Origin: a bacterium | GTDB lineage: Bacteria > Pseudomonadota > Gammaproteobacteria > Burkholderiales > Thiobacillaceae | Length of the DNA stretch: 64,000 bases | Assembly: GCA_009772925.1 (NCBI GenBank) | Contig: WOUQ01000009.1 | Coordinates: 1-64,000 of the forward strand | Direction: 5' to 3' | Part shown: in pieces, positions 1 through 64,000 of the stretch | How the letters are laid out: each line of letters starts with the position of its first letter | How positions within the stretch are numbered: position 1 is the first letter of the stretch | Made by a program: the position numbers and the translations under genes | Notes under the pieces: model-generated | Seen by the model: only the letters and a program-made list of their open reading frames with translations | What the model was told of the DNA's origin: nothing | The model's database searches: none

Positions 1-1
1 C

Positions 2-460
2 GGCCTCGGCCGCGGCACCGGCGCCATGCGCCCGGCCCTGGCGGCGTTCGGCGCGCGCCTGGCGGCGGTGTGGCTGGACAAGCGCGATTTCCTGTCGGGA
101 TACGACGTCTATGCCGCTTTCAGCGACGACGGCGGCGCCAGCTACGGCAAGGACACCAAGGCGCAGGACAGTTTCGGCGACGCCATCGCGCAGTGGCACG
201 CGGCCGTGGCCGGCAACCGGCGCGGCGACCTGGTGGTGGCCTTCGACGACGAGCGCGACAGCAGCGCGGATGTCTGGCTGACACGCTGGACGGCGTCCGG
301 CTGGGGCGGCGACTTCAGCCCGGCGGACGCCTCCGGCGCGGGAAGGCAGGGCGATCCCGCCATCGCCCTGGACGATACCGGCCACCTGCATCTGGCCTGG
401 ATCGAGCGCGACGCGGTCGGCACCACCCGGCTGCGCTACACGATGTTGCCGCCGCCCTGA
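2..460 (+). CDS. BNR/Asp-box beta-propeller protein, C-terminal part (5' end outside window)
   Basis: The frame is open from the left edge, so only the last 152 residues are visible. An Asp-box-like motif (SDDGGASY) near residue 40 followed by repeated blocks ending in phrases such as LVVAFDDER and LHLAWIER is the pattern of sialidase-like or BNR-repeat beta-propellers, each block being one blade. Catalytic residues of sialidases cannot be judged because the N-terminal blades are missing. It ends 12 bases before the convergent methyltransferase gene. The function is unknown; a secreted or surface propeller protein is the safest description. Confidence 0.6.
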   Translation, partial: GLGRGTGAMRPALAAFGARLAAVWLDKRDFLSGYDVYAAFSDDGGASYGKDTKAQDSFGDAIAQWHAAVAGNRRGDLVVAFDDERDSSADVWLTRWTASGWGGDFSPADASGAGRQGDPAIALDDTGHLHLAWIERDAVGTTRLRYTMLPPP

Positions 461-472
461 GCGGCGACTGGC

Positions 473-1624
473 TCAGGCCACCCCCCAGGCCGCGAACAGC
501 GGATCGGCCTGGGCGCGTTGCGCGGCGTATTTGTCGTCTTCGGGGCGCTTCAGGCCGCGCAGGGTTTGCGTGTGCGCATCGCCGAAGCCGGCGGCAGCCA
601 GCAGGCCCAGCACCATGCCCAGGCGCTCGAAGGGATGCAGTTCGCTCCACACGCGGATGGCCTTGTCGGGAAACCAGCGGTCGGAAAAGGCGAGCACGCA
701 GACACCGCCGGGCCGCAGCACCCGGCGCGCCTCGCGCAGCACCTCGAGCGGCCGCAACAGATACTCGACGGAAGCGGTGCACAGCACCAGGTCGAAGACC
801 GCGTCGCCCCAGGGCAGGTCGGCGCGCTGGTTGAGATCCTTCACCACGCGCTCGCTCAGGCGGGGATTGGCCATGAGTTCGTCGCGGTTCATGCCCAGGC
901 CAGCCACGTGCAGATCACTCGGCTCGTCCGGCAGATGCGATTCCCAACTGCTCATGAAATCGAGTACGCGCAGGCCGGGCCGCAGAAAGCGTGCGTAGAG
1001 GCCGGCGATCTCGCGGCGGCAAACGGCGTCGAGGTGGTGCACCAGACGCGGCCGCCCGTAGAACAGGCCATCCTCCGTCTCGTCGCGGCGGCCGAAGCCG
1101 TCCAGCCCGAGGTAGGCGGCGGCCGTATCGGCAGGCGGCGCCTGCAGGCCGGGGCCGTCGAACAACTCCTGCAGGCGGGTGCCCGGAGCCGCCTCGCCGG
1201 CGTGGGAGCGCAGGCTGAAGGTGATCTCGCGGCCGGCCAGGGCATGGTTGGCATCCACCCGCAGGGTGTCCTCCGCCACCTCCAGCAGACGCACCGGCCG
1301 CAGATCGCGCGGACCCTGCGCCAGATCGGGGAAAGCGACACGCGGATAAAAACGGCCGGCGACGGGCGCGCCGGGCAGACGCCAGCGCTGCGCGGGGATC
1401 CGCGCCGGATCGAGGCCGCGCGGCTGCAACCAGGGGGTCGCATCCAGTTCAACCAGCTGCCGTCCGCCGCACAGGGCTTCCGCCGCCCGCATCCAGCGCC
1501 CGTCGGCCTGGCAGGCGCGCGTGTCGACAATCAGACGATCGCTGTGGCTCGCCCCCGCACTGCGCCAGTCCAGACGGGCTTCGAGGGCGGACATGCAGCA
1601 ATGCGATGCCGCGCCGGACGTCAT
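473..1624 (-). CDS. SAM-dependent methyltransferase (type 11) with an FKBP/SlyD-like N-terminal segment
   Basis: 383 residues. The C-terminal part (about residues 210-350) is a class I methyltransferase: motif I region VLDFMSSWESH at 220-230, then VFDLVLCTASVEYLL and the RRVLRPGG strand typical of Methyltransf_11. The N-terminal part is different: around residues 111-140 a segment containing VDANHALAGREITFSL closely resembles the end of the SlyD/FKBP-type prolyl isomerase fold (consensus VDxNHPLAGxxLxF). The start codon overlaps the surA stop as ATGA, so it is translationally coupled to surA. Substrate unknown. Coupling to surA suggests a cell-envelope link, which is inference. An internal ATG at 1594 is an alternative start but lacks a ribosome site. 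Confidence 0.8.
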   Translation of the reverse strand: MTSGAASHCCMSALEARLDWRSAGASHSDRLIVDTRACQADGRWMRAAEALCGGRQLVELDATPWLQPRGLDPARIPAQRWRLPGAPVAGRFYPRVAFPDLAQGPRDLRPVRLLEVAEDTLRVDANHALAGREITFSLRSHAGEAAPGTRLQELFDGPGLQAPPADTAAAYLGLDGFGRRDETEDGLFYGRPRLVHHLDAVCRREIAGLYARFLRPGLRVLDFMSSWESHLPDEPSDLHVAGLGMNRDELMANPRLSERVVKDLNQRADLPWGDAVFDLVLCTASVEYLLRPLEVLREARRVLRPGGVCVLAFSDRWFPDKAIRVWSELHPFERLGMVLGLLAAAGFGDAHTQTLRGLKRPEDDKYAAQRAQADPLFAAWGVA

Positions 1625-2922
1625 TCCTCCATGCGAGACTCGACGTAGGCCCGGTCGCGGGCCTGACGCACCCAGTCTTCGAAAGCTTCCTCGGTCTTGC
1701 GCTCGCGGATCACGCGGCGCGCTTCCAGGCGCTTGCGTTCCTCGGTCACGTCCTGATCGCGACGTTCCTGCACCTGGATGAGGTGCCAGCCGAAGGGCGA
1801 CTGCACCGGCTCGGAGACCTCGCCCGGGCTGAGAGCGTCCATGGCGCGCTCGAACTGTGGCACGGTGTCGCCCGGATTGAGCCAGTTCAGATCGCCGCCG
1901 CGGCTTGCGGAAAGATCGTCGGAGTGCTGCTTGGCCAGGGCCGCGAAATCGCCGCCGTGCTCGATGCGCTCCTTGAGTTGCAGCAGCCGGTTGCGGGCGT
2001 CGGCGTCGCCGACGATCTCGTTCGTCTTCACCAGGATGTGGCGGGCGCGCGTCTGCCGCACCACCGTCTGCGCGTCGCGGCCGCGCTTGTCCAGCAGCTT
2101 GAACAGGTGGAAGCCATTGCCGCTGCGCAGGATGTCGGAGACATCGCCGACCTTCTGGTTGGCGAGGGCCCGCAAAAACAGCTCGGGCAACTGGCCCTCG
2201 TTGCGCCAGCCCAGCACGCCGCCCTGCAGGGCGTTCTGGGCATCGGAGTAGGCCGCCGAAACCTGTGCGAAATCGGCGCCCGCCCGCAGTTCAGCCAGTG
2301 CCGCCGCGGCCTTGGCGCGCAACTGAGCGAGTTTTTCCGGGCTGGCGCCCTCCGGGGTGAGGATGAGGATGTGCGCCAGCCGGTACTCGTTGCGCTGGTC
2401 CGACTGGGCCTGGCCGGCGAGGAAGTTGTCGATTTCCGCGTCGGTCACCACCACCTTGTTCTCCGCCTCGCGTTCGCGCAGGCGGGAGATGGTCATCTCC
2501 GTACGGATCTGCTCGCGGAACGCCCTGAAGTCGACGCCATCGGCCTCCAGGGCCTTGCGGAAGGCCTCGGGGCTGAGGTTGTTGTTCTGCGCGATGCGGG
2601 CTATGGCGCGGTCCAGCACCGGACCGTCGAAACGGATGTTGCTGTCCTCGGCGATCTGCATGACGGCCCTCTCGGTGATCATGCGTTCGAGGACCTGCCG
2701 AGTCAGTTGCCGGCGCGGCGGCGCCTGCGTCTTCTGCGTAGCCATCTGGCGCAGGACCTGATCGACGCGCCGATTCAGTTCGATCTCGGTGATGACGCCA
2801 CTGTTGACCACGGCGACGATGCGGTCCACCTCCACCGGCGCGGCCGTTGCCGGGCCGCAAAGGAGGAGGCCGGCGCACAGCACCGCCTTATTCAGCCAAA
2901 TCGAATTCATCGCTTTTCGCAT
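1621..2922 (-). CDS. surA: Periplasmic chaperone/peptidyl-prolyl isomerase SurA
   Basis: About 433 residues. A signal peptide (MRKAMNSIWLNK then a leucine-rich core ending ATA) precedes a SurA N-terminal chaperone domain beginning VDRIVAVVNSGVITEIEL. Two parvulin-type isomerase domains follow, marked by YRLAHILI and TRARHILVKT. SurA escorts unfolded beta-barrel proteins, including LptD encoded just upstream, to the BAM complex. The ATG at 2922 is preferred because it gives a positively charged n-region and has GGAG upstream; the ATG at 2910 is also possible. The gene overlaps the lptD 3' end and its stop overlaps the next methyltransferase start, so the three form one operon. The pdxA/ksgA genes that often follow surA are absent here. 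Confidence 0.95.
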   Translation of the reverse strand: MRKAMNSIWLNKAVLCAGLLLCGPATAAPVEVDRIVAVVNSGVITEIELNRRVDQVLRQMATQKTQAPPRRQLTRQVLERMITERAVMQIAEDSNIRFDGPVLDRAIARIAQNNNLSPEAFRKALEADGVDFRAFREQIRTEMTISRLREREAENKVVVTDAEIDNFLAGQAQSDQRNEYRLAHILILTPEGASPEKLAQLRAKAAAALAELRAGADFAQVSAAYSDAQNALQGGVLGWRNEGQLPELFLRALANQKVGDVSDILRSGNGFHLFKLLDKRGRDAQTVVRQTRARHILVKTNEIVGDADARNRLLQLKERIEHGGDFAALAKQHSDDLSASRGGDLNWLNPGDTVPQFERAMDALSPGEVSEPVQSPFGWHLIQVQERRDQDVTEERKRLEARRVIRERKTEEAFEDWVRQARDRAYVESRMEE

Positions 2923-5209
2923 AGCCGGAAATGCTCCGTGACAGGACATCGAGGGGATTCGGCCCCAGCTTGGTGAGCCCTCTCAGTTCGAGTTGCAGGT
3001 AGAAGGCATTGGAGGATTTCTCCTCGGTGGTGACCAGACGCTGCAGCACGCCACGCAACGACCAGCAGCCGGCGTTGTATTCGAGGCCGGCCAGGCCTTC
3101 CACCAGGCGGCTGTCCTGCAGGGAGTAATTCAGGCGGCCAACGCCATACCACCTCCGCGCCAGCGGCCACTGCGCCGACAGATCGAGCTGGTTGACGGAA
3201 TTGTCGTCGTTGGTGAGGTCCTTGTAGTAGCGGTAATCGATGTTGAACACCCGCCCCGGACCGTCCCGATAGGCGCCGCCGATATTGCCCCTGACCAGAT
3301 CACTGTCGCTGGTGTTGTACTGGATGCCGGACTGCACGCGCCACTGCCGGGTAAGCTGGCCGCTGATACTGGCGATGACGTCCGAGGTATTGGCGCTGTT
3401 CACGTCCGTGGTCGGCGTCAGGCCGACGCGCTGGTCCTCGAAGTAACGCACCTGGCCCAGAGTGACCTGCAGGCGCTCGATGCCGTTTTCCCGGTCGAGG
3501 AAACGCGAGGTCAGGGCCAGGGTGAGCTGGTTGGCGTCGTTGACGCGGTCGCCGCCGGAAAACTTGTTCTCGCTGAACATCTCGTCGAGGGACAGATCCT
3601 TGAGGGCGCTGTCGAACACGGGCATGCGGTCCTGATTCTTGTAGGGAATGTTGACGTAGAACAGGCGGGGTTCCAGGGTCTGGGTGTACTTGCCCTCGCC
3701 CAGCAACCAGTCCCGCTCCAGCAGGAGATTGGCGTCCAGGCTGAACACCGGCAGGCTGCGGCTGGCATCGGTATAGCCGCGGGCCGGCGCCGCGGCCGCA
3801 ACGGAATCGGGATCGTTGACCGTGTCACTGTCGAGGAAATAACGGGTGTAATGCCAGCCCAGCCGCGGGGTGATGGTGGAATAGGTGGTCTTCAGCGGCA
3901 TGCGCACGCTGGGATAGGCCTGCAGACGACCGCCCTGCACGAAATCGCCGCCACGATGATCGAACTGCACGAATTCGCCGGCGAAATCGAACAGGGCCCA
4001 GGACTGGCCCGGCACCTGCCGGTTGGCGGTGAGCAGGAGCTGGGGCACGCGGTGATAGGGTTCGGTGACGGGGGCGTCCGGGTCCTGCAGGGTCTGGTAG
4101 CGCTGGTACAGGCCGCTGGCCCGCCACCAGCCGCCGTCATAGCTCAGGCTGCCCTGCTGCGGCAGGTTGACGCGCGAGGTCTGGCTGATCAGGCTGGACA
4201 GGTCGGCGAAGTAATCGTCGTCGGACACCCGCTCATAGTGCAGGCTGCCCGACCAGCGCTCGCGGAAGCGATGCTCGTGTTGCAGCACGACGTTGTAGCG
4301 GTTGCGCTCCGCCTGTTGGTCGTCGGGCAGGTATTCCCAGCGCAGGTCGCCCTTGTATTCGTGCTCCTGGTCTTTCTCGAGGTAGCGAAAATCGGTGGCC
4401 AACTGCGTGCCGCGCTTGCTCATGTAGCGCGGCGAAAGGGTGAGGTCGCGGTTGGGCGCGATGTTCCAGTACCACGGCACCACCAGTTCGACGCCGCGTT
4501 CGTCGGAGGCGCCGTAGGACGGCGCCAGGAATCCGGTCTTGCGACTGTTGTCCAGGGAGAAGTCCATCCACGGCGCATAGAGGATGGGCACATCCAGGAA
4601 CTCGACGCTGACGTGGCGGGCAGTGCCGACGTTGCGGGTGTAATCGAGGTCGAGATCGCGCATTTTCAGCAACCAGTCGTCGTTGCCGGCGGCACAGCTG
4701 GTGTAGGTGGCGTCTTCCAGTTCGTAACGGTCCACGCCGGCGAAATTGAGGGTGTCGGCGCCGCCGCGCGAACGCCGTCCGTCCGGGGCATAGACCTCGT
4801 AGCGCACTGCACGCGCGCTGCCCAGGCGGGATTCGAGCTTGAGCCGCAGATCGCCGCTCTCGATGCGGTCGCGGTTCTGGCTGTAGACCACGCGACCGCG
4901 CGCCTCGACCTCATCCTCGACCTGGTCGTAGCGCAGCCAGTCGGCCTCGATGCGCTCGCGCAGATTGCGCACGACCACCTTGCCCTCCGCCACCACCTCG
5001 CGGCCCTCCTGGCCGGCGATGTGGTCGGCCTCCAGGTGGGTCGGCCCGGGCGCCGGCAAGACCTTGACGGCGGGACCGCTCAGCTTGCCGCTCGACTTCA
5101 GCAGCAGCGGCGGAACAGCGGCCAGCGTCGCCGTATGCCATCCCGCGATGGCCGTTGCCAGGCACAGGAAGAGAAACGGGCGCGCGAAAGGCGGCACGGC
5201 GGACTGCAT
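2888..5209 (-). CDS. lptD: LPS-assembly outer-membrane protein LptD
   Basis: 773 residues, the usual size. A signal peptide of about 30 residues is followed by the periplasmic OstA/LptA-like jellyroll (about 55-165, including THLEADHI and VVAEGKVVV) and a long aromatic-rich beta-barrel domain ending in NPLDVLSRSISGYAKSDE. With LptE it inserts lipopolysaccharide into the outer leaflet. The mature chain has only two cysteines, C172 and C715, whereas the E. coli protein has four; this leaves a single possible jellyroll-barrel disulfide. It is first in the lptD-surA-methyltransferase operon and divergent from amgK. A DsbC isomerase gene, the enzyme class that rearranges LptD disulfides, lies 5.5 kb away. 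Confidence 0.95.
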   Translation of the reverse strand: MQSAVPPFARPFLFLCLATAIAGWHTATLAAVPPLLLKSSGKLSGPAVKVLPAPGPTHLEADHIAGQEGREVVAEGKVVVRNLRERIEADWLRYDQVEDEVEARGRVVYSQNRDRIESGDLRLKLESRLGSARAVRYEVYAPDGRRSRGGADTLNFAGVDRYELEDATYTSCAAGNDDWLLKMRDLDLDYTRNVGTARHVSVEFLDVPILYAPWMDFSLDNSRKTGFLAPSYGASDERGVELVVPWYWNIAPNRDLTLSPRYMSKRGTQLATDFRYLEKDQEHEYKGDLRWEYLPDDQQAERNRYNVVLQHEHRFRERWSGSLHYERVSDDDYFADLSSLISQTSRVNLPQQGSLSYDGGWWRASGLYQRYQTLQDPDAPVTEPYHRVPQLLLTANRQVPGQSWALFDFAGEFVQFDHRGGDFVQGGRLQAYPSVRMPLKTTYSTITPRLGWHYTRYFLDSDTVNDPDSVAAAAPARGYTDASRSLPVFSLDANLLLERDWLLGEGKYTQTLEPRLFYVNIPYKNQDRMPVFDSALKDLSLDEMFSENKFSGGDRVNDANQLTLALTSRFLDRENGIERLQVTLGQVRYFEDQRVGLTPTTDVNSANTSDVIASISGQLTRQWRVQSGIQYNTSDSDLVRGNIGGAYRDGPGRVFNIDYRYYKDLTNDDNSVNQLDLSAQWPLARRWYGVGRLNYSLQDSRLVEGLAGLEYNAGCWSLRGVLQRLVTTEEKSSNAFYLQLELRGLTKLGPNPLDVLSRSISGYAKSDEFDLAE

Positions 5210-5220
5210 GGGTGGAATGT

Positions 5221-5255
5221 TAGAATCTGGGCGCTTTTTTGACCGCCGGATTATA
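5221..5255. promoter_or_regulatory. Divergent promoter region for lptD and amgK
   Basis: On the minus strand a perfect -10 hexamer TATAAT (5255 to 5250) lies about 41 bases upstream of the lptD ATG. On the plus strand TAGAAT (5221-5226) is a good -10 for the kinase gene and lies downstream of the ATG codons at 5208 and 5217, which argues that translation starts at the later TTG at 5259. No convincing -35 hexamer is seen for either. The assignment is by inspection only. Confidence 0.5.
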
Positions 5256-5258
5256 GCT

Positions 5259-6254
5259 TTGGAACGCTTCGCCCGTTTGCGGGAATGGATCCAATCCGTC
5301 CTGCCCGATCCCCTCCTGAGCCTGGAACCGGCCTCCGCCGACGCCAGCTTCCGTCGCTATTTCCGCGCCACCACGGCATCCGGCAGCCGCGTGGTGATGG
5401 ACGCGCCGCCCGACCACGAAGACTGCCGGCCCTACGTGCACGTGGCCCGCCTGTTCCGCGAAGCCGGCGCCAACACCCCGGAAATCCTGGCGGAAAATCT
5501 GGAAGAGGGTTTCCTGCTGCTCAGCGACTTCGGCGACACCACCTACCTGGCCGCCCTCGACGAGACCAATGCCGACCGCCTCTACCGCGACGCCAACAGC
5601 GCCCTGATCAGGATCCAGGCCGCCAGCCGACCCCTGGAACTGCCGGAATACGACCGGGCTCTGCTGCTGCGTGAACTGCAACTGTTTCCGGACTGGTATC
5701 TGGCCAGGCATCTGCGGGTGGAACTGGACGCGGCGCAGCGGGCAGTCCTGGACAACACCTTCGCCGCCATCCTCGCCAACAATCTGGCCCAACCCCAGGT
5801 CTATGTGCATCGCGACTGGCACTCCCGCAACCTGATGGTCACCGAGCAGGACAACCCGGGCGTGCTGGATTTCCAGGACGCGGTCTACGGCCCCATCACC
5901 TACGATCTGGTGTCCATCTACAAGGACGCCTATATCCAGTGGAACGAAGAGCGCGTACTGGACTGGCTGGTGCGCTACTGGGAATCCGCCCGCCAGGCCG
6001 ACCTGCCGGTGGATCGGGACTTCGGTGCCTTCTACCGGGATTTCGAGTGGATGGGCGTGCAGCGCCACATCAAGGTGCTCGGCATTTTCGCCCGCCTCTG
6101 CCACCGCGACGGCAAGGACGGCTACCTGAAGGACATGCCGCTGGTCATGCACTACCTGCGCCGGGCCTGCGGCCGCTACAACGGCCTGGGCGACTTCCTG
6201 CGCCTGCTCGACGCCATCGAGGGCAAGGCGGCGCAAGTGGCCTACAGCTTCTGA
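5259..6254 (+). CDS. amgK: Cell-wall recycling sugar kinase AmgK (aminoglycoside phosphotransferase family)
   Basis: About 331 residues. The kinase fold is marked by [11 protein letters not shown] near the N-terminus, the catalytic loop [11 protein letters not shown] and the metal-binding segment [11 protein letters not shown]. The family member AmgK phosphorylates N-acetylmuramate/N-acetylglucosamine at the anomeric position in the MurU-type recycling shortcut, and the adjacent murU gene supports that role over aminoglycoside resistance. Start: TTG at 5259 is chosen from family length and the promoter position; TTG at 5277 or ATG at 5217 are alternatives. A heptanucleotide repeat fills the spacer before murU. 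Confidence 0.85.
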
Positions 6255-6266
6255 CATGCCCCCGCC

Positions 6267-6298
6267 GCACGCCTCACGCCTCACGCCTCACCCACCCA
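6267..6298. repeat. Heptanucleotide tandem repeat GCCTCAC (amgK-murU spacer)
   Basis: Three perfect consecutive copies of GCCTCAC (6271-6291) with degenerate flanking units fill almost the whole 49-base spacer between amgK and the murU ATG. The same heptamer recurs at 6777-6797 inside murU and at 8325-8348 at the start of ubiH. Confidence 0.85.
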
Positions 6299-6303
6299 AG
6301 GCG

Positions 6304-7026
6304 ATGATCCTGGCCGCCGGCCTGGGCGAACGCATGCGCCCCCTCACCGACCATACCCCCAAGCCCCTGCTGGTGGCGGGCGGCAAGCCGCTCATCGTCT
6401 GGCAGATCGAGCGCCTCAGGGCGGCCGGCTTTCGCGAACTGGTCATCAACCACGCCCATCTCGGCCAGCAGATCGAGGACTACCTGGGCGACGGCGCCGA
6501 ACTCGGCGTGCGCATCGCCTGGTCGCGGGAACCGGAGCCCCTGGAGAGCGCCGGCGGCATCGCCACCGCCCTGCCGCATCTCGGCGACGCGCCCTTCCTG
6601 GTCACCAACGGCGACGTCTACACCGAATTCGACTACACCCGGCTGGCGCGGGCCCTCGCCGAAATGGCCGCGAACCCGGAGCATCTGGCGCATCTGGTGC
6701 TGGTGGACAACCCGCCACACCACCCCGACGGGGATTTCATGCTCGCGTCCGACAGGGTGAGCACCCTCCCCCTCGCGCCGCACGCCGCACGCCTCACCTT
6801 TTCAGGCATTGGCTGCTACCGGCCGCAACTCTTCGCCGGCATTCCCCCCGGCGACAAGGCCAGGCTCGCCCCCCTGTTGCGCGCCGCCATGGAGCAGGGC
6901 CGGGTCACCGGCGAGCATTTCAAAGGTCGCTGGGAGGACATCGGCACGCCCGCGCGCCTGGCGGCCCTGGATCGCGAACTGACGCACGCGGGGGCGCGCG
7001 AGGAGAAGACATGCAGCCCGACCTGA
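6304..7026 (+). CDS. murU: N-acetylmuramate alpha-1-phosphate uridylyltransferase
   Basis: 240 residues. The nucleotidyltransferase signature [20 protein letters not shown] opens the protein at residue 4, and [11 protein letters not shown] supplies the metal-binding aspartate. MurU converts MurNAc-1-phosphate and UTP to UDP-MurNAc, the second step after AmgK in peptidoglycan recycling. The ATG at 6304 is chosen because upstream codons are encoded by the GCCTCAC repeat and the nucleotidyltransferase core begins immediately after it. Near residue 160 a 21-base stretch of three heptamers (6777-6797) encodes part of a LAPHAARL segment in frame. The 3' end overlaps pepP by 16 bases. Confidence 0.9.
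6777..6797. repeat. Three in-frame heptamers inside murU
   Basis: GCCGCAC, GCCGCAC and GCCTCAC stand in a row. Three heptamers are 21 bases or seven codons, so such an insertion preserves the reading frame. Confidence 0.6.
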
Positions 7027-8318
7027 AAGTCCATCGCGCGCGCCGCAACCGGCTCCTGAAAACCCTCGGCGAAGGCGTGCTCATCCTGGCCACGGCGCCG
7101 GAAGCGATCCGCAACCGCGACGCCCACTATCCCTACCGCTTCGACAGCCACTTCTACTACCTGAGCGGTTTTCCCGAGCCCGAGGCGGTGCTGGTGCTGG
7201 TGGCCGGCAAGCGTCCGCGGCAGTACCTGTTCTGTCGCGAGAAGAACGAGGAACGGGAAATCTGGGACGGCTTCCGTTACGGTCCGCGCGCGGCGAAGGA
7301 GACTTTCGGCTTCGACGCCGCCTATCCGGTCACGGAACTGGACCGGCGTCTGCCCGCGCTGCTGGAGAACGAAACCCGCGTCTGTTACGCCTTCGGCGCC
7401 GACCCCGCCTGGGACGCCCGCGTCATGGGCTGGATCAACGCCGTGCGCGGCAAGGCGCGCGCCGGCGTGACGGCGCCCGCCAGCCTGCTCGACGCGCACG
7501 TGCTGATCGACGCCATGCGCCTGCTCAAGGACACCCACGAGGTGGAGCTCATGCAACGCGCCGCCGACCTCTCCGCCGCCGCCCATCGCGCGGCGATGCG
7601 CGCCTGCAGGCCGGGCATGGGGGAATGGGAAATCGAGGCGGAACTGACGCGCGTCCTGCGCGCCGGTGGCTGCCAGGCGCCGGCCTACACCCCCATCGTC
7701 GCCGGCGGCGCCAACGCCTGCGTGCTGCACTACGTGAGCAACGACCAGGCGCTGCGCGACGGCGACCTGCTGCTCATCGACGCGGCCGGCGAATACCACG
7801 GCTACGCCGCCGACATCACCCGCAGCTTCCCGGTCAACGGCCGCTTCAGCGCCGTCCAGAAGGAGGTCTACGAAATCGTGCTGGCGGCGCAGGCCGCGGC
7901 CATCGACGCGGCGCGACCGGGCCTCAGCTTCAACGCCCCGCACGAGGCCGCCCTGCGCGTGCTCACGCAAGGCCTGGTTGACCTCAAGCTGCTCGCGGGC
8001 GAAATCGACGGCCTCGTCGAGGCTGAGGCCTACAAGCCCTGGTACATGCACCGTACCGGCCACTGGCTCGGCCTCGACGTGCACGACGCCGGCGAATACA
8101 AGCGCGACGGGATCTGGCGGGCGCTGGAACCCGGCATGACCCTCACCGTCGAACCCGGCCTGTATTTCCGTCCCGGCAAGGACGTGCCCGCGCATCTGGA
8201 GAACCTCGGCATCCGCATCGAGGACGACGTTCTGGTGACCACCGACGCGCCCCGCGTCCTCACCGCGGCGGCGCCGAAATCGGTGGCCGCCATCGAAGAG
8301 GCCATGCGTGAATGCTGA
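7011..8318 (+). CDS. pepP: Xaa-Pro aminopeptidase PepP
   Basis: 435 residues, usual length. An N-terminal AMP_N domain ([15 protein letters not shown]) is followed by the pita-bread metallopeptidase fold. The dimetal ligands are visible: the two aspartates in [18 protein letters not shown], the histidine in [12 protein letters not shown], and the glutamates of TVEPGLYF and [10 protein letters not shown]. It removes N-terminal residues next to proline in the cytoplasm. A GAGGAG ribosome site precedes the ATG, which overlaps murU. The gene leads directly into ubiH, an arrangement common in proteobacteria. Confidence 0.95.
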
Positions 8319-9504
8319 CCGCCTGATGCCTCACGCCTCACGTCTCAGCCATGTCGATCTCGCCATCGTCGGTGGCGGCCCGGTCGGCATGTCGCTGGCG
8401 CTGGCCCTGCGCCACTCCGGCCTGTCCGTGGCCCTGCTCGAAGCCCGCGATCGCCTCGCGGTCACCGATCCCCGCGCCCTGGCCCTGTCCCAGGGCACGC
8501 GCCTGATCCTGGAGCGCCTGGACGCCTGGGACGGCCTCGCGGCCACGGCCATCGACAGCATCCACGTCTCCCACCGCGGCGGCCTGGGCCGCGCCGAGCT
8601 GCGCGCCGCCGACGCCGGCGTGCCCGCCCTCGGCTACGTCGCGGAATACGGCGACCTCTACGCGGCCCTCGCCACGCGCCTGCCGGATTGCGGCGCCACC
8701 CTGCTGACCGGCGCCCGCGTCGTCTCGGTGCGGGCCACCTCCGGCTACGGCGCCGTGGGCTTCCGCCGCGGCGACGACGAGCATCTGCTCACCGCCGGCC
8801 TGGTGGTGCTTTCGGAAGGCGGCGGCAGCCTGCCCGCCGAGCTGCGCCGCGACAAGGACTACGGCCAGTCGGCGGTGGTCGCCAGCGTCGACAGCGAACG
8901 TCCGCATGCCGGCCGCGCCTACGAGCGCTTCACCCCGGAAGGTCCCATCGCCCTGCTGCCCCTGGGCGAGCCGGGTGGACATCGCTACGCGCTGGTGTGG
9001 ACCACCCCCGGCGACCAGGTGGAGGCCCGCCTGGCGCTCTCCGACGCCGATTTCCTCGCCAGCCTGCAAGCCGCCTTCGGCGACCGCCAGGGGCGCTTCC
9101 TCGCCAGCGGCGCGCGCGCCGCCTTCCCCCTGAAACTGCACCTCGCCGCGCCCTCCACCTCGCCGCGCCTGCTGCGCATCGGCAATGCCGCCCACGTCCT
9201 GCATCCGGTGGCGGGCCAGGGCTTCAACCTGGGCGTGCGGGATGCCTGGAAGCTGGCCGAGGCCATCCTCGACACGCCGCCCGCGCGCCTCGGCGAGGCC
9301 GACCTGGCGCGCCGCTACGCACAAAGCCGCCGCCTCGACGTGGCCGGCGGCAGCCTGATGACCGACCTGCTGGTGGAGGCCTTCTCCAACGACCACTTCG
9401 TCGCGCGGCACGCGCGTGGCGCCGCGCTGGCCCTGCTCGACCTGACGCCGCCGCTGAAGACCCTGTTCGCGCGCAAGATGATGTTCGGGGCGCGGACATG
9501 GTGA
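8308..9504 (+). CDS. ubiH: FAD-dependent 2-octaprenyl-6-methoxyphenol hydroxylase UbiH
   Basis: 398 residues. The Rossmann motif DLAIVGGGPVGMSLALALR near the N-terminus, the family DG/GD region and the C-terminal GNAAHVLHPVAGQGFNLG motif identify a UbiH/COQ6-family aromatic hydroxylase, which acts in ubiquinone biosynthesis at the membrane. The GTG at 8308 with AGAGG six bases upstream is preferred; the ATG at 8326 is an alternative. Its first codons are written by a GCCTCAC heptamer repeat (MPHASRLSH), so the N-terminus looks repeat-derived. A second family member follows 22 bases downstream. Confidence 0.9.
   Translation: MNADRLMPHASRLSHVDLAIVGGGPVGMSLALALRHSGLSVALLEARDRLAVTDPRALALSQGTRLILERLDAWDGLAATAIDSIHVSHRGGLGRAELRAADAGVPALGYVAEYGDLYAALATRLPDCGATLLTGARVVSVRATSGYGAVGFRRGDDEHLLTAGLVVLSEGGGSLPAELRRDKDYGQSAVVASVDSERPHAGRAYERFTPEGPIALLPLGEPGGHRYALVWTTPGDQVEARLALSDADFLASLQAAFGDRQGRFLASGARAAFPLKLHLAAPSTSPRLLRIGNAAHVLHPVAGQGFNLGVRDAWKLAEAILDTPPARLGEADLARRYAQSRRLDVAGGSLMTDLLVEAFSNDHFVARHARGAALALLDLTPPLKTLFARKMMFGARTW
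8325..8348. repeat. Heptanucleotide repeat at the pepP-ubiH junction
   Basis: Units GATGCCT, CACGCCT, CACGTCT and CAGCCAT repeat with period seven, related to GCCTCAC at 6271-6291. The array falls inside the ubiH 5' coding sequence. Confidence 0.7.
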
Positions 9505-9526
9505 AAATCCCGACGGCGGCAGGCTG

Positions 9527-10678
9527 ATGGCCAGACAACAGTTCGACGTGCTGATCGTCGGCGGCGGCCTCAATGGCGCCGCCCTGGCCTGCGCCCTGGC
9601 GCGCGGCCCGCACTCGGTCGCCCTGCTGGAAGCGCGCCCCCCCGCACCGCCCGGCGAGGCCTGGGACAGCCGCGTCTACGCCTACAGTCCGGGCAACGTC
9701 GACTGGCTGCGTGGGCTGGGCGGCTGGGACGAGTCGGTGCGCACCCAGGCCGTCCAGCAGATGCGCATCCACGGCGACGCCGGCGGCCGACTGACCTTCG
9801 ACGCGCTCGACGCGGGCCTGCCCGAACTCGCCTGGATCGGCGAGAACAACCGCGTGCAGGCCAGCCTCTGGCGGGCCGCGCGGGCCGCCGCCAACGTCAG
9901 GCTGGTCGCCGCCCGCGCCGAGGCGGTGAGCTGGCACGATCAGGGCCGCCACAGCCTGCATCTGCAAGACGGCGACACCCTGTCCGCTCGCCTGCTGGTG
10001 GCGGCCGACGGCGCCGATTCCTGGCTGCGCGCTCAGGCCGGCATCGGCATTCGCGCCGAGGATTACCGGCATGTCGGGGTGGTGGCCAATTTCGCCACCG
10101 AGAAGCCGCATCGCGGCATCGCCCGCCAATGGTTCCGCGCCGACGGCGTGCTGGCCTGGCTACCCCTGCCGGGCCGGCACATGTCCATGGTCTGGTCGAC
10201 GCCCCCCGCACACGCGGAGGCCCTCAAGGCCCTGTCCGGCGAGGCGCTGGCGGAAACGGTGGCGGCCGCCGGCGGCCACGCGCTGGGACAACTCCAGTGC
10301 ATCACCCCCGCCGCCGGCTTCCCTTTGGTGCGCCGCCGCGCCGAGCAATGGGTGCGTCCCGGCCTGGTGCTGCTGGGCGACGCCGCCCACACCGTGCATC
10401 CCCTGGCCGGCCAGGGCGTCAACCTCGGTTTCCGCGATTCCCGCCTGCTCGCCGAGATGCTCGCCGGCGGCGGTGACCCCGGCGAGATCGGCCGCCTCAC
10501 CGCCTATGCCGCCCGGCGCATGGAGGACGTGGCTGGCATGCAGTTCACCACCGGCGGCCTGAAGAAACTTTTCGCGCGTCCGGACACACTCAGCCAAACC
10601 CTGCGCAACTGGGGGATGAACCTGGTCGGCGACTGCGATCCGCTGAACCAGGCCCTCACCCGCCACGCCATCCTCTAA
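9527..10678 (+). CDS. Second UbiH/UbiF-family FAD-dependent ubiquinone hydroxylase
   Basis: 383 residues with DVLIVGGGLNGAALACAL at the N-terminus, LLVAADGADSWLR (DG motif) and GDAAHTVHPLAGQGVNLGFRD near residue 283. It is a paralogue of the preceding UbiH and most likely performs another ring hydroxylation in ubiquinone synthesis (UbiF/UbiI/UbiM-type positions cannot be told apart by eye). It is co-directional with ubiH, 22 bases apart, and followed 23 bases later by dsbC. Confidence 0.88.
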   Translation: MARQQFDVLIVGGGLNGAALACALARGPHSVALLEARPPAPPGEAWDSRVYAYSPGNVDWLRGLGGWDESVRTQAVQQMRIHGDAGGRLTFDALDAGLPELAWIGENNRVQASLWRAARAAANVRLVAARAEAVSWHDQGRHSLHLQDGDTLSARLLVAADGADSWLRAQAGIGIRAEDYRHVGVVANFATEKPHRGIARQWFRADGVLAWLPLPGRHMSMVWSTPPAHAEALKALSGEALAETVAAAGGHALGQLQCITPAAGFPLVRRRAEQWVRPGLVLLGDAAHTVHPLAGQGVNLGFRDSRLLAEMLAGGGDPGEIGRLTAYAARRMEDVAGMQFTTGGLKKLFARPDTLSQTLRNWGMNLVGDCDPLNQALTRHAIL

Positions 10679-10701
10679 CCCCTTCCACTCCCGGAGTCCC
10701 C

Positions 10702-11445
10702 ATGCTTGCTCGCCACGCCAGTCTGTTCGCCACCTGCGTCATCGCCTCTCTGCTCGCCGCCTCCGCCGCGCGCGCCGGCGAGGCCGAAATCCGCCAGGCG
10801 GTGCGCGCCCTCGCGCCGGAACTGCGCGTCACCAGCATCAGCAAGAGTGGCCCGCCCGGCTTCATGGAAGTGGTGGTGGAAGGTCCGCGCGGCCCCATGG
10901 TGGTGTACGCCGACGACAAGGGCGAGTACCTGCTGATCGGCGACCTGCTGGAGGTGAAGAGCCGCCGCAACATGACGCAGGAGCGCATGGACAAGCTCAC
11001 CGAGGTGAAGTGGGACAGCCTGCCGCTGCAGCAGGCGGTAAAGGTGGTGCGCGGCAACGGCCAGCGCAAGCTGGCGGTGTTCTCCGACCCCGACTGCCCC
11101 TATTGCCGCAAGGCCGAGCAGGAGTTCATCAAGCTCGACAACGTCACCATCTACACCTTCATGTATCCCCTGGAGAGCCACCCCGACGCGCCGCGCAAGT
11201 CGAGGCTGGTGTGGTGCAGCAAGGACCGCGGCCAGGCCTGGCTGGACCTGATGCTGCGCGGCAAGCTGCCCGCCGGCAAGGACGACTGCAAGAACCCCAT
11301 CGACGACAACATCGCGCTGGCCGCCCGTCTGCGCATCGACGGCACGCCGGCCATGCTGTTTCCCAACGGCAAGCGGGTGCCAGGCTTCGCCGAGGCGACC
11401 CGGCTGGAAGGCTTGCTGAACGCCTCGCAGACCGTCGCCAGGTAA
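10702..11445 (+). CDS. dsbC: Periplasmic disulfide isomerase DsbC
   Basis: 247 residues. A signal peptide ending AARA, an N-terminal dimerisation domain (EAEIRQAVRAL onward) and a C-terminal thioredoxin domain with the active site CPYC in FSDPDCPYCRKAEQEF. The TPAMLF segment carries the cis-proline. DsbC shuffles wrong disulfides and is kept reduced by DsbD, whose gene ends this window. CCCGGAGTCCCC upstream provides the ribosome site. The genes downstream are on the other strand. Confidence 0.93.
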   Translation: MLARHASLFATCVIASLLAASAARAGEAEIRQAVRALAPELRVTSISKSGPPGFMEVVVEGPRGPMVVYADDKGEYLLIGDLLEVKSRRNMTQERMDKLTEVKWDSLPLQQAVKVVRGNGQRKLAVFSDPDCPYCRKAEQEFIKLDNVTIYTFMYPLESHPDAPRKSRLVWCSKDRGQAWLDLMLRGKLPAGKDDCKNPIDDNIALAARLRIDGTPAMLFPNGKRVPGFAEATRLEGLLNASQTVAR

Positions 11446-11473
11446 GCGCCAGTTCGCCGCGCCGCGCCGGCAC

Positions 11474-12244
11474 TCAGCGGCAGCGGCCCAGGTCTATCCA
11501 GCGCTTGAGCCAGGCCTCCGCGCGCTGGCGGGCGTGACGGGCGGCGATCTTCTCCTCCGGGCCCTGGTCGGCGCGAAAATCGAAGGCGCGCCGGGCCAGC
11601 GGATAGACCTGGTACTCCACCGGCACACCGCGCTCCCAGAGGGCGTAGAAAGCGCGCCCGCCGTTGATGCGACGCAGTTCGAAATCCTGTTCGCCGATCA
11701 GGAACAACATGGGCGTGGTGATGCGCGTGATCTCGGGCGCGACGCGGAACAACTGGTCGGGCTCCGACGCGTTGGGATTCTGCATGTGGCCGTAGTAGCT
11801 GACGATGGCGGCGATGTCGGCGCCGCGCTTGTCGGCCAGGCGGATGGCGTAGTAGGGACCGCGCGACTGGGCGACGATGCCGACCGGCGTCTTGCAGGCC
11901 TCGGGCAGGGCGCGCAGGTAGTCGAGGGCCGCCTCGACGTCGCCTTCCGTGGCGGGATCATGCTCGGAAGGCCAGCGCTCGATCATGCGCCCGCTCTGCC
12001 AATCCGGCATCACCACCAGGAACCCTTGCCCCGCCAGTTCCTGGATGTGCCGGCGCTCATTCTCGTCGATGCCGCGCTTGGCGTGGATGAACAGCACCGG
12101 CGGGAACGGCCCCTTGCCTTCCGGCACGGCGATCTGCAGGGGCACGTCGACGTCGCCGGAGCGCAGGGTCACCTCGCGCACCACCACCTCGGCGGCGGCA
12201 ATGGGCGCGACCAGCGCCGCCAGCAGCAGGACCAGCTTCTTCAT
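11474..12244 (-). CDS. Secreted alpha/beta-hydrolase (dienelactone hydrolase-like) with altered catalytic triad
   Basis: 256 residues with a short signal peptide (MKKLVLLLAALVAPIAAA). The fold is marked by PPVLFIHAKRG, the nucleophile elbow GIVAQSRG and the acid strand PMLFLIGEQDFE. In dienelactone hydrolases the nucleophile is usually cysteine and the last triad member is a histidine in a YPxxxHxF motif; here the nucleophile position is serine and the histidine position reads YPLARRAFDF, with arginine instead. ATG at 12244 is chosen for its AAGGAGG six bases upstream. Substrate unknown, and activity by the classic triad is doubtful. Confidence 0.8.
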   Translation of the reverse strand: MKKLVLLLAALVAPIAAAEVVVREVTLRSGDVDVPLQIAVPEGKGPFPPVLFIHAKRGIDENERRHIQELAGQGFLVVMPDWQSGRMIERWPSEHDPATEGDVEAALDYLRALPEACKTPVGIVAQSRGPYYAIRLADKRGADIAAIVSYYGHMQNPNASEPDQLFRVAPEITRITTPMLFLIGEQDFELRRINGGRAFYALWERGVPVEYQVYPLARRAFDFRADQGPEEKIAARHARQRAEAWLKRWIDLGRCR

Positions 12245-12313
12245 GGGCAACCTCCTTCGCGAACGGGCATGAATTTGAGAAGACGCCCCGCATCATGAAA
12301 ATCATGCCCGTTT

Positions 12314-12378
12314 CCCTCACCCCCATCCCCTCTCCCGCCTGCGGGCGAGGGGAGCTTCGAGAGTCGCTGGCGCGACTT
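12314..12378. repeat. REP-like palindromic repeat between divergent genes
   Basis: CCCTCACCCCCATCCCCTC leads into a 12-bp stem with one mismatch (12327-12338 with 12341-12352), followed by a second small hairpin (AGTCGC/GCGACT, 12362-12377). Similar C/G-rich stem sequence recurs at 61499-61569. It lies between two divergent genes, so it is not a terminator. Confidence 0.6.
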
Positions 12379-12467
12379 TCACGTTAACGAGGCAGCAAGC
12401 ATAACCTCAAGCCGCGCGGGCGGCATGCGCTGAGGCGCGCGGCGACAGGCCCTTTTATACTGCCGGG

Positions 12468-13241
12468 ATGATGGCATCGCCCCCCACCGAACCGCGCGAC
12501 CCGCGCCTGGCGCCGATGGCGCGCGCGTTGCTGCTGTCCGCGTGCCTGCATGGGGCTGCCATCGCCCTGATCCAACCGAGCCCGGCGACCGACAGGCCGC
12601 GCATGCTGGTAATCAGTGCCCGCCTGCAGCCGCCGCGCGTCGAGCCCACGGCAACCGTGACTCCGGCGCCGGCCGAGCCAGCGCCGGAAATCGCCGAACC
12701 CGTCGCGACCGCGCCGGTTCCGCTGGCCATCGCCGAGCGGGAGAGCACGCCCGCGCCAACGCTCCCGCCGCCGCCTGCCATGCCCGCGCAGGTGCCCCCT
12801 GCCCCGCCTGTTGCCTACACCGCGCCCGTTCCCGCGCCAGCAGCCGCCGCCGAGGTCGAGACACGGGAGGAAACGCCACTGTCAGCGCGGGCCGGCCCAC
12901 CCGGCGCCTCGCCCCTGCCCAGCCTGCCGCTGGGCATCGACAACACCTGGTATCTGGCACGGCAGGTGGATACCCACCCCAAGGCCGTCGGCCGCATCGA
13001 GCCCGCCTATCCCGAGGACGCGCGGCGCGGCAACATGGAAGGCACCCTGAAGATCCGCGTCCGCATCGACGAGTTGGGCCGTGTGGTCGAGGCGGAGGTG
13101 GTGGAGGCGAGGCCGCCGCGCGTGTTCGACCGCGTCACCCTGGACGCCTTCCGCGACGCGCGCTTCCACCCGGCGCTGCGCGACGGCCGGCCGGTGCGCT
13201 ACGAGGCGTACATCCGGGTCGACTTCAGGCTGGAGAATTAG
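12468..13241 (+). CDS. TonB-like energy transducer protein
   Basis: 257 residues. A single N-terminal membrane anchor (about residues 17-36), a long proline/alanine-rich periplasmic spacer (about 50-150) and a TonB C-terminal domain (about 165-257) with ARRGNMEGTLKIRVRIDELG and a terminal strand RYEAYIRVDFRLEN. TonB couples the proton-motive force to outer-membrane receptors. No exbB, exbD or receptor gene is adjacent. The start ATG lies six bases after a TATACT hexamer, so the mRNA may have no leader. Confidence 0.85.
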   Translation: MMASPPTEPRDPRLAPMARALLLSACLHGAAIALIQPSPATDRPRMLVISARLQPPRVEPTATVTPAPAEPAPEIAEPVATAPVPLAIAERESTPAPTLPPPPAMPAQVPPAPPVAYTAPVPAPAAAAEVETREETPLSARAGPPGASPLPSLPLGIDNTWYLARQVDTHPKAVGRIEPAYPEDARRGNMEGTLKIRVRIDELGRVVEAEVVEARPPRVFDRVTLDAFRDARFHPALRDGRPVRYEAYIRVDFRLEN

Positions 13242-13280
13242 CCCGGGGCATGTCCCGCCCGGCTTCGTACCAGGGCGAGC

Positions 13281-14621
13281 TCAGGGCGTGGCGCCGCGCG
13301 CGTTGCCGCCGTTGCCGACGGGGCCGGTAGCGACCGGGAAATCTTTGGGCAACAGCACCCACATGCGCCCCTTCTGCTTCATCGCGCCGGCCTGGCGGCC
13401 GGCCTCGTCACCAAATCCCCAGAAGAAATCGGCGCGCACGTTGCCGCGAATGGCGCCGCCGGTGTCCTGCGCCAGCATCAGACGGTTGAGCGGCTCGCTG
13501 GAATAAGGGCGCGTGGTGGCCAGCCAGACCGGCGCCCCCAGCGGCATGCCGCGCGGATCGACGGCAATGCTGCGCTCGGCAGTGAGGGGCACGCCCAGGG
13601 CACCCAGGGGGCCGGCCAGATGATTGGGCAGTTCACGGAAGAACACATAGCTGGGATTGGCGTTGAGCAGTTCCGGCAGGCGCTCCGGATTGCGCCGACC
13701 CCACTCCTTGATGCTCTGCATGGAAGCCTTGTCCAGCGTCAGCTCACCGCGATCCACCAGCCATCTGCCGATGGAACGGTAGGGGTGGCCGTTCTGGTCG
13801 GCATAGCCAATGCGCATGACCTCGCCGTTCTCCAGCTGCACCCGGCCGGAGCCCTGCACCTGCAGGAAGAACAGCTCCACCACATCGTCCACCCACGCCA
13901 GTTCCTTGCCGCGCATGGGCGCCGAACCCGCCTCGATCTCCGCCCGGCTGAAATAGGGCACCACGCGGTTGCCCTGCAGGCGGCCGCGCAGCCGCAGGCT
14001 CTTGAGTTCCGGATAGAGGGTGGAGAGGTCCACCACCAGCAGGTCGTCCGGCGCGGCGTGGATGGGGAAGCGGTACTTCGCGCTGAAGCCGCGGCTTCCA
14101 CGCAGCAGCGGCTCGTAATAGCCGGTGACCAGGCCCTCGGCGCCACCCTCGGCCTGCTGGATCTGCCAGGGCTGGAAAAGCTGTTCGAAGTAGGCCCGCG
14201 CCGCGGCGCTGTCCGGCGTCGCCGGCAGCCGCGCAGCCGCCTGGCAGACGCCTTGCCAGGCGGGATTGCTGCGCAGGCCGTTACAGGATTGCAGCAGGGC
14301 CGGCCAGGCCTGGGCCGGATCGTCCTCGCGCCAGCCGGGCAACTGCGCCCAGGTTGCGGGTTTCAGCCAGGGCATCACGCTGACCACCGGCTTGGCGGGC
14401 TCAGGGGGGGCAGGAGGCGGGACCGGTTGCGGCGGGCTGGGCGGGCTCGGCACCACCGGGACGTGGACGGGCTCCGATACCGGGGGGACGACCGCTTCCG
14501 GCTGCGCCGGCTGGGTGGGCGGCATCGGCGGCACCTGCGGCCGCGAGGGTGGCGTGGCCGCGCAGCCGGCCAGCAGGGCTGCCAGACAGAGCAGCGCGCA
14601 GCCGCGACGCGGCCCGCTCAT
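13281..14621 (-). CDS. mltA: Membrane-bound lytic murein transglycosylase A
   Basis: 446 residues from ATG 14621. Lipoprotein signal with lipobox LLAGC, a Pro-rich linker (about 25-85), the MltA beta-barrel domain (GLVTGYYEPLLRGSR) and the C-terminal 3D domain ending DTGGAIRGNVRADFFWGFG, whose aspartates are the cleavage-site residues. The enzyme cuts glycan strands of peptidoglycan from the outer-membrane inner face. A TTG at 14654 overlapping the apaG stop is an alternative start, but the ATG gives a textbook lipoprotein signal (MSGPRRGC then hydrophobic). Forms an apaG-mltA operon. Confidence 0.93.
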   Translation of the reverse strand: MSGPRRGCALLCLAALLAGCAATPPSRPQVPPMPPTQPAQPEAVVPPVSEPVHVPVVPSPPSPPQPVPPPAPPEPAKPVVSVMPWLKPATWAQLPGWREDDPAQAWPALLQSCNGLRSNPAWQGVCQAAARLPATPDSAAARAYFEQLFQPWQIQQAEGGAEGLVTGYYEPLLRGSRGFSAKYRFPIHAAPDDLLVVDLSTLYPELKSLRLRGRLQGNRVVPYFSRAEIEAGSAPMRGKELAWVDDVVELFFLQVQGSGRVQLENGEVMRIGYADQNGHPYRSIGRWLVDRGELTLDKASMQSIKEWGRRNPERLPELLNANPSYVFFRELPNHLAGPLGALGVPLTAERSIAVDPRGMPLGAPVWLATTRPYSSEPLNRLMLAQDTGGAIRGNVRADFFWGFGDEAGRQAGAMKQKGRMWVLLPKDFPVATGPVGNGGNARGATP

Positions 14622-14650
14622 GGCGGTGATGGGCTGCGCACGCCGCTTGC

Positions 14651-15034
14651 TCAATGCAGAACCCTGGGTACCGCCAGGATGAATTCCGGAATCTCCGCCT
14701 CGAACGCGGTGCCATCCTCGGCCACCATCTGATAGCTGCCCTTCATCGCGCCCACCGGCGTGGCGATGGCGGTGCCGCTGGTGTATTCGAAGCTTTCCCC
14801 CGGTTTCAGGAAGGGCTGCTCGCCCACCACGCCGAGGCCGCGCACCTCCTGCACCTTGTCATGCGCATCGGTGATGCGCCAGTGGCGGGAGATGAGCTGC
14901 GCCGCGACCTGGCCGGTATTGGCGATGGTGATGGTGTAGGAGAACACGTAGCGGTTGGCGGAGTCGTCGGACTGCTCGGGAATGAAATTCGTCCTGGCGC
15001 TAACCGTGATGTGATATTTCCTGACTTCTGCCAT
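14651..15034 (-). CDS. apaG: ApaG family protein
   Basis: 127 residues, normal for the family. The fibronectin-III-like fold is recognisable from YVFSYTITIANTGQVAAQLISRHW, VQEVRGLGVVGEQP and the SGTAIATPVGAMKGSYQM block. In enterobacteria apaG neighbours apaH; here apaH is 46 kb away. The ATG at 15034 matches the usual N-terminus. It is the upstream gene of an apaG-mltA pair, and a ~270-bp structured element lies between it and the divergent rpe. Confidence 0.92.
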   Translation of the reverse strand: MAEVRKYHITVSARTNFIPEQSDDSANRYVFSYTITIANTGQVAAQLISRHWRITDAHDKVQEVRGLGVVGEQPFLKPGESFEYTSGTAIATPVGAMKGSYQMVAEDGTAFEAEIPEFILAVPRVLH

Positions 15035-15094
15035 GGTATTGCTGTCCGCAACCTGCTTTGGCCCGGCATTGCACACGAATCACGCAAGCCTGTC

Positions 15095-15366
15095 TAGCAG
15101 CCTGTCGGATTTTCCCCGTGGGTGCGCCGGGGGCGATTTTGGTCCAGGGCAAGGCGCGGCGAAGCGCCGTTTGGTCATTCCAAATAAGCGAGCCGCAACA
15201 CCGCCCTGGGCCAAAAGCGCCCCCGGCCCTTCGGGTTGGGCGTCCGGGCGGCGTCTGCGGCGTTGCAACGCTTGCCCATGGAATGACCATGGGCCGCGCG
15301 ACGCGCCTTGCATCCATCCGCCCGGACGCCCAACGCATCCCACGGGGAAAATCCGACAGGCTGCTA
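15095..15366. repeat. ~272-bp three-stem structured element, copy 1 (MITE-like)
   Basis: Perfect 28-bp terminal inverted repeats (15095-15122 and 15339-15366, starting TAGCAGCCTGTCGG) enclose two internal hairpins: stem A pairs about 15126-15150 with 15203-15228, stem B pairs 15235-15251 with 15318-15334 (17 bp perfect). The loops carry a shared motif, once direct and once inverted, around GGTCATTCC...AAGCG...GCAAC. No transposase or convincing coding frame. The element occupies most of the 387-base gap between divergent apaG and rpe. Copy 2 at 20576-20844 has the same layout and core with different stem sequences. Confidence 0.85.
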
Positions 15367-15384
15367 ATGCGCGCGGCGGCCGGG

Positions 15385-15390
15385 TAAAAT
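15385..15390 (+). promoter_or_regulatory. Putative -10 of the rpe promoter
   Basis: TAAAAT lies 32 bases before the rpe ATG. The matching -35 position falls on the right terminal repeat of the structured element and shows no consensus. Confidence 0.35.
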
Positions 15391-15421
15391 GCGCGGGTTT
15401 CCATCCCACGAGATGACCATC

Positions 15422-16108
15422 ATGGCCGACTATCAGATCGCTCCCTCCATCCTCTCCGCCAACTTCGCCAAGCTGGGCGCGGAGGTCGACAACGTCCTCG
15501 CCGCCGGCGCCGACATCGTCCACTTCGACGTAATGGACAACCACTACGTGCCCAACCTGACCATCGGCCCGCTGGTCTGCGAGGCGCTGCGCAAGCACGG
15601 CGTCACCGCCCCCATCGACTGCCACCTGATGGTCAAGCCGGTGGACCGCATCATCCCCGACTTCGCCAAGGCCGGCGCCACCTACATCACCTTCCATCCG
15701 GAAGCGTCCGAGCACATCGACCGCACCATCGGCCTGATCAAGGAATCCGGCTGCAAGGCCGGCCTGGTGTTCAACCCCGCCACCCCGCTGGACGTGCTGG
15801 AATACACCCTGCCGAAGCTGGACATGGTGCTGCTGATGTCGGTCAACCCCGGCTTCGGCGGCCAGAAATTCATCCCCTACGTGCTCGACAAGGCCAAGAA
15901 GGTGCGCGCCATGATCGATGCCGGCGGCCATAACTGCCGCCTGGAGATCGACGGCGGCGTCGGCCCCGGCAACATCGCCGAAGTCGCCCGCGCCGGCGTC
16001 GACACCTTCGTCGCCGGCTCCGCCATCTTCGGCGCCGGCAAGGACGGCGACCCGCACCGCTACGACAGCGTGGTCGCGGCCATGCGCGCGGAGTTGGCGA
16101 AAGTCTGA
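15422..16108 (+). CDS. rpe: Ribulose-phosphate 3-epimerase
   Basis: 228 residues. The TIM-barrel signatures [37 protein letters not shown] and [11 protein letters not shown] are all present, and the catalytic aspartates and metal-binding histidines are intact. It interconverts ribulose-5-phosphate and xylulose-5-phosphate in the pentose phosphate or Calvin cycle. The ATG at 15422 is preferred over one nine bases upstream from the standard N-terminus MADYQIAPS. It starts an rpe-gph-trpE series joined by heptamer-repeat spacers. Confidence 0.96.
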
Positions 16109-16110
16109 TT

Positions 16111-16199
16111 CGGGACACGGGACACGGGAAACGGGAAATGGGAAACGCTCGGACGCGGTAGCTATTGGCGTTTCCCTTTTCCCGTTTCTCATTTCCCCA
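16111..16199. repeat. Inverted pair of heptanucleotide arrays (rpe-gph spacer)
   Basis: Left array 16111-16147 has units GGGACAC, GGGACAC, GGGAAAC, GGGAAAT, GGGAAAC; right array 16169-16199 has the complementary units GTTTCCC, TTTTCCC, GTTTCTC. They can pair into a long hairpin and fill the entire 99-base spacer. Confidence 0.85.
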
Positions 16200-16207
16200 C
16201 AAACAAC

Positions 16208-16894
16208 ATGCCGATCCAATTCCCACTCCCCGTCAAAGCCGTCGTCATCGACCTGGACGGCACCCTGCTGGACACCGCCGGCGACCTCGCCGACGCGGCC
16301 GAGGCGATGCTGCGCGAGCTGGGCATGCCGCACGTGGACCTGGCCGAGATCAAGACCTACATCGGCAACGGCGTTTCCCGCCTGGTCAAGCGCTGCCTCA
16401 CCCGCGACATGCAGGCGGAGCCCGAGCCGGCCCTGTTCGAACTGGCCCTGGCCAGCTACGAGAAGCACTACGGCGCCCATGTCTCCCGTCGCAGTCGGCC
16501 CTTCCCCGGTGTGGTCGACGGGCTGGAGGCGATGCGGGCGGAGGGCTACCGGCTCGCCTGCATCACCAACAAGGCGGCCCGCTTCACCCACCCGCTGCTG
16601 AAGGACACCGGCCTGTTCGACTACTTCGAGCTGATCCTGTCCGGCGACACCCTGCCGAGGAAGAAGCCGGACCCACTGCCCCTGCTGCACGCCTGCCAAG
16701 TGTTCGACGTCGAACCCGCCGACCTGCTGCTCATCGGCGACTCGCTGAACGACACCCAGGCCGCCCGCGCCGCCGGCTGCCACGTGTTCTGCGTGCCGTA
16801 CGGCTACAACCGCGGCCGCCCGGTGGAAGAGCTCGATCTGGACGCGGTGGTGCCCTCCCTGGCCGAGGCGGCCAGGATGATCGTCAGGAAATGA
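16208..16894 (+). CDS. gph: Phosphoglycolate phosphatase
   Basis: 228 residues, HAD superfamily. Motif I is VVIDLDGTLLDTAGDLADA (nucleophile D of DLDGT), motif II lies in CITNKAA, and motif III/IV are KPDPLPLLHACQ and LLLIGDSLNDTQAARAAG. It hydrolyses 2-phosphoglycolate. The rpe-gph-trpE order is widespread in beta- and gammaproteobacteria, supporting the name. The start is the first ATG after the repeat spacer; there is no clear Shine-Dalgarno sequence. Confidence 0.94.
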   Translation: MPIQFPLPVKAVVIDLDGTLLDTAGDLADAAEAMLRELGMPHVDLAEIKTYIGNGVSRLVKRCLTRDMQAEPEPALFELALASYEKHYGAHVSRRSRPFPGVVDGLEAMRAEGYRLACITNKAARFTHPLLKDTGLFDYFELILSGDTLPRKKPDPLPLLHACQVFDVEPADLLLIGDSLNDTQAARAAGCHVFCVPYGYNRGRPVEELDLDAVVPSLAEAARMIVRK

Positions 16895-16897
16895 TCT

Positions 16898-17054
16898 TGG
16901 GGAAAAGGGAAACGGGAAACGGGAAACGCCAGAGCGCGCGTGAACCCGACCCTTGCCCATTTCTCCTCTGCCACAACACCTTGGCGGAAAACGCCGGGAA
17001 ACGATGGTGCCGCTGCACGCGTTTCCCGTTTCCCTTTTCCCGTTTCCCGCTTTC
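16898..17054. repeat. Inverted pair of heptanucleotide arrays (gph-trpE spacer)
   Basis: Left array 16898-16930 (GGGAAAA/GGGAAAC units) and right array 17020-17054 (GTTTCCC/TTTTCCC units) face each other across about 90 bases of unremarkable sequence. Confidence 0.85.
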
Positions 17055-17067
17055 AAGGTGCTGACCC

Positions 17068-18558
17068 ATGTTCAACGAAGAGAAATTCAACAACCTCGCC
17101 CGCCAGGGCTACAACCGCATACCGGTCATCCGCCAGTTCCCGGCGGACCTCGACACGCCGCTGTCGATCTACCTGAAACTGGCCAACGGCCCCTATTCCT
17201 ACCTGCTGGAATCGGTGGTGGGCGGCGAGCGCTTCGGCCGCTATTCCTTCGTCGGCCTGCCGGCCAGGACCGTCTTGCGGGTACACGGCCATTTCGCCAG
17301 CATCGAGACCAACGGCCTGCCGGTGGAGCAATGCAACTGCGATGACCCGCTGGATTTCGTCGAGAAATACCTGGCCCGCTTCAAGGCCGCTCCGGTGCCC
17401 GGCATGCCCCGCTTTCCCGGCGGCCTGGGCGGCTACTTCGGCTACGACACCATCCGCTACATCGAGAAGAAGCTGGCCCGCGCCCACAAGCCGGACAGCA
17501 TCAACACCCCGGACATCCTGCTCATGCTCACCGACGAGCTGGCGGTGATCGACAACCTGTCCGGCAAGCTCACCCTCATCGTCTACGCCGATCCCCTGGA
17601 AGACCAGTCCTACCTGAAGGCCCACCGGCGCCTGGCGGAACTGGCCAAGCAACTGCGCAGACCGGCGATTCCACCCCGCGACGGCAACGGCGAAGCACAC
17701 GAGGCGGAATCGGAATTCGGCGAGGACGCCTTCAAGGCCGCGGTGGCCCGCGCCAAGCAATACATCCTGGACGGCGACATCATGCAGGTGGTGCTGTCCC
17801 AGCGCATGCGCCGGCCCTTCGCCGCCCATCCCCTGTCCCTCTACCGGGCCCTGCGCGGCCTCAACCCGTCGCCCTACATGTTCTATTACGACATGGGCGG
17901 CTTCCACGTCGTGGGCTCGTCACCGGAAATCCTGGTACGCCTGGAAGGCCAGGGCGAAGACAAGCGCGTCACCGTGCGCCCCATCGCCGGCACCCGGCCA
18001 CGCGGCGCCAGCCGTGACGAGGACCTGCGCCTGGAAGCCGAACTGCTCGCCGACCCCAAGGAGCGCGCCGAGCACGTGCAGCTCATGGACCTGGGCCGCA
18101 ACGACACCGGCCGCGTCGCCGTGGTGGGCAGCGTCAAGGTCACCGAGAACATGAGCATCGAGCGCTACTCCCACGTCATGCACATCGTTTCCAACGTGGA
18201 AGGCCGGCTCAAGCCCGGCCTCAGCGCCATGGACGTGCTGCGCGCCACCTTCCCCGCCGGCACCGTCTCCGGCGCCCCCAAGATCCGCGCCATGGAGATC
18301 ATCGACGAGCTGGAACCATCCAAGCGCGGCGTCTACGCCGGCGCGGTCGGCTACGTCGGCTTCAACGGCGACATGGACGTGGCCATCGCCATCCGCACCG
18401 CCGTGATCAAGGACAATATGCTCTACGTCCAGGCCGGTGCCGGCATCGTCGCCGACTCGCTGCCCGAGAACGAATGGCAGGAAACCCGCAACAAGGCCCG
18501 CGCCCTGCTGAAGGCCGCGGAACTGGCCCAGGCGGGTTTCGAGGGCGAGGCGGATTAG
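17068..18558 (+). CDS. trpE: Anthranilate synthase component I
   Basis: 496 residues. The N-terminal domain carries the tryptophan feedback site ([18 protein letters not shown], with the LLES motif), and the chorismate-binding domain has [31 protein letters not shown] and [16 protein letters not shown]. It makes anthranilate from chorismate with the TrpG glutaminase. The trpG, trpD and trpC genes that commonly follow are not here; the next gene is convergent. A ribosome site AAGGTG lies eight bases before the ATG. Confidence 0.96.
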
Positions 18559-18585
18559 CCTCGCGCCTCGAGAGCGCGGTGCGCG

Positions 18586-19086
18586 TCAGGCCTTGCCGAT
18601 GAGCGCGTCGATTTCCTGCTCCGCGTCGAACCAGTCCTGCATCTCGTAGCCCGGCGCAAAACCGCGTTTTTCGGCACGGTGATAGGCCGCCGTGGCGATC
18701 CAGCGCTGGCGCTCCTCGGCGGAAGGCGCCGCGGGTTTGTCGACGAGCTTCTTCGCGGTCGCCTTCCTGGCCCCCCCGCTGGCCGACTTCGCGGTGCTCG
18801 GCTTGGCCGTTGCCTTGGCGGCTGGTTTCTTTGCCGGCTTGCTGGCGGCGGCCTCGGCGACCGCCGCCTTGACCGGTTTGGCGGCGGCCGGGGCCTTCGC
18901 GACCTTCGCGGTCTTGTCGCTCTTTTCGGCCTTGGTGGTCTTCTCCGCCTTCGTGGTCTTCGCGGCCTTCGCGGATTTTGCCTCCGGCGCCTTCACGGAT
19001 GCCGATTTCGCGGCCTTCACCGATTTTTCGGGCGTGCCGCCCGTCGCCTTGGTGACCTTGGTCTTCGTTACCTTCACTTCACTCAT
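18586..19086 (-). CDS. Histone H1-like Lys/Ala-rich protein with C-terminal DUF2934
   Basis: 166 residues from ATG 19086, which has GGGGGAG five bases upstream. Residues 1-115 are a low-complexity tract of lysine, alanine, threonine and proline with repeated KxAKAAK/KTTKAEK units, like bacterial histone-H1-type DNA-binding tails. Residues about 125-160 (RWIATAAYHRAEKRGF then WFDAEQEIDALI) match the small helical DUF2934 domain. A nucleoid or nucleic-acid-binding role is inferred from charge only. Convergent with trpE. Confidence 0.8.
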   Translation of the reverse strand: MSEVKVTKTKVTKATGGTPEKSVKAAKSASVKAPEAKSAKAAKTTKAEKTTKAEKSDKTAKVAKAPAAAKPVKAAVAEAAASKPAKKPAAKATAKPSTAKSASGGARKATAKKLVDKPAAPSAEERQRWIATAAYHRAEKRGFAPGYEMQDWFDAEQEIDALIGKA

Positions 19087-19240
19087 GCAACTCCCCCAAT
19101 GAATGGAAATAGTCCGGCGACAGCCGGATGGTCCGGCCTGGATATCGGCAGATCGCGTCCGATCTTGAAGCACCGGCGCCGCCGCGCATTGTATGCCGGG
19201 GCGGCGCCGCGCGCCGCCAACCTGTGCGCGGCGGCCGGGA

Positions 19241-19984
19241 TTAGACCTTGACGTATACCCAGCCCTGGCCCATGCGGGTCATGATGGCGTTGATGGCGGA
19301 CGAGGCGGTGTGGGCCACCGGCAGCAGATTCACGCGCACACCTTCGCGCTTCAGGCGCGCGACGGTCTGGCCGCAGGCCACGAAGCTGAGGTTGGCGTGG
19401 CGTCGCGCCATGTTTTCGATGCGATCGCGCAGGGGCGTGACGTCGGCACGCAACAGATCCAGGCCATAGCTGTTGGCGACGATTTCGATGCGCGCCGAGG
19501 GTTGTCGGTCGAGCAGCGTATCAGCCAGGTCGAGCACCTGCGCCAGCCGTCCCGGCTCGCCGGAATCCAGGTGCAGGATGACCTTGTCGCGATCCACCCG
19601 CTCGCTCAGGGCGATGGCCTGGTAGCCGTCGGGCAGGCCGGCCAGGCGGTCGTAGCCGGCCGGGGCGGCGCTGAAGTCCCGTGCCATCCAGCCCGCGCCC
19701 AGGCCCAGGACCAGCAGCACGCCCGCCGCCAGGGCCTGGGGAACGCCGTGCAAAGCGGGCCGCCGGGTCCGCGCCGGCGCCGCGGGTACCTCGCCGTAGG
19801 CACCCCGGACCATTTCCTTCAGGGTGCGCATTTCGCAGGCGCGCGCCTTGAAGGCGGGATCCGATTCCAGCAGGGTCATCACGTGGGCGCGTTCGTCGGC
19901 GGTCAGTTCGCCGTCGAGGAAGGCGTTGAGATATTCCGGGGTCGGGCTGATACCGCCGGCGTCGCGCGTGTCCGATTCCTTCAT
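19241..19984 (-). CDS. Anti-sigma factor with periplasmic DsrE-like sensor domain
   Basis: 247 residues. The N-terminal anti-sigma domain (about 15-65; YLNAFLDGELTADERAHV) lacks a CxxC zinc site. One transmembrane helix (about 83-100) is followed by a DsrE/DsrF-like domain (about 132-247; VILHLDSGEPGRL, FVACGQTVARLKREGVRV, GWVYVKV at the end) with one conserved cysteine, C204. The secreted DsrE protein encoded divergently at 20971 has the matching VCRNTLKG cysteine and the same ending GYVYLKP. The ATG overlaps the sigma-factor stop (ATGA) and has AGGAGG upstream, so the pair is co-translated. The domain is expected to face the periplasm and sense a thiol or sulfur signal (inference). Confidence 0.85.
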   Translation of the reverse strand: MKESDTRDAGGISPTPEYLNAFLDGELTADERAHVMTLLESDPAFKARACEMRTLKEMVRGAYGEVPAAPARTRRPALHGVPQALAAGVLLVLGLGAGWMARDFSAAPAGYDRLAGLPDGYQAIALSERVDRDKVILHLDSGEPGRLAQVLDLADTLLDRQPSARIEIVANSYGLDLLRADVTPLRDRIENMARRHANLSFVACGQTVARLKREGVRVNLLPVAHTASSAINAIMTRMGQGWVYVKV

Positions 19985-20547
19985 TTGATCCTCCTGATGA
20001 CGGTTCGCCCGTCGGTGCGCTCGGCCGGCGCGGTCTGATCCGTCGAGAGATGTTGTTTCAGGGCCTGCCGGGCCCGCGACAAACGGCTCATGATCGTCCC
20101 CACCGGCACCTCCAGGATGCGGGCCACATCGGCGTAGCCGCATTCCTCGATATCCACCAGGGTGATGACCTGGCGCTGGCCGATGGGTAGGCGCGCGATG
20201 GCCCGGCGCACCCGCTGGACGGCCTGGCGGCTGGCGTAGTGCTGCTCCGGGCCGGGTTCCTCGGAATAGATGGCTTCATCCAGCTCCGACACATCCACGA
20301 AATCCCGCCGCGCGCGCAGATGGTCGCGCCAGCAGTTGTTGAGGATGGAGAACAGCCAGCTCTCCAAAGCCTGCTCGTCGCGCAGCTGCTCGCTCCGCGT
20401 CAGCGCCTTGGCCAGGGTGTCCTGCACCAGGTCGTCCGCCAGCGCGGCATCGTGGCACCAGGCATAGGCCAGGCGATGCAGGCGCGGACGCAGAACCTCC
20501 AGCCGGCGACGGGCGGGAAAGTTCAGTAGGGAAAACAGGTTGCGCAT
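19981..20547 (-). CDS. ECF-type RNA polymerase sigma factor
   Basis: 188 residues. Region 2 is RLAYAWCHDAALADDLVQDT with the core-binding helices and -10 recognition segment SWLFSILNNCWRDHLR; region 4 is LPIGQRQVITLVDIEECGYADVARILEVPVGTIMSRLSRAR, a helix-turn-helix. Regions 1 and 3 are absent, as in ECF factors. It is the first gene of a two-gene operon with its membrane anti-sigma factor. An ECF-type promoter on the same strand lies about 300 bases upstream, and a structured repeat element lies in between. Confidence 0.93.
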   Translation of the reverse strand: MRNLFSLLNFPARRRLEVLRPRLHRLAYAWCHDAALADDLVQDTLAKALTRSEQLRDEQALESWLFSILNNCWRDHLRARRDFVDVSELDEAIYSEEPGPEQHYASRQAVQRVRRAIARLPIGQRQVITLVDIEECGYADVARILEVPVGTIMSRLSRARQALKQHLSTDQTAPAERTDGRTVIRRIK

Positions 20548-20575
20548 CAGGCGAGCCGATCGGCGTGAGGCATTA

Positions 20576-20844
20576 AGAACCTATTTCAGTAGGAATCATG
20601 CCCCGCGCCGTTGGTGTGCGGGATGCAGTGCAAGGCGCGGGGGGCGCGGTTTGGTCGTTCCAAACAAGCCACCCGCAACGCGGCAATGCGCCCGCACACC
20701 AACGGCCCTTTGGGTTGAGGCCAGGAACGGCGTCTGCGGCGTTGCGGCGCTTGGCCATGGAATGACCATGGCCGGCGCGTCGCGCCTTGCATCCATCCGT
20801 TCCTGGTCTCAACGCGGGGCATGATTCCTACTGAAATAGGTTCT
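20576..20844. repeat. ~269-bp three-stem structured element, copy 2, in the sigma-operon leader
   Basis: Perfect 32-bp terminal inverted repeats (20576-20607 and 20813-20844, starting AGAACCTATTTCAGTAGG) enclose stem A (20607-20622 with 20691-20706, 16 bp perfect) and stem B (20714-20730 with 20797-20813, 16 of 17). The loop core CGTCTGCGGCGTTGC and CCATGGAATGACCATGG is shared with copy 1, but all three stems differ in sequence. Its right edge coincides with the predicted start site of the ECF operon transcript and its left edge is 29 bases before the sigma start codon. Confidence 0.85.
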
Positions 20845-20848
20845 AAGT

Positions 20849-20878
20849 TTAGGACGGGCCGGGTAGTCAGAATATTCC
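20849..20878 (-). promoter_or_regulatory. ECF-type promoter for the sigma/anti-sigma operon
   Basis: Read on the minus strand: -35 GGAATA (20878-20873), 16-base spacer, -10 CGTCCTAA (20856-20849). This fits the GGAAC-N16-CGTC class of ECF promoters and suggests autoregulation. The predicted start site (about 20842) is at the edge of the structured element. Confidence 0.65.
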
Positions 20879-20895
20879 ATGCCGGGACATGGAAT
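20874..20895. promoter_or_regulatory. Palindrome joining two divergent ECF promoters
   Basis: ATTCCATG-N6-CATGGAAT, perfect eight-base arms. Each arm contains one of the two opposed GGAATA-type -35 elements (one begins a base outside the arm). Confidence 0.75.
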
Positions 20896-20919
20896 ACATC
20901 GCCCGCCCGTTGCGTCTTA
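20891..20919 (+). promoter_or_regulatory. ECF-type promoter for the secreted DsrE-family gene
   Basis: -35 GGAATA (20891-20896), 16-base spacer, -10 CGTCTTA (20913-20919), giving a predicted leader of about 45 bases before the ATG at 20971. Same hexamers and spacing as the opposed promoter at 20849-20878. Confidence 0.65.
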
Positions 20920-20970
20920 TCACGGTGGACCCTACCACCCACATGACCAATCACCCCTCTGGAGAAGACC

Positions 20971-21432
20971 ATGCATCGCATCCCCCTGTTCGCCGCCCTG
21001 TTGAGCGCCGCCCTGATCCTGCCCGCCGCCCAGGCCTCGACGCCCGCCAAATCCGCCAAACCGGCCTCCGAAGCCGCCGCGCCCCAGGAAAAGGTGGTCT
21101 ACCACATCAATGATTCCAGCGTCGCCCGCGTCGCCCTGCGCAACGCCGAGAACCATCTGGTTGCCAGCCCCGGCGTGAAGATCGTGGTGGTCACCCACGG
21201 CAAGGGCATCGACTTCCTGCTCAACGACGCCAAGGACGACAAGGGCGCCTACGCGCCCCAGGTGGCCGGCCTGAAGGAGAAGGGCGTGGAGTTTCGCGTC
21301 TGCCGCAACACCCTCAAGGGCCGCAACCTGGACGACAACGCCGTGATCCTGGAAGCCCAGGTGGTTCCCGCGGGTGTCGCCGAGATCGGCCGTCTGCAAG
21401 CCCGGGAAGGCTACGTTTACCTCAAACCCTGA
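20971..21432 (+). CDS. Secreted DsrE/DsrF-family protein
   Basis: 153 residues. A signal peptide ending AQAS is followed by a short Ala/Lys-rich linker and a DsrE-like fold (about 40-153; VVYHINDSS, GVKIVVVTHGKGIDFLL, GVEFRVCRNTLKGRNL, GYVYLKP). The single cysteine C111 lies at the position used for sulfur transfer in related proteins and matches C204 of the anti-sigma factor encoded divergently. A CTGGAGAAGACC ribosome site precedes the ATG. An ECF-type promoter upstream makes it a likely regulon member of the neighbouring sigma factor. Biochemical function unknown. Confidence 0.85.
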   Translation: MHRIPLFAALLSAALILPAAQASTPAKSAKPASEAAAPQEKVVYHINDSSVARVALRNAENHLVASPGVKIVVVTHGKGIDFLLNDAKDDKGAYAPQVAGLKEKGVEFRVCRNTLKGRNLDDNAVILEAQVVPAGVAEIGRLQAREGYVYLKP

Positions 21433-21538
21433 GGAATTACGGACGACAGGCGTCCCGTTTTGCGCCGGCGGCCCGAGGCTGGCGGATAATCGCGTTTTTC
21501 AAACCGCCACCCCGCGTCCGCTCGCGGGATCGCCTGTC

Positions 21539-22969
21539 ATGCACATACTTTTCGCCACCTCGGAGGCCACGCCGCTCATCAAGACCGGCGGCCTGGCCGA
21601 TGTCTCCGGCGCGCTGCCGCCGGCCCTGCGGGAAATCGGCCTGGATTGCCGCATGCTGCTGCCCGGCTACTCCAGCGTCCTCGACAAACTGGGCACGGCG
21701 GTGGTGGTGGCGCGCCTCTCCGGCATGGTGGGCGGCTTCGACGCCCGCCTGTTGCTGGGCACCCTGCCCGGCTCCGATACCCCGCTCTACGTACTCGACG
21801 CACCGCGCGCCTTCATCCGCCAGGGCGGGCCCTACGCCGACGCGGAGGGCCAGGATTACCAGGACAACGCCCTGCGTTTCGCCCTGCTGAGTCAGACCGC
21901 CGCGCGTCTGGCCTCGCCGGATTCGCCGCTGGAATGGCGCGCCGACATCGTCCACTGCAACGACTGGCAGACCGGCCTGGCGCCGGCCTATCTGCACTAC
22001 CTGGGACGTCCCGCCGCCAGCGTCATGACCGTGCACAACCTGGCCTACCAGGGCATTTTTCCGCCGCGTACCCTCGATCAACTGGATCTGCCCGCGGACA
22101 GCTTCTCCGTCTCCGGGCTGGAGTATTACGGCAATCTCTCCTTCCTCAAGGCCGGCCTGTTCTACGCCGACCGTCTCACCACCGTCTCCCCCAGCTATGC
22201 CGTGGAGATCGGCCAAGAACCCCTGGGCATGGGCATGCAGGGCCTGCTCACCGCGCGCGGCGCGGATTTGCGCGGCATCCTCAACGGCATCGATAGCGGC
22301 GAGTGGAATCCCTCCTCCGACCTGCACCTGCCCGGCGCCTATTCACAGCGCGCGCCCGCCGGCAAGAAGCGCTGCAAGCAGAAACTGCAGGAGGAAATGG
22401 GCCTGGACGCGGACGCCGAGGCGCCCCTGTTCGGCGTCATCGCCCGCATGACCCACCAGAAGGGTCTGGATCTGGTGCTGGCGGTGGCGGAAGGCATCAT
22501 CCACCGCGGTGGGCAACTGGTCATGCTGGGTACCGGCGACAAGGCCATCGAACAGGCGGTGCGCGCCACCGTCGCCGCCCACCCCGGCCGCGCGGCCTGC
22601 TTCATCGGCTATGACGAGGGACTATCGCACCGCATCGAGGCCGGCGCCGACAGCTTCCTGATGCCGTCCCGCTTCGAACCCTGCGGCCTCAACCAGATGT
22701 ACAGCCTGCGCTACGGCACCCCGCCGATCGTCCACGCCACCGGCGGCCTGCGCGACACCGTCGAGGATGGCGTCACCGGTTTCGTCTTCGAGGAGGCCAC
22801 GCCGCACGCCCTCTGGCTGGCCGTCGAGCGCGCCCTCGATCTCTACGCCGACAAGGCCGCCTGGAAAAAGATGATGCTGGCCGGCATGAGCCGCGATTTC
22901 AGCTGGGAGCACAGCGCCAAGTCCTACGCCGCCCTCTACGCCGAGATACTGCCCGGGCGGGCGACCTGA
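21539..22969 (+). CDS. glgA: Glycogen synthase
   Basis: 476 residues, GT5 family. The ADP-glucose-binding KTGGLADVSGALPPAL motif is at residues 15-30, followed by HCNDWQTGLAPAYL, and the C-terminal GT-B half contains MTHQKGLDLVL, PSRFEPCGLNQMYSLRYGTPPIV and TGGLRDTV. It elongates alpha-1,4-glucan from ADP-glucose. The start is set by the family N-terminus MHILFATSEATPLIKTGG. No other glycogen gene is nearby. Confidence 0.95.
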   Translation: MHILFATSEATPLIKTGGLADVSGALPPALREIGLDCRMLLPGYSSVLDKLGTAVVVARLSGMVGGFDARLLLGTLPGSDTPLYVLDAPRAFIRQGGPYADAEGQDYQDNALRFALLSQTAARLASPDSPLEWRADIVHCNDWQTGLAPAYLHYLGRPAASVMTVHNLAYQGIFPPRTLDQLDLPADSFSVSGLEYYGNLSFLKAGLFYADRLTTVSPSYAVEIGQEPLGMGMQGLLTARGADLRGILNGIDSGEWNPSSDLHLPGAYSQRAPAGKKRCKQKLQEEMGLDADAEAPLFGVIARMTHQKGLDLVLAVAEGIIHRGGQLVMLGTGDKAIEQAVRATVAAHPGRAACFIGYDEGLSHRIEAGADSFLMPSRFEPCGLNQMYSLRYGTPPIVHATGGLRDTVEDGVTGFVFEEATPHALWLAVERALDLYADKAAWKKMMLAGMSRDFSWEHSAKSYAALYAEILPGRAT

Positions 22970-22981
22970 ACTTCAGGGCGC

Positions 22982-23449
22982 CTACTGCACCGCTTCGGCG
23001 ACGATCTCGGCGAGCAACTTGTCGATGTTGCGCAGCGCCTGCCGGGTCGCCTCGCCGGCGCCGGGGGCAAGCGGCCGGCGGTAGGCCACGTGGACCCTGG
23101 CCGGATCCGCCGGAGTGGTGTAGACGGAGATGATGTAGGGGCAGAACACCATGTTGCCCGGGTCCGCCTCCATCTGCGCGCGCGACAGGTCGGACTTGCA
23201 GAATTCGACCTGTTCGCCCTGCACGTACACCCGCCTGGTGGCGCCCAGATCCTTGCCCGTGCGCTCCAGCATGTCGGCGATATAGTTGAAATGGTTGATC
23301 TTGATGCCGCGCGATTCGATGGCGTTCACGAGATCGTCGCGCACATCCTCGAAACGGCCCTGCTTGGTCTTCACCACCAGATAGTCGCCGCCGGCGTGCG
23401 CGGCCAGGCTGAACAGCAGGGCGGAAAGCAACGCGAAGCACTTGCGCAT
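22982..23449 (-). CDS. Secreted DUF302-family protein
   Basis: 155 residues with a signal peptide ending AAHA. The rest (DYLVVKTKQGRFEDVRDDLVNAIESRGIKI, KDLGATRRVYVQGEQVEFCKSDL, PYIISVYTTPADPARVHVAYRRP) matches the small periplasmic DUF302 fold, often found near sulfur-oxidation or cytochrome genes. Two cysteines (in EFCK and VFCPY). Function unknown. Convergent with glgA, 12 bases apart. Confidence 0.8.
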   Translation of the reverse strand: MRKCFALLSALLFSLAAHAGGDYLVVKTKQGRFEDVRDDLVNAIESRGIKINHFNYIADMLERTGKDLGATRRVYVQGEQVEFCKSDLSRAQMEADPGNMVFCPYIISVYTTPADPARVHVAYRRPLAPGAGEATRQALRNIDKLLAEIVAEAVQ

Positions 23450-23564
23450 GTCGGGCTCCTCTTCACTGAAGTGGCTACTGTAGTCCGCCGGCGCGGCGAA
23501 CGCATTGGTATGGATGGCCGGGGTCGGCGGGGCGACACGCGAAGCCCCGCCGCGGTCACGCCCC

Positions 23565-25427
23565 TCAGCCGAACAGCAGGCCGTTCACCCGTCTGACGAA
23601 GCCGGCCGGATCGACCAGCTGGCCGCCGTCGAGCAGCACCGCCTGGTCCAGGAGCAGGCCGGCGAGTTCGTCGAAACGCTCACCGTCCTCGCCTTCCAGG
23701 CGTTTCAGCAAGGGATGGGACAGGTTCACTTCCAGAATGGGCTGGGTATCCGGCACTTGCTGGCCCATCTGCTTCAGCATGCGCGCCAGGTTGGCGTTCA
23801 TGTCGCCCTCGTCGGCCACCAGGCAGGCGGGGGATTCGACCAGGCGGTGGCTGGCTCGCACGTCCTTGGCGCGGCTTTCCAGCGACTTCTTCAGCCGTTC
23901 CAGCAAAGGCTTAGCGGCATCCTCGGACTGCGCCTCTTCTTCCGCTTGCGCATCCCCCTCGGCCTTGACCGCGGCGAGATCGACCTGGCCCTTGGCCACG
24001 GAGGCCAGGGATTTGCCGTCGAACTCGAACAGGTTGGACACCAGCCATTCGTCCACCCGGTCGGTGAGCAGCAGCACCTCCACGCCCTTCTTGCGGAACA
24101 CCTCCAGGTGGGGGCTGGCCTGGGCGGCGGCCAGGGTGTCGGCGGTCAGGTAGTAGATCTTGTCCTGGCCTTCCTTCATGCGGCCCAGGTAGTCGGCCAG
24201 GGAGACGCTTTCCTCGTCGGCCTGGGTGGAGCGGAAGCGCAGCAGCCTGGCGATGCGTTCCTTGTTGGCGTGGTCCTCGCCGACACCTTCCTTGAGCACC
24301 TTGCCGAAGTGTTCCCAGACCTTGGTGTAATCGTCCTTGCGGTTCTCCGCGATGTCGTCGAGCAGGTCCAGGGTCTTGCGCACGCAGCCGCCGCGGATCA
24401 TCTCCATGTCACGGGTTTCCTGCAGGATTTCCCGCGAGACGTTGAGCGGCAGCTCGGCCGCGTCGATGACGCCGCGCACGAAGCGCAGGTAGGCGGGCAT
24501 CAACTTGCGCGCGTCCTCCATGATGAAGACGCGTTTGACGTAGAGCTTCACGCCGGTCTTGGCGTCGCGATCCCACAGGTCGAAGGGAGCGTGGGCGGGC
24601 ACATAGAGCAGGGCGGTGTAGTCCTGGCGGCCTTCCACCTTGACGTGGGTCCAGGCCAGGGGATCCTCGTAGTCGTGGCCGACGTGCTTGTAGAAGGCCT
24701 TGTACTCGTCTTCCGTGATGTCGCTTTTGGACCTGGCCCAGAGGGCGTTGGCACGGTTGACGGTCTCCGTCTCGCCCTTCTCGTTGGTGAATTCGACCGG
24801 GATGGCGATGTGGTCGGAGTATTCGCGGATGACGGACTTCACCCGCCAGTCATCGAGGAATTCCGCTTCGTCGGCCTTGAGGTGGAGGACGATCTCGGTG
24901 CCCCGCTCCGCCTTCTCCACGGTTTCCAGGGTGTAGTCGCCGCTGCCTGCCGACTCCCAGCGTACGCCGTGTTCCTGGGTGAGGCCGGCGCGGCGGGTGG
25001 TGAGGGTGACCCGCTCGGCGACGATGAAGCTGGAATAGAAGCCGACGCCGAACTGGCCGATGAGCTGGGCATCCTTCTGCTGGTCACCGGTGAGCTTGCC
25101 GAAGAACTCGCGGGTGCCGGACTTGGCGATGGTACCGATGTGCTCGATCACCTCCTGGCGGCTCATGCCGATGCCGTTGTCGCGCAGGGTGATGGTTTTG
25201 GCTTCCTTGTCGATGCTCACCCGGATCTTCAGTTCCGGGTCGGATTCGTACAGGGCGGCATCGCTGAGGGCCTCGAAGCGCAGCTTGTCGGCCGCGTCGG
25301 AGGCGTTGGAGATCAACTCTCGCAGGAAGATCTCCTTGTGGCTGTAGAGCGAATGGATCATCAGGTGAAGCAACTGCTTCACCTCGGCCTGGAAGCCCAG
25401 GGTTTCCTTGGTCATGGTATCGGTCAT
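23565..25427 (-). CDS. htpG: Hsp90-family chaperone HtpG
   Basis: 620 residues. The GHKL ATPase domain shows [44 protein letters not shown] and [13 protein letters not shown]; the middle domain has [27 protein letters not shown] with the catalytic-arginine region; the C-terminal dimerisation domain runs to LLFG. ATP-driven cytosolic chaperone. ATG at 25427 is chosen (another at 25415). A consensus heat-shock promoter lies 30-60 bases upstream. Confidence 0.96.
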
Positions 25428-25458
25428 GGCGCATGCATCCCGGTTGAAAACGTCCCCG

Positions 25459-25489
25459 TAGATGGGGGTGGGAGCGGGCACTTCAAGGG
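25459..25489 (-). promoter_or_regulatory. Sigma-32 (RpoH) type promoter of htpG
   Basis: Minus strand reads CCCTTGAA (25489-25482), 14-base spacer, CCCCATCTA (25467-25459). The heat-shock consensus is CTTGAA, 13-17 bases, CCCCATNTA. The start site is predicted about 25 bases before the ATG. Confidence 0.85.
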
Positions 25490-25566
25490 CAGGCCTCGCC
25501 GACAAGCCGGCACACAGCGGGAGCACCCAGGCGCAGCCCGCATCGGGGCGGACGCCCACCCACCTG

Positions 25567-26753
<1,187 letters not shown>

Positions 26754-26790
26754 GGAACTGGGCGTTGGCTATGGGGACGGAAAGCCGCGC

Positions 26791-26796
26791 TATGAT
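26791..26796 (+). promoter_or_regulatory. Putative -10 of the fur promoter
   Basis: TATGAT 31 bases before the fur ATG. TTGGCT at 26765 would be spaced 20 bases away, too far for a standard -35, so only the -10 is proposed. Confidence 0.35.
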
Positions 26797-26827
26797 AGCG
26801 GCATCTGCCTATTCCGTCATAAGCACC

Positions 26828-27280
26828 ATGACCAGCACGGATCAACTCCGGACCATGGGCCTGAAAGTCACCGGCCCGCGTCTCAAGATACTCAACCTGT
26901 TCGAGCAGACCGAGCGTCGGCATCTCACCGCCGAGGACGTCTACCGCCTGCTCATGGCCGAGAACATCGACGTCGGGCTGGCCACGGTGTACCGCGTGCT
27001 CACGCAGTTCGAGCACGCCGGCCTGCTGATGCGCCACCACTTCGACAACGACAAGGCAGTCTACGAACTCAACCGCGGCAGCCATCATGACCACCTGCTC
27101 TGCCTGCAGTGCGGCAAGGTGGAGGAGTTCTTCGACCCGGCCATCGAGAAACGCCAGCAGGCCATCGCCGCCGAACGCGGCTTCCGCCTGGCCGAGCACG
27201 CCCTGCATCTGTACGTTGAGTGCATCAAGGAGAACTGCCCGAACCGCAAGGCCGGCAAGTCCGGAGGCAGGGCGGATTAG
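26828..27280 (+). CDS. fur: Ferric uptake regulator Fur
   Basis: 150 residues. Winged helix ([48 protein letters not shown]), the metal-binding [16 protein letters not shown] with CxxC, and a second cysteine pair in CIKENC. Iron-dependent repressor of uptake and redox genes. The ATG at 26828 matches the family start. The stop codon overlaps that of the convergent recN by three bases. Confidence 0.96.
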
Positions 27281-28995
27281 CCGCTTGGCGGCGTAATCCG
27301 CCGGGGATTGTCAGCCTTTTCTCTCACGCCGGTGGTCGTATCCACGCCGGCCAGCATTTCCGCCGCGTGCGCCCGGGTGGCGGGGGTGAGGGTGACGCCG
27401 CCGAGCATGCGCGCCACTTCCTCCACCCGCGTCTCCCCGTCCAGCCGGTCCACCCGCGACACCGCCCGGCCGTCGCGGGTGGACTTGCTGACGCGGTAGT
27501 GGCCGGCCGCGCGGGCGGCGACCTGGGCGAGGTGGGTAACGCACAGCACCTGCCGGGAGCGGCCCAGATCGGCGAGCAGACGGCCGACGATTTCCGCGAC
27601 GCCGCCGCCGATGCCGGCATCCACCTCGTCGAAGACCAGGGTGGCGGCGCCGGAGACACCGGACAACACCGTTTGCAGGGCCAGCCCCACCCGCGACAGT
27701 TCGCCGCCGGAAGCGGTCTTCGCCAGCGCCTTCAAACCCTGGCCGGCATGGGGAGCCACCTGGAATTCCACGTCTTCGAGGCCGTGCGCGGCGGCTTCCC
27801 CGGCGGGGAGTTCCACCGCGAAGCGGCCTCCCGGCATGGCAAGCTGTTGCATGGCCGCGGTCACCGCCTTGGCGAGCTTGCCGGCGGCTTTGCCGCGCTG
27901 CCGGGAGAGGGCCTCGGCCTGCTTGCGGTAGGCCGCCTCGGCTTCCGCCTCGGCGCGGGCCAGGGCCTCGGGATCGGCGACGGCGCCGAGTTCCGCCAGG
28001 CGGGCGCGGGTGGTGGCCAGGCGCTCGGGAATCTCCTCGGGCTTGACGCGAAACTTGCGGGCGGCGGACTGGATCGCGGCCAGTCGCAGTTCCGCCTCGT
28101 TCAGGGCCTCCGGGTCCAGGTCCACCCGCTCGGCATAGCGAGCCAGTTCCCGCTCGGCTTCATGCAGGGCCTCGCCCGCGCTTTCCAGCAGGGCCAGGGG
28201 TCCGGCCAGGGCCGGGTCGATACCGGCCAGGTCGGCAAGCTGGTGACGCAGGGCGCGCAGGCGGTCGAGCAGGCCGGTATCGTCGCCGTCCAGGACTTCC
28301 CCCGCGGCGCGGGCCCCGGCCAGCAGATCGGCGGCGTGGGCCAAACGGCGGTGGTCTTCCTGCAAGCCTTGCCAGCCCTCGGCGGTAAAGGCCAGGCTGG
28401 CCAGTTCCCGTTCCGTCCAGGCCAGGCGCTCGCGTTCCGCGTCCAGTTCGCCGGCCTGGCGTTCGGCGACCTCCCGGCGGGCGCTGGCGGCGCGCCAGAG
28501 CCGGTGGCGTTCCGCTGTGGCGGCGGCGAGATCGGCGCAGCCGGCATAGGCGTCCAGCAACCGGCGCTGCTCGGCGGCCTTGAGCAGGGAGTAGTGGGCG
28601 TGCTGGCCGTGGATGTCGACCAGGAATTCGCCGGCCTCCTTGAGCTGCTGGGCGGTGGCCGGGCGGCCGTTGACGAAGGCGCGGGAACGGCCGCCGGCCT
28701 CGACCACACGGCGCAGCAGCAGCACGCCGTCGTCGCCGGCCAGTTCGTATTCCTCCAGCCAGGCGGCAAGCCCGGGCACCTCGCCGGTGGCGAACTCGGC
28801 GGCCACCTCGGCCCGCTCGGCGCCCTCCCGCACCACGCCCGCATCCGCCCGCTCCCCCAGCACCAGGGCCAGGGCGCCCAGCAGAATGGACTTGCCGGCG
28901 CCGGTCTCGCCGGTGAGCACGGCGAAGCCCGGCCGAAACTCAAGATCCAGGTGATCCACCAGGACGAAATCGGTGATCGACAGGCTCAGCAGCAT
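27277..28995 (-). CDS. recN: DNA repair ATPase RecN
   Basis: 572 residues, SMC-like. Walker [15 protein letters not shown] at 29-42, long coiled-coil arms rich in Ala/Glu/Arg (about 150-350), the signature [19 protein letters not shown] and Walker [17 protein letters not shown] at the C-terminus. Holds sister chromosomes during double-strand break repair. ATG at 28995 begins the family motif [20 protein letters not shown]. Separated from nadK (upstream on the same strand) by heptamer repeats. C-terminal end overlaps fur. Confidence 0.95.
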
Positions 28996-29000
28996 GGAGT

Positions 29001-29090
29001 TGAGGTGTGGGAGGTGGGGCGTGGGAAGTGGGCAACGGGCAGGCTTTCGGGCAGGGCGCTGCCGCTCGCCAACCCCCACTCCCCACTCAC
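29001..29090. repeat. Inverted pair of heptanucleotide arrays (nadK-recN spacer)
   Basis: Left 29001-29042 has units like GTGGGAG, GTGGGGC, GTGGGAA, GTGGGCA; right 29068-29090 has CCCACTC-type units. The unit differs from the GGGAAAC family but keeps period seven and inverted layout. The right array touches the nadK stop codon. Confidence 0.75.
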
Positions 29091-29959
29091 AGCTTCTCTC
29101 CCCAGTGCAGCTTCTGCCTGAGGGTGTCGTAATAGTTGTGGCCTTCCGGATGCAGCAGGCGTACGGTCCTGCGGGCGCGGCGGATCACCACCCGGTCGCC
29201 CACCATCAGGTCGGAGTGGAGCTGGCCGTCGAAGTGGACGCGGGCGTCGCTGGCGTGGATCAGGTTGATCTCGATCTCCGAATTGCTGTGCACGGCGATG
29301 GGCCGGGCGGAAAGGGTGTGCGGGCAGATCGGCGCCATCACCACCGCTTCCAGGGTGGGGTGCAGGATGGGGCCGCCGGCGGACAGCGCGTAGGCGGTGG
29401 AACCGGTCGGGGAAGCCACCACCAGGCCGTCGGCGCGCTGGCTGTAGACGAACTGGTTGTCGATGTAGACCTCGAACTCGATGAGCCGGCCCATGGTGCT
29501 CTTGCTCACCACCACGTCGTTGAAGGCGTAGGAGGCGATGAGCACGTCCTCGTGCCGCTCCACGCTGGCTTCCAGCATGATGCGGTCCTCGGCCACGTAC
29601 TGGCCGGAGAGCATATCGTCGAGGGTGGTGAACATGGTGTCGATGGATACGTCGGCAAGGAAGCCCAGGCGCCCCTGGTTGACGCCGATCAGCGGCACCT
29701 GGCTGTCGGCCAGGCTGCGCGCGATGTTGAGCAGGGTGCCGTCGCCGCCCATGACGATGGCCAGGTCCACCTGGCCACCGATTTCCTTCAGGCTGGCCAC
29801 CGGATATTCGCGCAGGTCGCAGGAATCGGCGGTATGCGCGGTGAGCATCACGACATGGCCACGCTTGCCGAGAAAGTCCGCCAGACGCAGCAGCGAACCG
29901 GTGCAGGCCGGGGTGTTGAACTTGCCCACCAGGGCGATGGTCTTGAAATCGGCTTTCAT
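29087..29959 (-). CDS. nadK: NAD kinase
   Basis: 290 residues. Catalytic and nucleotide-binding motifs AIVMGGDGTLLNIAR near residue 70, GVNQGRLGFL, and ASPTGSTAYALSAGGPI near 185. It phosphorylates NAD to NADP. Neighbour of recN on the same strand and divergent from hrcA, 48 bases apart. A perfect TATAAT lies eight bases before the ATG, so transcription may begin at or within one or two bases of the start codon. Confidence 0.96.
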   Translation of the reverse strand: MKADFKTIALVGKFNTPACTGSLLRLADFLGKRGHVVMLTAHTADSCDLREYPVASLKEIGGQVDLAIVMGGDGTLLNIARSLADSQVPLIGVNQGRLGFLADVSIDTMFTTLDDMLSGQYVAEDRIMLEASVERHEDVLIASYAFNDVVVSKSTMGRLIEFEVYIDNQFVYSQRADGLVVASPTGSTAYALSAGGPILHPTLEAVVMAPICPHTLSARPIAVHSNSEIEINLIHASDARVHFDGQLHSDLMVGDRVVIRRARRTVRLLHPEGHNYYDTLRQKLHWGEKL

Positions 29960-29967
29960 GGCGTGAA

Positions 29968-29973
29968 ATTATA
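29968..29973 (-). promoter_or_regulatory. -10 hexamer of nadK
   Basis: TATAAT on the minus strand, eight bases before the nadK ATG; predicts a leaderless or nearly leaderless mRNA. No -35 consensus. Confidence 0.45.
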
Positions 29974-30007
29974 GCCATCCCCTTCCATGGCCAACCCGGC
30001 AGGATTC

Positions 30008-31042
30008 ATGCCCAACACGCCCGACCTCAACGACCGCGCCCGGCTCCTGCTGAAGTTCCTCGTCGAACGCTACATCGAGGATGGACAGCCGGTGGGCTCA
30101 CGTACCCTTTCCAAGTATGCCGAGCTCAACCTGTCGCCCGCCTCCATCCGCAACATCATGGCGGACCTGGAGGAGTTCGGCTTCATCGCCAGCCCGCATA
30201 CCTCGGCCGGACGCGTGCCGACGCCGCGCGGCTACCGCTTGTTCGTCGACACCCTGCTCACCGTCAAGCCCCTGCATCAGGGCGAGGTGCGCCAGATCGA
30301 GGCCACCCTGGCGCCGGCCGACCCGCAGCGCCTGCTCAACGCCGCCTCGCACCTGCTGGCCGAACTCACGACTCACGCCGGCGTGGTGCTGATCCCCAAG
30401 CGGCGCCACCAGAACCTGCGGCAGATCGAATTCCTCGGCCTGTCGGACAAACGCATCCTGCTCATCATGGTCACCGCCGAGGGCGAGGTGCAGAATCGTG
30501 TCATCCTCACCGAGCGCGCTTACGACGCGGCCCAACTGGTGCGCGCCGCCAACTACTTCAACGCGCATTTCGCCGGGCTTTCCTTCGAGCAGGTACAGCC
30601 CCGCCTGGCCGATGAACTGGCGGCGCTTAAATCCGACATCAGCCAGCTCATGGAACTGGTGGTGGCCGCCGGCACCGACGCCTTCAGCGGCGCCGGCAAG
30701 GAATACGTGCTGTCCGGCGAGCGCAACCTGCTGGGCGCGCCGGAACTGTCGGCGAACATGGACCGCCTGCGCGAACTGTTCGGCCTCTTCGAGCAGCGGA
30801 CCGAACTCATGCAACTGCTGGACGTGAGCCACACCGCCAGCGGCATCCAGTTGTTCATTGGCGCCGAATCGGGCGTCGCCCCCCTGGACGAATGCAGCGT
30901 CATCGCCGCCCCCTACGAGGTCAACGGCGAGGTGGTCGGCACCCTTGGTGTCATCGGCCCGACGCGCATGGCCTACGAACGGGTCATCCCCATCGTCGAC
31001 ATCACCGCCCGACTGCTGTCGAACGCGCTTTCGTATCATTGA
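30008..31042 (+). CDS. hrcA: Heat-inducible transcription repressor HrcA
   Basis: 344 residues. N-terminal winged helix [28 protein letters not shown] and [30 protein letters not shown]; the C-terminal GAF-like inducer domain ends [27 protein letters not shown]. HrcA represses groE/dnaK class genes at CIRCE sites; none is visible here. ATG at 30008, with GGCAGGA upstream, is preferred over 29987, which lacks a ribosome site. Joined to hemH by a repeat spacer. Confidence 0.95.
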
Positions 31043-31044
31043 CT

Positions 31045-31142
31045 CGGGAAACGGGAAAAGGGAAAAGAGAAACGGACAGACCCAAACCGCCCCTCCCCCC
31101 GCGTTTCCCGTTTCCCTTTTCCCTTTTCCCTTTTCCCGTTTA
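31045..31142. repeat. Inverted pair of heptanucleotide arrays (hrcA-hemH spacer)
   Basis: Left 31045-31075 units GGGAAAC, GGGAAAA, GGGAAAA, GAGAAAC; right 31101-31142 units GTTTCCC, GTTTCCC, TTTTCCC three times, then GTTTA. The longest and cleanest pair in the window; it spans from just after the hrcA stop to eight bases before the hemH ATG. Confidence 0.9.
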
Positions 31143-31149
31143 CCCCCCC

Positions 31150-32256
31150 ATGCCCTTCTACCTCCCCGAACCCTCCTTCCGCCACGACCAGCCAGCACGC
31201 GTCGGCGTCCTGCTCATCAACCTGGGCACGCCGGAGGCGCCCACGGCGCAGGCCGTGCGCCCCTATCTCAAGGAATTCCTGTGGGACCGGCGCGTGGTGG
31301 AAATCCCCCGGCCTTTGTGGTGGCTGATCCTGAACGGCGTCATCCTCAACACCCGGCCCGCGAAATCGGCGGAAAAGTACGCCTCCATCTGGCGGCCCGA
31401 GGGCTCGCCGCTGAAGCACTTCACCGCACGGCAAAGCGCCCTGCTCGCCGAGGAACTGGCGCGCCGCCTGCCCGAGGCGCCGGTGGTGGACTACGCCATG
31501 CGTTACGGCAAGCCTTCCGTGGCCGAGAAGATCGCGGCCCTGCGCGCCCAGGGCGTCGACCGCCTGCTGGTGCTGCCGCTCTACCCCCAGTACGCCGCCA
31601 GCAGCACCGGCTCCGCCCTGGACGCGGTCTGGCAGCTCATGCTGCGTACCCGCAATCCGCCCGAACTCCGCGCGCTGCGCCATTTCCACGACCACCCCGC
31701 CTACATCGTCGCCCTGCGCCAGAGCATCGAAAGCTACTGGGCCGAGCATGGCCGTCCCGACACCCTGGTCATGAGCTTTCACGGCGTGCCGCGCCGCAGC
31801 CTCGACCTGGGCGACCCCTACCACTGCGAGTGCCGCAAGACCGGCCGCCTGCTGGCGGAGAGCCTGGGGCTGTCCGCCGAGCAGTACCGGGTCACCTTCC
31901 AGTCCCGCTTCGGCCGCGCCGAGTGGTTGCAGCCCTATACCGACAAGACCCTGGAAGAACTCGGGCGGGCGAAGACCCGGCGGGTGGACATCGCCTGTCC
32001 CGGCTTTGTCGCGGATTGCCTGGAAACCCTGGAAGAAATCGCCATGGAGGGCAAGGCGACCTTCCTCAATGCCGGCGGTGGCGAGTTCCACCACATCCCC
32101 GCCCTCAACGACCGGCCGGTCTGGATCCACGCCCTGGCCGATGTGCTGCTGCCGCATCTCGCCGGCTGGCTGCCCGCCCAGGGCGGCGAACAGAACCCCG
32201 GCGAGGATCTCCAGGCCAGACTGCGGCGCGCCCGCGAACTCGGCGCGGCAGGCTGA
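31150..32256 (+). CDS. hemH: Ferrochelatase
   Basis: 368 residues. [22 protein letters not shown] at the N-terminus, [17 protein letters not shown], the active-site [22 protein letters not shown] and [19 protein letters not shown] near the end. Inserts iron into protoporphyrin IX, the last step of haem synthesis, which fits the cytochrome-rich surroundings. The ATG follows a CT-rich repeat rather than a Shine-Dalgarno sequence. Confidence 0.96.
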
Positions 32257-32403
32257 ACCGCAGGTCCCGGTCCAGGACCGTGCTGGCGACCGCCGCCAAG
32301 CCCGGCGCGCGACCCCGCCTATCGGCCGGGAAGCCGCGCCAATATTAGAGTTTGCTTGTTGACTCGCAAATAACCCGCTGACACCATGCCGGCCTCGACT
32401 TCC

Positions 32404-32417
32404 TTGATCTTTGTCAA
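32404..32417 (+). promoter_or_regulatory. FNR-like box upstream of the monohaem cytochrome/flavoprotein operon
   Basis: TTGAT-CTTT-GTCAA matches the FNR/ANR half-sites TTGAT-N4-ATCAA at nine of ten positions and is part of a longer CCTTGA/TCAAGG palindrome. No clear -10 follows at the expected spacing. Confidence 0.45.
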
Positions 32418-32467
32418 GGCAGCCAGGTTTCTGGTTCTGCCGCATCGCGGCCAGGTTCAGATCGGCA

Positions 32468-32488
32468 GGCGGGCAACCGCCCTTTTTT
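32468..32488 (+). terminator. Small hairpin with T-run 17 bases before the cytochrome gene
   Basis: GGCGG-GCAA-CCGCC followed by CTTTTTT. It could end hemH read-through or act as an attenuator in the leader of the following operon. Confidence 0.5.
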
Positions 32489-32505
32489 GTCAACTGGAGG
32501 AGCTC

Positions 32506-32808
32506 ATGAAGAAAACCCTCGCTCTCACCCTGCTGTTCGCGGGCACCCTGGGCGCCGTCACCGTCGCCCAGGCATCGGATGTGCGCGCCCGTTTCATGTC
32601 CGCGAACTGCGCCTACTGCCATGGTCCCGATGGCAAGAGCCGCGGCGCCATTCCCAGCCTGGCCGGCCTCGAGAAAGGCTATTTCGTCCAGCAAATGAAG
32701 GACTTCCGTGACGGCAAGCGCGATGCCACGGTCATGCAGAAGCACGCCATGGGGTACACCGACGCCGAATACGAGGCCATGGCCGCCTGGTTCGCCGCCA
32801 TCAAGTAA
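32506..32808 (+). CDS. Monohaem cytochrome c, small subunit of flavocytochrome c type
   Basis: 100 residues. Signal peptide MKKTLALTLLFAGTLGAVTVAQA, one haem site CAYCH (residues 30-34) and a probable axial methionine in QKHAMGYTDAEYEAMAAWF. Class I periplasmic cytochrome. It is followed 21 bases later by a sulfide-dehydrogenase flavoprotein, so it most likely accepts electrons from that subunit (FccA-like, but with one haem rather than two). CTGGAGGAG ribosome site six bases upstream of ATG 32506. Confidence 0.88.
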   Translation: MKKTLALTLLFAGTLGAVTVAQASDVRARFMSANCAYCHGPDGKSRGAIPSLAGLEKGYFVQQMKDFRDGKRDATVMQKHAMGYTDAEYEAMAAWFAAIK

Positions 32809-32829
32809 CCCCATTCAAGGAGAAGACAC

Positions 32830-34197
32830 ATGGCATTTGATCGTCGCGATTTTCTGAAAGTCTCCGCCGGGGTTGCCGGCGCGGCCTCCCTCGGCACCCT
32901 CGCCGGCTGCGCCGGCACCGGCCCCGCCGCCGGCGGCGCCCGTCCCAAGGTGGTCATCGTCGGCGCCGGCTTCGGCGGCGCCACCTGCGCCCGTTACCTG
33001 AAGATGTGGGAGCCCAAGATCGAGGTCACCGTCATCGAACCCAATGACGCGTTCACTTCCTGCCCTTACTCCAACACCGTACTGGCCGGCATCAACACCA
33101 TGCAGGACATCACCTTCGGCTACGACAACGTCAAGAAGGTGGTGGACAAATGGGTCAAGGACACGGTTACCGGCATCGACACCGCCGGCCGCACCGTGAA
33201 GACCGCAGGCGGCGCCACCTTCGCCTATGACCGCCTGGTCCTGGCCGGCGGTATCGAACTGATGTTCAACGCGGTGCAGGGCTACGACGCCGAAGCGCAG
33301 AAGAGCGTCATGCACGCCTGGAAGGCCGGCCCGCAGACCGCCACCCTGCGCAAGCAACTGGAAGCCATGCCCGACGGCGGCGTCTTCGTCATGTCGGTGC
33401 CGCGCGCCCCCTACCGCTGCCCGCCCGGACCTTACGAGCGCGCCTGCACCGTGGCCAGCTACTTCAAGCGGGCCAAGCCCAAGTCGAAGATCATCGTGCT
33501 CGACGGCAACGAGGACATCGCCTCCAAGAAGGGCCTGTTCCTGGCCGCCTGGAAGAAGCACTTCGGCTTCGGCACGCCGGACAGCATGATCGACTACCGT
33601 CCCAACAACATGCCGCGCGCGGTGGACCCCAAGAAGATGATGGTGGGCACCGAGTTCGACGACGTGAAGGGCGACGTCATCAACGTCGTGCCGCCGATGC
33701 GCGCCGCCGAGGTCTGCGGCATGGCCGGCGTGCGCCTGGGCCTGGACGGCAAGGAAGGCCCGTGGTGCGCCATCGACTTCCGCACCTTCGAGTCCCTGCA
33801 CGTGAAGAACGTGCACATCCTCGGCGACTCCACCCTGACCAACTTCCCCAAGTCCGGCTCGGTGGCCAACAACACCGCCAAGATGGCCGCCTCGGCGATC
33901 GTCGAAATGGTCAACGGACGCGAGCCCGACGCCGCACCGGTGGTCACCAACACCTGCTACTCGGCCACCGGCATGGGCACCGCCTTCCACGTGGCGACGG
34001 TGTTCCGCTACCAGGCGGCGAAGAAGGAGGCCGACGGCAAGGTGACGCCGCCCGCCATGATCGCCCAGAAGGGTGGCGGCGTCTCCAAGGAGGAAAGCGA
34101 ACTGGAGTTCGCCTACATGGACGCCTGGGCGAAGAACGTCTGGGCCGACACCCTGGGCCTGCCGGAGAACTTCAACTTCACCGTGAAGATGGGCTGA
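32830..34197 (+). CDS. fccB: Flavocytochrome c sulfide dehydrogenase flavoprotein subunit (FccB/SoxF-like), copy 1
   Basis: 455 residues. Twin-arginine signal DRRDFLKVSAGVAG with a LAGCAG site, FAD-binding VVIVGAGFGGATCARYL, and the three family cysteines: FTSCPYSN (covalent FAD position), YRCPPGPYERA and GPWCAID (redox disulfide pair). A C-terminal FCSD-type domain carries VVTNTCYSATG. It oxidises sulfide in the periplasm and passes electrons to the cytochrome encoded just upstream. Followed by a strong terminator, so the operon is two genes. Confidence 0.92.
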   Translation: MAFDRRDFLKVSAGVAGAASLGTLAGCAGTGPAAGGARPKVVIVGAGFGGATCARYLKMWEPKIEVTVIEPNDAFTSCPYSNTVLAGINTMQDITFGYDNVKKVVDKWVKDTVTGIDTAGRTVKTAGGATFAYDRLVLAGGIELMFNAVQGYDAEAQKSVMHAWKAGPQTATLRKQLEAMPDGGVFVMSVPRAPYRCPPGPYERACTVASYFKRAKPKSKIIVLDGNEDIASKKGLFLAAWKKHFGFGTPDSMIDYRPNNMPRAVDPKKMMVGTEFDDVKGDVINVVPPMRAAEVCGMAGVRLGLDGKEGPWCAIDFRTFESLHVKNVHILGDSTLTNFPKSGSVANNTAKMAASAIVEMVNGREPDAAPVVTNTCYSATGMGTAFHVATVFRYQAAKKEADGKVTPPAMIAQKGGGVSKEESELEFAYMDAWAKNVWADTLGLPENFNFTVKMG

Positions 34198-34215
34198 AGC
34201 CCGCCAGCCTTGGCA

Positions 34216-34244
34216 AGAGGGGCCGCGAGGCCCCTCTTTTTTTT
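34216..34244 (+). terminator. Rho-independent terminator after fccB copy 1
   Basis: AGAGGGGCC-GCGA-GGCCCCTCT, nine-bp stem, then a T-run of seven after the stem. Confidence 0.92.
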
Positions 34245-34253
34245 GCCTGGCCC

Positions 34254-35780
34254 TCAGGCGTCCGCGTGCAGCCGACGCCGCAGCAGATCGCGCAACTCGG
34301 CGAGCAGGCCGAGTTCCTCGCGGGTGAGTTTGACATCCTCGCGCTGCTGGCCGAACACCAGGCCCATGGGGTCGCCCGCCGGATCGGTAATGGGCAGCAG
34401 GAAGAAGGGATGCGTGCCGTGGCTGCCGATCCAGGCCGGCAACCGCGGGGCGATCTTCTCGTCGCGCGGATTGTCGATGTAGACATCCAGCTTTCTGGCC
34501 AGGGCCAGGTGGACAAGGTCCGCGCCGGTGCCGGACGGGATCAATACCTCGGCCAGGCGATCGCTTTCGCGCTCGCGCAGACAGGCGCTTACCCGATAGG
34601 CCCGCCGCTGGGCATCCAGCAGGAGGATGGCGGCGCGGCTCAGTTGCAGACCATCGAAGAGCGTGGCAAGGGCCGCTTGCTCGATGCCTCGCCTATCCTC
34701 CTGCCCGGCCACAGCCTGCCGCAACGCGGCGATGCCGGCCTGCAGGCGGCTGACCTTCGTCTGCGCGGGTGCGGATGCGGGAGCCGGCACTGGAGCGGGT
34801 GCCGGTGTGGGTACCCTGGAGGGCGCGGCCGCGGCAGCGGACCGTGGTGGCGCGGTCTTATGTTCCAGCAGGATGCCCGCCAACAGCGGTTCCGCGGTCG
34901 CCTCGTCGGTGGCCGCGCCCACCGCCGCGACCAGATCACCCGGCGGCACGCCCAGGAGCGGCGCGAAGGTGGCGACGAGCTCGTCCATGGCAGGCGCCGG
35001 TGTTTTGCCGGCGCTGGCGGTGATCAGATCCGCCGAGCGGTGGGAGAAATGCGTCAACGCGTGCAGCCAGGCGTCCTCCTCGCTCTCGCCGGGCGGCGTG
35101 GTATCGCCCAGGGTCGCCAGGATGCGCGCCGGCAGGCGCCATTGCCCGGCGATATAGGTGCCCAGCTCATCCAGGCTCATGCCGAGCACGGCGCGCGCGG
35201 CCTCCTTCTCGTCCTGTCCGGCCTCGACCGCGCCCTGGATGCGTGCCCACTCGTCCGGCAGATAGAAAGCGGTCAGCAACTGGCCGAGCCGATGCAGCAG
35301 GGTGCAGACCATGCCCATTTCGCCGTTCTTCACCGCCGTCTGCGCGACCACGGAACCGGCGACGGAACCCGCCACCAGGCTTTGCGCCAGTTCCCGCTCG
35401 GCCGAACGCGAGTCGGGGCGCATCTGGCCGAGGGAACCGATGAGCTTGACGCCCAGGGCCAGGTGGCCGACGGCCTCGAAGCCGAGCACCTTCATGGCGT
35501 GCGACACCGTCGAGACGCTGCCGCCGATGGGCGCGTACATGGCCGAATTGGCCAGGCGCAGCACCTTCTGGGTCAGCGAGACGTCGGCGAGAACGGCATC
35601 CACCAGGGGGGAGGTATCCTCCTCGCCGATTTCCAGGGCCTCGACGATGCGGGCCACGGAATGGTCCAGGGCGGGAAAGCCGCCGCTTTCATTCATGCGC
35701 CGCAGAATGCGTGCCGGCAAGCTTTCCGTCGGGTCGGGGCCTGGGCGGCCTGAAGGAGGTTGTCCCTGGATTGCATTCAT
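34254..35780 (-). CDS. HDOD-domain signalling protein with C-terminal GAF-like domain
   Basis: 508 residues from ATG 35780 (an ATG at 35795 is also possible). The HDOD domain covers about 20-230 (GGFPALDHSVARIVEAL, LTQKVLRLANSAMY, GSVSTVSHAMKVLGF, LLHRLGQLL), a metal-independent HD relative used in signalling. A Pro/Ala-rich linker (about 295-330) precedes a GAF-like domain with AAILLLDAQRRAYRV and HPFFLLPITDPAGDPMGLVFG. The ATGA overlap with the upstream GGDEF-EAL gene implies coupled translation and a shared c-di-GMP-related pathway. Ligand unknown. Confidence 0.85.
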   Translation of the reverse strand: MNAIQGQPPSGRPGPDPTESLPARILRRMNESGGFPALDHSVARIVEALEIGEEDTSPLVDAVLADVSLTQKVLRLANSAMYAPIGGSVSTVSHAMKVLGFEAVGHLALGVKLIGSLGQMRPDSRSAERELAQSLVAGSVAGSVVAQTAVKNGEMGMVCTLLHRLGQLLTAFYLPDEWARIQGAVEAGQDEKEAARAVLGMSLDELGTYIAGQWRLPARILATLGDTTPPGESEEDAWLHALTHFSHRSADLITASAGKTPAPAMDELVATFAPLLGVPPGDLVAAVGAATDEATAEPLLAGILLEHKTAPPRSAAAAAPSRVPTPAPAPVPAPASAPAQTKVSRLQAGIAALRQAVAGQEDRRGIEQAALATLFDGLQLSRAAILLLDAQRRAYRVSACLRERESDRLAEVLIPSGTGADLVHLALARKLDVYIDNPRDEKIAPRLPAWIGSHGTHPFFLLPITDPAGDPMGLVFGQQREDVKLTREELGLLAELRDLLRRRLHADA

Positions 35781-37489
35781 TGCGCTAGCCGCCATTCGCC
35801 GCTTTCCACCTTGTGTGTCAACTCCGCCGCCGAAACCGGCCGCCCCAACAGATAACCCTGCACCTGATCGCAACCCTTGCCGGCCAGGATTGCCAGTTGG
35901 CGCTCGCTCTCGACGCCTTCGGCGACCACGCGCAGCCCCAGTTCCTTGGCCAGGCCGAAGATGGCGGAGACGATCGCGAGATCGTTGGCGTCGGTTTCCA
36001 GATCGCGCACGAAGGAGCGATCGATCTTCAGGCAGGACAGGGGAAAGCGCTTGAGGTAGGCGAGCGAGGAATAGCCGGTGCCGAAATCGTCCACTGAAAT
36101 GCTCACGCCCAGGCCGCGCAGTTCGTTGAGCACCTCCTCGACCTCGCCGGGATCGTGCATGAGGGTGCCCTCGGTGATTTCCAGAGACAGGCAATCGGCG
36201 CGCAAGGCGGACTCGCCCAGCACCTCGCGCACGCGGCTGACGATGTTGCCCTGGCGGAACTGCACCGGCGACAGATTCACGGAAGCGCGCAGGCGGGTGC
36301 CCCAGGCCGCGTTCCAGCGCGCGACCTGGTGGCAACTGGCGCGCAGCGACCAGGTACCGAGGAAACCGATGAGCCCGTTTCTTTCCGCCAGGGGAATGAA
36401 TTCAGCCGGCGAGATGCCGCCCTCTTCCGGCCTGTGCCAGCGCATCAGCGCTTCCACCGCCTCGATCTCGCCGGTCGCGGCGCGGCAGATGGGCTGGTAA
36501 TGCATCTCGAATTCGCCGTTCTGGATGGCGTCGTACATGTGCTCTTCCAGCACCACGCGCCGGCTGGATTGCGCCGCCCCCTCCGCCAGATAGACCGACC
36601 AGCGGTTGCGCCCGGCATGCTTGGCGGCGGTCAGGGCGATGTCGGCGCAGCGGAACAGTTGCTGACCGTCGGCGGCATGCTCGGGATAGAGGGCGATGCC
36701 GATGCTGGCGCTCAGGTGCAGGCGACTGTCGCCGAGAATGTAGGGCCTCTGCATGGCCGCCAGCACCTTGCGCGCCACCGGCAAGACCGCGTCCAGATTG
36801 GCCGCACCCGGCAGGATCAGGGCGAACTCGTCGCTGCCGGAGCGGATCACGCTGTCGGAAGCGCGCAAGACCGCGACCAGGCGCCCCGCCGCTTCCGCCA
36901 GCAGACGGTCGCCAACCGCATGGCCAAGGGCGTCATTGACCTTCTGGAAACCGTCCAGATCCATGTGCAACAGGGCAAACGCATGCTCCGGCCGGCGCGC
37001 CAGTTCTTCCAGTTGCTCCAGCAGGTGGGGCCGCGTCGGCAAGCCGGTGACGGGATCGGCGGCGATGCTCGGGGCGGCGGTCTCGCCGGCGCGGACAAGC
37101 TCCCCCAGCTCCCAGGCAGCGAACAGCAACTCCGCGCGCTCCCCCGCGCCGGCCAGATGCAGTACGCGACAGGTCACCGCCAGGGAAACCCCGTCCGCGC
37201 GCAGCAGGCGCACATTCAGCGCCTGGCGGCCAAGCTTGCCGGCCTGCGCCAGGACGGCGCGCAGGGCCGGCTGATCTTCCTCCGCGACCATGCTGAGCAG
37301 GTCATCGCCACGCCGGAAGTGCTCCGCGTCATAGCCCAGCCAGGCCGCGCCCGCATGCGAGACGAAGCGCACCGCGCCGCGCGGCGAGACGCGCGAGAGG
37401 AAATCCGCCAGGCGGTCGGCCAGACGTTCCCCGGAGGCGGGCGCGACGGACGGATCGGAGTGGCTGCTGGGTAATGCGGCTGAGTTCAA
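35777..37489 (-). CDS. PAS-GGDEF-EAL protein, probable c-di-GMP phosphodiesterase
   Basis: 570 residues. A PAS-like N-terminus (about 25-130), a GGDEF domain (about 140-300) whose signature is GSDEF at 218-222, not GGDEF, and an EAL domain (about 315-565) with the catalytic EALMRWH, NLSPVQFRQG, ITEGTLM, DDFGTGYSSLAYLKRFP and EGVES motifs intact. No transmembrane segment, so cytosolic. The altered GGDEF signature makes a phosphodiesterase role more likely than cyclase; the degenerate domain may bind GTP as a regulator. A perfect CRP-type site lies about 75 bases upstream. Confidence 0.88.
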   Translation of the reverse strand: MNSAALPSSHSDPSVAPASGERLADRLADFLSRVSPRGAVRFVSHAGAAWLGYDAEHFRRGDDLLSMVAEEDQPALRAVLAQAGKLGRQALNVRLLRADGVSLAVTCRVLHLAGAGERAELLFAAWELGELVRAGETAAPSIAADPVTGLPTRPHLLEQLEELARRPEHAFALLHMDLDGFQKVNDALGHAVGDRLLAEAAGRLVAVLRASDSVIRSGSDEFALILPGAANLDAVLPVARKVLAAMQRPYILGDSRLHLSASIGIALYPEHAADGQQLFRCADIALTAAKHAGRNRWSVYLAEGAAQSSRRVVLEEHMYDAIQNGEFEMHYQPICRAATGEIEAVEALMRWHRPEEGGISPAEFIPLAERNGLIGFLGTWSLRASCHQVARWNAAWGTRLRASVNLSPVQFRQGNIVSRVREVLGESALRADCLSLEITEGTLMHDPGEVEEVLNELRGLGVSISVDDFGTGYSSLAYLKRFPLSCLKIDRSFVRDLETDANDLAIVSAIFGLAKELGLRVVAEGVESERQLAILAGKGCDQVQGYLLGRPVSAAELTHKVESGEWRLAQ

Positions 37490-37556
37490 GTGACGTAACC
37501 GTGTTCCGGCATGGATGGTTTATCGGCCGTTTGCCCGGGAACTTGACGGCCGGGCC

Positions 37557-37572
37557 TGTGAAGCGTGTCACA
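37557..37572 (-). promoter_or_regulatory. CRP/Vfr-type binding site upstream of the GGDEF-EAL gene
   Basis: TGTGA-AGCGTG-TCACA, a perfect match to the CRP consensus TGTGA-N6-TCACA. It sits in the 175-base gap between the cyclic-nucleotide phosphodiesterase-like gene and the GGDEF-EAL gene. A weak GATAAA (-10 like) lies nearer the start codon. Confidence 0.75.
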
Positions 37573-37664
37573 TCCTATGGCAGGCGTCGTAAAAACCGAC
37601 GCAGCCGCGAAAATCGAAGCGCAATCCCGTCCGCATCGTCCCTGCGCGGCCGGAGCCGGGAGAA

Positions 37665-38426
37665 TCAGATTTCCAGCACCTGGCCCTGGCTGAGGGCGGT
37701 GACAGGGCGCGCTGTCGCCGCCGCCAGTTCGGCGAGGATGCCGGCCTCGCCGCCGGGCTTGAGATGGCTGATCCACACCTCCGGGCCGGACCGCAAACGC
37801 GCCAGATCGGCCGCCAGGCTGGCCGGATGGTAATGGCGGGCGGCATGGGCGATGTGCGCCTGGGCGTTCTCGAAGGAGCATTCCACCACCAGATGGCGCA
37901 GGTCGGCGGCTTCGGCGGCCGCCTGCCACAGCGCGTCGTGGCTGTCGGTATCGCCGGAGAACAGCAGGCTGCCGGCCGCGCCGCGCAGCAGGTAGCCGGT
38001 GGCCGGCACCACGTGGTGCGCATCGATGGCGGTGAATTCGCGCGCGCCCAGGCGCAGCGGCCGTCCCACGGCAAGCGGGGCGTAGCGCAGGAACGGCGCT
38101 TCCGCCGAAGGGATGCGCGAGAAATCGGGCCAGATGCGCCAGTTGAACAGGTGGTCCTTGAGGATCTCCAGCACTTCGGGAATGGCGTGCAGCGTCAGCG
38201 GCTGCGCCCGCTCGCCGGCGACGCTGTCGAGCAGCAGGGGCAGACTGAGGATGTGGTCGAGATGGCTGTGCGTGAGCAGGACGTGGTCGATGCGCAGCAG
38301 CGCTTGGCGCGACAGGCGGGTGACGCCACTGCCGGCGTCGAGCAGGATGTCGTCGTCGACGAGGAAGGAGGTGGTGTGGCGCCCGTCGCCGATGCCGCCG
38401 GAGCAGCCGAGAACCTCGATGCGCAT
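37665..38426 (-). CDS. Metallo-beta-lactamase-fold class II cyclic-nucleotide phosphodiesterase-like protein
   Basis: 253 residues. The N-terminus MRIEVLGCSGGIGDGRHTTS and the metal motif LLTHSHLDHILSLPLLLDSV are typical of class II 3',5'-cAMP phosphodiesterases and related MBL hydrolases; LLFSGDTDSHDALW and ISHLKPGG supply later metal ligands. No signal peptide. It starts 10 bases after a CHASE2 nucleotide cyclase gene, so a role in degrading that enzyme's product is a natural inference; other MBL substrates cannot be excluded. Confidence 0.82.
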   Translation of the reverse strand: MRIEVLGCSGGIGDGRHTTSFLVDDDILLDAGSGVTRLSRQALLRIDHVLLTHSHLDHILSLPLLLDSVAGERAQPLTLHAIPEVLEILKDHLFNWRIWPDFSRIPSAEAPFLRYAPLAVGRPLRLGAREFTAIDAHHVVPATGYLLRGAAGSLLFSGDTDSHDALWQAAAEAADLRHLVVECSFENAQAHIAHAARHYHPASLAADLARLRSGPEVWISHLKPGGEAGILAELAAATARPVTALSQGQVLEI

Positions 38427-38436
38427 GCGCCGGCTC

Positions 38437-40635
38437 CTATTTGCTGGTGAAGGTGAACACCCCGTCCCAGTCGGCGGCGGGCGGATTGAAGCGGAAATGG
38501 GTGACGCGATCGAGGTAGACCTGGTACAGCTTGCGCGGCTGCCGGCGGCTCAGTTCCATCAGCTTGATCTCCGCCTCGTCCCAGCGCCGCGCCTCGTAAT
38601 CGGCGAAGGCGGCGGCGAAGTCCTCGACCTCCCTGGCGCGCTCGGGCGACAGCTCAGCGGCGTGTCCGAGGGGCTCGTAGATGGACACTGGCTGATCCTT
38701 GCCCTTGACCCGCACGCGATCGATCAACTGGCAGGCGATGTCGGCGCAGGCCTCGCGCGTTGCCTCGCCCACCAGCACGCCGACGCCATACTGGCGGGTC
38801 AGGCTCTCCAGACGCGAGGCCAGATTCACCGCGTCGGCCATGACGGTGTAGGCCATGCGGAACTCGGAACCCATGTTGCCGACGCTCATGCGGCCGGTGT
38901 TGACGCCCACGCCGATCTTCACCGGCGGCCAGCCGCGCGCCTCCAGAACCGGGTTCAGCCGCTCCAGCTCGGCCTGCATGGCCAGCGCCGCGAGCACCGC
39001 GTCGCGGGCATGCTGTGCGTCGCTCATGGGCGCGCCCCAGAAGGCCATGATGGCGTCGCCGATGTACTTGTCGATGGTGCCGCGCCCTTCCTGCACCACC
39101 CGCGTCATCGCCGACAGGTAGACGTTGAGCATCTCCGCCAACTGGGCGGCTTCCAGCTTTTCCGAGATGCCGGTGAAGCCGACGATGTCGGAGAACAGCA
39201 CGCTCATCACGCGGGACTCGCCGCGCAGGCTGTAGCGCGCGGGATCCCGCGCCATCTCGTCGACCAGTTCCTGCGGCACGTACTGGCCGAACAGGCGGGT
39301 GATCTGCGCCTTCGAGCGGGCCTCGACGAAGAAGCCCCAGCTCATGTTGAGCACGAACAGGCCCCACACCGTCAGCAGCGGCGCGGCCAGAGGCAGTTGC
39401 GCGTGCGCGGCGGTCCAGGCGTAAAAGTTGCCGGCGACCAGCAGGATGCTCAGCAGCAGCGCGGCCAGCGCCGCCCACAGCGGCGTGGCGAGCGGTAGCA
39501 GTGCCGCCAGCAGCAGGCCGAAGACGACAATGACGGTCACTTGCAGGCCGGTGCTGCCCACCGGCTCCCATTTCACCGTGCCGTCGAGGATGCCGGCGAT
39601 CAGGTTGGCGTGGATCTCCACGCCCGGGAAGACCTTGGAAACCGGCGTCACGCGCAGGTCCATGATGCCGGGGGCGGTGGAACCGATGAGGACGATGCGC
39701 CCTTCCAGCAGGGCGGTGGGGGCGCGCGCGTGGATGACATCGGTGGCGGGCAGGTAGGGAAAGGCCTGCTCGGCGCGATAGGGCACCAGGGCGCGGCCAG
39801 CCCCGTCCAGGGGGATGCGCAGGCCGTCCAGGTCGAGAGCGGGTGGCCGGTAGCCCGCCCCCGGCCGCGGCCGCGCGGCATCGATGCCCATGCCGGCCTG
39901 GGTGGTGACGAGGGACAGCGAGCCGTAGCAGTGGCCCGCGTGCTCGATGACCATGGGCATGCGCCGTGCCACGCCGTCGAAATCCGCCTCCATGTTGAAG
40001 AACGCGGCGCCGGCGGCGCGCGCCTGCAGGCGCGGCAGGTTGGCGTTGTAGCCTTCCGCCCGCACGGGGGTCACACCCAGGCCGCGGAGCTCGGCGCAGT
40101 CCAGCACGGGCGCCGGCAACTGGCCGACGCGCTGCGCCGGCGGCAGGACATTGAAGTAGAAACCCAATACCGACGGACCCGCCGCCAGCGCCTCGGCGAG
40201 CATGCCGTCATAGTCCAGGCCGGAGCGGATGCGCGCCAGGCTGGCGGCGAAACCGGCGTCTCCGGCCAGCGCGCCGCGCGCCAGCTGCTCCAGCACCGGC
40301 AGGCCGGAACTCTGGTCGGCCTCGGCGAACACCACGTCGAAGCCCACCGCGGCGACGCCGTACTGCTCGAACAGATTGCGCGTCAGGCGGGCAGTCTGCT
40401 CCCTGGGCCAGGGCCAGCGGCCGATCTCCTTGAGGCTTTTCTCGTCGATGTCGACGATGACCACGCGATCATCCCCGCTGCGGTCCTGGAACAGCAGCAC
40501 CTTCAGGTCGTACAGGGCGGCATCCAGGCGATCGACGAAACCCAGACGAAAAAGCCCTCCGGCATGGAAGGCCAACAGCAACAGCAGCACCAGGCTGGCG
40601 ATGAACTGGCCGAGGACGCGGCGACCGCGCAGGTT
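38437..40635 (-). CDS. CHASE2-domain class III adenylate/guanylate cyclase
   Basis: 732 residues from GTG 40635, which has GGGGA six bases upstream (a TTG at 40653 is possible). An N-terminal membrane helix is followed by a periplasmic CHASE2 sensor (about 35-330; DDRVVIVDIDEKSLKEIGRW, ILIGSTAPGIMDLR-like segment), a cluster of membrane helices (about 345-435), and a class III cyclase domain (about 470-660) with VLFSDIVGFTGISE and DKYIGDAIMAFWG. The lysine in DKYIGD and the YTVMADAVNLASRLE segment favour ATP over GTP. First-messenger unknown. Next to a phosphodiesterase-like gene. Confidence 0.9.
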   Translation of the reverse strand, partial: NLRGRRVLGQFIASLVLLLLLAFHAGGLFRLGFVDRLDAALYDLKVLLFQDRSGDDRVVIVDIDEKSLKEIGRWPWPREQTARLTRNLFEQYGVAAVGFDVVFAEADQSSGLPVLEQLARGALAGDAGFAASLARIRSGLDYDGMLAEALAAGPSVLGFYFNVLPPAQRVGQLPAPVLDCAELRGLGVTPVRAEGYNANLPRLQARAAGAAFFNMEADFDGVARRMPMVIEHAGHCYGSLSLVTTQAGMGIDAARPRPGAGYRPPALDLDGLRIPLDGAGRALVPYRAEQAFPYLPATDVIHARAPTALLEGRIVLIGSTAPGIMDLRVTPVSKVFPGVEIHANLIAGILDGTVKWEPVGSTGLQVTVIVVFGLLLAALLPLATPLWAALAALLLSILLVAGNFYAWTAAHAQLPLAAPLLTVWGLFVLNMSWGFFVEARSKAQITRLFGQYVPQELVDEMARDPARYSLRGESRVMSVLFSDIVGFTGISEKLEAAQLAEMLNVYLSAMTRVVQEGRGTIDKYIGDAIMAFWGAPMSDAQHARDAVLAALAMQAELERLNPVLEARGWPPVKIGVGVNTGRMSVGNMGSEFRMAYTVMADAVNLASRLESLTRQYGVGVLVGEATREACADIACQLIDRVRVKGKDQPVSIYEPLGHAAELSPERAREVEDFAAAFADYEARRWDEAEIKLMELSRRQPRKLYQVYLDRVTHFRFNPPAADWDGVFTFTSK

Positions 40636-40659
40636 CACACGCCGTCCCCGCAAACGGGA

Positions 40660-41622
40660 TCAGCGCAGGCGATAAAAACGCTTTTCACCGCTCTGTCCTT
40701 CGGGCACGCCCTCCAGCCGCTCGCCCACCGCCTCCGCCAGATGTTCCAGGCGATCCGCCGGCGGCGGATGGGTCTTGAACAACAGGGAGACGCTCTTGTC
40801 GTTCCTCGGCACATGGCCGATCTCCGCCAGCACCGCCGGCAGGGCGTAGACGTCGTAGCCGGCGCGCGCCGTCAGCACCATGCCGATGCGGTCGGCCTCG
40901 TATTCCGCATCCTTGTCCAGACCGCGCGCGACGATCTCGGCGCCATTGCCGATGAGGTTCTGCACCAGTTCGCTTTCGTCCTTCACCTTGCGGCCGAGAA
41001 AACCGCCGAGGGCGGCGATGCCCTGCGACTGCCGCAGCAGCTTGAGGTGATGCTGGCGGAGGACATGGCCGATCTCATGGCCCAGCACGCCGGCCAGTTC
41101 CGCCTCGTTGCGCAGCTTGCGATACAGCCCCTTGGTAAGGAAAACGTAGCCTCCCGGCGCGGCGAAGGCGTTGATGGCGTCGCTGTCGATGACGCCGAAA
41201 TGCCAGGGCAGGTCGGGCCGCTCGCTCTGCAGGGCAACCCAGAGCCCGACCCGGTTGACGTAGCGTTGCAGGGCTTCGTCGCGCACCAGCGGCGCGGCGC
41301 CGAGCAGATTGCCGGCGATCTGCTGGCCGATGCGCACTTCCTCTTCCTGCGTGGTGGCGCCGCCCAGCAAAGCCTTGAGCAGTTGATCGCGCGGCTTCTC
41401 GGGGGCGGCCGCGGGCGCCACGGGCGGTGCTGGCCGGGTGGGGACGGCGGGCGGTGCGGGCGGGACCGGCTGTGTGGGGGCCGGCTGCGCGGGCGCCGAC
41501 TGGCCCCGCATCATTTGCTTCAGGATCTCCTCCAGGTCGCCGGCCTGGGCGAAGCCCGCACCCAGCACGATGGCAACGAGCAGGGTCGGCAGGGTTTTGC
41601 GCATCACGCGGACCCTGTTCAT
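40660..41622 (-). CDS. Secreted M48-family metalloprotease
   Basis: 320 residues. Signal peptide ending GFAQA, a Pro/Ala-rich linker (about 40-75), and a peptidase M48 domain with the zinc motif HEIGHVLRQHH and the third ligand in EYEADRIGM. FAAPGGYVFLTKGLY precedes the active site. Related to BepA/LoiP-type proteases that act on outer-membrane proteins; the TPR part of BepA is absent. Its ATG overlaps the stop of the SH3-domain gene (ATGA). Confidence 0.9.
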   Translation of the reverse strand: MNRVRVMRKTLPTLLVAIVLGAGFAQAGDLEEILKQMMRGQSAPAQPAPTQPVPPAPPAVPTRPAPPVAPAAAPEKPRDQLLKALLGGATTQEEEVRIGQQIAGNLLGAAPLVRDEALQRYVNRVGLWVALQSERPDLPWHFGVIDSDAINAFAAPGGYVFLTKGLYRKLRNEAELAGVLGHEIGHVLRQHHLKLLRQSQGIAALGGFLGRKVKDESELVQNLIGNGAEIVARGLDKDAEYEADRIGMVLTARAGYDVYALPAVLAEIGHVPRNDKSVSLLFKTHPPPADRLEHLAEAVGERLEGVPEGQSGEKRFYRLR

Positions 41623-42167
41623 AGGCCCCCCTCGTTCCAGGGAAAAGCGGAACCATTCTGTTTGGGCTGGTTGGACTGCCGCTTGGGATTGGGCAGATAG
41701 GCCAGCTTGGCGGGGCGCAGGCCCACCTCGCGCGCATACGCTTCCGCTTCCGCCCGGCTGCTGGCGTAGCCGCTCAGGCGTTGCAGTTCCGCCGCGTTGA
41801 AGCGGGCCAGCTTCAACTCCTCCTCGTCAAGGCCGCGCACTCCGGCCACCGCCACCACCTTGCCCGGATCGCGCCGGGCGGTGCCCGCCTCCACCGCGCC
41901 GAGCACGTCACCGAGGCCGGTTGCCGGGGCGGTGGTGCGGACCGACAGGATGCGCACCCAGCCGCTTCGGCCGCCGCCGGAAATGCGCGTCCAGCCGCCC
42001 TGACGGGCGACGATGTCGACCGTGGCGCCCTTGGCGACGCGGCCGACGGCGGCGGCGTTGGCGGCGGGCGCGGTCCTCAGGTCATCGTCGCGCAGCATGA
42101 CACCCGGAGCGGCGAAAGCCGGGGCGGACAACAGGCAGACGGACAACAGGGCAAGGGTGGCTTTCAT
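41619..42167 (-). CDS. Secreted bacterial SH3-domain protein
   Basis: 182 residues. Signal peptide ending AFAAP, then an SH3b domain (about 20-78; DDLRTAPAANAAAVGRVAKGATVDIVARQGGWTRI split over the domain, and SGWVRILSVR). The C-terminal half (GVRGLDEEELKLARFNAAELQRL) has no recognised domain. The fixed overlap with the M48 protease gene suggests the two act together, possibly in envelope quality control; this is inference. Confidence 0.8.
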   Translation of the reverse strand: MKATLALLSVCLLSAPAFAAPGVMLRDDDLRTAPAANAAAVGRVAKGATVDIVARQGGWTRISGGGRSGWVRILSVRTTAPATGLGDVLGAVEAGTARRDPGKVVAVAGVRGLDEEELKLARFNAAELQRLSGYASSRAEAEAYAREVGLRPAKLAYLPNPKRQSNQPKQNGSAFPWNEGGL

Positions 42168-42249
42168 GGCGGGATCTCGTCAGACGTTCACATGATACAA
42201 CCGCCTTAACCGGGAATTGGTTGACCGCCACCGGTAGTACCATTCCGCC

Positions 42250-43044
42250 ATGGCCTTCCTGACTCCCTTACTCACCCGCCGGGGCGCCGGGCTGCTCGGC
42301 ACCTGGCGCATCTGGCGCGACACCCTGCGCTTCGCCGGGCGCGCCATCGTCTTCGCCTGCGCGCCGTCGGCCTACAACAGCGCCACCCGCGACGTGGTGA
42401 TGAAGCAGATCTATTTCACCGCCTGGCAGATCCTGCCCCTCTTCACGCTGTTCGCCGCGCTGCTCTCCTACATGCTGATCCAGATCGTGGTGTCCACGGC
42501 GGCGCAGTTCGGCTATTCCGAATACGCCCTGGAACTGTCCGTGCGCATGCTGGTGCTGGAAATCCTGCCCCTGCTCACCGCCCTGTTCGTGGCCCTGCGT
42601 TCCAGTTCCGCCATCAACACCGAGGTGGCGCTGATGAAGATCCAAGGCGAGATCGAGGCCCTGGAGGATGCCGGCGTCGATACCCTGCGTCTGGAATTCA
42701 TGCCGCGCGTCATCGGCGGCGTGGTCTCCGTGCTGGCCCTGGTCACCGTCAGTTCGGCGCTCACCCTGGTGCTGGCCTATGTCGCCGTGTACGGCCCGCA
42801 ACCCTGGAGCCTGCCCGATTTCTCGCGCGTCATGGCCAAGGTGTTCGACGCGCAAATCATGCTCGGACTGCTGCTGAAGACCCTGGCCTTCGGCCTCGCC
42901 GTCACCGTCATTCCGGTGGCCGAGGGCCTGGCCACGCCGCGCAAGCTGTTCATGGCGCCGGTTTCCGTGCTGCGCGGCATGGTCAGGCTGTTCTTCGTGC
43001 TGATGCTGATCGAGATGCTCTCGCTGGCCTACAAATACACATGA
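42250..43044 (+). CDS. MlaE-family ABC transporter permease
   Basis: 264 residues with five or so hydrophobic helices. MlaE signatures are LRFAGRAIVF, GYSEYALELSVRMLVLEILPLLTALFVALRSSSAINTE spread over 100-135, and EALEDAGVDTLRLEFMPRVIG (the coupling helix). Inner-membrane part of an Mce-type lipid transporter. It overlaps the next gene by ATGA and leads a four-gene operon. Confidence 0.88.
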   Translation: MAFLTPLLTRRGAGLLGTWRIWRDTLRFAGRAIVFACAPSAYNSATRDVVMKQIYFTAWQILPLFTLFAALLSYMLIQIVVSTAAQFGYSEYALELSVRMLVLEILPLLTALFVALRSSSAINTEVALMKIQGEIEALEDAGVDTLRLEFMPRVIGGVVSVLALVTVSSALTLVLAYVAVYGPQPWSLPDFSRVMAKVFDAQIMLGLLLKTLAFGLAVTVIPVAEGLATPRKLFMAPVSVLRGMVRLFFVLMLIEMLSLAYKYT

Positions 43045-43493
43045 AACCCGTCATGCAATGGCTGGACGATGACGCCGGCCGCCGCGCCCTCATCGCCGCG
43101 CATCCGGAGTCCATCCTGGTTTCTCCCGACCTGCCTTTGCGCGCCAACCTGTCGGTGCTCGACAACATCGCCATGATTCCCCAGTACCGCGAGAACCTGG
43201 CCTACGACGCCGCTGCCGACCGGGCCTGGGCGTTGTTGGGCCGGGCCGGCCACACGGACATTGCCTTCCGGCGGGATCCGGACCTGAACCATGAGGAGCG
43301 CTTCGTCGCCAAGCTGCTGCGCGCCCTCATCGCCGCCCCCCCTGTCATTCTGGTGGATCGTCCGGGTATGCTGTTGCCGGACCTGCATTACCCGCCTTAT
43401 CTCGAAAACCTGCTGGCTCGACTGGAAGACCTCCCCAACGACTGCTGGATTCTGGATTACCGATGGAACGCCCCCCTGTACCCGAGCCGGTGA
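43041..43493 (+). CDS. Vestigial ABC ATPase-like protein of the Mce operon
   Basis: 150 residues. It aligns by eye to the middle of an ABC ATPase: PDLPLRANLSVLDNIAMIPQY corresponds to the region after the Q-loop, LNHEERFVAKLLRALI to the signature helix (normally LSGGExQRVxxARAL), and PVILVDRP to Walker B (normally LLLDEP). The first ~45 residues with Walker A are absent, and the catalytic glutamate is replaced by arginine. It sits exactly where MlaF would be. Catalytic ATP hydrolysis is therefore unlikely. The reading frame is intact and overlaps both neighbours. Confidence 0.75.
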   Translation: MKPVMQWLDDDAGRRALIAAHPESILVSPDLPLRANLSVLDNIAMIPQYRENLAYDAAADRAWALLGRAGHTDIAFRRDPDLNHEERFVAKLLRALIAAPPVILVDRPGMLLPDLHYPPYLENLLARLEDLPNDCWILDYRWNAPLYPSR

Positions 43494-44485
43494 AACGGCC
43501 CATCGTGCCCCCCCTGGTGAAGAACCTGGAGCTGAAGATCGGCCTGTTGCTGAGCTTCACCCTGGTGCTCATCGCCGCCTTCGCCCTCTACGTCCTGCAC
43601 GCGCGCGGCGCCTTCGAGGAGACCCGCAGCCTGGTGCTCATCGCGGAGAACGCCGAGGGGATCAGCGTCGGCATGCCGATGACCTTCTCCGGCTTTCGCA
43701 TCGGCCAGGTCAAGCGGCTCGACCTCGGCGACAAGGGCGAGGTGCGCATCGAAATTGCGGTGCCGGAACAGGACGCGCGCTGGCTGAAGCAGAGCAGCGT
43801 GTTCCTCCTGGAAAGAAACCTGCTGGGCGTGGTCAAGATCAAGGCCTTTAGCACCGACCTCAGCGACGCGCCGCTGCCCGACGGGGAAACGCGCGCTCTC
43901 CACACCGGCGACATCGCCCAGGAAATCCCGCTGCTGGTGGAACGCATGAAAGACATCCTCACCAACGTGGAAGCCATGACCACGGGCGAGTCGGCGATCA
44001 ATCGCACCCTCGGCAGCGTCGCCACCGTCGCCGACCGCATGGCCGGCGAATACGGCATCCTCGAGGGGGTGCTGGGCGGTCCCGAGCAGGCTCGGCAGGT
44101 GGTCGGCGTCCTGGAAAAGACCAATTCCCTGCTGGCCCACCTCGACGGCGTCTCCCTCAAGGTCGACGGCATCCTCACCAAGACCGACAGCCAGGTATTC
44201 GGCCCCGACGGCGTCATGGACCAGACCCGGCAGTCGGTGGCCAAGGTCAACGCCATCCTGGGCGACGCCCGCGACAGCCTGCGCAAGGTCGATGTCATCC
44301 TGGCCAACGCCCAGACCGCCAGCGCCGACATCACCAAGATCACCGGCAACGTCAGCGCAGCCACCGCCGACATGGGCCGCCTGCGCGCGGACGTCGACGA
44401 CAGCCTGCGCAAGATCAACCACCTGATCAACGAGATCAACCGCAAATGGCCGTTCACCCGCGACGTGGAGATCCGCACGCCATGA
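43463..44485 (+). CDS. MlaD/Mce-family substrate-binding protein
   Basis: 340 residues. One N-terminal membrane helix (about 25-45), an Mce domain (about 50-135; FEETRSLVLIAENAEGISVGMPMTFSGFRIGQVKRL) and a long helical tail (about 150-330) with regular hydrophobic spacing, as in Mce proteins that form periplasmic tubes. It likely carries lipids between membranes. Overlaps the preceding gene by 31 bases and the following lipoprotein gene by ATGA. Confidence 0.88.
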   Translation: MERPPVPEPVKRPIVPPLVKNLELKIGLLLSFTLVLIAAFALYVLHARGAFEETRSLVLIAENAEGISVGMPMTFSGFRIGQVKRLDLGDKGEVRIEIAVPEQDARWLKQSSVFLLERNLLGVVKIKAFSTDLSDAPLPDGETRALHTGDIAQEIPLLVERMKDILTNVEAMTTGESAINRTLGSVATVADRMAGEYGILEGVLGGPEQARQVVGVLEKTNSLLAHLDGVSLKVDGILTKTDSQVFGPDGVMDQTRQSVAKVNAILGDARDSLRKVDVILANAQTASADITKITGNVSAATADMGRLRADVDDSLRKINHLINEINRKWPFTRDVEIRTP

Positions 44486-45165
44486 GTACCCGCGCCCTGC
44501 TTGCCGGCGCGTTCGCGGTGACGGCCTTCCTGCTCGCCGGCTGTGGCGGCAAGCCGCCGCCCGCGAACTGGAAGATGGACGCCGTCAGCCAGTTGGAGTA
44601 CGCGCAACAGCGCTGGCTGGAGGGTGACGGGCGCGCGGCCGAACAGGCCCTCGGCAAGGCCCGCGCCGACATCGCCCGGTCCGGCCGCGTCGATCTGCTG
44701 GCGCGCGCCGAACTGGCTGCCTGCGCCGTCCGCGTCGCCAGCCTGGATTTCTCCCCCTGCGACGGCTACGAGCGGCTGGCGGCGGACGCCGCCGCCGAGG
44801 ACCGCGCCTATGTCCGTTTTCTCGCGGGAGACTGGAACGGCCTCGACGCCAGGCTGCTGCCCGCGCATTACGCCACCCTGATGGGCGCGAAGGAGGACGC
44901 CGCCGCCCGCCGCGCGGTGGCCGAGATCCAGGCGCCGCTGCCGCGTCTTGTCGCCGCCGCGCTCCTCTTCAAGACGAGCCGTGCCGATCCGGCCACCCTC
45001 GCGCTCGCCGTCGACACCGCTTCCGAGCGCGGCTGGCGGCGTCCCCTGCTGGCCTGGCTTGAGGTGAGCCTGCGCCGTGCCCAGGCCAGCGCGGACACGG
45101 ATGCCGCCGCGCGCATCCAGCGCCGCATCGACCTGGTCCTGGCTGGGAACGCCGTGCGCCCCTGA
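44482..45165 (+). CDS. Lipoprotein of the Mce operon
   Basis: 227 residues. Lipobox FLLAGC at about residue 20, then an alpha-helical, TPR-like body (LEYAQQRWLEGDGRAAEQALGKARADIAR). It is not an obvious PqiC/LptE-like auxiliary lipoprotein. Position at the end of the permease/ATPase-like/Mce operon and translational coupling suggest an accessory role at the outer membrane; function unknown. Confidence 0.7.
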   Translation: MSTRALLAGAFAVTAFLLAGCGGKPPPANWKMDAVSQLEYAQQRWLEGDGRAAEQALGKARADIARSGRVDLLARAELAACAVRVASLDFSPCDGYERLAADAAAEDRAYVRFLAGDWNGLDARLLPAHYATLMGAKEDAAARRAVAEIQAPLPRLVAAALLFKTSRADPATLALAVDTASERGWRRPLLAWLEVSLRRAQASADTDAAARIQRRIDLVLAGNAVRP

Positions 45166-45207
45166 AGCATGGGCAGCCGGCCGGGCATGCCGGGCTGGTT
45201 AATTCCG

Positions 45208-45245
45208 ACCAAGGCGCTTGGTTTATTAGTAATTGCTTATATAAT
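45208..45245 (+). promoter_or_regulatory. Promoter with overlapping palindromic operator for the YeeE/YedE genes
   Basis: -35 TTGGTT (45218-45223), 16 bases, -10 TATAAT (45240-45245). A palindrome ACCAAG-GCG-CTTGGT (45208-45222) covers the -35, which would suit a repressor. The AT-rich spacer (TTATTAGTAATTGC) contrasts with the GC-rich background. Confidence 0.7.
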
Positions 45246-45274
45246 CGTGCCGTAAAACCACATTGGAGAAGACC

Positions 45275-45832
45275 TTGGACTGGCTCATCCATCCCTGGCC
45301 CTGGTATGTCGCGGGGCCCATCATCGGTCTGATGGTGCCGCTCATGCTGTTCATCGGCAACCGTTCCTTCGGCATCTCCAACAACCTGCGCCACCTCTGC
45401 GCCATCACCCAGCCGCCCATGGTGGAGGTCGACTTCTTTCGCTACAACTGGAAGGAGCACACCTGGAGCCTGGTCTTCGTCATCGGCACGGCCCTCGGCG
45501 GCTATCTCGCCGGTGTGGTGTTCGCCGACCCGAATCCGGTGCAGCTCTCGCCGGCCGCCCAGGACATGCTGCTGTCCTGGGGCTTTCTGCTGCCGGAAGG
45601 CAAGCTGGTTCCCGACGAACTGTTCCTCACCAGCGTGCGCAATTTCACCTTCCTGTTCGCCTGCGGCGTGCTGGTGGGCTTCGGCACCCGCTATGCCGGT
45701 GGCTGCACCTCCGGCCACGCCATCACGGGGCTGTCCACCCTGCAACTGCCCTCCCTCTACGCGGTGCTGGGCATCTTCGGCGGCGGCCTGATCGCCTCCT
45801 GGTTCCTGGTTCCCCATATGCTCGTGGGATGA
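45275..45832 (+). CDS. YeeE/YedE-family sulfur-compound permease, first half
   Basis: 185 residues, about five membrane helices. DUF395 motif [22 protein letters not shown] with the family cysteine. Members such as TsuA import thiosulfate. The TTG start at 45275 is chosen for the GGAGAAGACC ribosome site, the same leader used by other genes here (20971 and 32830). A strong promoter lies 30 bases upstream. The second half is encoded by the next gene. Confidence 0.85.
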
Positions 45833-45839
45833 CGCCATC

Positions 45840-46259
45840 ATGTTCCGCTATCTGCCCTATCTGCTGGTCGGCATCCTGTTCGGCTTCGTCCTGGTGAAGT
45901 CGGAAGCCGCCTCCTGGTACCGCATCCAGGAGATGTTTCATTTCCAGAGCTTCCACATGTTTGGCATCCTGTTCTCGGCCATCATCACCGCCCTTGTCAG
46001 CATCCAGATCGTCAAGCGCCTCGGCCACAAGAAAGCCCTGGACGGCCAGGTCATCGACATCCCGGAAAAGGCCCCCGGCACCGTCAGCTATGTGCTGGGC
46101 GGACTCATCTTCGGTTTCGGCTGGGGCCTCGTCGGCCTCTGTCCCGGCCCCATGTTCGCCATGGCCGGCACCGGCTCGCTGGGCGCCATGGTGGTGCTGG
46201 CCGGCGCCCTGCACGGCACCTGGCTGTACGGCGCCCTCAAGCAGCACCTGCCGCATTGA
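45840..46259 (+). CDS. YeeE/YedE-family permease, second half
   Basis: 139 residues, about four membrane helices, with FGWGLVGLCPGPMFAMAGTGS carrying the second DUF395 cysteine motif. Together with the preceding gene it makes a two-chain version of the fused YeeE/YedE transporter. Seven bases separate the two genes. Likely cargo is thiosulfate or another small sulfur species, given the adjacent sulfide-oxidation genes (inference). Confidence 0.85.
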   Translation: MFRYLPYLLVGILFGFVLVKSEAASWYRIQEMFHFQSFHMFGILFSAIITALVSIQIVKRLGHKKALDGQVIDIPEKAPGTVSYVLGGLIFGFGWGLVGLCPGPMFAMAGTGSLGAMVVLAGALHGTWLYGALKQHLPH

Positions 46260-46276
46260 GAAAATGAACCGACAGA

Positions 46277-46307
46277 TCAAAGGGTTTCTTTGACAGCCCC
46301 CCCTGTC
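46277..46307. promoter_or_regulatory. Two adjacent small palindromes upstream of the SCP2-like gene
   Basis: TCAAAG-N5-CTTTGA (46277-46293) followed by GACAG-N6-CTGTC (46292-46307). Operator-like, purpose unknown. Confidence 0.4.
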
Positions 46308-46379
46308 GAGGCTAACCTTGCACAGCCATTTACCGCCCGCTTCACGCGGTTTGCATCGCAACGTTCGGAGGAGAACACC

Positions 46380-46883
46380 ATGCGCATCAGCACCATCGCC
46401 CTGGCCGCAGCCGGCCTGCTTTCCCTGTCCGCCCAGGCGGCCCCCCTGATGTCCGCCGAGTGGGCGGGCCAGGCCTGCCAGGCCTGGAACAAGAACCCCG
46501 TGCTCACCGATGAACTGGCCGAGCGCTGGATCAAGAACGACGGCGGTCGCGGCTACAAGATCATCCATATGTACCGCACCGACTGCGGCGAGAACACCAA
46601 GGTGGAATTGGTCATCTCCGGCCAGGGCGGCAAGGCCCTCTGCACCTACGGCGGCCCGATCAAGAACACCAGCCTGAACGATGACATGGACTACGTCATG
46701 CACGCCGAGACCAAGCGCTGGCGCGAGATGGGCGCCGGCGAATACGGCCCCATGCGCGCCATGATGTTCGGCCGCCTCAAGTTCCAGGGTCCGAAGGCGG
46801 AAGCCATGCGCGTCATGGGCCCCTTCGAGCAGTTCCTGCTGATGCCCGGCAAGGTGCCCGGCGACGACGCCTGCCCGAAATAA
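46380..46883 (+). CDS. Secreted SCP2-like (sterol carrier fold) protein
   Basis: 167 residues. Signal peptide MRISTIALAAAGLLSLSAQAA, then an SCP2-like domain: YKIIHMYRTDCGENTKVEL, DMDYVMHAETKRWREMGAGEYGPMRAMMFGRLKFQG. Four cysteines (CQAW, DCGE, LCTY, DACP) may form disulfides. SCP2-like proteins bind hydrophobic molecules; in sulfur-oxidiser loci they occur beside YeeE/YedE genes. GGAGGAG precedes the ATG. A terminator follows. Confidence 0.78.
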   Translation: MRISTIALAAAGLLSLSAQAAPLMSAEWAGQACQAWNKNPVLTDELAERWIKNDGGRGYKIIHMYRTDCGENTKVELVISGQGGKALCTYGGPIKNTSLNDDMDYVMHAETKRWREMGAGEYGPMRAMMFGRLKFQGPKAEAMRVMGPFEQFLLMPGKVPGDDACPK

Positions 46884-46904
46884 GCTGCGCTTCATTCCGC
46901 TCAA

Positions 46905-46928
46905 AGGCCCGCTTCGGCGGGCTTTTTC
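46905..46928 (+). terminator. Rho-independent terminator after the SCP2-like gene
   Basis: GCCCGC-TTCG-GCGGGC with a TTTTT run, ending the permease/SCP2 transcription unit. Confidence 0.85.
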
Positions 46929-47101
46929 TTGCCTGCCGCGAACAGCCCGGATGATGCGGCGCAAAAGAAATCAGCCGTTTATCGGATATCGGCCACCCCA
47001 CGCCGGCACATTACTACCAATCCGACTCTGCGCCTGTTTCCGCCTGCACCCGTGAAAACCAATATCCACGCGGTTTTCAGACCCGCAGATATCAATAAAA
47101 T

Positions 47102-47144
47102 TTGATAGGCATCAAGGAATACCCCCCTGGCTTGTTTCTACTAT
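47102..47144 (+). promoter_or_regulatory. FNR/ANR-type class II promoter of the cytochrome/flavoprotein/nitrite reductase operon
   Basis: Perfect FNR box TTGAT-AGGC-ATCAA (47102-47115). A -10 TACTAT at 47139-47144 puts the box centre at about -42, the class II activation position. The remaining 319-base gap holds the preceding terminator and an AT-richer stretch; AATACCCCC (47118-47126) and GGGGGTATT (47164-47172) form an inverted pair around the start site. Confidence 0.85.
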
Positions 47145-47202
47145 GGGCACCCCTATGGCGGATGGGGGTATTTCCTGTCTGCCGTTACCCATGGAGGAGA
47201 CG

Positions 47203-47775
47203 ATGCGTAACAAACTGCTGATCGCCCTGGCCAGCCTCGGCCTGGCTTCCCTGACCGCCCAGGCCGGCCCCACCGAAGACCTGGCGCGTACCTGCAATGC
47301 CTGCCATGGCCTGAACGGCGTGTCCGTCGGGCCGAACATGCCCAATATCGCCGGGCTGCCCGAGAAGTACCTGAAAACCCTGCTGTTGCAGTGGAAGAGC
47401 GGAGAACGCTACGCCGCCACCATGGACCGCCACGTCAAGGGCTACACCGAGGATGAACTGGCCAAGCTGGCCACTTACTTCTCCAAGCTGCCCTACGTCG
47501 CCGTGGTGCAGAAGGCCGACGACAAGGTCGTCGCCCAGGGCAAGAGTGCCACGGAGCGTTGCGAGACCTGCCACGGCGCCACCGGCGGCCAGCCGGATGA
47601 CGACGAGACACCGAAGATCAACGGCCAGTGGGCGCAATACATGGAACTCGAGATGATGAAGTACCGCGTCGAGACCACCAAGATGCCCCACAAGAAGATG
47701 CGCGGCAACGTGAAGAGGCTGGCCGAGGAGGATGTGCCCGCCGCCGCCAAGTACTACGCTGCCCAGCCCAAGTAA
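47203..47775 (+). CDS. Diheme cytochrome c (FccA/cytochrome c4-like)
   Basis: 190 residues. Signal peptide ending AQAG, haem sites CNACH and CETCH, and two similar halves. Size and two-domain layout match the diheme FccA subunit of purple-sulfur flavocytochrome c and cytochrome c4. Directly followed (10 bases) by an FccB-like flavoprotein gene. CATGGAGGAGACG ribosome site. First gene behind the FNR-type promoter. Confidence 0.9.
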   Translation: MRNKLLIALASLGLASLTAQAGPTEDLARTCNACHGLNGVSVGPNMPNIAGLPEKYLKTLLLQWKSGERYAATMDRHVKGYTEDELAKLATYFSKLPYVAVVQKADDKVVAQGKSATERCETCHGATGGQPDDDETPKINGQWAQYMELEMMKYRVETTKMPHKKMRGNVKRLAEEDVPAAAKYYAAQPK

Positions 47776-47785
47776 GGAGACCAGA

Positions 47786-49120
47786 ATGAGCTTCAATCGT
47801 CGCGAATTTCTCAAGACCCTGGGCACCACCTCGGTCATCGTTCCCCTCACCGCCTGCGCCTCGCCCTCGGGTGGTGGCAAGAGCGCCGGCAAGGGCGCCG
47901 GCAAGGCCCGCGTGGTGGTGGTGGGCGGCGGCTTCGGTGGCGCCACCGCGGCCAAATATCTGAAGATCGGCGACTCCAGCCTGGATGTCACCCTGGTCGA
48001 GCGCGAGAAGACCTTCACCTCCTGCCCGCTGTCCAACGAGTTCATCAGCGGCCACGGCACCCTGGACTATCTGCAAGCCGGCTATGACGGCCTCATGAAG
48101 CGCGGTGTCAACGTCGTCTTCGACGACGCGGTGGCCATCGACGCCGGCAAGAAAACCGTCAAGCTGAAGAGCGGCAAGAGCCTGAACTACGATTTCCTGG
48201 TGCTGTCCCCCGGCATCGACTTCAACTGGAAGGGCGTCGAGGGCTACACCGAGCAGGTCGCCAACACCACCCATCCGCACGCCTACAAGGCCGGCCCCCA
48301 GAGCGTCGCCCTGAAGAAGCAGTTGGAAGGCATGAAGGATGGCCAGACCTTCCTCATCACCGTGCCGCCCGGACCCTTCCGCTGCCCGCCCGGACCCTAC
48401 GAGCGCGCCTCGCAGGTGGCCCACTACTTCAAGAAGAAGGGCATGATGAAGTCGAAAGTGCTCATCGCCGACTCCAACGACTCCTTCTCCAAGAAAGGCC
48501 TGTTCGAACAGGCCTGGAAGATGCACTACCCCGGCATGATCGAATGGGTGGCCGGCGCCTCCGGCGGCAAGGTGGTCAAGTTCGATCCCAAGAGCAACAC
48601 CGCCTCCAGCGACTTCAACGACTTCAAGGGCGACGTCGTCAACATCATCCCGCCGCACCATGCCGGCCTCATCGCCATGAACACCGGCCTCACCAACGAC
48701 AAGGGCTGGTGCACCGTCGACATGCTGACCATGGAATCCACCGTGCAGAAGGACATCTACGTGGTCGGCGATTCCTGCCTGCACGGCGACCTGCCGGTCT
48801 ATGGCGCGCCCAAGTCCGCGCACATGGCCAACACCCAGGCCAAGGTCGCGGTCGGCGCCATCCTCGCCAAGATCAACGGCGTACCGGCGCCCGAGCCCTT
48901 CTTCGTCAATACCTGCTATAGCGTGGCGGAGAAGGACTGGGGCTTCTCGGTGGTGCACATCTACCGGATCAAGGACGGCAAGCTGGTGTACGACACCAAG
49001 GCTGGCGGCATCAGCCCGGTCAACCTGCCCGACGAGGCGCAACTCAAGCTGCAGCGCAAGCTGGAGTCCGAGTATGTGCACGGCTGGTTCAAGAACATCA
49101 TGGCGGACGCATTCGCCTGA
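47786..49120 (+). CDS. fccB: Flavocytochrome c sulfide dehydrogenase flavoprotein subunit (FccB/SoxF-like), copy 2
   Basis: 444 residues. Tat signal NRREFLKTLGTTSV with a TACAS site, a Gly/Lys-rich linker, FAD motif VVVVGGGFGGATAAKYL, and the three family cysteines in FTSCPLSN, FRCPPGPYERA and GWCTVDM. C-terminal FCSD domain with FVNTCYSVAEKDWGF. Clearly paralogous to the 32830 protein. Electrons from sulfide (or a related donor) would go to the diheme cytochrome encoded upstream. The following nitrite reductase is on the same strand, 147 bases away, with no terminator between. Confidence 0.92.
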   Translation: MSFNRREFLKTLGTTSVIVPLTACASPSGGGKSAGKGAGKARVVVVGGGFGGATAAKYLKIGDSSLDVTLVEREKTFTSCPLSNEFISGHGTLDYLQAGYDGLMKRGVNVVFDDAVAIDAGKKTVKLKSGKSLNYDFLVLSPGIDFNWKGVEGYTEQVANTTHPHAYKAGPQSVALKKQLEGMKDGQTFLITVPPGPFRCPPGPYERASQVAHYFKKKGMMKSKVLIADSNDSFSKKGLFEQAWKMHYPGMIEWVAGASGGKVVKFDPKSNTASSDFNDFKGDVVNIIPPHHAGLIAMNTGLTNDKGWCTVDMLTMESTVQKDIYVVGDSCLHGDLPVYGAPKSAHMANTQAKVAVGAILAKINGVPAPEPFFVNTCYSVAEKDWGFSVVHIYRIKDGKLVYDTKAGGISPVNLPDEAQLKLQRKLESEYVHGWFKNIMADAFA

Positions 49121-49160
49121 TTGCAGCAAGAGCTGACTTCACGCAAGGAAAAGGAGGCTT

Positions 49161-49193
49161 ATGACAGACGCGCAACTCATCACCGCAAGGTAG
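49161..49193 (+). CDS. Possible ten-residue leader peptide upstream of the octaheme reductase
   Basis: ATG preceded by AAGGAGG three bases upstream encodes MTDAQLITAR then TAG. No regulatory codon run is obvious. It could be a translated leader or chance. Confidence 0.3.
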   Translation: MTDAQLITAR

Positions 49194-49267
49194 TGAAACC
49201 GGCTGGCCCACGCGTTTGTTGTGTTGCACCGGGCCACCAAACGAGGGTAATTCAAAAGGAGATGGAC

Positions 49268-51115
49268 ATGAGTAGATTGAGCATGTGGAGCCGAATGGCG
49301 TCAGGCTTGGCCGCCGCGCTATTCGCCTTTGGCGTGCAGGCATCGGTGGCCAAGCCGGTGATGCCGGCGCCGGAGCCCGCCAAAGCACCGCCGCCGAAGA
49401 TGGTGGACGCCAAGAAGTGTTATTCCTGCCACGAAAATGTGGAGGAATGGCACACCAATGGTCGTCACGCCTCGGTCAACTGCGCCTATTGCCATACCGC
49501 AGAGGAGCACCTGAAGACCGCCAAGGGCAGCAACATGGGCACGCGTCCGGGCACCAGCAAGGACCACCGCGCCTGCGCCACCTGCCACACGCAGCAGTAC
49601 AACGACTTCGTGCAGATCAACTACGAGTCCAAGGCGCGGCATGAAAAGGCCGATCCGAAGAGCGTGTCGCCGAAGTTCGACAAGCTGATCGACGGCTTCG
49701 GCTTCTCCAAGGAGCACGCCGAGCCCCGTTCGCACGCCTTCATGCTGGTCGACCAGTGGGCGGTGGATCGCTCCTTCGGCGGCCGCATGCAGTGGAAGGA
49801 CTGGACCTATCAGTCGAAGGCCGAACTGGCCGCGAACGGCGCCTGGAACGTGATGCGTGACCTGGATCCCAGCACCTCCGACCAGAAGCGCATGATGCGC
49901 CAGACCGTGACCGCGGTGAACCCAGTGTGCATGAACTGCAAGACGCAGGATCACATCCTCGACTGGAAGTACATGGGCGATCCGGATCCCAAGGCCAAGT
50001 GGGCCCGCACCTCCTCGACGGTGGAGTTCGCGCGCGCCATGAGCCATCCGCTGAACTGCTTCTACTGCCACGACCCGCACTCGACCGGCCCGCGCGTGGT
50101 GCGTGATGCGCTGATCAACGCCGTGGTCGACCGCAAGCTCGGCACCTATCCGTACGATCCGGTGAAGAGCGAGCAGACCAAGATGACCAAGGTCGTCTTC
50201 CAGCGTGGCGGCGAGGACTTCCGCGCCATCGGCATGCTGTCCAGATCCGACTCCGTGGTGATGTGCGCCCAGTGCCACGTCGAATACACCTGCGGAACCG
50301 GCTGGGACTGCTCCGACCCGAAGAACCACACCCCCGTGGGCATGGCTGACCGCCGCACCAACCTGTTCCAGTGGGCGAACGTGTTCGACTACAAGAGCGT
50401 CGCGGTGGACCAGTACAAGTTCAAGGACTTCAAGCACACCTTGACCGGCGCCTTCCTGCCCAAGATCCAGCACCCGGAAACGGAAGTGTTCTGGGGCTCG
50501 AAGCACGAGCGCGCAGGCGTGGAGTGCAAGGACTGCCACATGCCCAAGCAGAAGGCGGCCAACGGCAAGACCTGGACCTCGCACGCGCAGAAGTCGCCGC
50601 GCTACCGCGTCAAGGAAACCTGCCTGACCTGCCACAAGGACTGGAGCGAGAAGGAAGCGCTGTACCAGATCGACTCCATCCAGGCCTACATCCGCGGCAA
50701 GGTCATGAAAGCCGAGCACCATCTGTCGGACTTCATCGACTGGATCAACCGCGCCCAGTGGAGCGGAAAGGTCTCCGAGGACATCCTGAACAAGGCCTAC
50801 GACCTGCAGTATGACGCCAACCTGTATTGGGAATGGTGGACCGCCGAGAACTCCGTCGGCTTCCATAACCCGCAGGATGCGCGCGAGTCGCTGACCCGCT
50901 CGGCCGATGCTTCCCTGGAAGGCATCAACATGCTGAAGAAGGCGATGGGCGTGGACGTGATCGCGGCGAAAGTCGGCCGTGAGAATTCCACCACCCCGAC
51001 GCCGCCGACGCCGAACCAGCTGCCGCCCGGACCGGCCGGCCAGCCGAGCGCCGGCAAGCGTGCCGTCGACGCCCTCGGTGAGAACGCCTGGAAACCGTTC
51101 CTGCCGAAGAAGTAA
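49268..51115 (+). CDS. Octaheme cytochrome c nitrite reductase (ONR/TvNiR type)
   Basis: 615 residues. Signal peptide about 1-27. Eight haem motifs: CYSCH 51, CAYCH 72, CATCH 103, CMNCK 221, CFYCH 264, CAQCH 333, CKDCH 420, CLTCH 452. The lysine-ligated fourth motif followed by four CxxCH is the NrfA pentahaem pattern with three extra N-terminal haems, the hallmark of octaheme nitrite reductase. Active-site residues fit: R168, K225, Y340 with C342 (YTC, the Tyr-Cys link known in the Thioalkalivibrio enzyme), Q401 and H402 in KIQHPE. It reduces nitrite to ammonium; hydroxylamine and sulfite are also substrates in the family. ATG 49268 is chosen because AAGGAG lies six bases upstream. Confidence 0.9.
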   Translation: MSRLSMWSRMASGLAAALFAFGVQASVAKPVMPAPEPAKAPPPKMVDAKKCYSCHENVEEWHTNGRHASVNCAYCHTAEEHLKTAKGSNMGTRPGTSKDHRACATCHTQQYNDFVQINYESKARHEKADPKSVSPKFDKLIDGFGFSKEHAEPRSHAFMLVDQWAVDRSFGGRMQWKDWTYQSKAELAANGAWNVMRDLDPSTSDQKRMMRQTVTAVNPVCMNCKTQDHILDWKYMGDPDPKAKWARTSSTVEFARAMSHPLNCFYCHDPHSTGPRVVRDALINAVVDRKLGTYPYDPVKSEQTKMTKVVFQRGGEDFRAIGMLSRSDSVVMCAQCHVEYTCGTGWDCSDPKNHTPVGMADRRTNLFQWANVFDYKSVAVDQYKFKDFKHTLTGAFLPKIQHPETEVFWGSKHERAGVECKDCHMPKQKAANGKTWTSHAQKSPRYRVKETCLTCHKDWSEKEALYQIDSIQAYIRGKVMKAEHHLSDFIDWINRAQWSGKVSEDILNKAYDLQYDANLYWEWWTAENSVGFHNPQDARESLTRSADASLEGINMLKKAMGVDVIAAKVGRENSTTPTPPTPNQLPPGPAGQPSAGKRAVDALGENAWKPFLPKK

Positions 51116-51124
51116 ACGAAATCC

Positions 51125-51186
51125 CCGGGCATCGACCGATGCCCGGCCAGTCTGAGAGGGGAGCGGAGCAATCCGCTCCCCTTTTT
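51125..51186 (+). terminator. Double hairpin terminator after the octaheme reductase
   Basis: A first hairpin CCGGGCATCG-ACC-GATGCCCGG (51125-51146 region) is followed by GGGGAGCGG-AGCAAT-CCGCTCCCC and TTTTT (51158-51186). Confidence 0.92.
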
Positions 51187-51255
51187 ATTGAGAGCCCCGT
51201 TTTTTGAACGGCTGTTGTCCGTTATGCTCTCGCGATTCCGAAACCAAGCCTCTTG

Positions 51256-51909
51256 ATGCCCGACGACGCACTGCTTTCCGTTCACGACCTGGCCTGCGCC
51301 CGCGGCGAGCGGCTGTTGTTCAAGGACATGAATTTCACGGTCGGCGCCGGCGAACTGCTGCTGGTGCAGGGCGGCAACGGCCAGGGCAAGACCAGCCTGC
51401 TGCGCCTGCTCACCGGTCTGGCCCGCCCGGAAGCGGGGGAAATCCGCTGGCGCGGCGAACCCATCGGCAAGTGCCGCGACCTGTTCCACGCCGAGATGAT
51501 CTATCTGGGTCACGCCAACGGCGTCAAGGACGACCTCGACCCCATTGAAAACCTGCGATTCGCCGAGGGCCTGCAAGGCCGCGCCTTCGAGCGCGAGCGC
51601 GCCATCGACCTGCTGCAACGCCTGGGCCTGTCGCGCTGCCTGGACCTGCCCTGCCGCGTGCTGTCCTTCGGCCAGCGCCGCCGCGTCGCCCTCTCCGCCC
51701 TGCTGCTGGCCGACGCGAAGCTGTGGATCCTCGACGAACCGCTCACCGGCCTGGACGTGCACGCCGTGGCGCTGATGGAAGGCCTCATCCGCGACCACCT
51801 GGCCGCCGGCGGCATGGCGGTGGCCACCACGCACCAGGCCCTCAACCTGGAGGGCGTCAAGGTGCAAAGGCTGCTGGTCGGCAACGTGGCGATTCCGGAG
51901 ATGGCGTGA
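51256..51909 (+). CDS. ccmA: Haem exporter ATPase CcmA
   Basis: 217 residues. ABC ATPase with Walker A QGGNGQGKTSLLRLL, signature LSFGQRRRVALSALLL, Walker B LWILDEPLTGLD and a switch histidine in TTHQAL. With CcmB it drives release of haem-loaded CcmE from CcmC in cytochrome c maturation. First gene of a nine-gene ccm cluster directly downstream of the multihaem operon. ATG 51256 follows a TTG in frame by one codon. Confidence 0.95.
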   Translation: MPDDALLSVHDLACARGERLLFKDMNFTVGAGELLLVQGGNGQGKTSLLRLLTGLARPEAGEIRWRGEPIGKCRDLFHAEMIYLGHANGVKDDLDPIENLRFAEGLQGRAFERERAIDLLQRLGLSRCLDLPCRVLSFGQRRRVALSALLLADAKLWILDEPLTGLDVHAVALMEGLIRDHLAAGGMAVATTHQALNLEGVKVQRLLVGNVAIPEMA

Positions 51910-52577
51910 TGGGCCGCTTCCTCCTCGCCGTCCTGCGCCGCGATCTCACCCTGGCCGCCCGCCGTCGCGGCGACTGGCTGATCGCCCAGTTCTTCTTTGT
52001 CATGGTCGCCAGCCTGTTCCCCCTGGGCGTCGGCCCGGAACCGAACATGCTGGCCCGCATCGGCCCCGGCGTGCTGTGGGTGGCCGCCACCCTGGCTTCG
52101 CTGCTGTCCCTGTCCCGGCTGTTCTCCGACGATCACCATGACGGCAGCCTGGAACACATGGTGCTGTCGCCCGAGCCCACCGTGCTGCTGGTGCTGGGCA
52201 AGTCCCTGGCGCACTGGCTGATCTACGGCATTCCCTTGCTGCTCATCGCGCCGGTGCTGGGCATCCAGTTCAACCTGTCCTGGGAAGCCATCTTCATCCT
52301 GGAAATCTCCCTGCTGCTGGGCACGCCCATCCTCTCCCTGCTCGGCGGCGTCGGCGCCGCCCTCACCCTGGGCCTGCGCGGCGGCGGCGTGCTGCTGACC
52401 CTGCTCATCCTGCCCCTCTACATTCCCGCCCTGATTTTCGGCGCCGGCGCGGTCGATGGGGTCGTCGCGGGAACTGGAGCGCAGGCACACCTGTCATTGT
52501 TGGGCGCGTTCCTCGTGCTGTCGCTTATGATCGCGCCCTGGATTGCTGCCGCCGCCTTGCGAGTCTCTCTCGAATGA
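51909..52577 (+). CDS. ccmB: Haem exporter membrane protein CcmB
   Basis: 222 residues, about six transmembrane helices; family features FSDDHHDGSLEHMVLSPEP and LLLGTPILSLLGGVGAALTLGLRGG. The start shares a base with the ccmA stop (TGATG) and the end overlaps ccmC by four bases. Membrane partner of CcmA. Confidence 0.95.
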   Translation: MGRFLLAVLRRDLTLAARRRGDWLIAQFFFVMVASLFPLGVGPEPNMLARIGPGVLWVAATLASLLSLSRLFSDDHHDGSLEHMVLSPEPTVLLVLGKSLAHWLIYGIPLLLIAPVLGIQFNLSWEAIFILEISLLLGTPILSLLGGVGAALTLGLRGGGVLLTLLILPLYIPALIFGAGAVDGVVAGTGAQAHLSLLGAFLVLSLMIAPWIAAAALRVSLE

Positions 52578-53305
52578 ACCTCTATACCTTCTCCTCTCCG
52601 GTCAACTTTTATCAACTGTCCGGCAAACTGATTCCCTGGTTCATGGGCGGCGCCGTTGTGCTCGGCCTGCTCGGCCTCTACATCGGCTTCTTCGTGGCGC
52701 CCACGGATTTCCAGCAGAGCGAGGCCTACCGCATCATCTTCATCCACGTGCCGGCGGCCTGGATGGGCATGTTCATCTATCTGGTGATGGCGTTCTGGGG
52801 CGCCATCGGCCTCGCCTTCAACACCCGCATGTCCTTCATGATGGCGCGCGCCCTGGCGCCGACCGGCGCGCTGTTCACCTTCGTCGCCCTGTGGACCGGG
52901 GCGCTGTGGGGCAAGCCCATGTGGGGCGCCTGGTGGGTGTGGGACGCGCGCCTGACCTCGACGCTGATCCTGCTGTTCCTCTACATCGGCATCATGGCGC
53001 TGTGGTCCTCCATCGACGACGTCAAGCGCGGCGATCGCGCCGGTGCCCTGCTCACCCTGATCGGCGCCATCAACGTTCCCATCATCTATTTCTCGGTGCA
53101 GTGGTGGAACACCCTGCACCAGGGCGCCTCCATCAGCCTCACCAAGGCGCCCAGCATGGCCGCGACCATGCTCGTCGGCATGCTGGTGATGGCCTTTGCC
53201 GCCTGGTTCTACAGCATCGCCGTGGCCTTCATCCGGGTGCGCGGCATCATCCTGGAACGCGAAAGGCAAACCGAGTGGGTCAAAACAATTCTGGAGAACG
53301 ACTGA
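52574..53305 (+). CDS. ccmC: Haem handling protein CcmC
   Basis: 243 residues, six helices. The tryptophan-rich WWD motif reads GKPMWGAWWVWDARLTS, flanked by the conserved histidine regions IIFIHVPAAWMGMF and WWNTLHQGAS. It attaches haem to CcmE at the periplasmic face. Overlaps ccmB and abuts ccmD. Confidence 0.96.
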   Translation: MNLYTFSSPVNFYQLSGKLIPWFMGGAVVLGLLGLYIGFFVAPTDFQQSEAYRIIFIHVPAAWMGMFIYLVMAFWGAIGLAFNTRMSFMMARALAPTGALFTFVALWTGALWGKPMWGAWWVWDARLTSTLILLFLYIGIMALWSSIDDVKRGDRAGALLTLIGAINVPIIYFSVQWWNTLHQGASISLTKAPSMAATMLVGMLVMAFAAWFYSIAVAFIRVRGIILERERQTEWVKTILEND

Positions 53306-53497
53306 ATGGAATGGGCAAGCTGGTCTGATTTCTGGAGCATGGGCGGCTACGGCGCCTATGTGTGGGGATCCTATGGCGTCACCGCCCTCTGCATCCTGAT
53401 CGAAGTCGTGTTGCTGCGGCGATCCGCCGGGGAAACCCGCCGCCGTCTCCGTCGCATGCGGCAATGGGACCTGTCCACGAGTGGAGAGTCGCAATGA
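53306..53497 (+). CDS. ccmD: Haem exporter small subunit CcmD
   Basis: 63 residues with one membrane helix ([21 protein letters not shown]) and a basic cytoplasmic tail (RRRLRRMR). Position between ccmC and ccmE and the ATGA overlap with ccmE fix the identity. It tethers CcmE to CcmABC. Confidence 0.93.
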
Positions 53498-53946
53498 AAT
53501 CACGCCACAAGAAACTTCTGGTCATCGTCCTCGGGGTGGTGGGCCTCGGCATCGCCGCGGCGCTGATCCTCAACGCCTTCCAGAGCAACCTGGTGTTCTT
53601 CTTCTCGCCCAGCGACGTGGCGGCGGGCAAGGCGCCCACCAACCGCGCCTTCCGCATCGGCGGCCTGGTCGAGGACGGTAGCGTCAAGCGCGAAGGCGAC
53701 GGCCTTACCACCCGTTTCATCGTCACCGATACCGCCAAGACCATCCCGGTGATCTACACCGGCATCCTTCCCGACCTGTTCAAGGAGGGCAAGGGCGTGG
53801 TGGCGGAGGGCAGGATTGGCGAGGATGGCCTGTTCAACGCCAGCCAGGTGCTGGCCAAGCACGACGAAAATTACATGCCGCCGGAAGCCGCCCATGCATT
53901 GGAGCAGGCAGCCAAGGCGCAGCAGACGGTGGTGCCACCGCAATGA
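53494..53946 (+). CDS. ccmE: Haem chaperone CcmE
   Basis: 150 residues. N-terminal anchor ([19 protein letters not shown]), OB-fold with [18 protein letters not shown], and the haem-binding H123 in KHDENYMPP with Y127. It carries haem covalently to CcmF/H. A 125-base gap follows before ccmF in which I see no clear regulatory signal. Confidence 0.95.
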
Positions 53947-54071
53947 AGCGGTTCGCGCGGCGCGCCCCGGAGCGGCCCCGCTTGGCCCAGCCACACATCA
54001 TCTAATGAATCCCGGGCGCCGGTTCGCCGGCGCCCACAGCCGCAAGGCATCGGCATACACAAGGAGACACC

Positions 54072-56036
54072 ATGATTCCAGAACTCGGCCACTTCGCCAT
54101 CATCATCGCCCTGCTGCTGGCGATCACCCAGGCCGTGCTACCCCTGGTCGGCGCGCAGCGCGGCAACCTCACCCTCATGGCGGTGGCCAGACCGGCGGCG
54201 CAGGGACAGTTCGTCTTCCTGATCATCGCCTATGCCTGTCTGGTCTACTCCTTCCTGGTCAACGACTTCACGGTTGAGAACGTCGCCCGCAACTCCTTCT
54301 CGCAACTGCCCGAGGTCTACCGCATCACCGCCTCCTGGGGCTCGCACGAGGGCTCGCTGCTGGTCTGGGTACTGATGCTCGCCTTCTGGGGCGCCGCGGT
54401 GTCGGTATTCTCCCGTCACCTGCCGGACGACATGGTAGCGCGCGTGATCGGCGTCATGGGCCTGATCTCCATCGGCTTCATCGCCTTCCTGCTGCTCACC
54501 TCCAACCCCTTCGACCGCATGATCCCGCCGCCCCCGGATGGCCGCGACATGAACCCGCTGCTGCAGGACTGGGGCATGATCATCCACCCGCCCATGCTCT
54601 ACATGGGCTATGTCGGTTTCGCCGTCGCCTTCTCCTTCGCCATCGCCGCCCTCATCTCCGGCCGTCTGGACGCCGCCTGGGCACGCTGGTCGCGGCCCTG
54701 GACCACGGTGGCCTGGGCCTTCCTGACCTTAGGGATCGTCCTCGGTTCCTGGTGGGCCTACCGCGAACTGGGCTGGGGCGGCTGGTGGTTCTGGGATCCC
54801 ACGGAAAACGCCTCCTTCATGCCCTGGCTGGCCGGCACCGCCCTGATCCACTCCCTGGCGGTCTCGGAAAAGCGCGGCGCCTTCAAGGCCTGGACCGTGC
54901 TGCTGGCGCTGACCACCTTCTCCCTGTCCCTGCTGGGCACCTTCCTGGTGCGCTCGGGCGTGCTTTCCTCGGTACACGCCTTCGCCACCGATCCGGCGCG
55001 CGGCGCCTTCATCCTCGGCTTCCTGGCGGTGGTCATCGGCGGCTCGCTCATCCTCTACGCCTGGCGCGCGCCGAAAATGGTCACCGGCGGCGCCTTCAAC
55101 TGGTTCTCGCGCGAGGCCATGCTGCTTGCCAACAACGTCGTCCTGCTGGCGGCGATGGGCGCGGTGCTGCTGGGCACCCTCTATCCGCTGCTCATGGACG
55201 CCCTCGGCATGGGCAAGATCTCCGTCGGTCCGCCTTACTTCAACGCCGTCTTCGTGCCGCTGATGGCGCCCGCCCTGTTCCTGCTGGGCGTTGGCCCCCT
55301 GACCCGCTGGAAGGGTGAGAGCCTGCCGGACATGGTGACCCGCCTGAAGTGGGCGCTGGCGGTGGCGGTAGTCACCGGCTTCGCCTTGCCGTTCACCCTG
55401 GAAGGCTTCAATCCCTGGGCCACCCTGGGCTTCTTCCTCGCCATCTGGATCACACTCTCCGTGCTCATCGGCTTCCGCGAGCGCCTGAAGCACGGCGCCC
55501 GCCTGTCCAGCCTGCCACGTACCTTCTGGGGCATGCAGCTGGCCCACTTCGGCCTGGCCTGGGGCATTGCCGGCATGACCCTGGTGGCCAATTACGAACA
55601 GGAGAAGGATGTGCGCATGAACGTCGGCGACCACACCACGCTGGCCGGCTACACCTTCACCTTCAAGGGCACCACCGAGCATGACGGCCCGAACTATCGC
55701 GCCGCCCGCGGCACGGTGGAGGTGAGCCGCGACGGCAAACTGCTCAACACCCTGCATCCGGAAAAGCGCATCTACAACGCCTCCGGCATGCCCATGACAG
55801 AGGCCGCCGTCGACTACAGCTTCACCAGCGACATCTACGTCGCCCTCGGCGAGCCCCTCGACGACGAGGCCAAGACCTGGGCCGTGCGGGTCTACCACAA
55901 GCCCTTCATCAACTGGATGTGGTACGGCGCGACCTTGATGATCCTGGGCGGTTTCCTGGCGGCGTCCGACCGCCGTTACCGCATCGCCGTGAAGAAGCTG
56001 GAGGCGCCTGCCGGCGCCGTTGCGCGGGGAGCCTGA
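54072..56036 (+). CDS. ccmF: Haem lyase subunit CcmF
   Basis: 654 residues with roughly 14-15 membrane helices. WWD motif WGGWWFWDPTENASFMPW, conserved histidine segments ASWGSHEGSLLVW and MIIHPPMLYMGYVGF, and a C-terminal periplasmic domain. It joins apocytochrome CxxCH to haem. AAGGAGACACC precedes the ATG. It is the only CcmF/NrfE-type protein in the window although a CxxCK cytochrome is encoded nearby. Confidence 0.96.
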   Translation: MIPELGHFAIIIALLLAITQAVLPLVGAQRGNLTLMAVARPAAQGQFVFLIIAYACLVYSFLVNDFTVENVARNSFSQLPEVYRITASWGSHEGSLLVWVLMLAFWGAAVSVFSRHLPDDMVARVIGVMGLISIGFIAFLLLTSNPFDRMIPPPPDGRDMNPLLQDWGMIIHPPMLYMGYVGFAVAFSFAIAALISGRLDAAWARWSRPWTTVAWAFLTLGIVLGSWWAYRELGWGGWWFWDPTENASFMPWLAGTALIHSLAVSEKRGAFKAWTVLLALTTFSLSLLGTFLVRSGVLSSVHAFATDPARGAFILGFLAVVIGGSLILYAWRAPKMVTGGAFNWFSREAMLLANNVVLLAAMGAVLLGTLYPLLMDALGMGKISVGPPYFNAVFVPLMAPALFLLGVGPLTRWKGESLPDMVTRLKWALAVAVVTGFALPFTLEGFNPWATLGFFLAIWITLSVLIGFRERLKHGARLSSLPRTFWGMQLAHFGLAWGIAGMTLVANYEQEKDVRMNVGDHTTLAGYTFTFKGTTEHDGPNYRAARGTVEVSRDGKLLNTLHPEKRIYNASGMPMTEAAVDYSFTSDIYVALGEPLDDEAKTWAVRVYHKPFINWMWYGATLMILGGFLAASDRRYRIAVKKLEAPAGAVARGA

Positions 56037-56037
56037 G

Positions 56038-56559
56038 ATGAAGCGCTGGATTCCCCTGGTCCTGTTCGCGGTCCTCGTGGGCTTCTTCGCCAAGGGCCTG
56101 TTCCTCAACCCGCGCGAGGTGCCGTCGCCCTTCATCGGCAAGCCGGCGCCCACCTTCACCCTGCCGGTGGTGGGCGCCGCGGAGCGCACCTTCAGTCCCG
56201 AAGAAATGAAGGGCAAGGTCTGGCTGCTCAACGTCTGGGCGCCCTGGTGCGTGTCCTGCCGCCAGGAGCACGAGGTGCTGATGAGCCTGGTGCGGGAGCG
56301 CGAGTTGGCCATCGTCGGCCTCAACTGGAAGGACAAGAAGCGCGAGGCGGAACAGCTGCTGGACCAGCAAGGCAACCCCTATGTGGCCGTGCCCGACGAC
56401 CTCAGTGGCAAGACCGGCATCGACTATGGTGTCACCGGCACCCCGGAGACCTATGTCATCGACAAGTCCGGCGTCATCCAGATGAAACACGTGGGTCCCA
56501 TCACCCCGGAAATCTGGGAAAAGAAATTCGAGCCGAAACTCAAGGAGCTGGGCGCATGA
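56038..56559 (+). CDS. ccmG: Thiol:disulfide oxidoreductase CcmG/DsbE
   Basis: 173 residues. Membrane anchor, then a thioredoxin fold with active site WCVSC in LNVWAPWCVSCRQEHEVL and the cis-proline in TGTPETYVID. Reduces apocytochrome cysteines before haem attachment. ATG 56038, with GGGGAG upstream, one base after the ccmF stop. ATGA overlap with ccmH. Confidence 0.95.
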   Translation: MKRWIPLVLFAVLVGFFAKGLFLNPREVPSPFIGKPAPTFTLPVVGAAERTFSPEEMKGKVWLLNVWAPWCVSCRQEHEVLMSLVRERELAIVGLNWKDKKREAEQLLDQQGNPYVAVPDDLSGKTGIDYGVTGTPETYVIDKSGVIQMKHVGPITPEIWEKKFEPKLKELGA

Positions 56560-57005
56560 GAACCATACTGTCCTCCCTGTTGCTGTTCCTGAGCCTGTCC
56601 GTCCACGCCAACGAGGCCGCGCTCAACGCCGAGGACCCGGTCATCGAGGCGCGTCTCGTCAAGATGGCCGAGGACCTGCGCTGCCTGGTCTGCCAGAACG
56701 AATCCCTGGCCGGCTCCAACGCCGAGCTGGCCCAGGATCTGCGCCGGGAAGTGCGCGCGCAGATGAAGGCCGGCAAGAGCGACCAGGAAGTCATCGCCTA
56801 CCTCACCGAGCGTTACGGCGATTTCGTCCTCTACCGTCCCCCCTTCAAGCCGGTGACCTACCTGCTGTGGCTCGGCCCCCTGCTGTTCCTGGGCATCGGC
56901 GTCGGCATCTGGTACCTGACCCTGAAGAAGCGCCGCAACCTGAAAGAGACCCCGGTGGACGAGAAGCAGATCGCCGCCGCCGCCCAACTCCTGGAAGAGA
57001 AATAA
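56556..57005 (+). CDS. ccmH: Cytochrome c maturation protein CcmH
   Basis: 149 residues. Signal peptide, the redox motif LRCLVCQNESLAGSNAELA, and a C-terminal membrane helix (YLLWLGPLLFLGIGVGIWYL). It lacks the TPR half of E. coli CcmH, which is encoded separately as ccmI. Works with CcmG and CcmF. Confidence 0.95.
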   Translation: MRTILSSLLLFLSLSVHANEAALNAEDPVIEARLVKMAEDLRCLVCQNESLAGSNAELAQDLRREVRAQMKAGKSDQEVIAYLTERYGDFVLYRPPFKPVTYLLWLGPLLFLGIGVGIWYLTLKKRRNLKETPVDEKQIAAAAQLLEEK

Positions 57006-57011
57006 GCCCTC

Positions 57012-58295
57012 ATGAACGCCCTGAACCCCTTCTGGTCCGTCACCCTGTTCTGGATCGCCGCCGCCGTCTGCGTACTGCTCGCCCTGGCCTTCGTGCTGCC
57101 GCCCTTGTTGCGCCGCCGCGAGGCCGCCGCCAAGGCCGCGCGCCGCGACATCAACATTGCCGTCTATCGCGACCAGATGAAGGAAATGGAAGCCGACCAC
57201 GCCAACGGCCTGCTCTCCGAGGAACAGTTCCAGACCGCCAAGCTGGAACTGGAGGCGCGCCTGGCCGAGGATGCCCTCGCCCAGGCCGACAAGACCATGA
57301 CACCGGTGGCCAGCCGCCGCCTGGGCTATGGCCTGGCCGGCCTGCTGCCCGTCGCCGCCTTCGGCCTGTATTTCGTGCTCGGCAATCCCACGTCCCTCAC
57401 CGCCATCGCCGAGGCCCAGGCCAGTGGCGATCAACAGGTCGAGGGTGGCCACGACATCATGAAGCTGATCCAGCAGGTGGAGGAGAAGACCAAGGCCAAC
57501 CCCAACGACGGCGAAGCCTGGACCATTCTGGCCAAGACCTACGCCGCTGTCGGTCACTGGCCGGAAGCCCTGCACGCCTATGAGAAGGCCATCAAGCTGC
57601 GCCCCGACGTGCCCTCGGTGATGACCGGCTACGCCGAGGCCCTGGCCATCAACAACAACCGCGTGCTGGAGGGCAAACCCATCGAGCTGGTGCTCAAGGC
57701 GCTGGAGAAAGACCCGCAGGATATAAAGGGCCTGGAACTGGCCGGTATCGCCGCCTTCCAGGAGAAGGGCTTCGCCAAGGCCGCCTTCTACTTCAAGCAC
57801 CTGTACAAGCAGCTGCCGCCCGAGTCACCCTACGCGCAAGACATCCTGGAAGCGCAGAAGGAAGCCGAGCGCCTTTCCAAGCAGGGCATGACGAGGATGG
57901 ACAACCTGTCCGACGCGGACGCGGGCAAAGGCAAGGAAAAGGCGGCACCGGCACCCACCATCCAGGGCAAGGTGGATATCGCCCCCGCCCTCAAGGGCAA
58001 GCTGGGCGCCAACGACACCATCTTCCTGTTCGCCCGCTCCGCCGAGGGCGGCGCCCCGGCGGCGGCCTTGCGCGCCCCCGCCAGCGTCGGTCTGCCGCTG
58101 GAATTCGAGCTCAACGATGCCATGGCCATGAGCCACGACAACCGCCTCTCCAAGTTCAAGGAAGTGACCCTGGTGGCGCGCATCGCCAAGACCGGCGACC
58201 CCAAGGGCGCGGCGGGGGATCTGGAAGGCGAACTCAAGGCCGTCAAGGTGGGCGCCAAGGACGTCAGGCTGGTGATCGACAAGGTCAAACCCTGA
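57012..58295 (+). CDS. ccmI: Cytochrome c maturation protein CcmI (TPR)
   Basis: 427 residues. Two N-terminal membrane helices separated by the basic DINIAVYRDQMKEMEADHANGLL loop, TPR repeats (about 150-290; GEAWTILAKTYAAVGHWPEALHAYEKAI) and a C-terminal beta domain with GKVDIAPALKGKLGANDTIF. It presents apocytochromes to CcmF/H. Terminator follows at 58318. Confidence 0.93.
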   Translation: MNALNPFWSVTLFWIAAAVCVLLALAFVLPPLLRRREAAAKAARRDINIAVYRDQMKEMEADHANGLLSEEQFQTAKLELEARLAEDALAQADKTMTPVASRRLGYGLAGLLPVAAFGLYFVLGNPTSLTAIAEAQASGDQQVEGGHDIMKLIQQVEEKTKANPNDGEAWTILAKTYAAVGHWPEALHAYEKAIKLRPDVPSVMTGYAEALAINNNRVLEGKPIELVLKALEKDPQDIKGLELAGIAAFQEKGFAKAAFYFKHLYKQLPPESPYAQDILEAQKEAERLSKQGMTRMDNLSDADAGKGKEKAAPAPTIQGKVDIAPALKGKLGANDTIFLFARSAEGGAPAAALRAPASVGLPLEFELNDAMAMSHDNRLSKFKEVTLVARIAKTGDPKGAAGDLEGELKAVKVGAKDVRLVIDKVKP

Positions 58296-58317
58296 GCACT
58301 TCGCCCCAGCCGTTCCA

Positions 58318-58341
58318 GGCCCGCCGCGAGCGGGCCTTTTT
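58318..58341 (+). terminator. Rho-independent terminator of the ccm cluster
   Basis: GGCCCGC-CGCGA-GCGGGCC, seven-bp stem, then TTTTTC. Confidence 0.9.
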
Positions 58342-58443
58342 CATGCATTCCCCGACAGGTGCAGGGCGGATTCCACTGGCGGGCCGGGACGTTACCGGCT
58401 AGATTTGCGGGCTGGACCCTACCCCTCCACACGAAGGTTTTCC

Positions 58444-59379
58444 ATGCGCACCCTCATCTGCGGCTCGATGGCCTACGACACCATCATGGTGTTCCACGAC
58501 CATTTCAAGAACCACATCCTGCCCGACCAGATCCACATCCTGAACGTGGCCTTCCTGGTACCGGACATGCGCCGGGAGTTCGGCGGCTGCGCCGGCAACA
58601 TCGCCTACACCATGAAGCTGCTGGGCGGCGATCCCCTGATCATGGCGACGGTGGGCGACGACTTCCAGCCCTACCGCGAGCGCCTCAACCAGTTGGGCCT
58701 GGACCAGAGCCATGTGCGCGCCGTCGCCGGCAGCTACACCGCCCAGGCCTTCATCACCACCGATCTGGCCGACAACCAGATCACCGCCTTCCACCCCGGC
58801 GCGATGAACCATGCCCACGCCAACCGGGTGGGCGACGCGACAGGCATCACCCTGGGCATCGTCGCGCCGGACGGGCGCCAGGGCATGCTGGAGCACGCGC
58901 GGCAATTCCACGAGGCCGGCATCCCCTTCATCTTCGATCCGGGCCAGGGCCTGCCCATGTTCTCCGGCGTCGAACTGCAAGGCTTCGTGGAACTCGCCGA
59001 CTACGTGGCGCTCAACGACTATGAAGCCAAGCTCCTGCAGGAACGCACCGGCCACAAGCTGGAGCGTCTCGCCAAGGAGGTGAAGGCCCTCATCGTCACC
59101 CTAGGCGCCCAGGGTTCCGTCATTTATAGCGACGGTGAGGTGCATCACATCGCCGCCGCCCGGCCGAGCGCCATCATGGATCCGACCGGCTGCGGCGACG
59201 CCTACCGCGCCGGCCTCATGACCGGCATGCAGAAGGGGCTGGACTGGCCCACCTGCGGCCGCCTGGCGGGCCTCATGGGGGCCGTCAAGATCGGCCACCG
59301 CGGCGGCCAGAACCACCGCTTCGGCTGGAACGAGATCGCCGAGCGCTTCAAGGCGGAGTATGGCTACGGCATCGAGTGA
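58444..59379 (+). CDS. PfkB-family carbohydrate/nucleoside kinase
   Basis: 311 residues. N-terminal GSMAYDTIMVF and substrate-lid region EFGGCAGNIAYTMKLLGG; C-terminal signature DPTGCGDAYRAGLMTGMQ, in which the anion-hole GAGD is GCGD while the catalytic aspartate is kept. A sugar or adenosine kinase; substrate cannot be told. ATG 58444 is followed directly by the fold. It stands alone after the ccm terminator. Confidence 0.85.
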   Translation: MRTLICGSMAYDTIMVFHDHFKNHILPDQIHILNVAFLVPDMRREFGGCAGNIAYTMKLLGGDPLIMATVGDDFQPYRERLNQLGLDQSHVRAVAGSYTAQAFITTDLADNQITAFHPGAMNHAHANRVGDATGITLGIVAPDGRQGMLEHARQFHEAGIPFIFDPGQGLPMFSGVELQGFVELADYVALNDYEAKLLQERTGHKLERLAKEVKALIVTLGAQGSVIYSDGEVHHIAAARPSAIMDPTGCGDAYRAGLMTGMQKGLDWPTCGRLAGLMGAVKIGHRGGQNHRFGWNEIAERFKAEYGYGIE

Positions 59380-59420
59380 CACTCCGGCAACGGAACGTCA
59401 ACATTGACAAGGAGCAGTAC

Positions 59421-59867
59421 ATGAAAACGATCTGGATCGCCCTGCTTCCCGCCGTGCTGGCCGGTTGCGCCAGCGGCCTGGGCAGCGGCGACTACGAGCG
59501 CAAGGAAGCCCGCCAGGCCTACGAAGTGAAGATGGGCGTGGTGCAGCACGTGCGCAGCGTCCGCCTGGAAGGCACGGACAGCAGCATCGGCACGGTAGCT
59601 GGCGGCGCCGTCGGCGGCATCGCCGGCAGCGAGGTGGGCGGCGGCAAGGGCAGCTATGTCGGCGCGGTGCTGGGCGCGGTGGTCGGCGGCCTGGCTGGCG
59701 CGGCGGCGGAGGAAGTCGCCACCCGCAAGCCCGGCCTGGAGGTTACCGTACGTCTGGATACCGGCCGCACCCTGGCCGTGGTGCAGGAGGACACCGGCGA
59801 GAAATTCGCCGTCGGCGACCGCGTGCGCCTGCTGGAATCCGGCAACCAGGTGCGGGTCACACGCTGA
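59421..59867 (+). CDS. Glycine-zipper outer-membrane lipoprotein (SlyB/17-kDa antigen-like)
   Basis: 148 residues. Lipobox VLAGC at about residue 15, then a glycine-zipper segment (GGAVGGIAGSEVGGGKGSY continuing to AGAAAEE) and a C-terminal beta domain VTVRLDTGRTLAVVQEDTGEKF. Outer-membrane stress lipoproteins of this class insert hairpins into the membrane. AAGGAG lies seven bases before the ATG. Confidence 0.88.
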   Translation: MKTIWIALLPAVLAGCASGLGSGDYERKEARQAYEVKMGVVQHVRSVRLEGTDSSIGTVAGGAVGGIAGSEVGGGKGSYVGAVLGAVVGGLAGAAAEEVATRKPGLEVTVRLDTGRTLAVVQEDTGEKFAVGDRVRLLESGNQVRVTR

Positions 59868-59889
59868 GCCCGAACCCGCTTAAGCCCGC

Positions 59890-60705
59890 TTGAATAACCA
59901 CAAGAACGGCAACACGCGGCCACTGCCCTGGCCGCTGGCCCTCTTGCGGCTGTTGCGCTATGCCCTGCACGTGCTGGAAGGTCTGTTCACCATTGCCGTG
60001 GTGTTCCCCCGCATCGGCCAGGCCACCCGTCTGCGCCTGACCCTGCGCTGGGCGCGAGGCATCCTGAGCATCTTCCGCGTGCAGCTGGACGTGCGTGGCG
60101 AGCCCCCCAGCGAGACGGCGAAGGTGATTTTGGTGGCCAATCATGTCTCCTGGCTGGATCCGGCCCTGATCATGGCCCTGCGCCCGGCCCACTTCGTCGC
60201 CAAGGCGGAGATCCGCACCTGGCCGGTGCTGGGCTGGCTGGCGGAACGGGCCGGGACCATCTTCATCGAACGCGGCAGACGCCACGATACGGCGCGCATC
60301 AGCCGGACCCTGAGCGAGGGTCTGAGCGCGGGGGACAGCATCGCCCTGTTTCCCGAGGGCACCACCACCGACGGCGCCGGCGTCAAACCCTTCCACACCT
60401 CGCTGTTCCAGGCGGCGGTGCACAGCGGCGCCAGCCTCTATCCCGTGGCCCTGCGCTACCATCATGCCGACGGCGGCCTGGACACCGCCCCCGCCTATAC
60501 CGGTGATCTGAGTTTCAAGGATTCGCTATGGCGGGTGGCCCGTCGCCGGGAGTTGCGCGCGACGCTGGCCTTCGCCGCGCCCATCCCGACCGAGGGCAGG
60601 AACCGCCGCGAACTGGCCGCCGCCGCCGAGACCGCTATCCGCGCGGCTCTGGCTGACGCCGCGGCGCGCAGCGCACCTGAAAGCAGCGCTCATCCTCCAG
60701 CCTGA
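59890..60705 (+). CDS. 1-acyl-sn-glycerol-3-phosphate acyltransferase (PlsC family)
   Basis: 271 residues. Acyltransferase block I NHVSWLDPALI, block II/III IFIERGRRHDTARISR and FPEGTTTDGAGVKPFHTSLF, and block IV YPVALRYH. A membrane helix near residue 20 anchors it. Makes phosphatidic acid or remodels lipids. Start is TTG at 59890 without a good ribosome site. The 3' end overlaps convergent apaH by 71 bases. Confidence 0.88.
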   Translation: MNNHKNGNTRPLPWPLALLRLLRYALHVLEGLFTIAVVFPRIGQATRLRLTLRWARGILSIFRVQLDVRGEPPSETAKVILVANHVSWLDPALIMALRPAHFVAKAEIRTWPVLGWLAERAGTIFIERGRRHDTARISRTLSEGLSAGDSIALFPEGTTTDGAGVKPFHTSLFQAAVHSGASLYPVALRYHHADGGLDTAPAYTGDLSFKDSLWRVARRRELRATLAFAAPIPTEGRNRRELAAAAETAIRAALADAAARSAPESSAHPPA

Positions 60706-61462
60706 AGGCGGTCAGGGCGCCGCCCCACAGGCAGCCTGTATCCAGCGCCACCACATCGGCGCGCAGCAGCAGGCCGAGGGTGGACCAGTGGCCGAAGATC
60801 ACGCGCGCGTCGGTACCGCGCCGGCCGGGGAAGTCGAACCACGGCGTCAGGCCGCGCGGCGCCGTGTCCGGCGCCAGCTTGTTCTGGAAGTCCAGGCCGC
60901 CGTCGGCGTGCAGGTAGCGGCAGCGGGTCAGCACGTTGGCGATGAAGCGCAGGCGTTCCTGCCCGTCCAGGTTGGGATGCCAGCGGCGCGGTTCGTTGCC
61001 GTACATATGCTTGAGGAACTGCCGCCATTTCGGGCCGCGCAGGGCGTGCTCCAGTTCGGCCGCGTGCAGGCAGGCCTGGTCCGCGTTCCATTCCGGCGGC
61101 AGGCCGGCGTGCAGCATCATCCACGACCCGCGCCGGTGCAGCATGGGGCGGTGGCGCAGCCAGGTCAGCAGGTCGTCCCGGTCCGGGGCGCCCAGGATCA
61201 TGTCCAGGGTGTCCTTGCGATGCGGCGGCACGAAGCCCTCCGCCACCGCCAGCAGATGCAGGTCGTGGTTGCCCGGCACGGCCACCACGCAGTGCTCGTG
61301 CGCCCGCGCCCACCGCAGCACGGCGAGAGAATCCTCGCCGCGGTTGACGAGGTCACCGGTGATCCAGACCTGGTCGCGCGCGGCGTCGAAGGCCACCGCT
61401 TGCAGCAGTTCCAGCAAGGCGCCGTGGCAGCCCTGGATGTCGCCGATGACGTAGGTGCTCAT
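60635..61462 (-). CDS. apaH: Symmetrical bis(5'-nucleosyl)-tetraphosphatase ApaH
   Basis: 275 residues. Phosphoesterase motifs GDIQGCHGALLELL, GDLVNRGEDSL, GNHDLHLLAVAEGF and VIFGHWSTLG give the dimetal site. It splits Ap4A into two ADP and removes Np4N caps. The ATG overlaps the ttcA stop (ATGA). apaG, often its neighbour, is at 14.7-15.0 kb instead. Confidence 0.95.
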   Translation of the reverse strand: MSTYVIGDIQGCHGALLELLQAVAFDAARDQVWITGDLVNRGEDSLAVLRWARAHEHCVVAVPGNHDLHLLAVAEGFVPPHRKDTLDMILGAPDRDDLLTWLRHRPMLHRRGSWMMLHAGLPPEWNADQACLHAAELEHALRGPKWRQFLKHMYGNEPRRWHPNLDGQERLRFIANVLTRCRYLHADGGLDFQNKLAPDTAPRGLTPWFDFPGRRGTDARVIFGHWSTLGLLLRADVVALDTGCLWGGALTAFRLEDERCFQVRCAPRRQPEPRG

Positions 61463-62352
61463 GCTTCGTCACCCCGGCCGCTTCGCGGCCCTGGAAGCTC
61501 CCCTCCCCCGCTATCGGGGGAGGGGATGGGGGAGAGGGAGGCCGAATCACCCCGCCCCTCCCCCGATGGCGCAGAGGAATCCGTTTGCAGGGCCATCAGC
61601 GGCCGCATGGCGGTGAGCAGGCTGGCGAACAGCCTCGGATGCAGTTGCTCCTGCTGCGCCAGCAGACCTTTCATCTGGAAGCGCTGCATGGGCATGGCGA
61701 AACAGGCCGGACAGTTCTCGTGCACCACCGGCAGGCCGGCCTGGGCAGCGAAATCCCGCGTCTGCCGCTCGCGCACGTAGGCCAGGGGGCGGATGACGCG
61801 CAGGTCGCCGGCGTCGATGCGGTAGTGCGCCTGCATGGTGCGCAGCTTGCCGCCGAAGAAGGCGCTCATCAGGAAGGTTTCCGCCAGGTCGTCGAGGTGC
61901 TGGGCCAGGGCCAGCACGTTGTAGCCGTTCTCCCGCGCCACCCGGTAGAGGATGCCGCGGCGCAGGCGGGAGCAGTAGGCGCAGAAGGAATCGCCGCGCA
62001 TGTGCGCGTCGGCGGAGGCGACGATGGGCTGGGATTCGTAGAAATACGGCACGCCCAGGCGCGCCATGTAAGGCTTGAGCGGGCTCGGATCGTATTCCGG
62101 CGACTGCGGGTCGACCGTGCAGGCGGCCAGTTCGAATTTCACCGGCGAGCGCCGTTGCAGGTGCAAGAGCACGTGCAGCAGGGACAGACTGTCCTTGCCG
62201 CCGGAGAGGCCGAGCAGAATGCGGTCGCCGGCGCGGATCATGGCATGCTCGCCGATGGCCTTGCCGGCGGCGGCGAGCAGGGCGCGGGATGGCCGCGCCA
62301 CCCCGGCGGGGAGCGCCGGTTCGGCCGAGGGTAGCGTCTCCACCCCGTTCAC
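61459..62352 (-). CDS. ttcA: tRNA 2-thiocytidine synthetase TtcA
   Basis: 297 residues, GTG start. PP-loop SGGKDSLSLLHVLL, and the two iron-sulfur cysteine pairs CAYCSRLRRG and CPACFAMP. Thiolates cytidine 32 of tRNA. The last ~35 residues (after MRPLMALQTDSSAP) are Ser/Gly/Pro-rich and are written by a G/C-rich palindromic repeat (61499-61569), so the natural C-terminus appears extended by repeat insertion. dsbD lies 22 bases upstream on the same strand. Confidence 0.94.
   Translation of the reverse strand: MNGVETLPSAEPALPAGVARPSRALLAAAGKAIGEHAMIRAGDRILLGLSGGKDSLSLLHVLLHLQRRSPVKFELAACTVDPQSPEYDPSPLKPYMARLGVPYFYESQPIVASADAHMRGDSFCAYCSRLRRGILYRVARENGYNVLALAQHLDDLAETFLMSAFFGGKLRTMQAHYRIDAGDLRVIRPLAYVRERQTRDFAAQAGLPVVHENCPACFAMPMQRFQMKGLLAQQEQLHPRLFASLLTAMRPLMALQTDSSAPSGEGRGDSASLSPIPSPDSGGGELPGPRSGRGDEA
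61499..61569. repeat. G/C-rich palindromic repeat inside the ttcA 3' end
   Basis: Perfect 11-bp stem CCCCTCCCCCG-CTAT-CGGGGGAGGGG (61500-61525) followed by GATGGGGGAGAGGGAG and a further CCCCTCCCCCGATGG. Related to the element at 12314-12352. Confidence 0.7.
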
Positions 62353-62374
62353 AGAGTGCCCCGACGAAGCGTCG

Positions 62375-64000
62375 TCAGGGGATGGCCTTGTCGAGGCTGG
62401 CGAGGAACTTGTCGGCGGGCTCGAAGCCGATCACCCGGTAGGGCAACTCCTTGCCGGACTTGTCGAAGAAGATGATGCCGGGCGGGCCGAACAGGGTGAA
62501 GCGGGCCAGCATGGCCTTGTCCTCGACGCTGTTGGCGGTGACGTCGACCTTCAGCAGCAGGACGTCCTTGAGGCGGGCATGCACGCGCGGATCGCTGAAG
62601 GTGAAGCGCTCCAGTTCCTTGCAGGACACGCACCAGTCCGCGTAGAAATCCAGCATCACGTAGCGTCCGCCGGCGCCGCGCACGGCGGCATCAAGCTCCT
62701 CCAGGTTGCGCACGCGCTGGAACGGCAGCTTGGTACTTTCCGCCGCGCCGGCGACGCCGCCCTTGTACACCGACAGCGGCTGCAACAGGTCGCGGCTGCC
62801 ACCCAGGGCACCCAGCAGCAGGGCGATGCCGGCCACCAGGGAAATGATGCCGACGCCCTTCCAGAAGCGGGTGAAGCCGCGCGCGTTGACCGCCAGCGGC
62901 TCCAGGGCGTGCAGGTACATGGCGGAGATGATGAGCAGGGCGGACCACAGGAACATCAGGGTGATTTCCGACAGCAGCGGCGAGACCAGCCAGATCGCCA
63001 CCGCCAGCAGGGCGACGCCGAAGAAGCGCTTGACCGCGTCCATCCAGCCACCCGCCCGCGGCAGCAGGGCACCGGCGGAAAGGCCGATCAAGAGCAGCGG
63101 CACGCCCATGCCGAGGGCCAGGAAGAACAGGGAGACGCCGCCCAGCACCACGTCGCCGGTCTGGCTGATGTAGAGCAGGGCGCCGGCCAGGGGCGCGGCG
63201 ACGCAGGGGCCGACGATGAGCGCGGAGATCGCGCCCATGACGAAGACGCTGGTGAAACGCCCGCCCTTGATGCGGTTGCTGGCCTCGGTGAAACGGCTCT
63301 GCAGGAAGCTGGGCAATTGCAGTTCGTAGAAGCCGAACATGGACATCGCCAGGCCGACGAAGATGGCGGCGCCAAAGCCCAATGCCCAGGGGTTCTGCAG
63401 GGCGTTGGAGATGAGGGTGCCGGACAGGCCGGCGGCGATGCCGGCCAGGGCGTAGGTCATCGCCATGCCCAGCACGTAGGCGAGGGAGAGCACGAAACCC
63501 TTGCGCTTGGTGATGTGCTGGCCCTGGCCAACGATGATGCCGGACAGGATGGGGATCATCGGGAAGACGCAGGGCGTCAGCGACAGCAACAAGCCGAAGC
63601 CGAAGAAACTCGCCACCACCAGCCAGTAGTTGCCGCCCGCGAGGATGGCGGTGACGCGGCCGGTATCGGAGGTATCCGCGGCCACCGGGGCTGGCGCGGG
63701 GGTCGCGGCCGCGACCGGCGCGGCGGTCAGATCGACCGTCAGGGTCTCGTCCTGGGGCGGGTAGCAGATTCCACTCTTGGCGCAGCCCTGGTGCGTGGCG
63801 TCCACCTGCAGGGTGGTGGTTCCCGGGGGCACGCCGGCCAGGCGCACAAGCACCTCGAAATCCTGGTAATAGACATGCATCTTGCCGAAGTTGGGATCGT
63901 CGATGATCTCCGCCGGCGGCAGATCCAGGCCGGTCACCTGGACCCCGGCGGGATCGCTGATCTTGAAGCCGATCTTGTCCCGATACAGGTAGTAGTTCTT
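62375..64000 (-). CDS. dsbD: Thiol:disulfide interchange protein DsbD (5' end outside window)
   Basis: At least 541 residues; the frame stays open to the right edge (YLYRDKIGFKI is the first readable segment), so only the N-terminus is missing. All three redox pairs are represented: N-terminal domain GCAKSGICYPP, membrane-domain cysteines in LTPCVFPMIPILSG and VGPCVAAPLAGALL, and the C-terminal thioredoxin site DWCVSCKELERF. It moves electrons from cytoplasmic thioredoxin to periplasmic DsbC and CcmG, both encoded in this window. Confidence 0.95.
   Translation of the reverse strand, partial: KNYYLYRDKIGFKISDPAGVQVTGLDLPPAEIIDDPNFGKMHVYYQDFEVLVRLAGVPPGTTTLQVDATHQGCAKSGICYPPQDETLTVDLTAAPVAAATPAPAPVAADTSDTGRVTAILAGGNYWLVVASFFGFGLLLSLTPCVFPMIPILSGIIVGQGQHITKRKGFVLSLAYVLGMAMTYALAGIAAGLSGTLISNALQNPWALGFGAAIFVGLAMSMFGFYELQLPSFLQSRFTEASNRIKGGRFTSVFVMGAISALIVGPCVAAPLAGALLYISQTGDVVLGGVSLFFLALGMGVPLLLIGLSAGALLPRAGGWMDAVKRFFGVALLAVAIWLVSPLLSEITLMFLWSALLIISAMYLHALEPLAVNARGFTRFWKGVGIISLVAGIALLLGALGGSRDLLQPLSVYKGGVAGAAESTKLPFQRVRNLEELDAAVRGAGGRYVMLDFYADWCVSCKELERFTFSDPRVHARLKDVLLLKVDVTANSVEDKAMLARFTLFGPPGIIFFDKSGKELPYRVIGFEPADKFLASLDKAIP

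Follow-up and report, generated by a model that had tools for sequence, protein, structure and literature searches.

RseA/MucA-type anti-sigma factors are composed of an N-terminal sigma-binding domain, one membrane helix, and a periplasmic part. An ECF system concerned with sulfur compounds is known from Sinorhizobium meliloti, where RpoE4/RpoE1 (ECF26) responds to sulfite and controls sorT (PMC3511301). It resembles the system reported here in being an ECF/anti-sigma pair tied to sulfur oxidation, in its small autoregulated regulon, and in that sorT adjoins the rpoE4 operon, but its description sets it apart, since the target is a sulfite dehydrogenase and the anti-sigma factors are given a COG5662 domain; in the part of that text available, DsrE is not found, and the sole match to "dsre" is DsRed (PMC3511301). 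The ECF factors sigma2 and sigma7 of Arcobacter butzleri have opposite effects on the sox genes and are thus an earlier case of ECF sigma factors affecting these genes; by their description, however, they belong to an epsilonproteobacterium and to an overlapping network of several ECF factors, and the available part of that text likewise yielded no DsrE (PMC3445524). Thiosulfate-oxidation genes are also controlled by SoxR (ArsR type), the TspS/TspR two-component system, and the CsoR-like TTHA1953, but these, in the available part of the account, are DNA-binding or two-component regulators, not membrane anti-sigma factors with a DsrE domain (PMC10318464). The discussion there holds that few Sox regulators are established (PMC10318464, section 12).

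We analyzed a stretch of 64,000 nucleotides (the window) from a bacterium of the Thiobacillaceae. It encodes, on the minus strand, an ECF sigma factor of 188 aa (P0003; 19981-20547) followed by an anti-sigma factor of 247 aa with a periplasmic DsrE-like domain (P0001; 19241-19984, stop included). Next to this pair, and pointing away from it on the plus strand, lies the gene for a secreted DsrE-family protein of 153 aa (P0002; 20971-21432, stop included). P0003 matched both Sigma70_r2 (PF04542) and Sigma70_r4_2 (PF08281) above the Pfam cut-off, and its short length marks it as ECF type. The anti-sigma gene overlaps the sigma stop codon in an ATGA, and the reading frames of all three genes are intact. 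A preliminary description had proposed this combination of an ECF sigma factor, a DsrE-like anti-sigma factor, and a divergently encoded secreted DsrE protein, and Pfam, phmmer, and profile comparisons confirmed it. With its putative sigma-binding domain, the anti-sigma factor would have the three-part layout of the RseA/MucA type, except that its periplasmic part is a DsrE-like domain. By homology or fold, this domain resembles the DsrE/DsrF family (MTH1491/1L1S, ST0148, and YchN), and MTH1491 and ST0148 have a cysteine at the same aligned place; the difference is that the present locus encodes one secreted copy and another that is anchored within an anti-sigma factor. No description of an anti-sigma/DsrE fusion was found among the matches listed (titles and abstract openings), and an earlier mention, for example in ECF classification tables, is possible. 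We consider a trans-envelope sulfur-sensing switch of sulfur oxidisers to be the best explanation of this locus and, judging from sequence comparisons, a likely one.

The product of 19241-19984 is predicted to be a membrane anti-sigma factor that would hold its cognate sigma factor. Its N-terminal domain (about residues 1-65; 19790-19984, minus strand) matched zf-HC2 below the Pfam cut-off (E 0.0069) and gave weak profile matches to MucA (E 0.13) and RseA (E 0.16), so that its assignment as a cytoplasmic anti-sigma domain relies mainly on the position behind the ECF sigma gene. A single membrane helix follows (about residues 82-100; 19685-19741, minus strand), flanked on its N-terminal side by an arginine-rich stretch and placed at residues 81-100 in a low-confidence model. 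The C-terminal part received no Pfam call. However, residues 134-246 matched the DsrE-fold protein MTH1491 (1L1S) in phmmer (E 2.7e-7), and a 15-sequence profile strengthened this match to E 1.2e-13. The AlphaFold model of the whole protein was poor (pLDDT 50, with few sequences in the alignment) and had no significant Foldseek match, the DsrE-fold entries 2pd2 and 1jx7 appearing only at E 0.7-0.8; hence, the claim of a DsrE-like domain (about residues 132-247; 19244-19591, minus strand) rests on sequence profiles, which bear out the preliminary assignment.

The secreted protein was recognized directly by Pfam DsrE (E 1.4e-11; 45.0 bits against a gathering score of 22.7), and its partial model (AlphaFold, pLDDT 55) matched 1L1S in Foldseek with E 1.7e-4. 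A signal peptide was judged by eye to span about residues 1-22. When the sensor domain was compared with ten secreted DsrE proteins by profile-profile alignment (hhalign), the probability was 99.2 and E was 6e-20, with C204 opposite C111, which upholds the earlier proposal that the two proteins are of one family and have matching cysteines. Both cysteines are invariant: the position of Cys204, the proposed sulfur-binding residue (codon 19373-19375, minus strand), is a cysteine in 89 of 89 fusions, and that of Cys111 (codon 21301-21303, plus strand) is a cysteine in 68 of 68 secreted proteins. The preliminary description had also called the secreted protein a soluble version of its own sensor. 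Taken to mean a copy, this did not hold: in a tree of 31 of the 89 fusions and 34 of the 68 secreted proteins, built on few alignment columns, the sensor DsrE domains formed one group separate from the secreted proteins. We therefore rejected a recent duplication of the neighboring gene and regard the two as old paralogues. A second type of fusion joins a zinc-type anti-sigma factor to a DsrE domain; it is present in two further genomes, and in the tree this DsrE domain groups with the secreted proteins.

Full-length anti-sigma/DsrE fusions are found in 27 of 61 genomes (the organism's own and its relatives) and in 66 of 369 sampled genomes of the class. We compiled the 66 genomes by hand, requiring a match that starts at 13 or earlier and ends at 240 or later, and dropped two contig-edge cases (G319 and G150) and the partial G324. 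Of the 87 loci compared below, the class part comprises 60 stretches, covering 62 of the 85 full-length rows besides the window's own, mostly the best-scoring ones. Whether the control genome G121 is truly fusion-free is uncertain, because it contains a strong sensor-type DsrE match that lacks the N-terminal part. The sigma gene is in place in 88 of 89 fusion records (by script, which missed it in L154), and 71 of the 89 fusions passed a simple hydropathy test for the membrane helix. In 61 of 88 records a DsrE gene lies beside the sensor (52 divergent and 9 co-directional). This joint encoding, the homology and conserved cysteine common to both proteins, and the old, separate sensor group, as expected for two partner subunits, would also suit a docking platform, in which the periplasmic domain, rather than sensing by itself, binds the secreted DsrE protein and the latter reports the sulfur state or shields the anti-sigma factor from proteolysis. 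DsrE-family proteins form oligomers, so the secreted protein could bind the sensor domain as RseB binds RseA. On the other hand, 27 of the 88 records have neither a divergent nor a co-directional DsrE gene in the stretch (some stretches stop at contig ends), which means that a soluble partner is not always adjacent, and the cysteine invariant in every sensor would need another reason. We regard docking as a real possibility but lean somewhat against it.

As previously proposed, the 423-bp intergenic region contains two back-to-back promoters, and their -35 boxes (GGAATA), 16-base spacers, and CGTC(C/T)TA elements proved exact: GGAATA-N16-CGTCCTA for the sigma/anti-sigma operon (20850-20878, minus strand) and GGAATA-N16-CGTCTTA for the secreted DsrE gene (20891-20919, plus strand), with 12 bp between the -35 boxes. 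Dinucleotide shuffles of this region contained GGAATA-N16-CGTC at a mean of 0.00025, compared with the two sites present. Across 87 loci, the density of the motif was 1.48 per kb beside sigma genes vs 0.021 per kb elsewhere; it was found on the sigma side in 67 of 88 fusion records and on the divergent side in 43 of 88. The promoter pair is conserved and tracks the presence of the DsrE gene: in 27 close loci, the DsrE-side motif occurred in 19 of 20 with a divergent DsrE gene and in 0 of 7 without. We take this motif to be the putative promoter recognized by the sigma factor. The divergent motif of L157 and L160 was set aside because it faces only antisense-looking frames.

A tight motif was present in 17 of 66 fusion genomes vs 4 of 303 others (without correction for shared ancestry); in the former, 11 of the 19 sites were at the fusion locus itself and 8 elsewhere. 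At unlinked DsrE genes of fusion genomes, the motif was found in trans at four of nine sampled loci, three of which were already known from the motif search when selected, and was absent from the other five (L104, L105, L106, L117, and L118); unlinked DsrE loci from genomes without this fusion had none (0/10). Of ten motif sites away from the fusion locus, seven have no DsrE gene beside them, and these are mostly unexplained. We set aside two identical sites, G007:C24 and G011:C289, along with five more outside the locus and those of L165 and L175, judged by eye to lie within the cutA coding sequence. One control genome, G404, has a single tight motif elsewhere.

The circuit of the relatives is larger than first drawn and adds porin genes, a sulfur-transporter gene, and sox genes. 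SoxB is encoded in 65 of 66 fusion genomes, G115 being the one where none was found, vs 84 of 303 others, again without correction for shared ancestry (best E at most 1e-130, giving 149 genomes; the search cut-off gives 148, the difference being G159, split at a contig edge). In L174 and L183 the sigma/anti-sigma pair is followed on the same strand by soxXYZAB, and in L060 by soxY, soxA, and soxB; L174 and L183 are outside the sox loci counted next, and L060 comes from another sample. The strict motif was found upstream of sox genes at 9 of 30 fusion-genome loci not selected by motif, five of them with the motif before both soxX and soxB, vs 0 of 20 loci without a full-length fusion. Both sets were our choice, from 65 and 84 SoxB-positive genomes, respectively; L250, L251, and L256, taken for their motif hits, were left out, and including them gives 11 of 33. 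The L251 site was set aside, as it does not face the sox operon. One genome without the fusion has a DsrE gene within its sox cluster (L114). These data give indirect support to the earlier inference of a sulfur signal. A general envelope or redox stress circuit, linked to sulfur only because these lineages are sulfur oxidisers, would account for the 21 of 30 sox loci without the strict motif and for a regulon of just two promoters in the organism's own genome, and the SoxB association could partly come from shared ancestry. Such a circuit, however, would hardly explain why the motif precedes soxX, soxB, DsrE, sulfur-transporter, and porin genes in several genomes yet none of the sox genes in the control loci, and we consider it improbable. 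The thiosulfate-oxidation link is what is new here, and by these comparisons the sulfur-sensing circuit probably helps control sox genes.

A search of the organism's own genome for GGAATA-N16-CGTCYTA with up to one mismatch gave the two divergent promoters and no other site, and the sox cluster (L258) is motif-free (best score 1.0), so direct sox control is unsupported there. The preliminary description missed a 269-bp element (20576-20844), bounded by perfect 32-bp inverted ends, that lies between the sigma gene and its promoter; the genome has three full copies including this one, and a sister genome (G020), whose anti-sigma protein is 98% identical, lacks it at this site. The two motif sites, the inserted element, and the motif-free sox cluster might mark a decaying or rewired remnant that has kept only its own and the DsrE promoters, with a repeat element in the sigma leader. 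We find this unlikely, since none of the three reading frames is broken, the two promoters fit the motif in full and are also kept in the sister genome, and in other genomes of the genus (G015, G016, and G020) the motif sites are likewise confined to this place.

Beyond the computed features (domain make-up, conservation, promoter pairing, the motif at some unlinked DsrE and sox genes, and SoxB co-occurrence), we infer a signal, a cysteine chemistry, a release of sigma, and a role for the soluble protein. In the proposed sulfur-sensing switch, the anti-sigma factor would hold the ECF sigma factor at the inner membrane, and its periplasmic DsrE-like domain would read a reduced-sulfur signal, most likely at the invariant Cys204. 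Candidate signals are thiosulfate-derived sulfane sulfur, polysulfide, and sulfur carried on SoxYZ or on the soluble DsrE protein. The signal would release sigma, which would then transcribe its own operon and targets with GGAATA-N15/16-CGTC promoters. The core target would be the secreted DsrE gene; in relatives, the sigma factor may also act on the sox thiosulfate-oxidation genes and on those for an outer-membrane porin and a YeeE-type sulfur transporter. The soluble DsrE protein is probably a periplasmic sulfane-sulfur carrier; because it shares the fold of the sensor, it may dock on the sensor or compete with it.

Little is known of how thiosulfate oxidisers sense their substrate. We lean slightly toward a broader reading, in which many sulfur oxidisers among the gammaproteobacteria (betaproteobacteria included) use the DsrE-domain anti-sigma factor as a dedicated periplasmic receptor for sulfane sulfur and to regulate Sox-dependent thiosulfate oxidation, the fusion having arisen at least twice. 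If true, this would provide a new sensor domain for ECF signaling and a route to a reduced-sulfur biosensor, would suggest a role for secreted DsrE proteins in Sox-linked periplasmic chemistry, and would give environmentally important sulfur oxidisers a widespread, testable Sox regulator.

The preliminary description assigned a DsrE-like domain to the C terminus of the anti-sigma factor (gene at 19241-19984, minus strand), which shares an ATGA overlap with the stop of an ECF sigma gene (19981-20547, minus strand; Pfam sigma regions 2 and 4). The sole Pfam match in the anti-sigma protein was a weak one to zf-HC2. Residues 134-246, however, matched MTH1491 (PDB 1L1S) in phmmer (E 2.7e-7), the match of this C-terminal part to 1L1S rose to E 1.2e-13 with a profile of 15 relatives, and a profile-profile comparison with ten secreted DsrE proteins gave a probability of 99.2 (E 6e-20), placing C111 of the secreted protein opposite C204 of the sensor domain. 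All three comparisons bear out the assignment, and on this sequence evidence the C-terminal part is DsrE-like despite the weak Pfam outcome; the structure model of the anti-sigma protein was too poor to bear on the fold. The divergent secreted DsrE gene (20971-21432, plus strand) also held up, with a Pfam DsrE match at E 1.4e-11 and 1L1S as the top structure (E 1.7e-4) for its low-confidence model (pLDDT 55). The HxxxCxxC zinc motif is absent from the window's anti-sigma protein. C50 in its cytoplasmic domain (codon at 19835-19837) is kept in 71 of 89 fusions. The next gene downstream of the module (18586-19086, minus strand) is histone-H1-like; its lysine- and alanine-rich product had no NCBIfam match.

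The outward-facing, back-to-back promoters of the preliminary description were confirmed as GGAATA-N16-CGTC(C/T)TA on both sides, their -35 boxes 12 bp apart. When we searched the whole genome (3.2 Mb in 76 contigs; tool-estimated completeness 100%), GGAATA-N16-CGTCYTA with at most one mismatch occurred only at these two promoters, versus one match for the reversed control pattern, and shuffles of the intergenic region yielded a mean of 0.00025 promoter-type sites. Between the sigma promoter and the sigma gene sits a 269-bp element (20576-20844) bounded by perfect inverted repeats of 32 bp, present in three full copies (95-100%) in the genome. A sister genome (G020) is without it at this site, and the sigma start lies 305 bp from the sigma promoter -10 in the window versus 35 bp in the sister; the element, which might weaken or change sigma expression, counts against the proposed circuit. 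A diverged partial relative (81% identity, query positions 51-224) lies at 15145-15320.

The full-length fusion was found in 27 of 61 genomes (this one counted in), in 66 of 369 genomes of a class sample, and in 3 of 398 of a phylum sample, all three from the window's order. Of the 27 close loci, 25 have the sigma-side promoter and 20 the divergent DsrE gene; the DsrE-side promoter accompanies the gene in 19 of these 20 and appears at none of the seven loci that lack it. Across an extended set of 87 loci (27 close and 60 of the class) holding 89 fusions, C204 is kept in 89/89 fusions and C111 in 68/68 secreted proteins, and motif density is 1.48 per kb beside sigma genes versus 0.021 per kb elsewhere. 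The DsrE gene is divergent in 52 and co-directional in 9 of 88 records; the motif stands on the sigma side in 67 and on the divergent side in 43 of the 88. Two loci (L158 and L162) each carry two modules in tandem, with DsrE genes flanking both ends.

In a tree of 69 DsrE domains, a single branch (support 100/99) split the 31 sensor domains from the secreted proteins, and this one-sided placement makes sensor and secreted protein old paralogues. Another kind of fusion, joining DsrE to a zinc-type anti-sigma factor, is full length in 2 of the 61 genomes searched (G046 and G802), with a third match spanning residues 31-231 in G834. At locus L113, both zf-HC2 and DsrE in this fusion exceed the Pfam cut-off, and its DsrE domain groups among the secreted proteins, which argues for a separate, independent joining. 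Second-type fusions (L113:4187-4885 and L241) accompany a different ECF sigma factor, and at L113 a DsrE gene is divergent from the fusion.

Several observations connect the fusion to sox thiosulfate-oxidation genes. First, soxX, soxY, soxZ, soxA, and soxB follow the sigma/anti-sigma pair on the same strand at two loci (L174, all five above the NCBIfam cut-off, and L183, assigned by similarity to the L174 genes), and soxY, soxA, and soxB, named above cut-off, do so at a third (L060). Second, SoxB occurs in 65/66 fusion genomes versus 84/303 others (Fisher 3e-29, ancestry uncorrected); the one fusion genome without SoxB (G115) counts against a sulfur link. Third, a strict form of the motif precedes a sox gene at 9 of 30 fusion-genome sox loci, picked independently of the motif, versus 0 of 20 control loci (two-sided Fisher 0.007, relatedness uncorrected), one control genome (G121) being of uncertain fusion-free status because its sensor-type DsrE match lacks the N-terminal part. 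Five of the nine bear the motif before both soxX and soxB. Its absence from the other 21 loci counts against sox control, as do, for the window's own genome, the lack of any motif at its sox cluster (L258) and the restriction of the motif to its two divergent promoters. Of two further loci, both found via the motif, L250 has it ahead of soxB and L256 ahead of a sox cluster whose first gene is soxX. A tighter motif occurs in 17/66 fusion genomes, where 11 of its 19 sites are at the fusion locus, versus 4/303 others; two of these four (G243 and G400) are <90% complete and belong to a genus common to fusion genomes. In one genome without the fusion (L114), a DsrE relative lies within a sox cluster, with DsrE, SoxY, and SoxB named.

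Candidate targets extend beyond sox genes. GGAATA-N16-CGTCNTA has 38 sites in the 61 genomes versus 8 for the reversed control. Ten fall outside fusion loci: three immediately precede unlinked secreted DsrE genes (G002, G018, and G021) and seven are not at DsrE genes, the latter counting against the proposed circuit. An extra site with a 15-base spacer stands at an unlinked secreted DsrE gene in G015. Among unlinked DsrE loci fetched from fusion genomes, 4/9 have the motif (three already known from the motif search before fetching) and 5/9 lack it, and none of 10 DsrE loci fetched from genomes lacking this fusion has it. Where the DsrE gene is missing, the divergent promoter faces a porin (L159, L171, and L269) or a 5'-nucleotidase-type metallophosphoesterase (L167, L181, and L194, the last by Pfam); two further loci (L157 and L160) offer no nameable target. 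Relatives of one porin occur in 42/87 loci, "porin" being a reading of the sequence since the two scanned had no Pfam match. Single trans sites face, by the same kind of reading, genes for a DsrE-like protein (L253), a YeeE-like transporter (L257), a lipoprotein taken to be a hydrolase of the metallo-beta-lactamase type (L254), a HAD-like protein exported by Tat (L252), and cutA-dsbD (L255). At L198, a YeeE-like protein (Pfam Sulf_transp) is encoded downstream of DsrE and the porin. Downstream of the module at L050:7836-10998 lies a sulfur-transfer cluster of DsrE2 and molybdopterin oxidoreductase (by Pfam) and rhodanese-like and TusA-like genes (read from sequence). At L117:4875-8148, DsrE and cupredoxin-like genes diverge from a different ECF/anti-sigma pair, with a GGGAATAAA-like sequence between.

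Control of sulfur oxidation by ECF factors is already known: a sulfite response and sorT control by RpoE4/RpoE1 are reported in S. meliloti (PMC3511301), and sigma2 and sigma7 have opposite effects on sox genes in A. butzleri (PMC3445524). SoxR, TspS/TspR, and a CsoR-like protein act as further regulators of Sox (PMC10318464). An anti-sigma factor with a DsrE domain was not described in any of the literature matches listed. The architecture first described stands as observed, and its interpretation is supported in part and here extended. The most economical reading, which we prefer, is a sigma/anti-sigma circuit released by sulfur. The anti-sigma factor would retain sigma until its periplasmic DsrE-like domain encounters reduced sulfur, most likely at C204; freed sigma would then induce its own operon and the soluble DsrE protein, probably a periplasmic sulfur carrier, and in some lineages may also induce sox and uptake genes.
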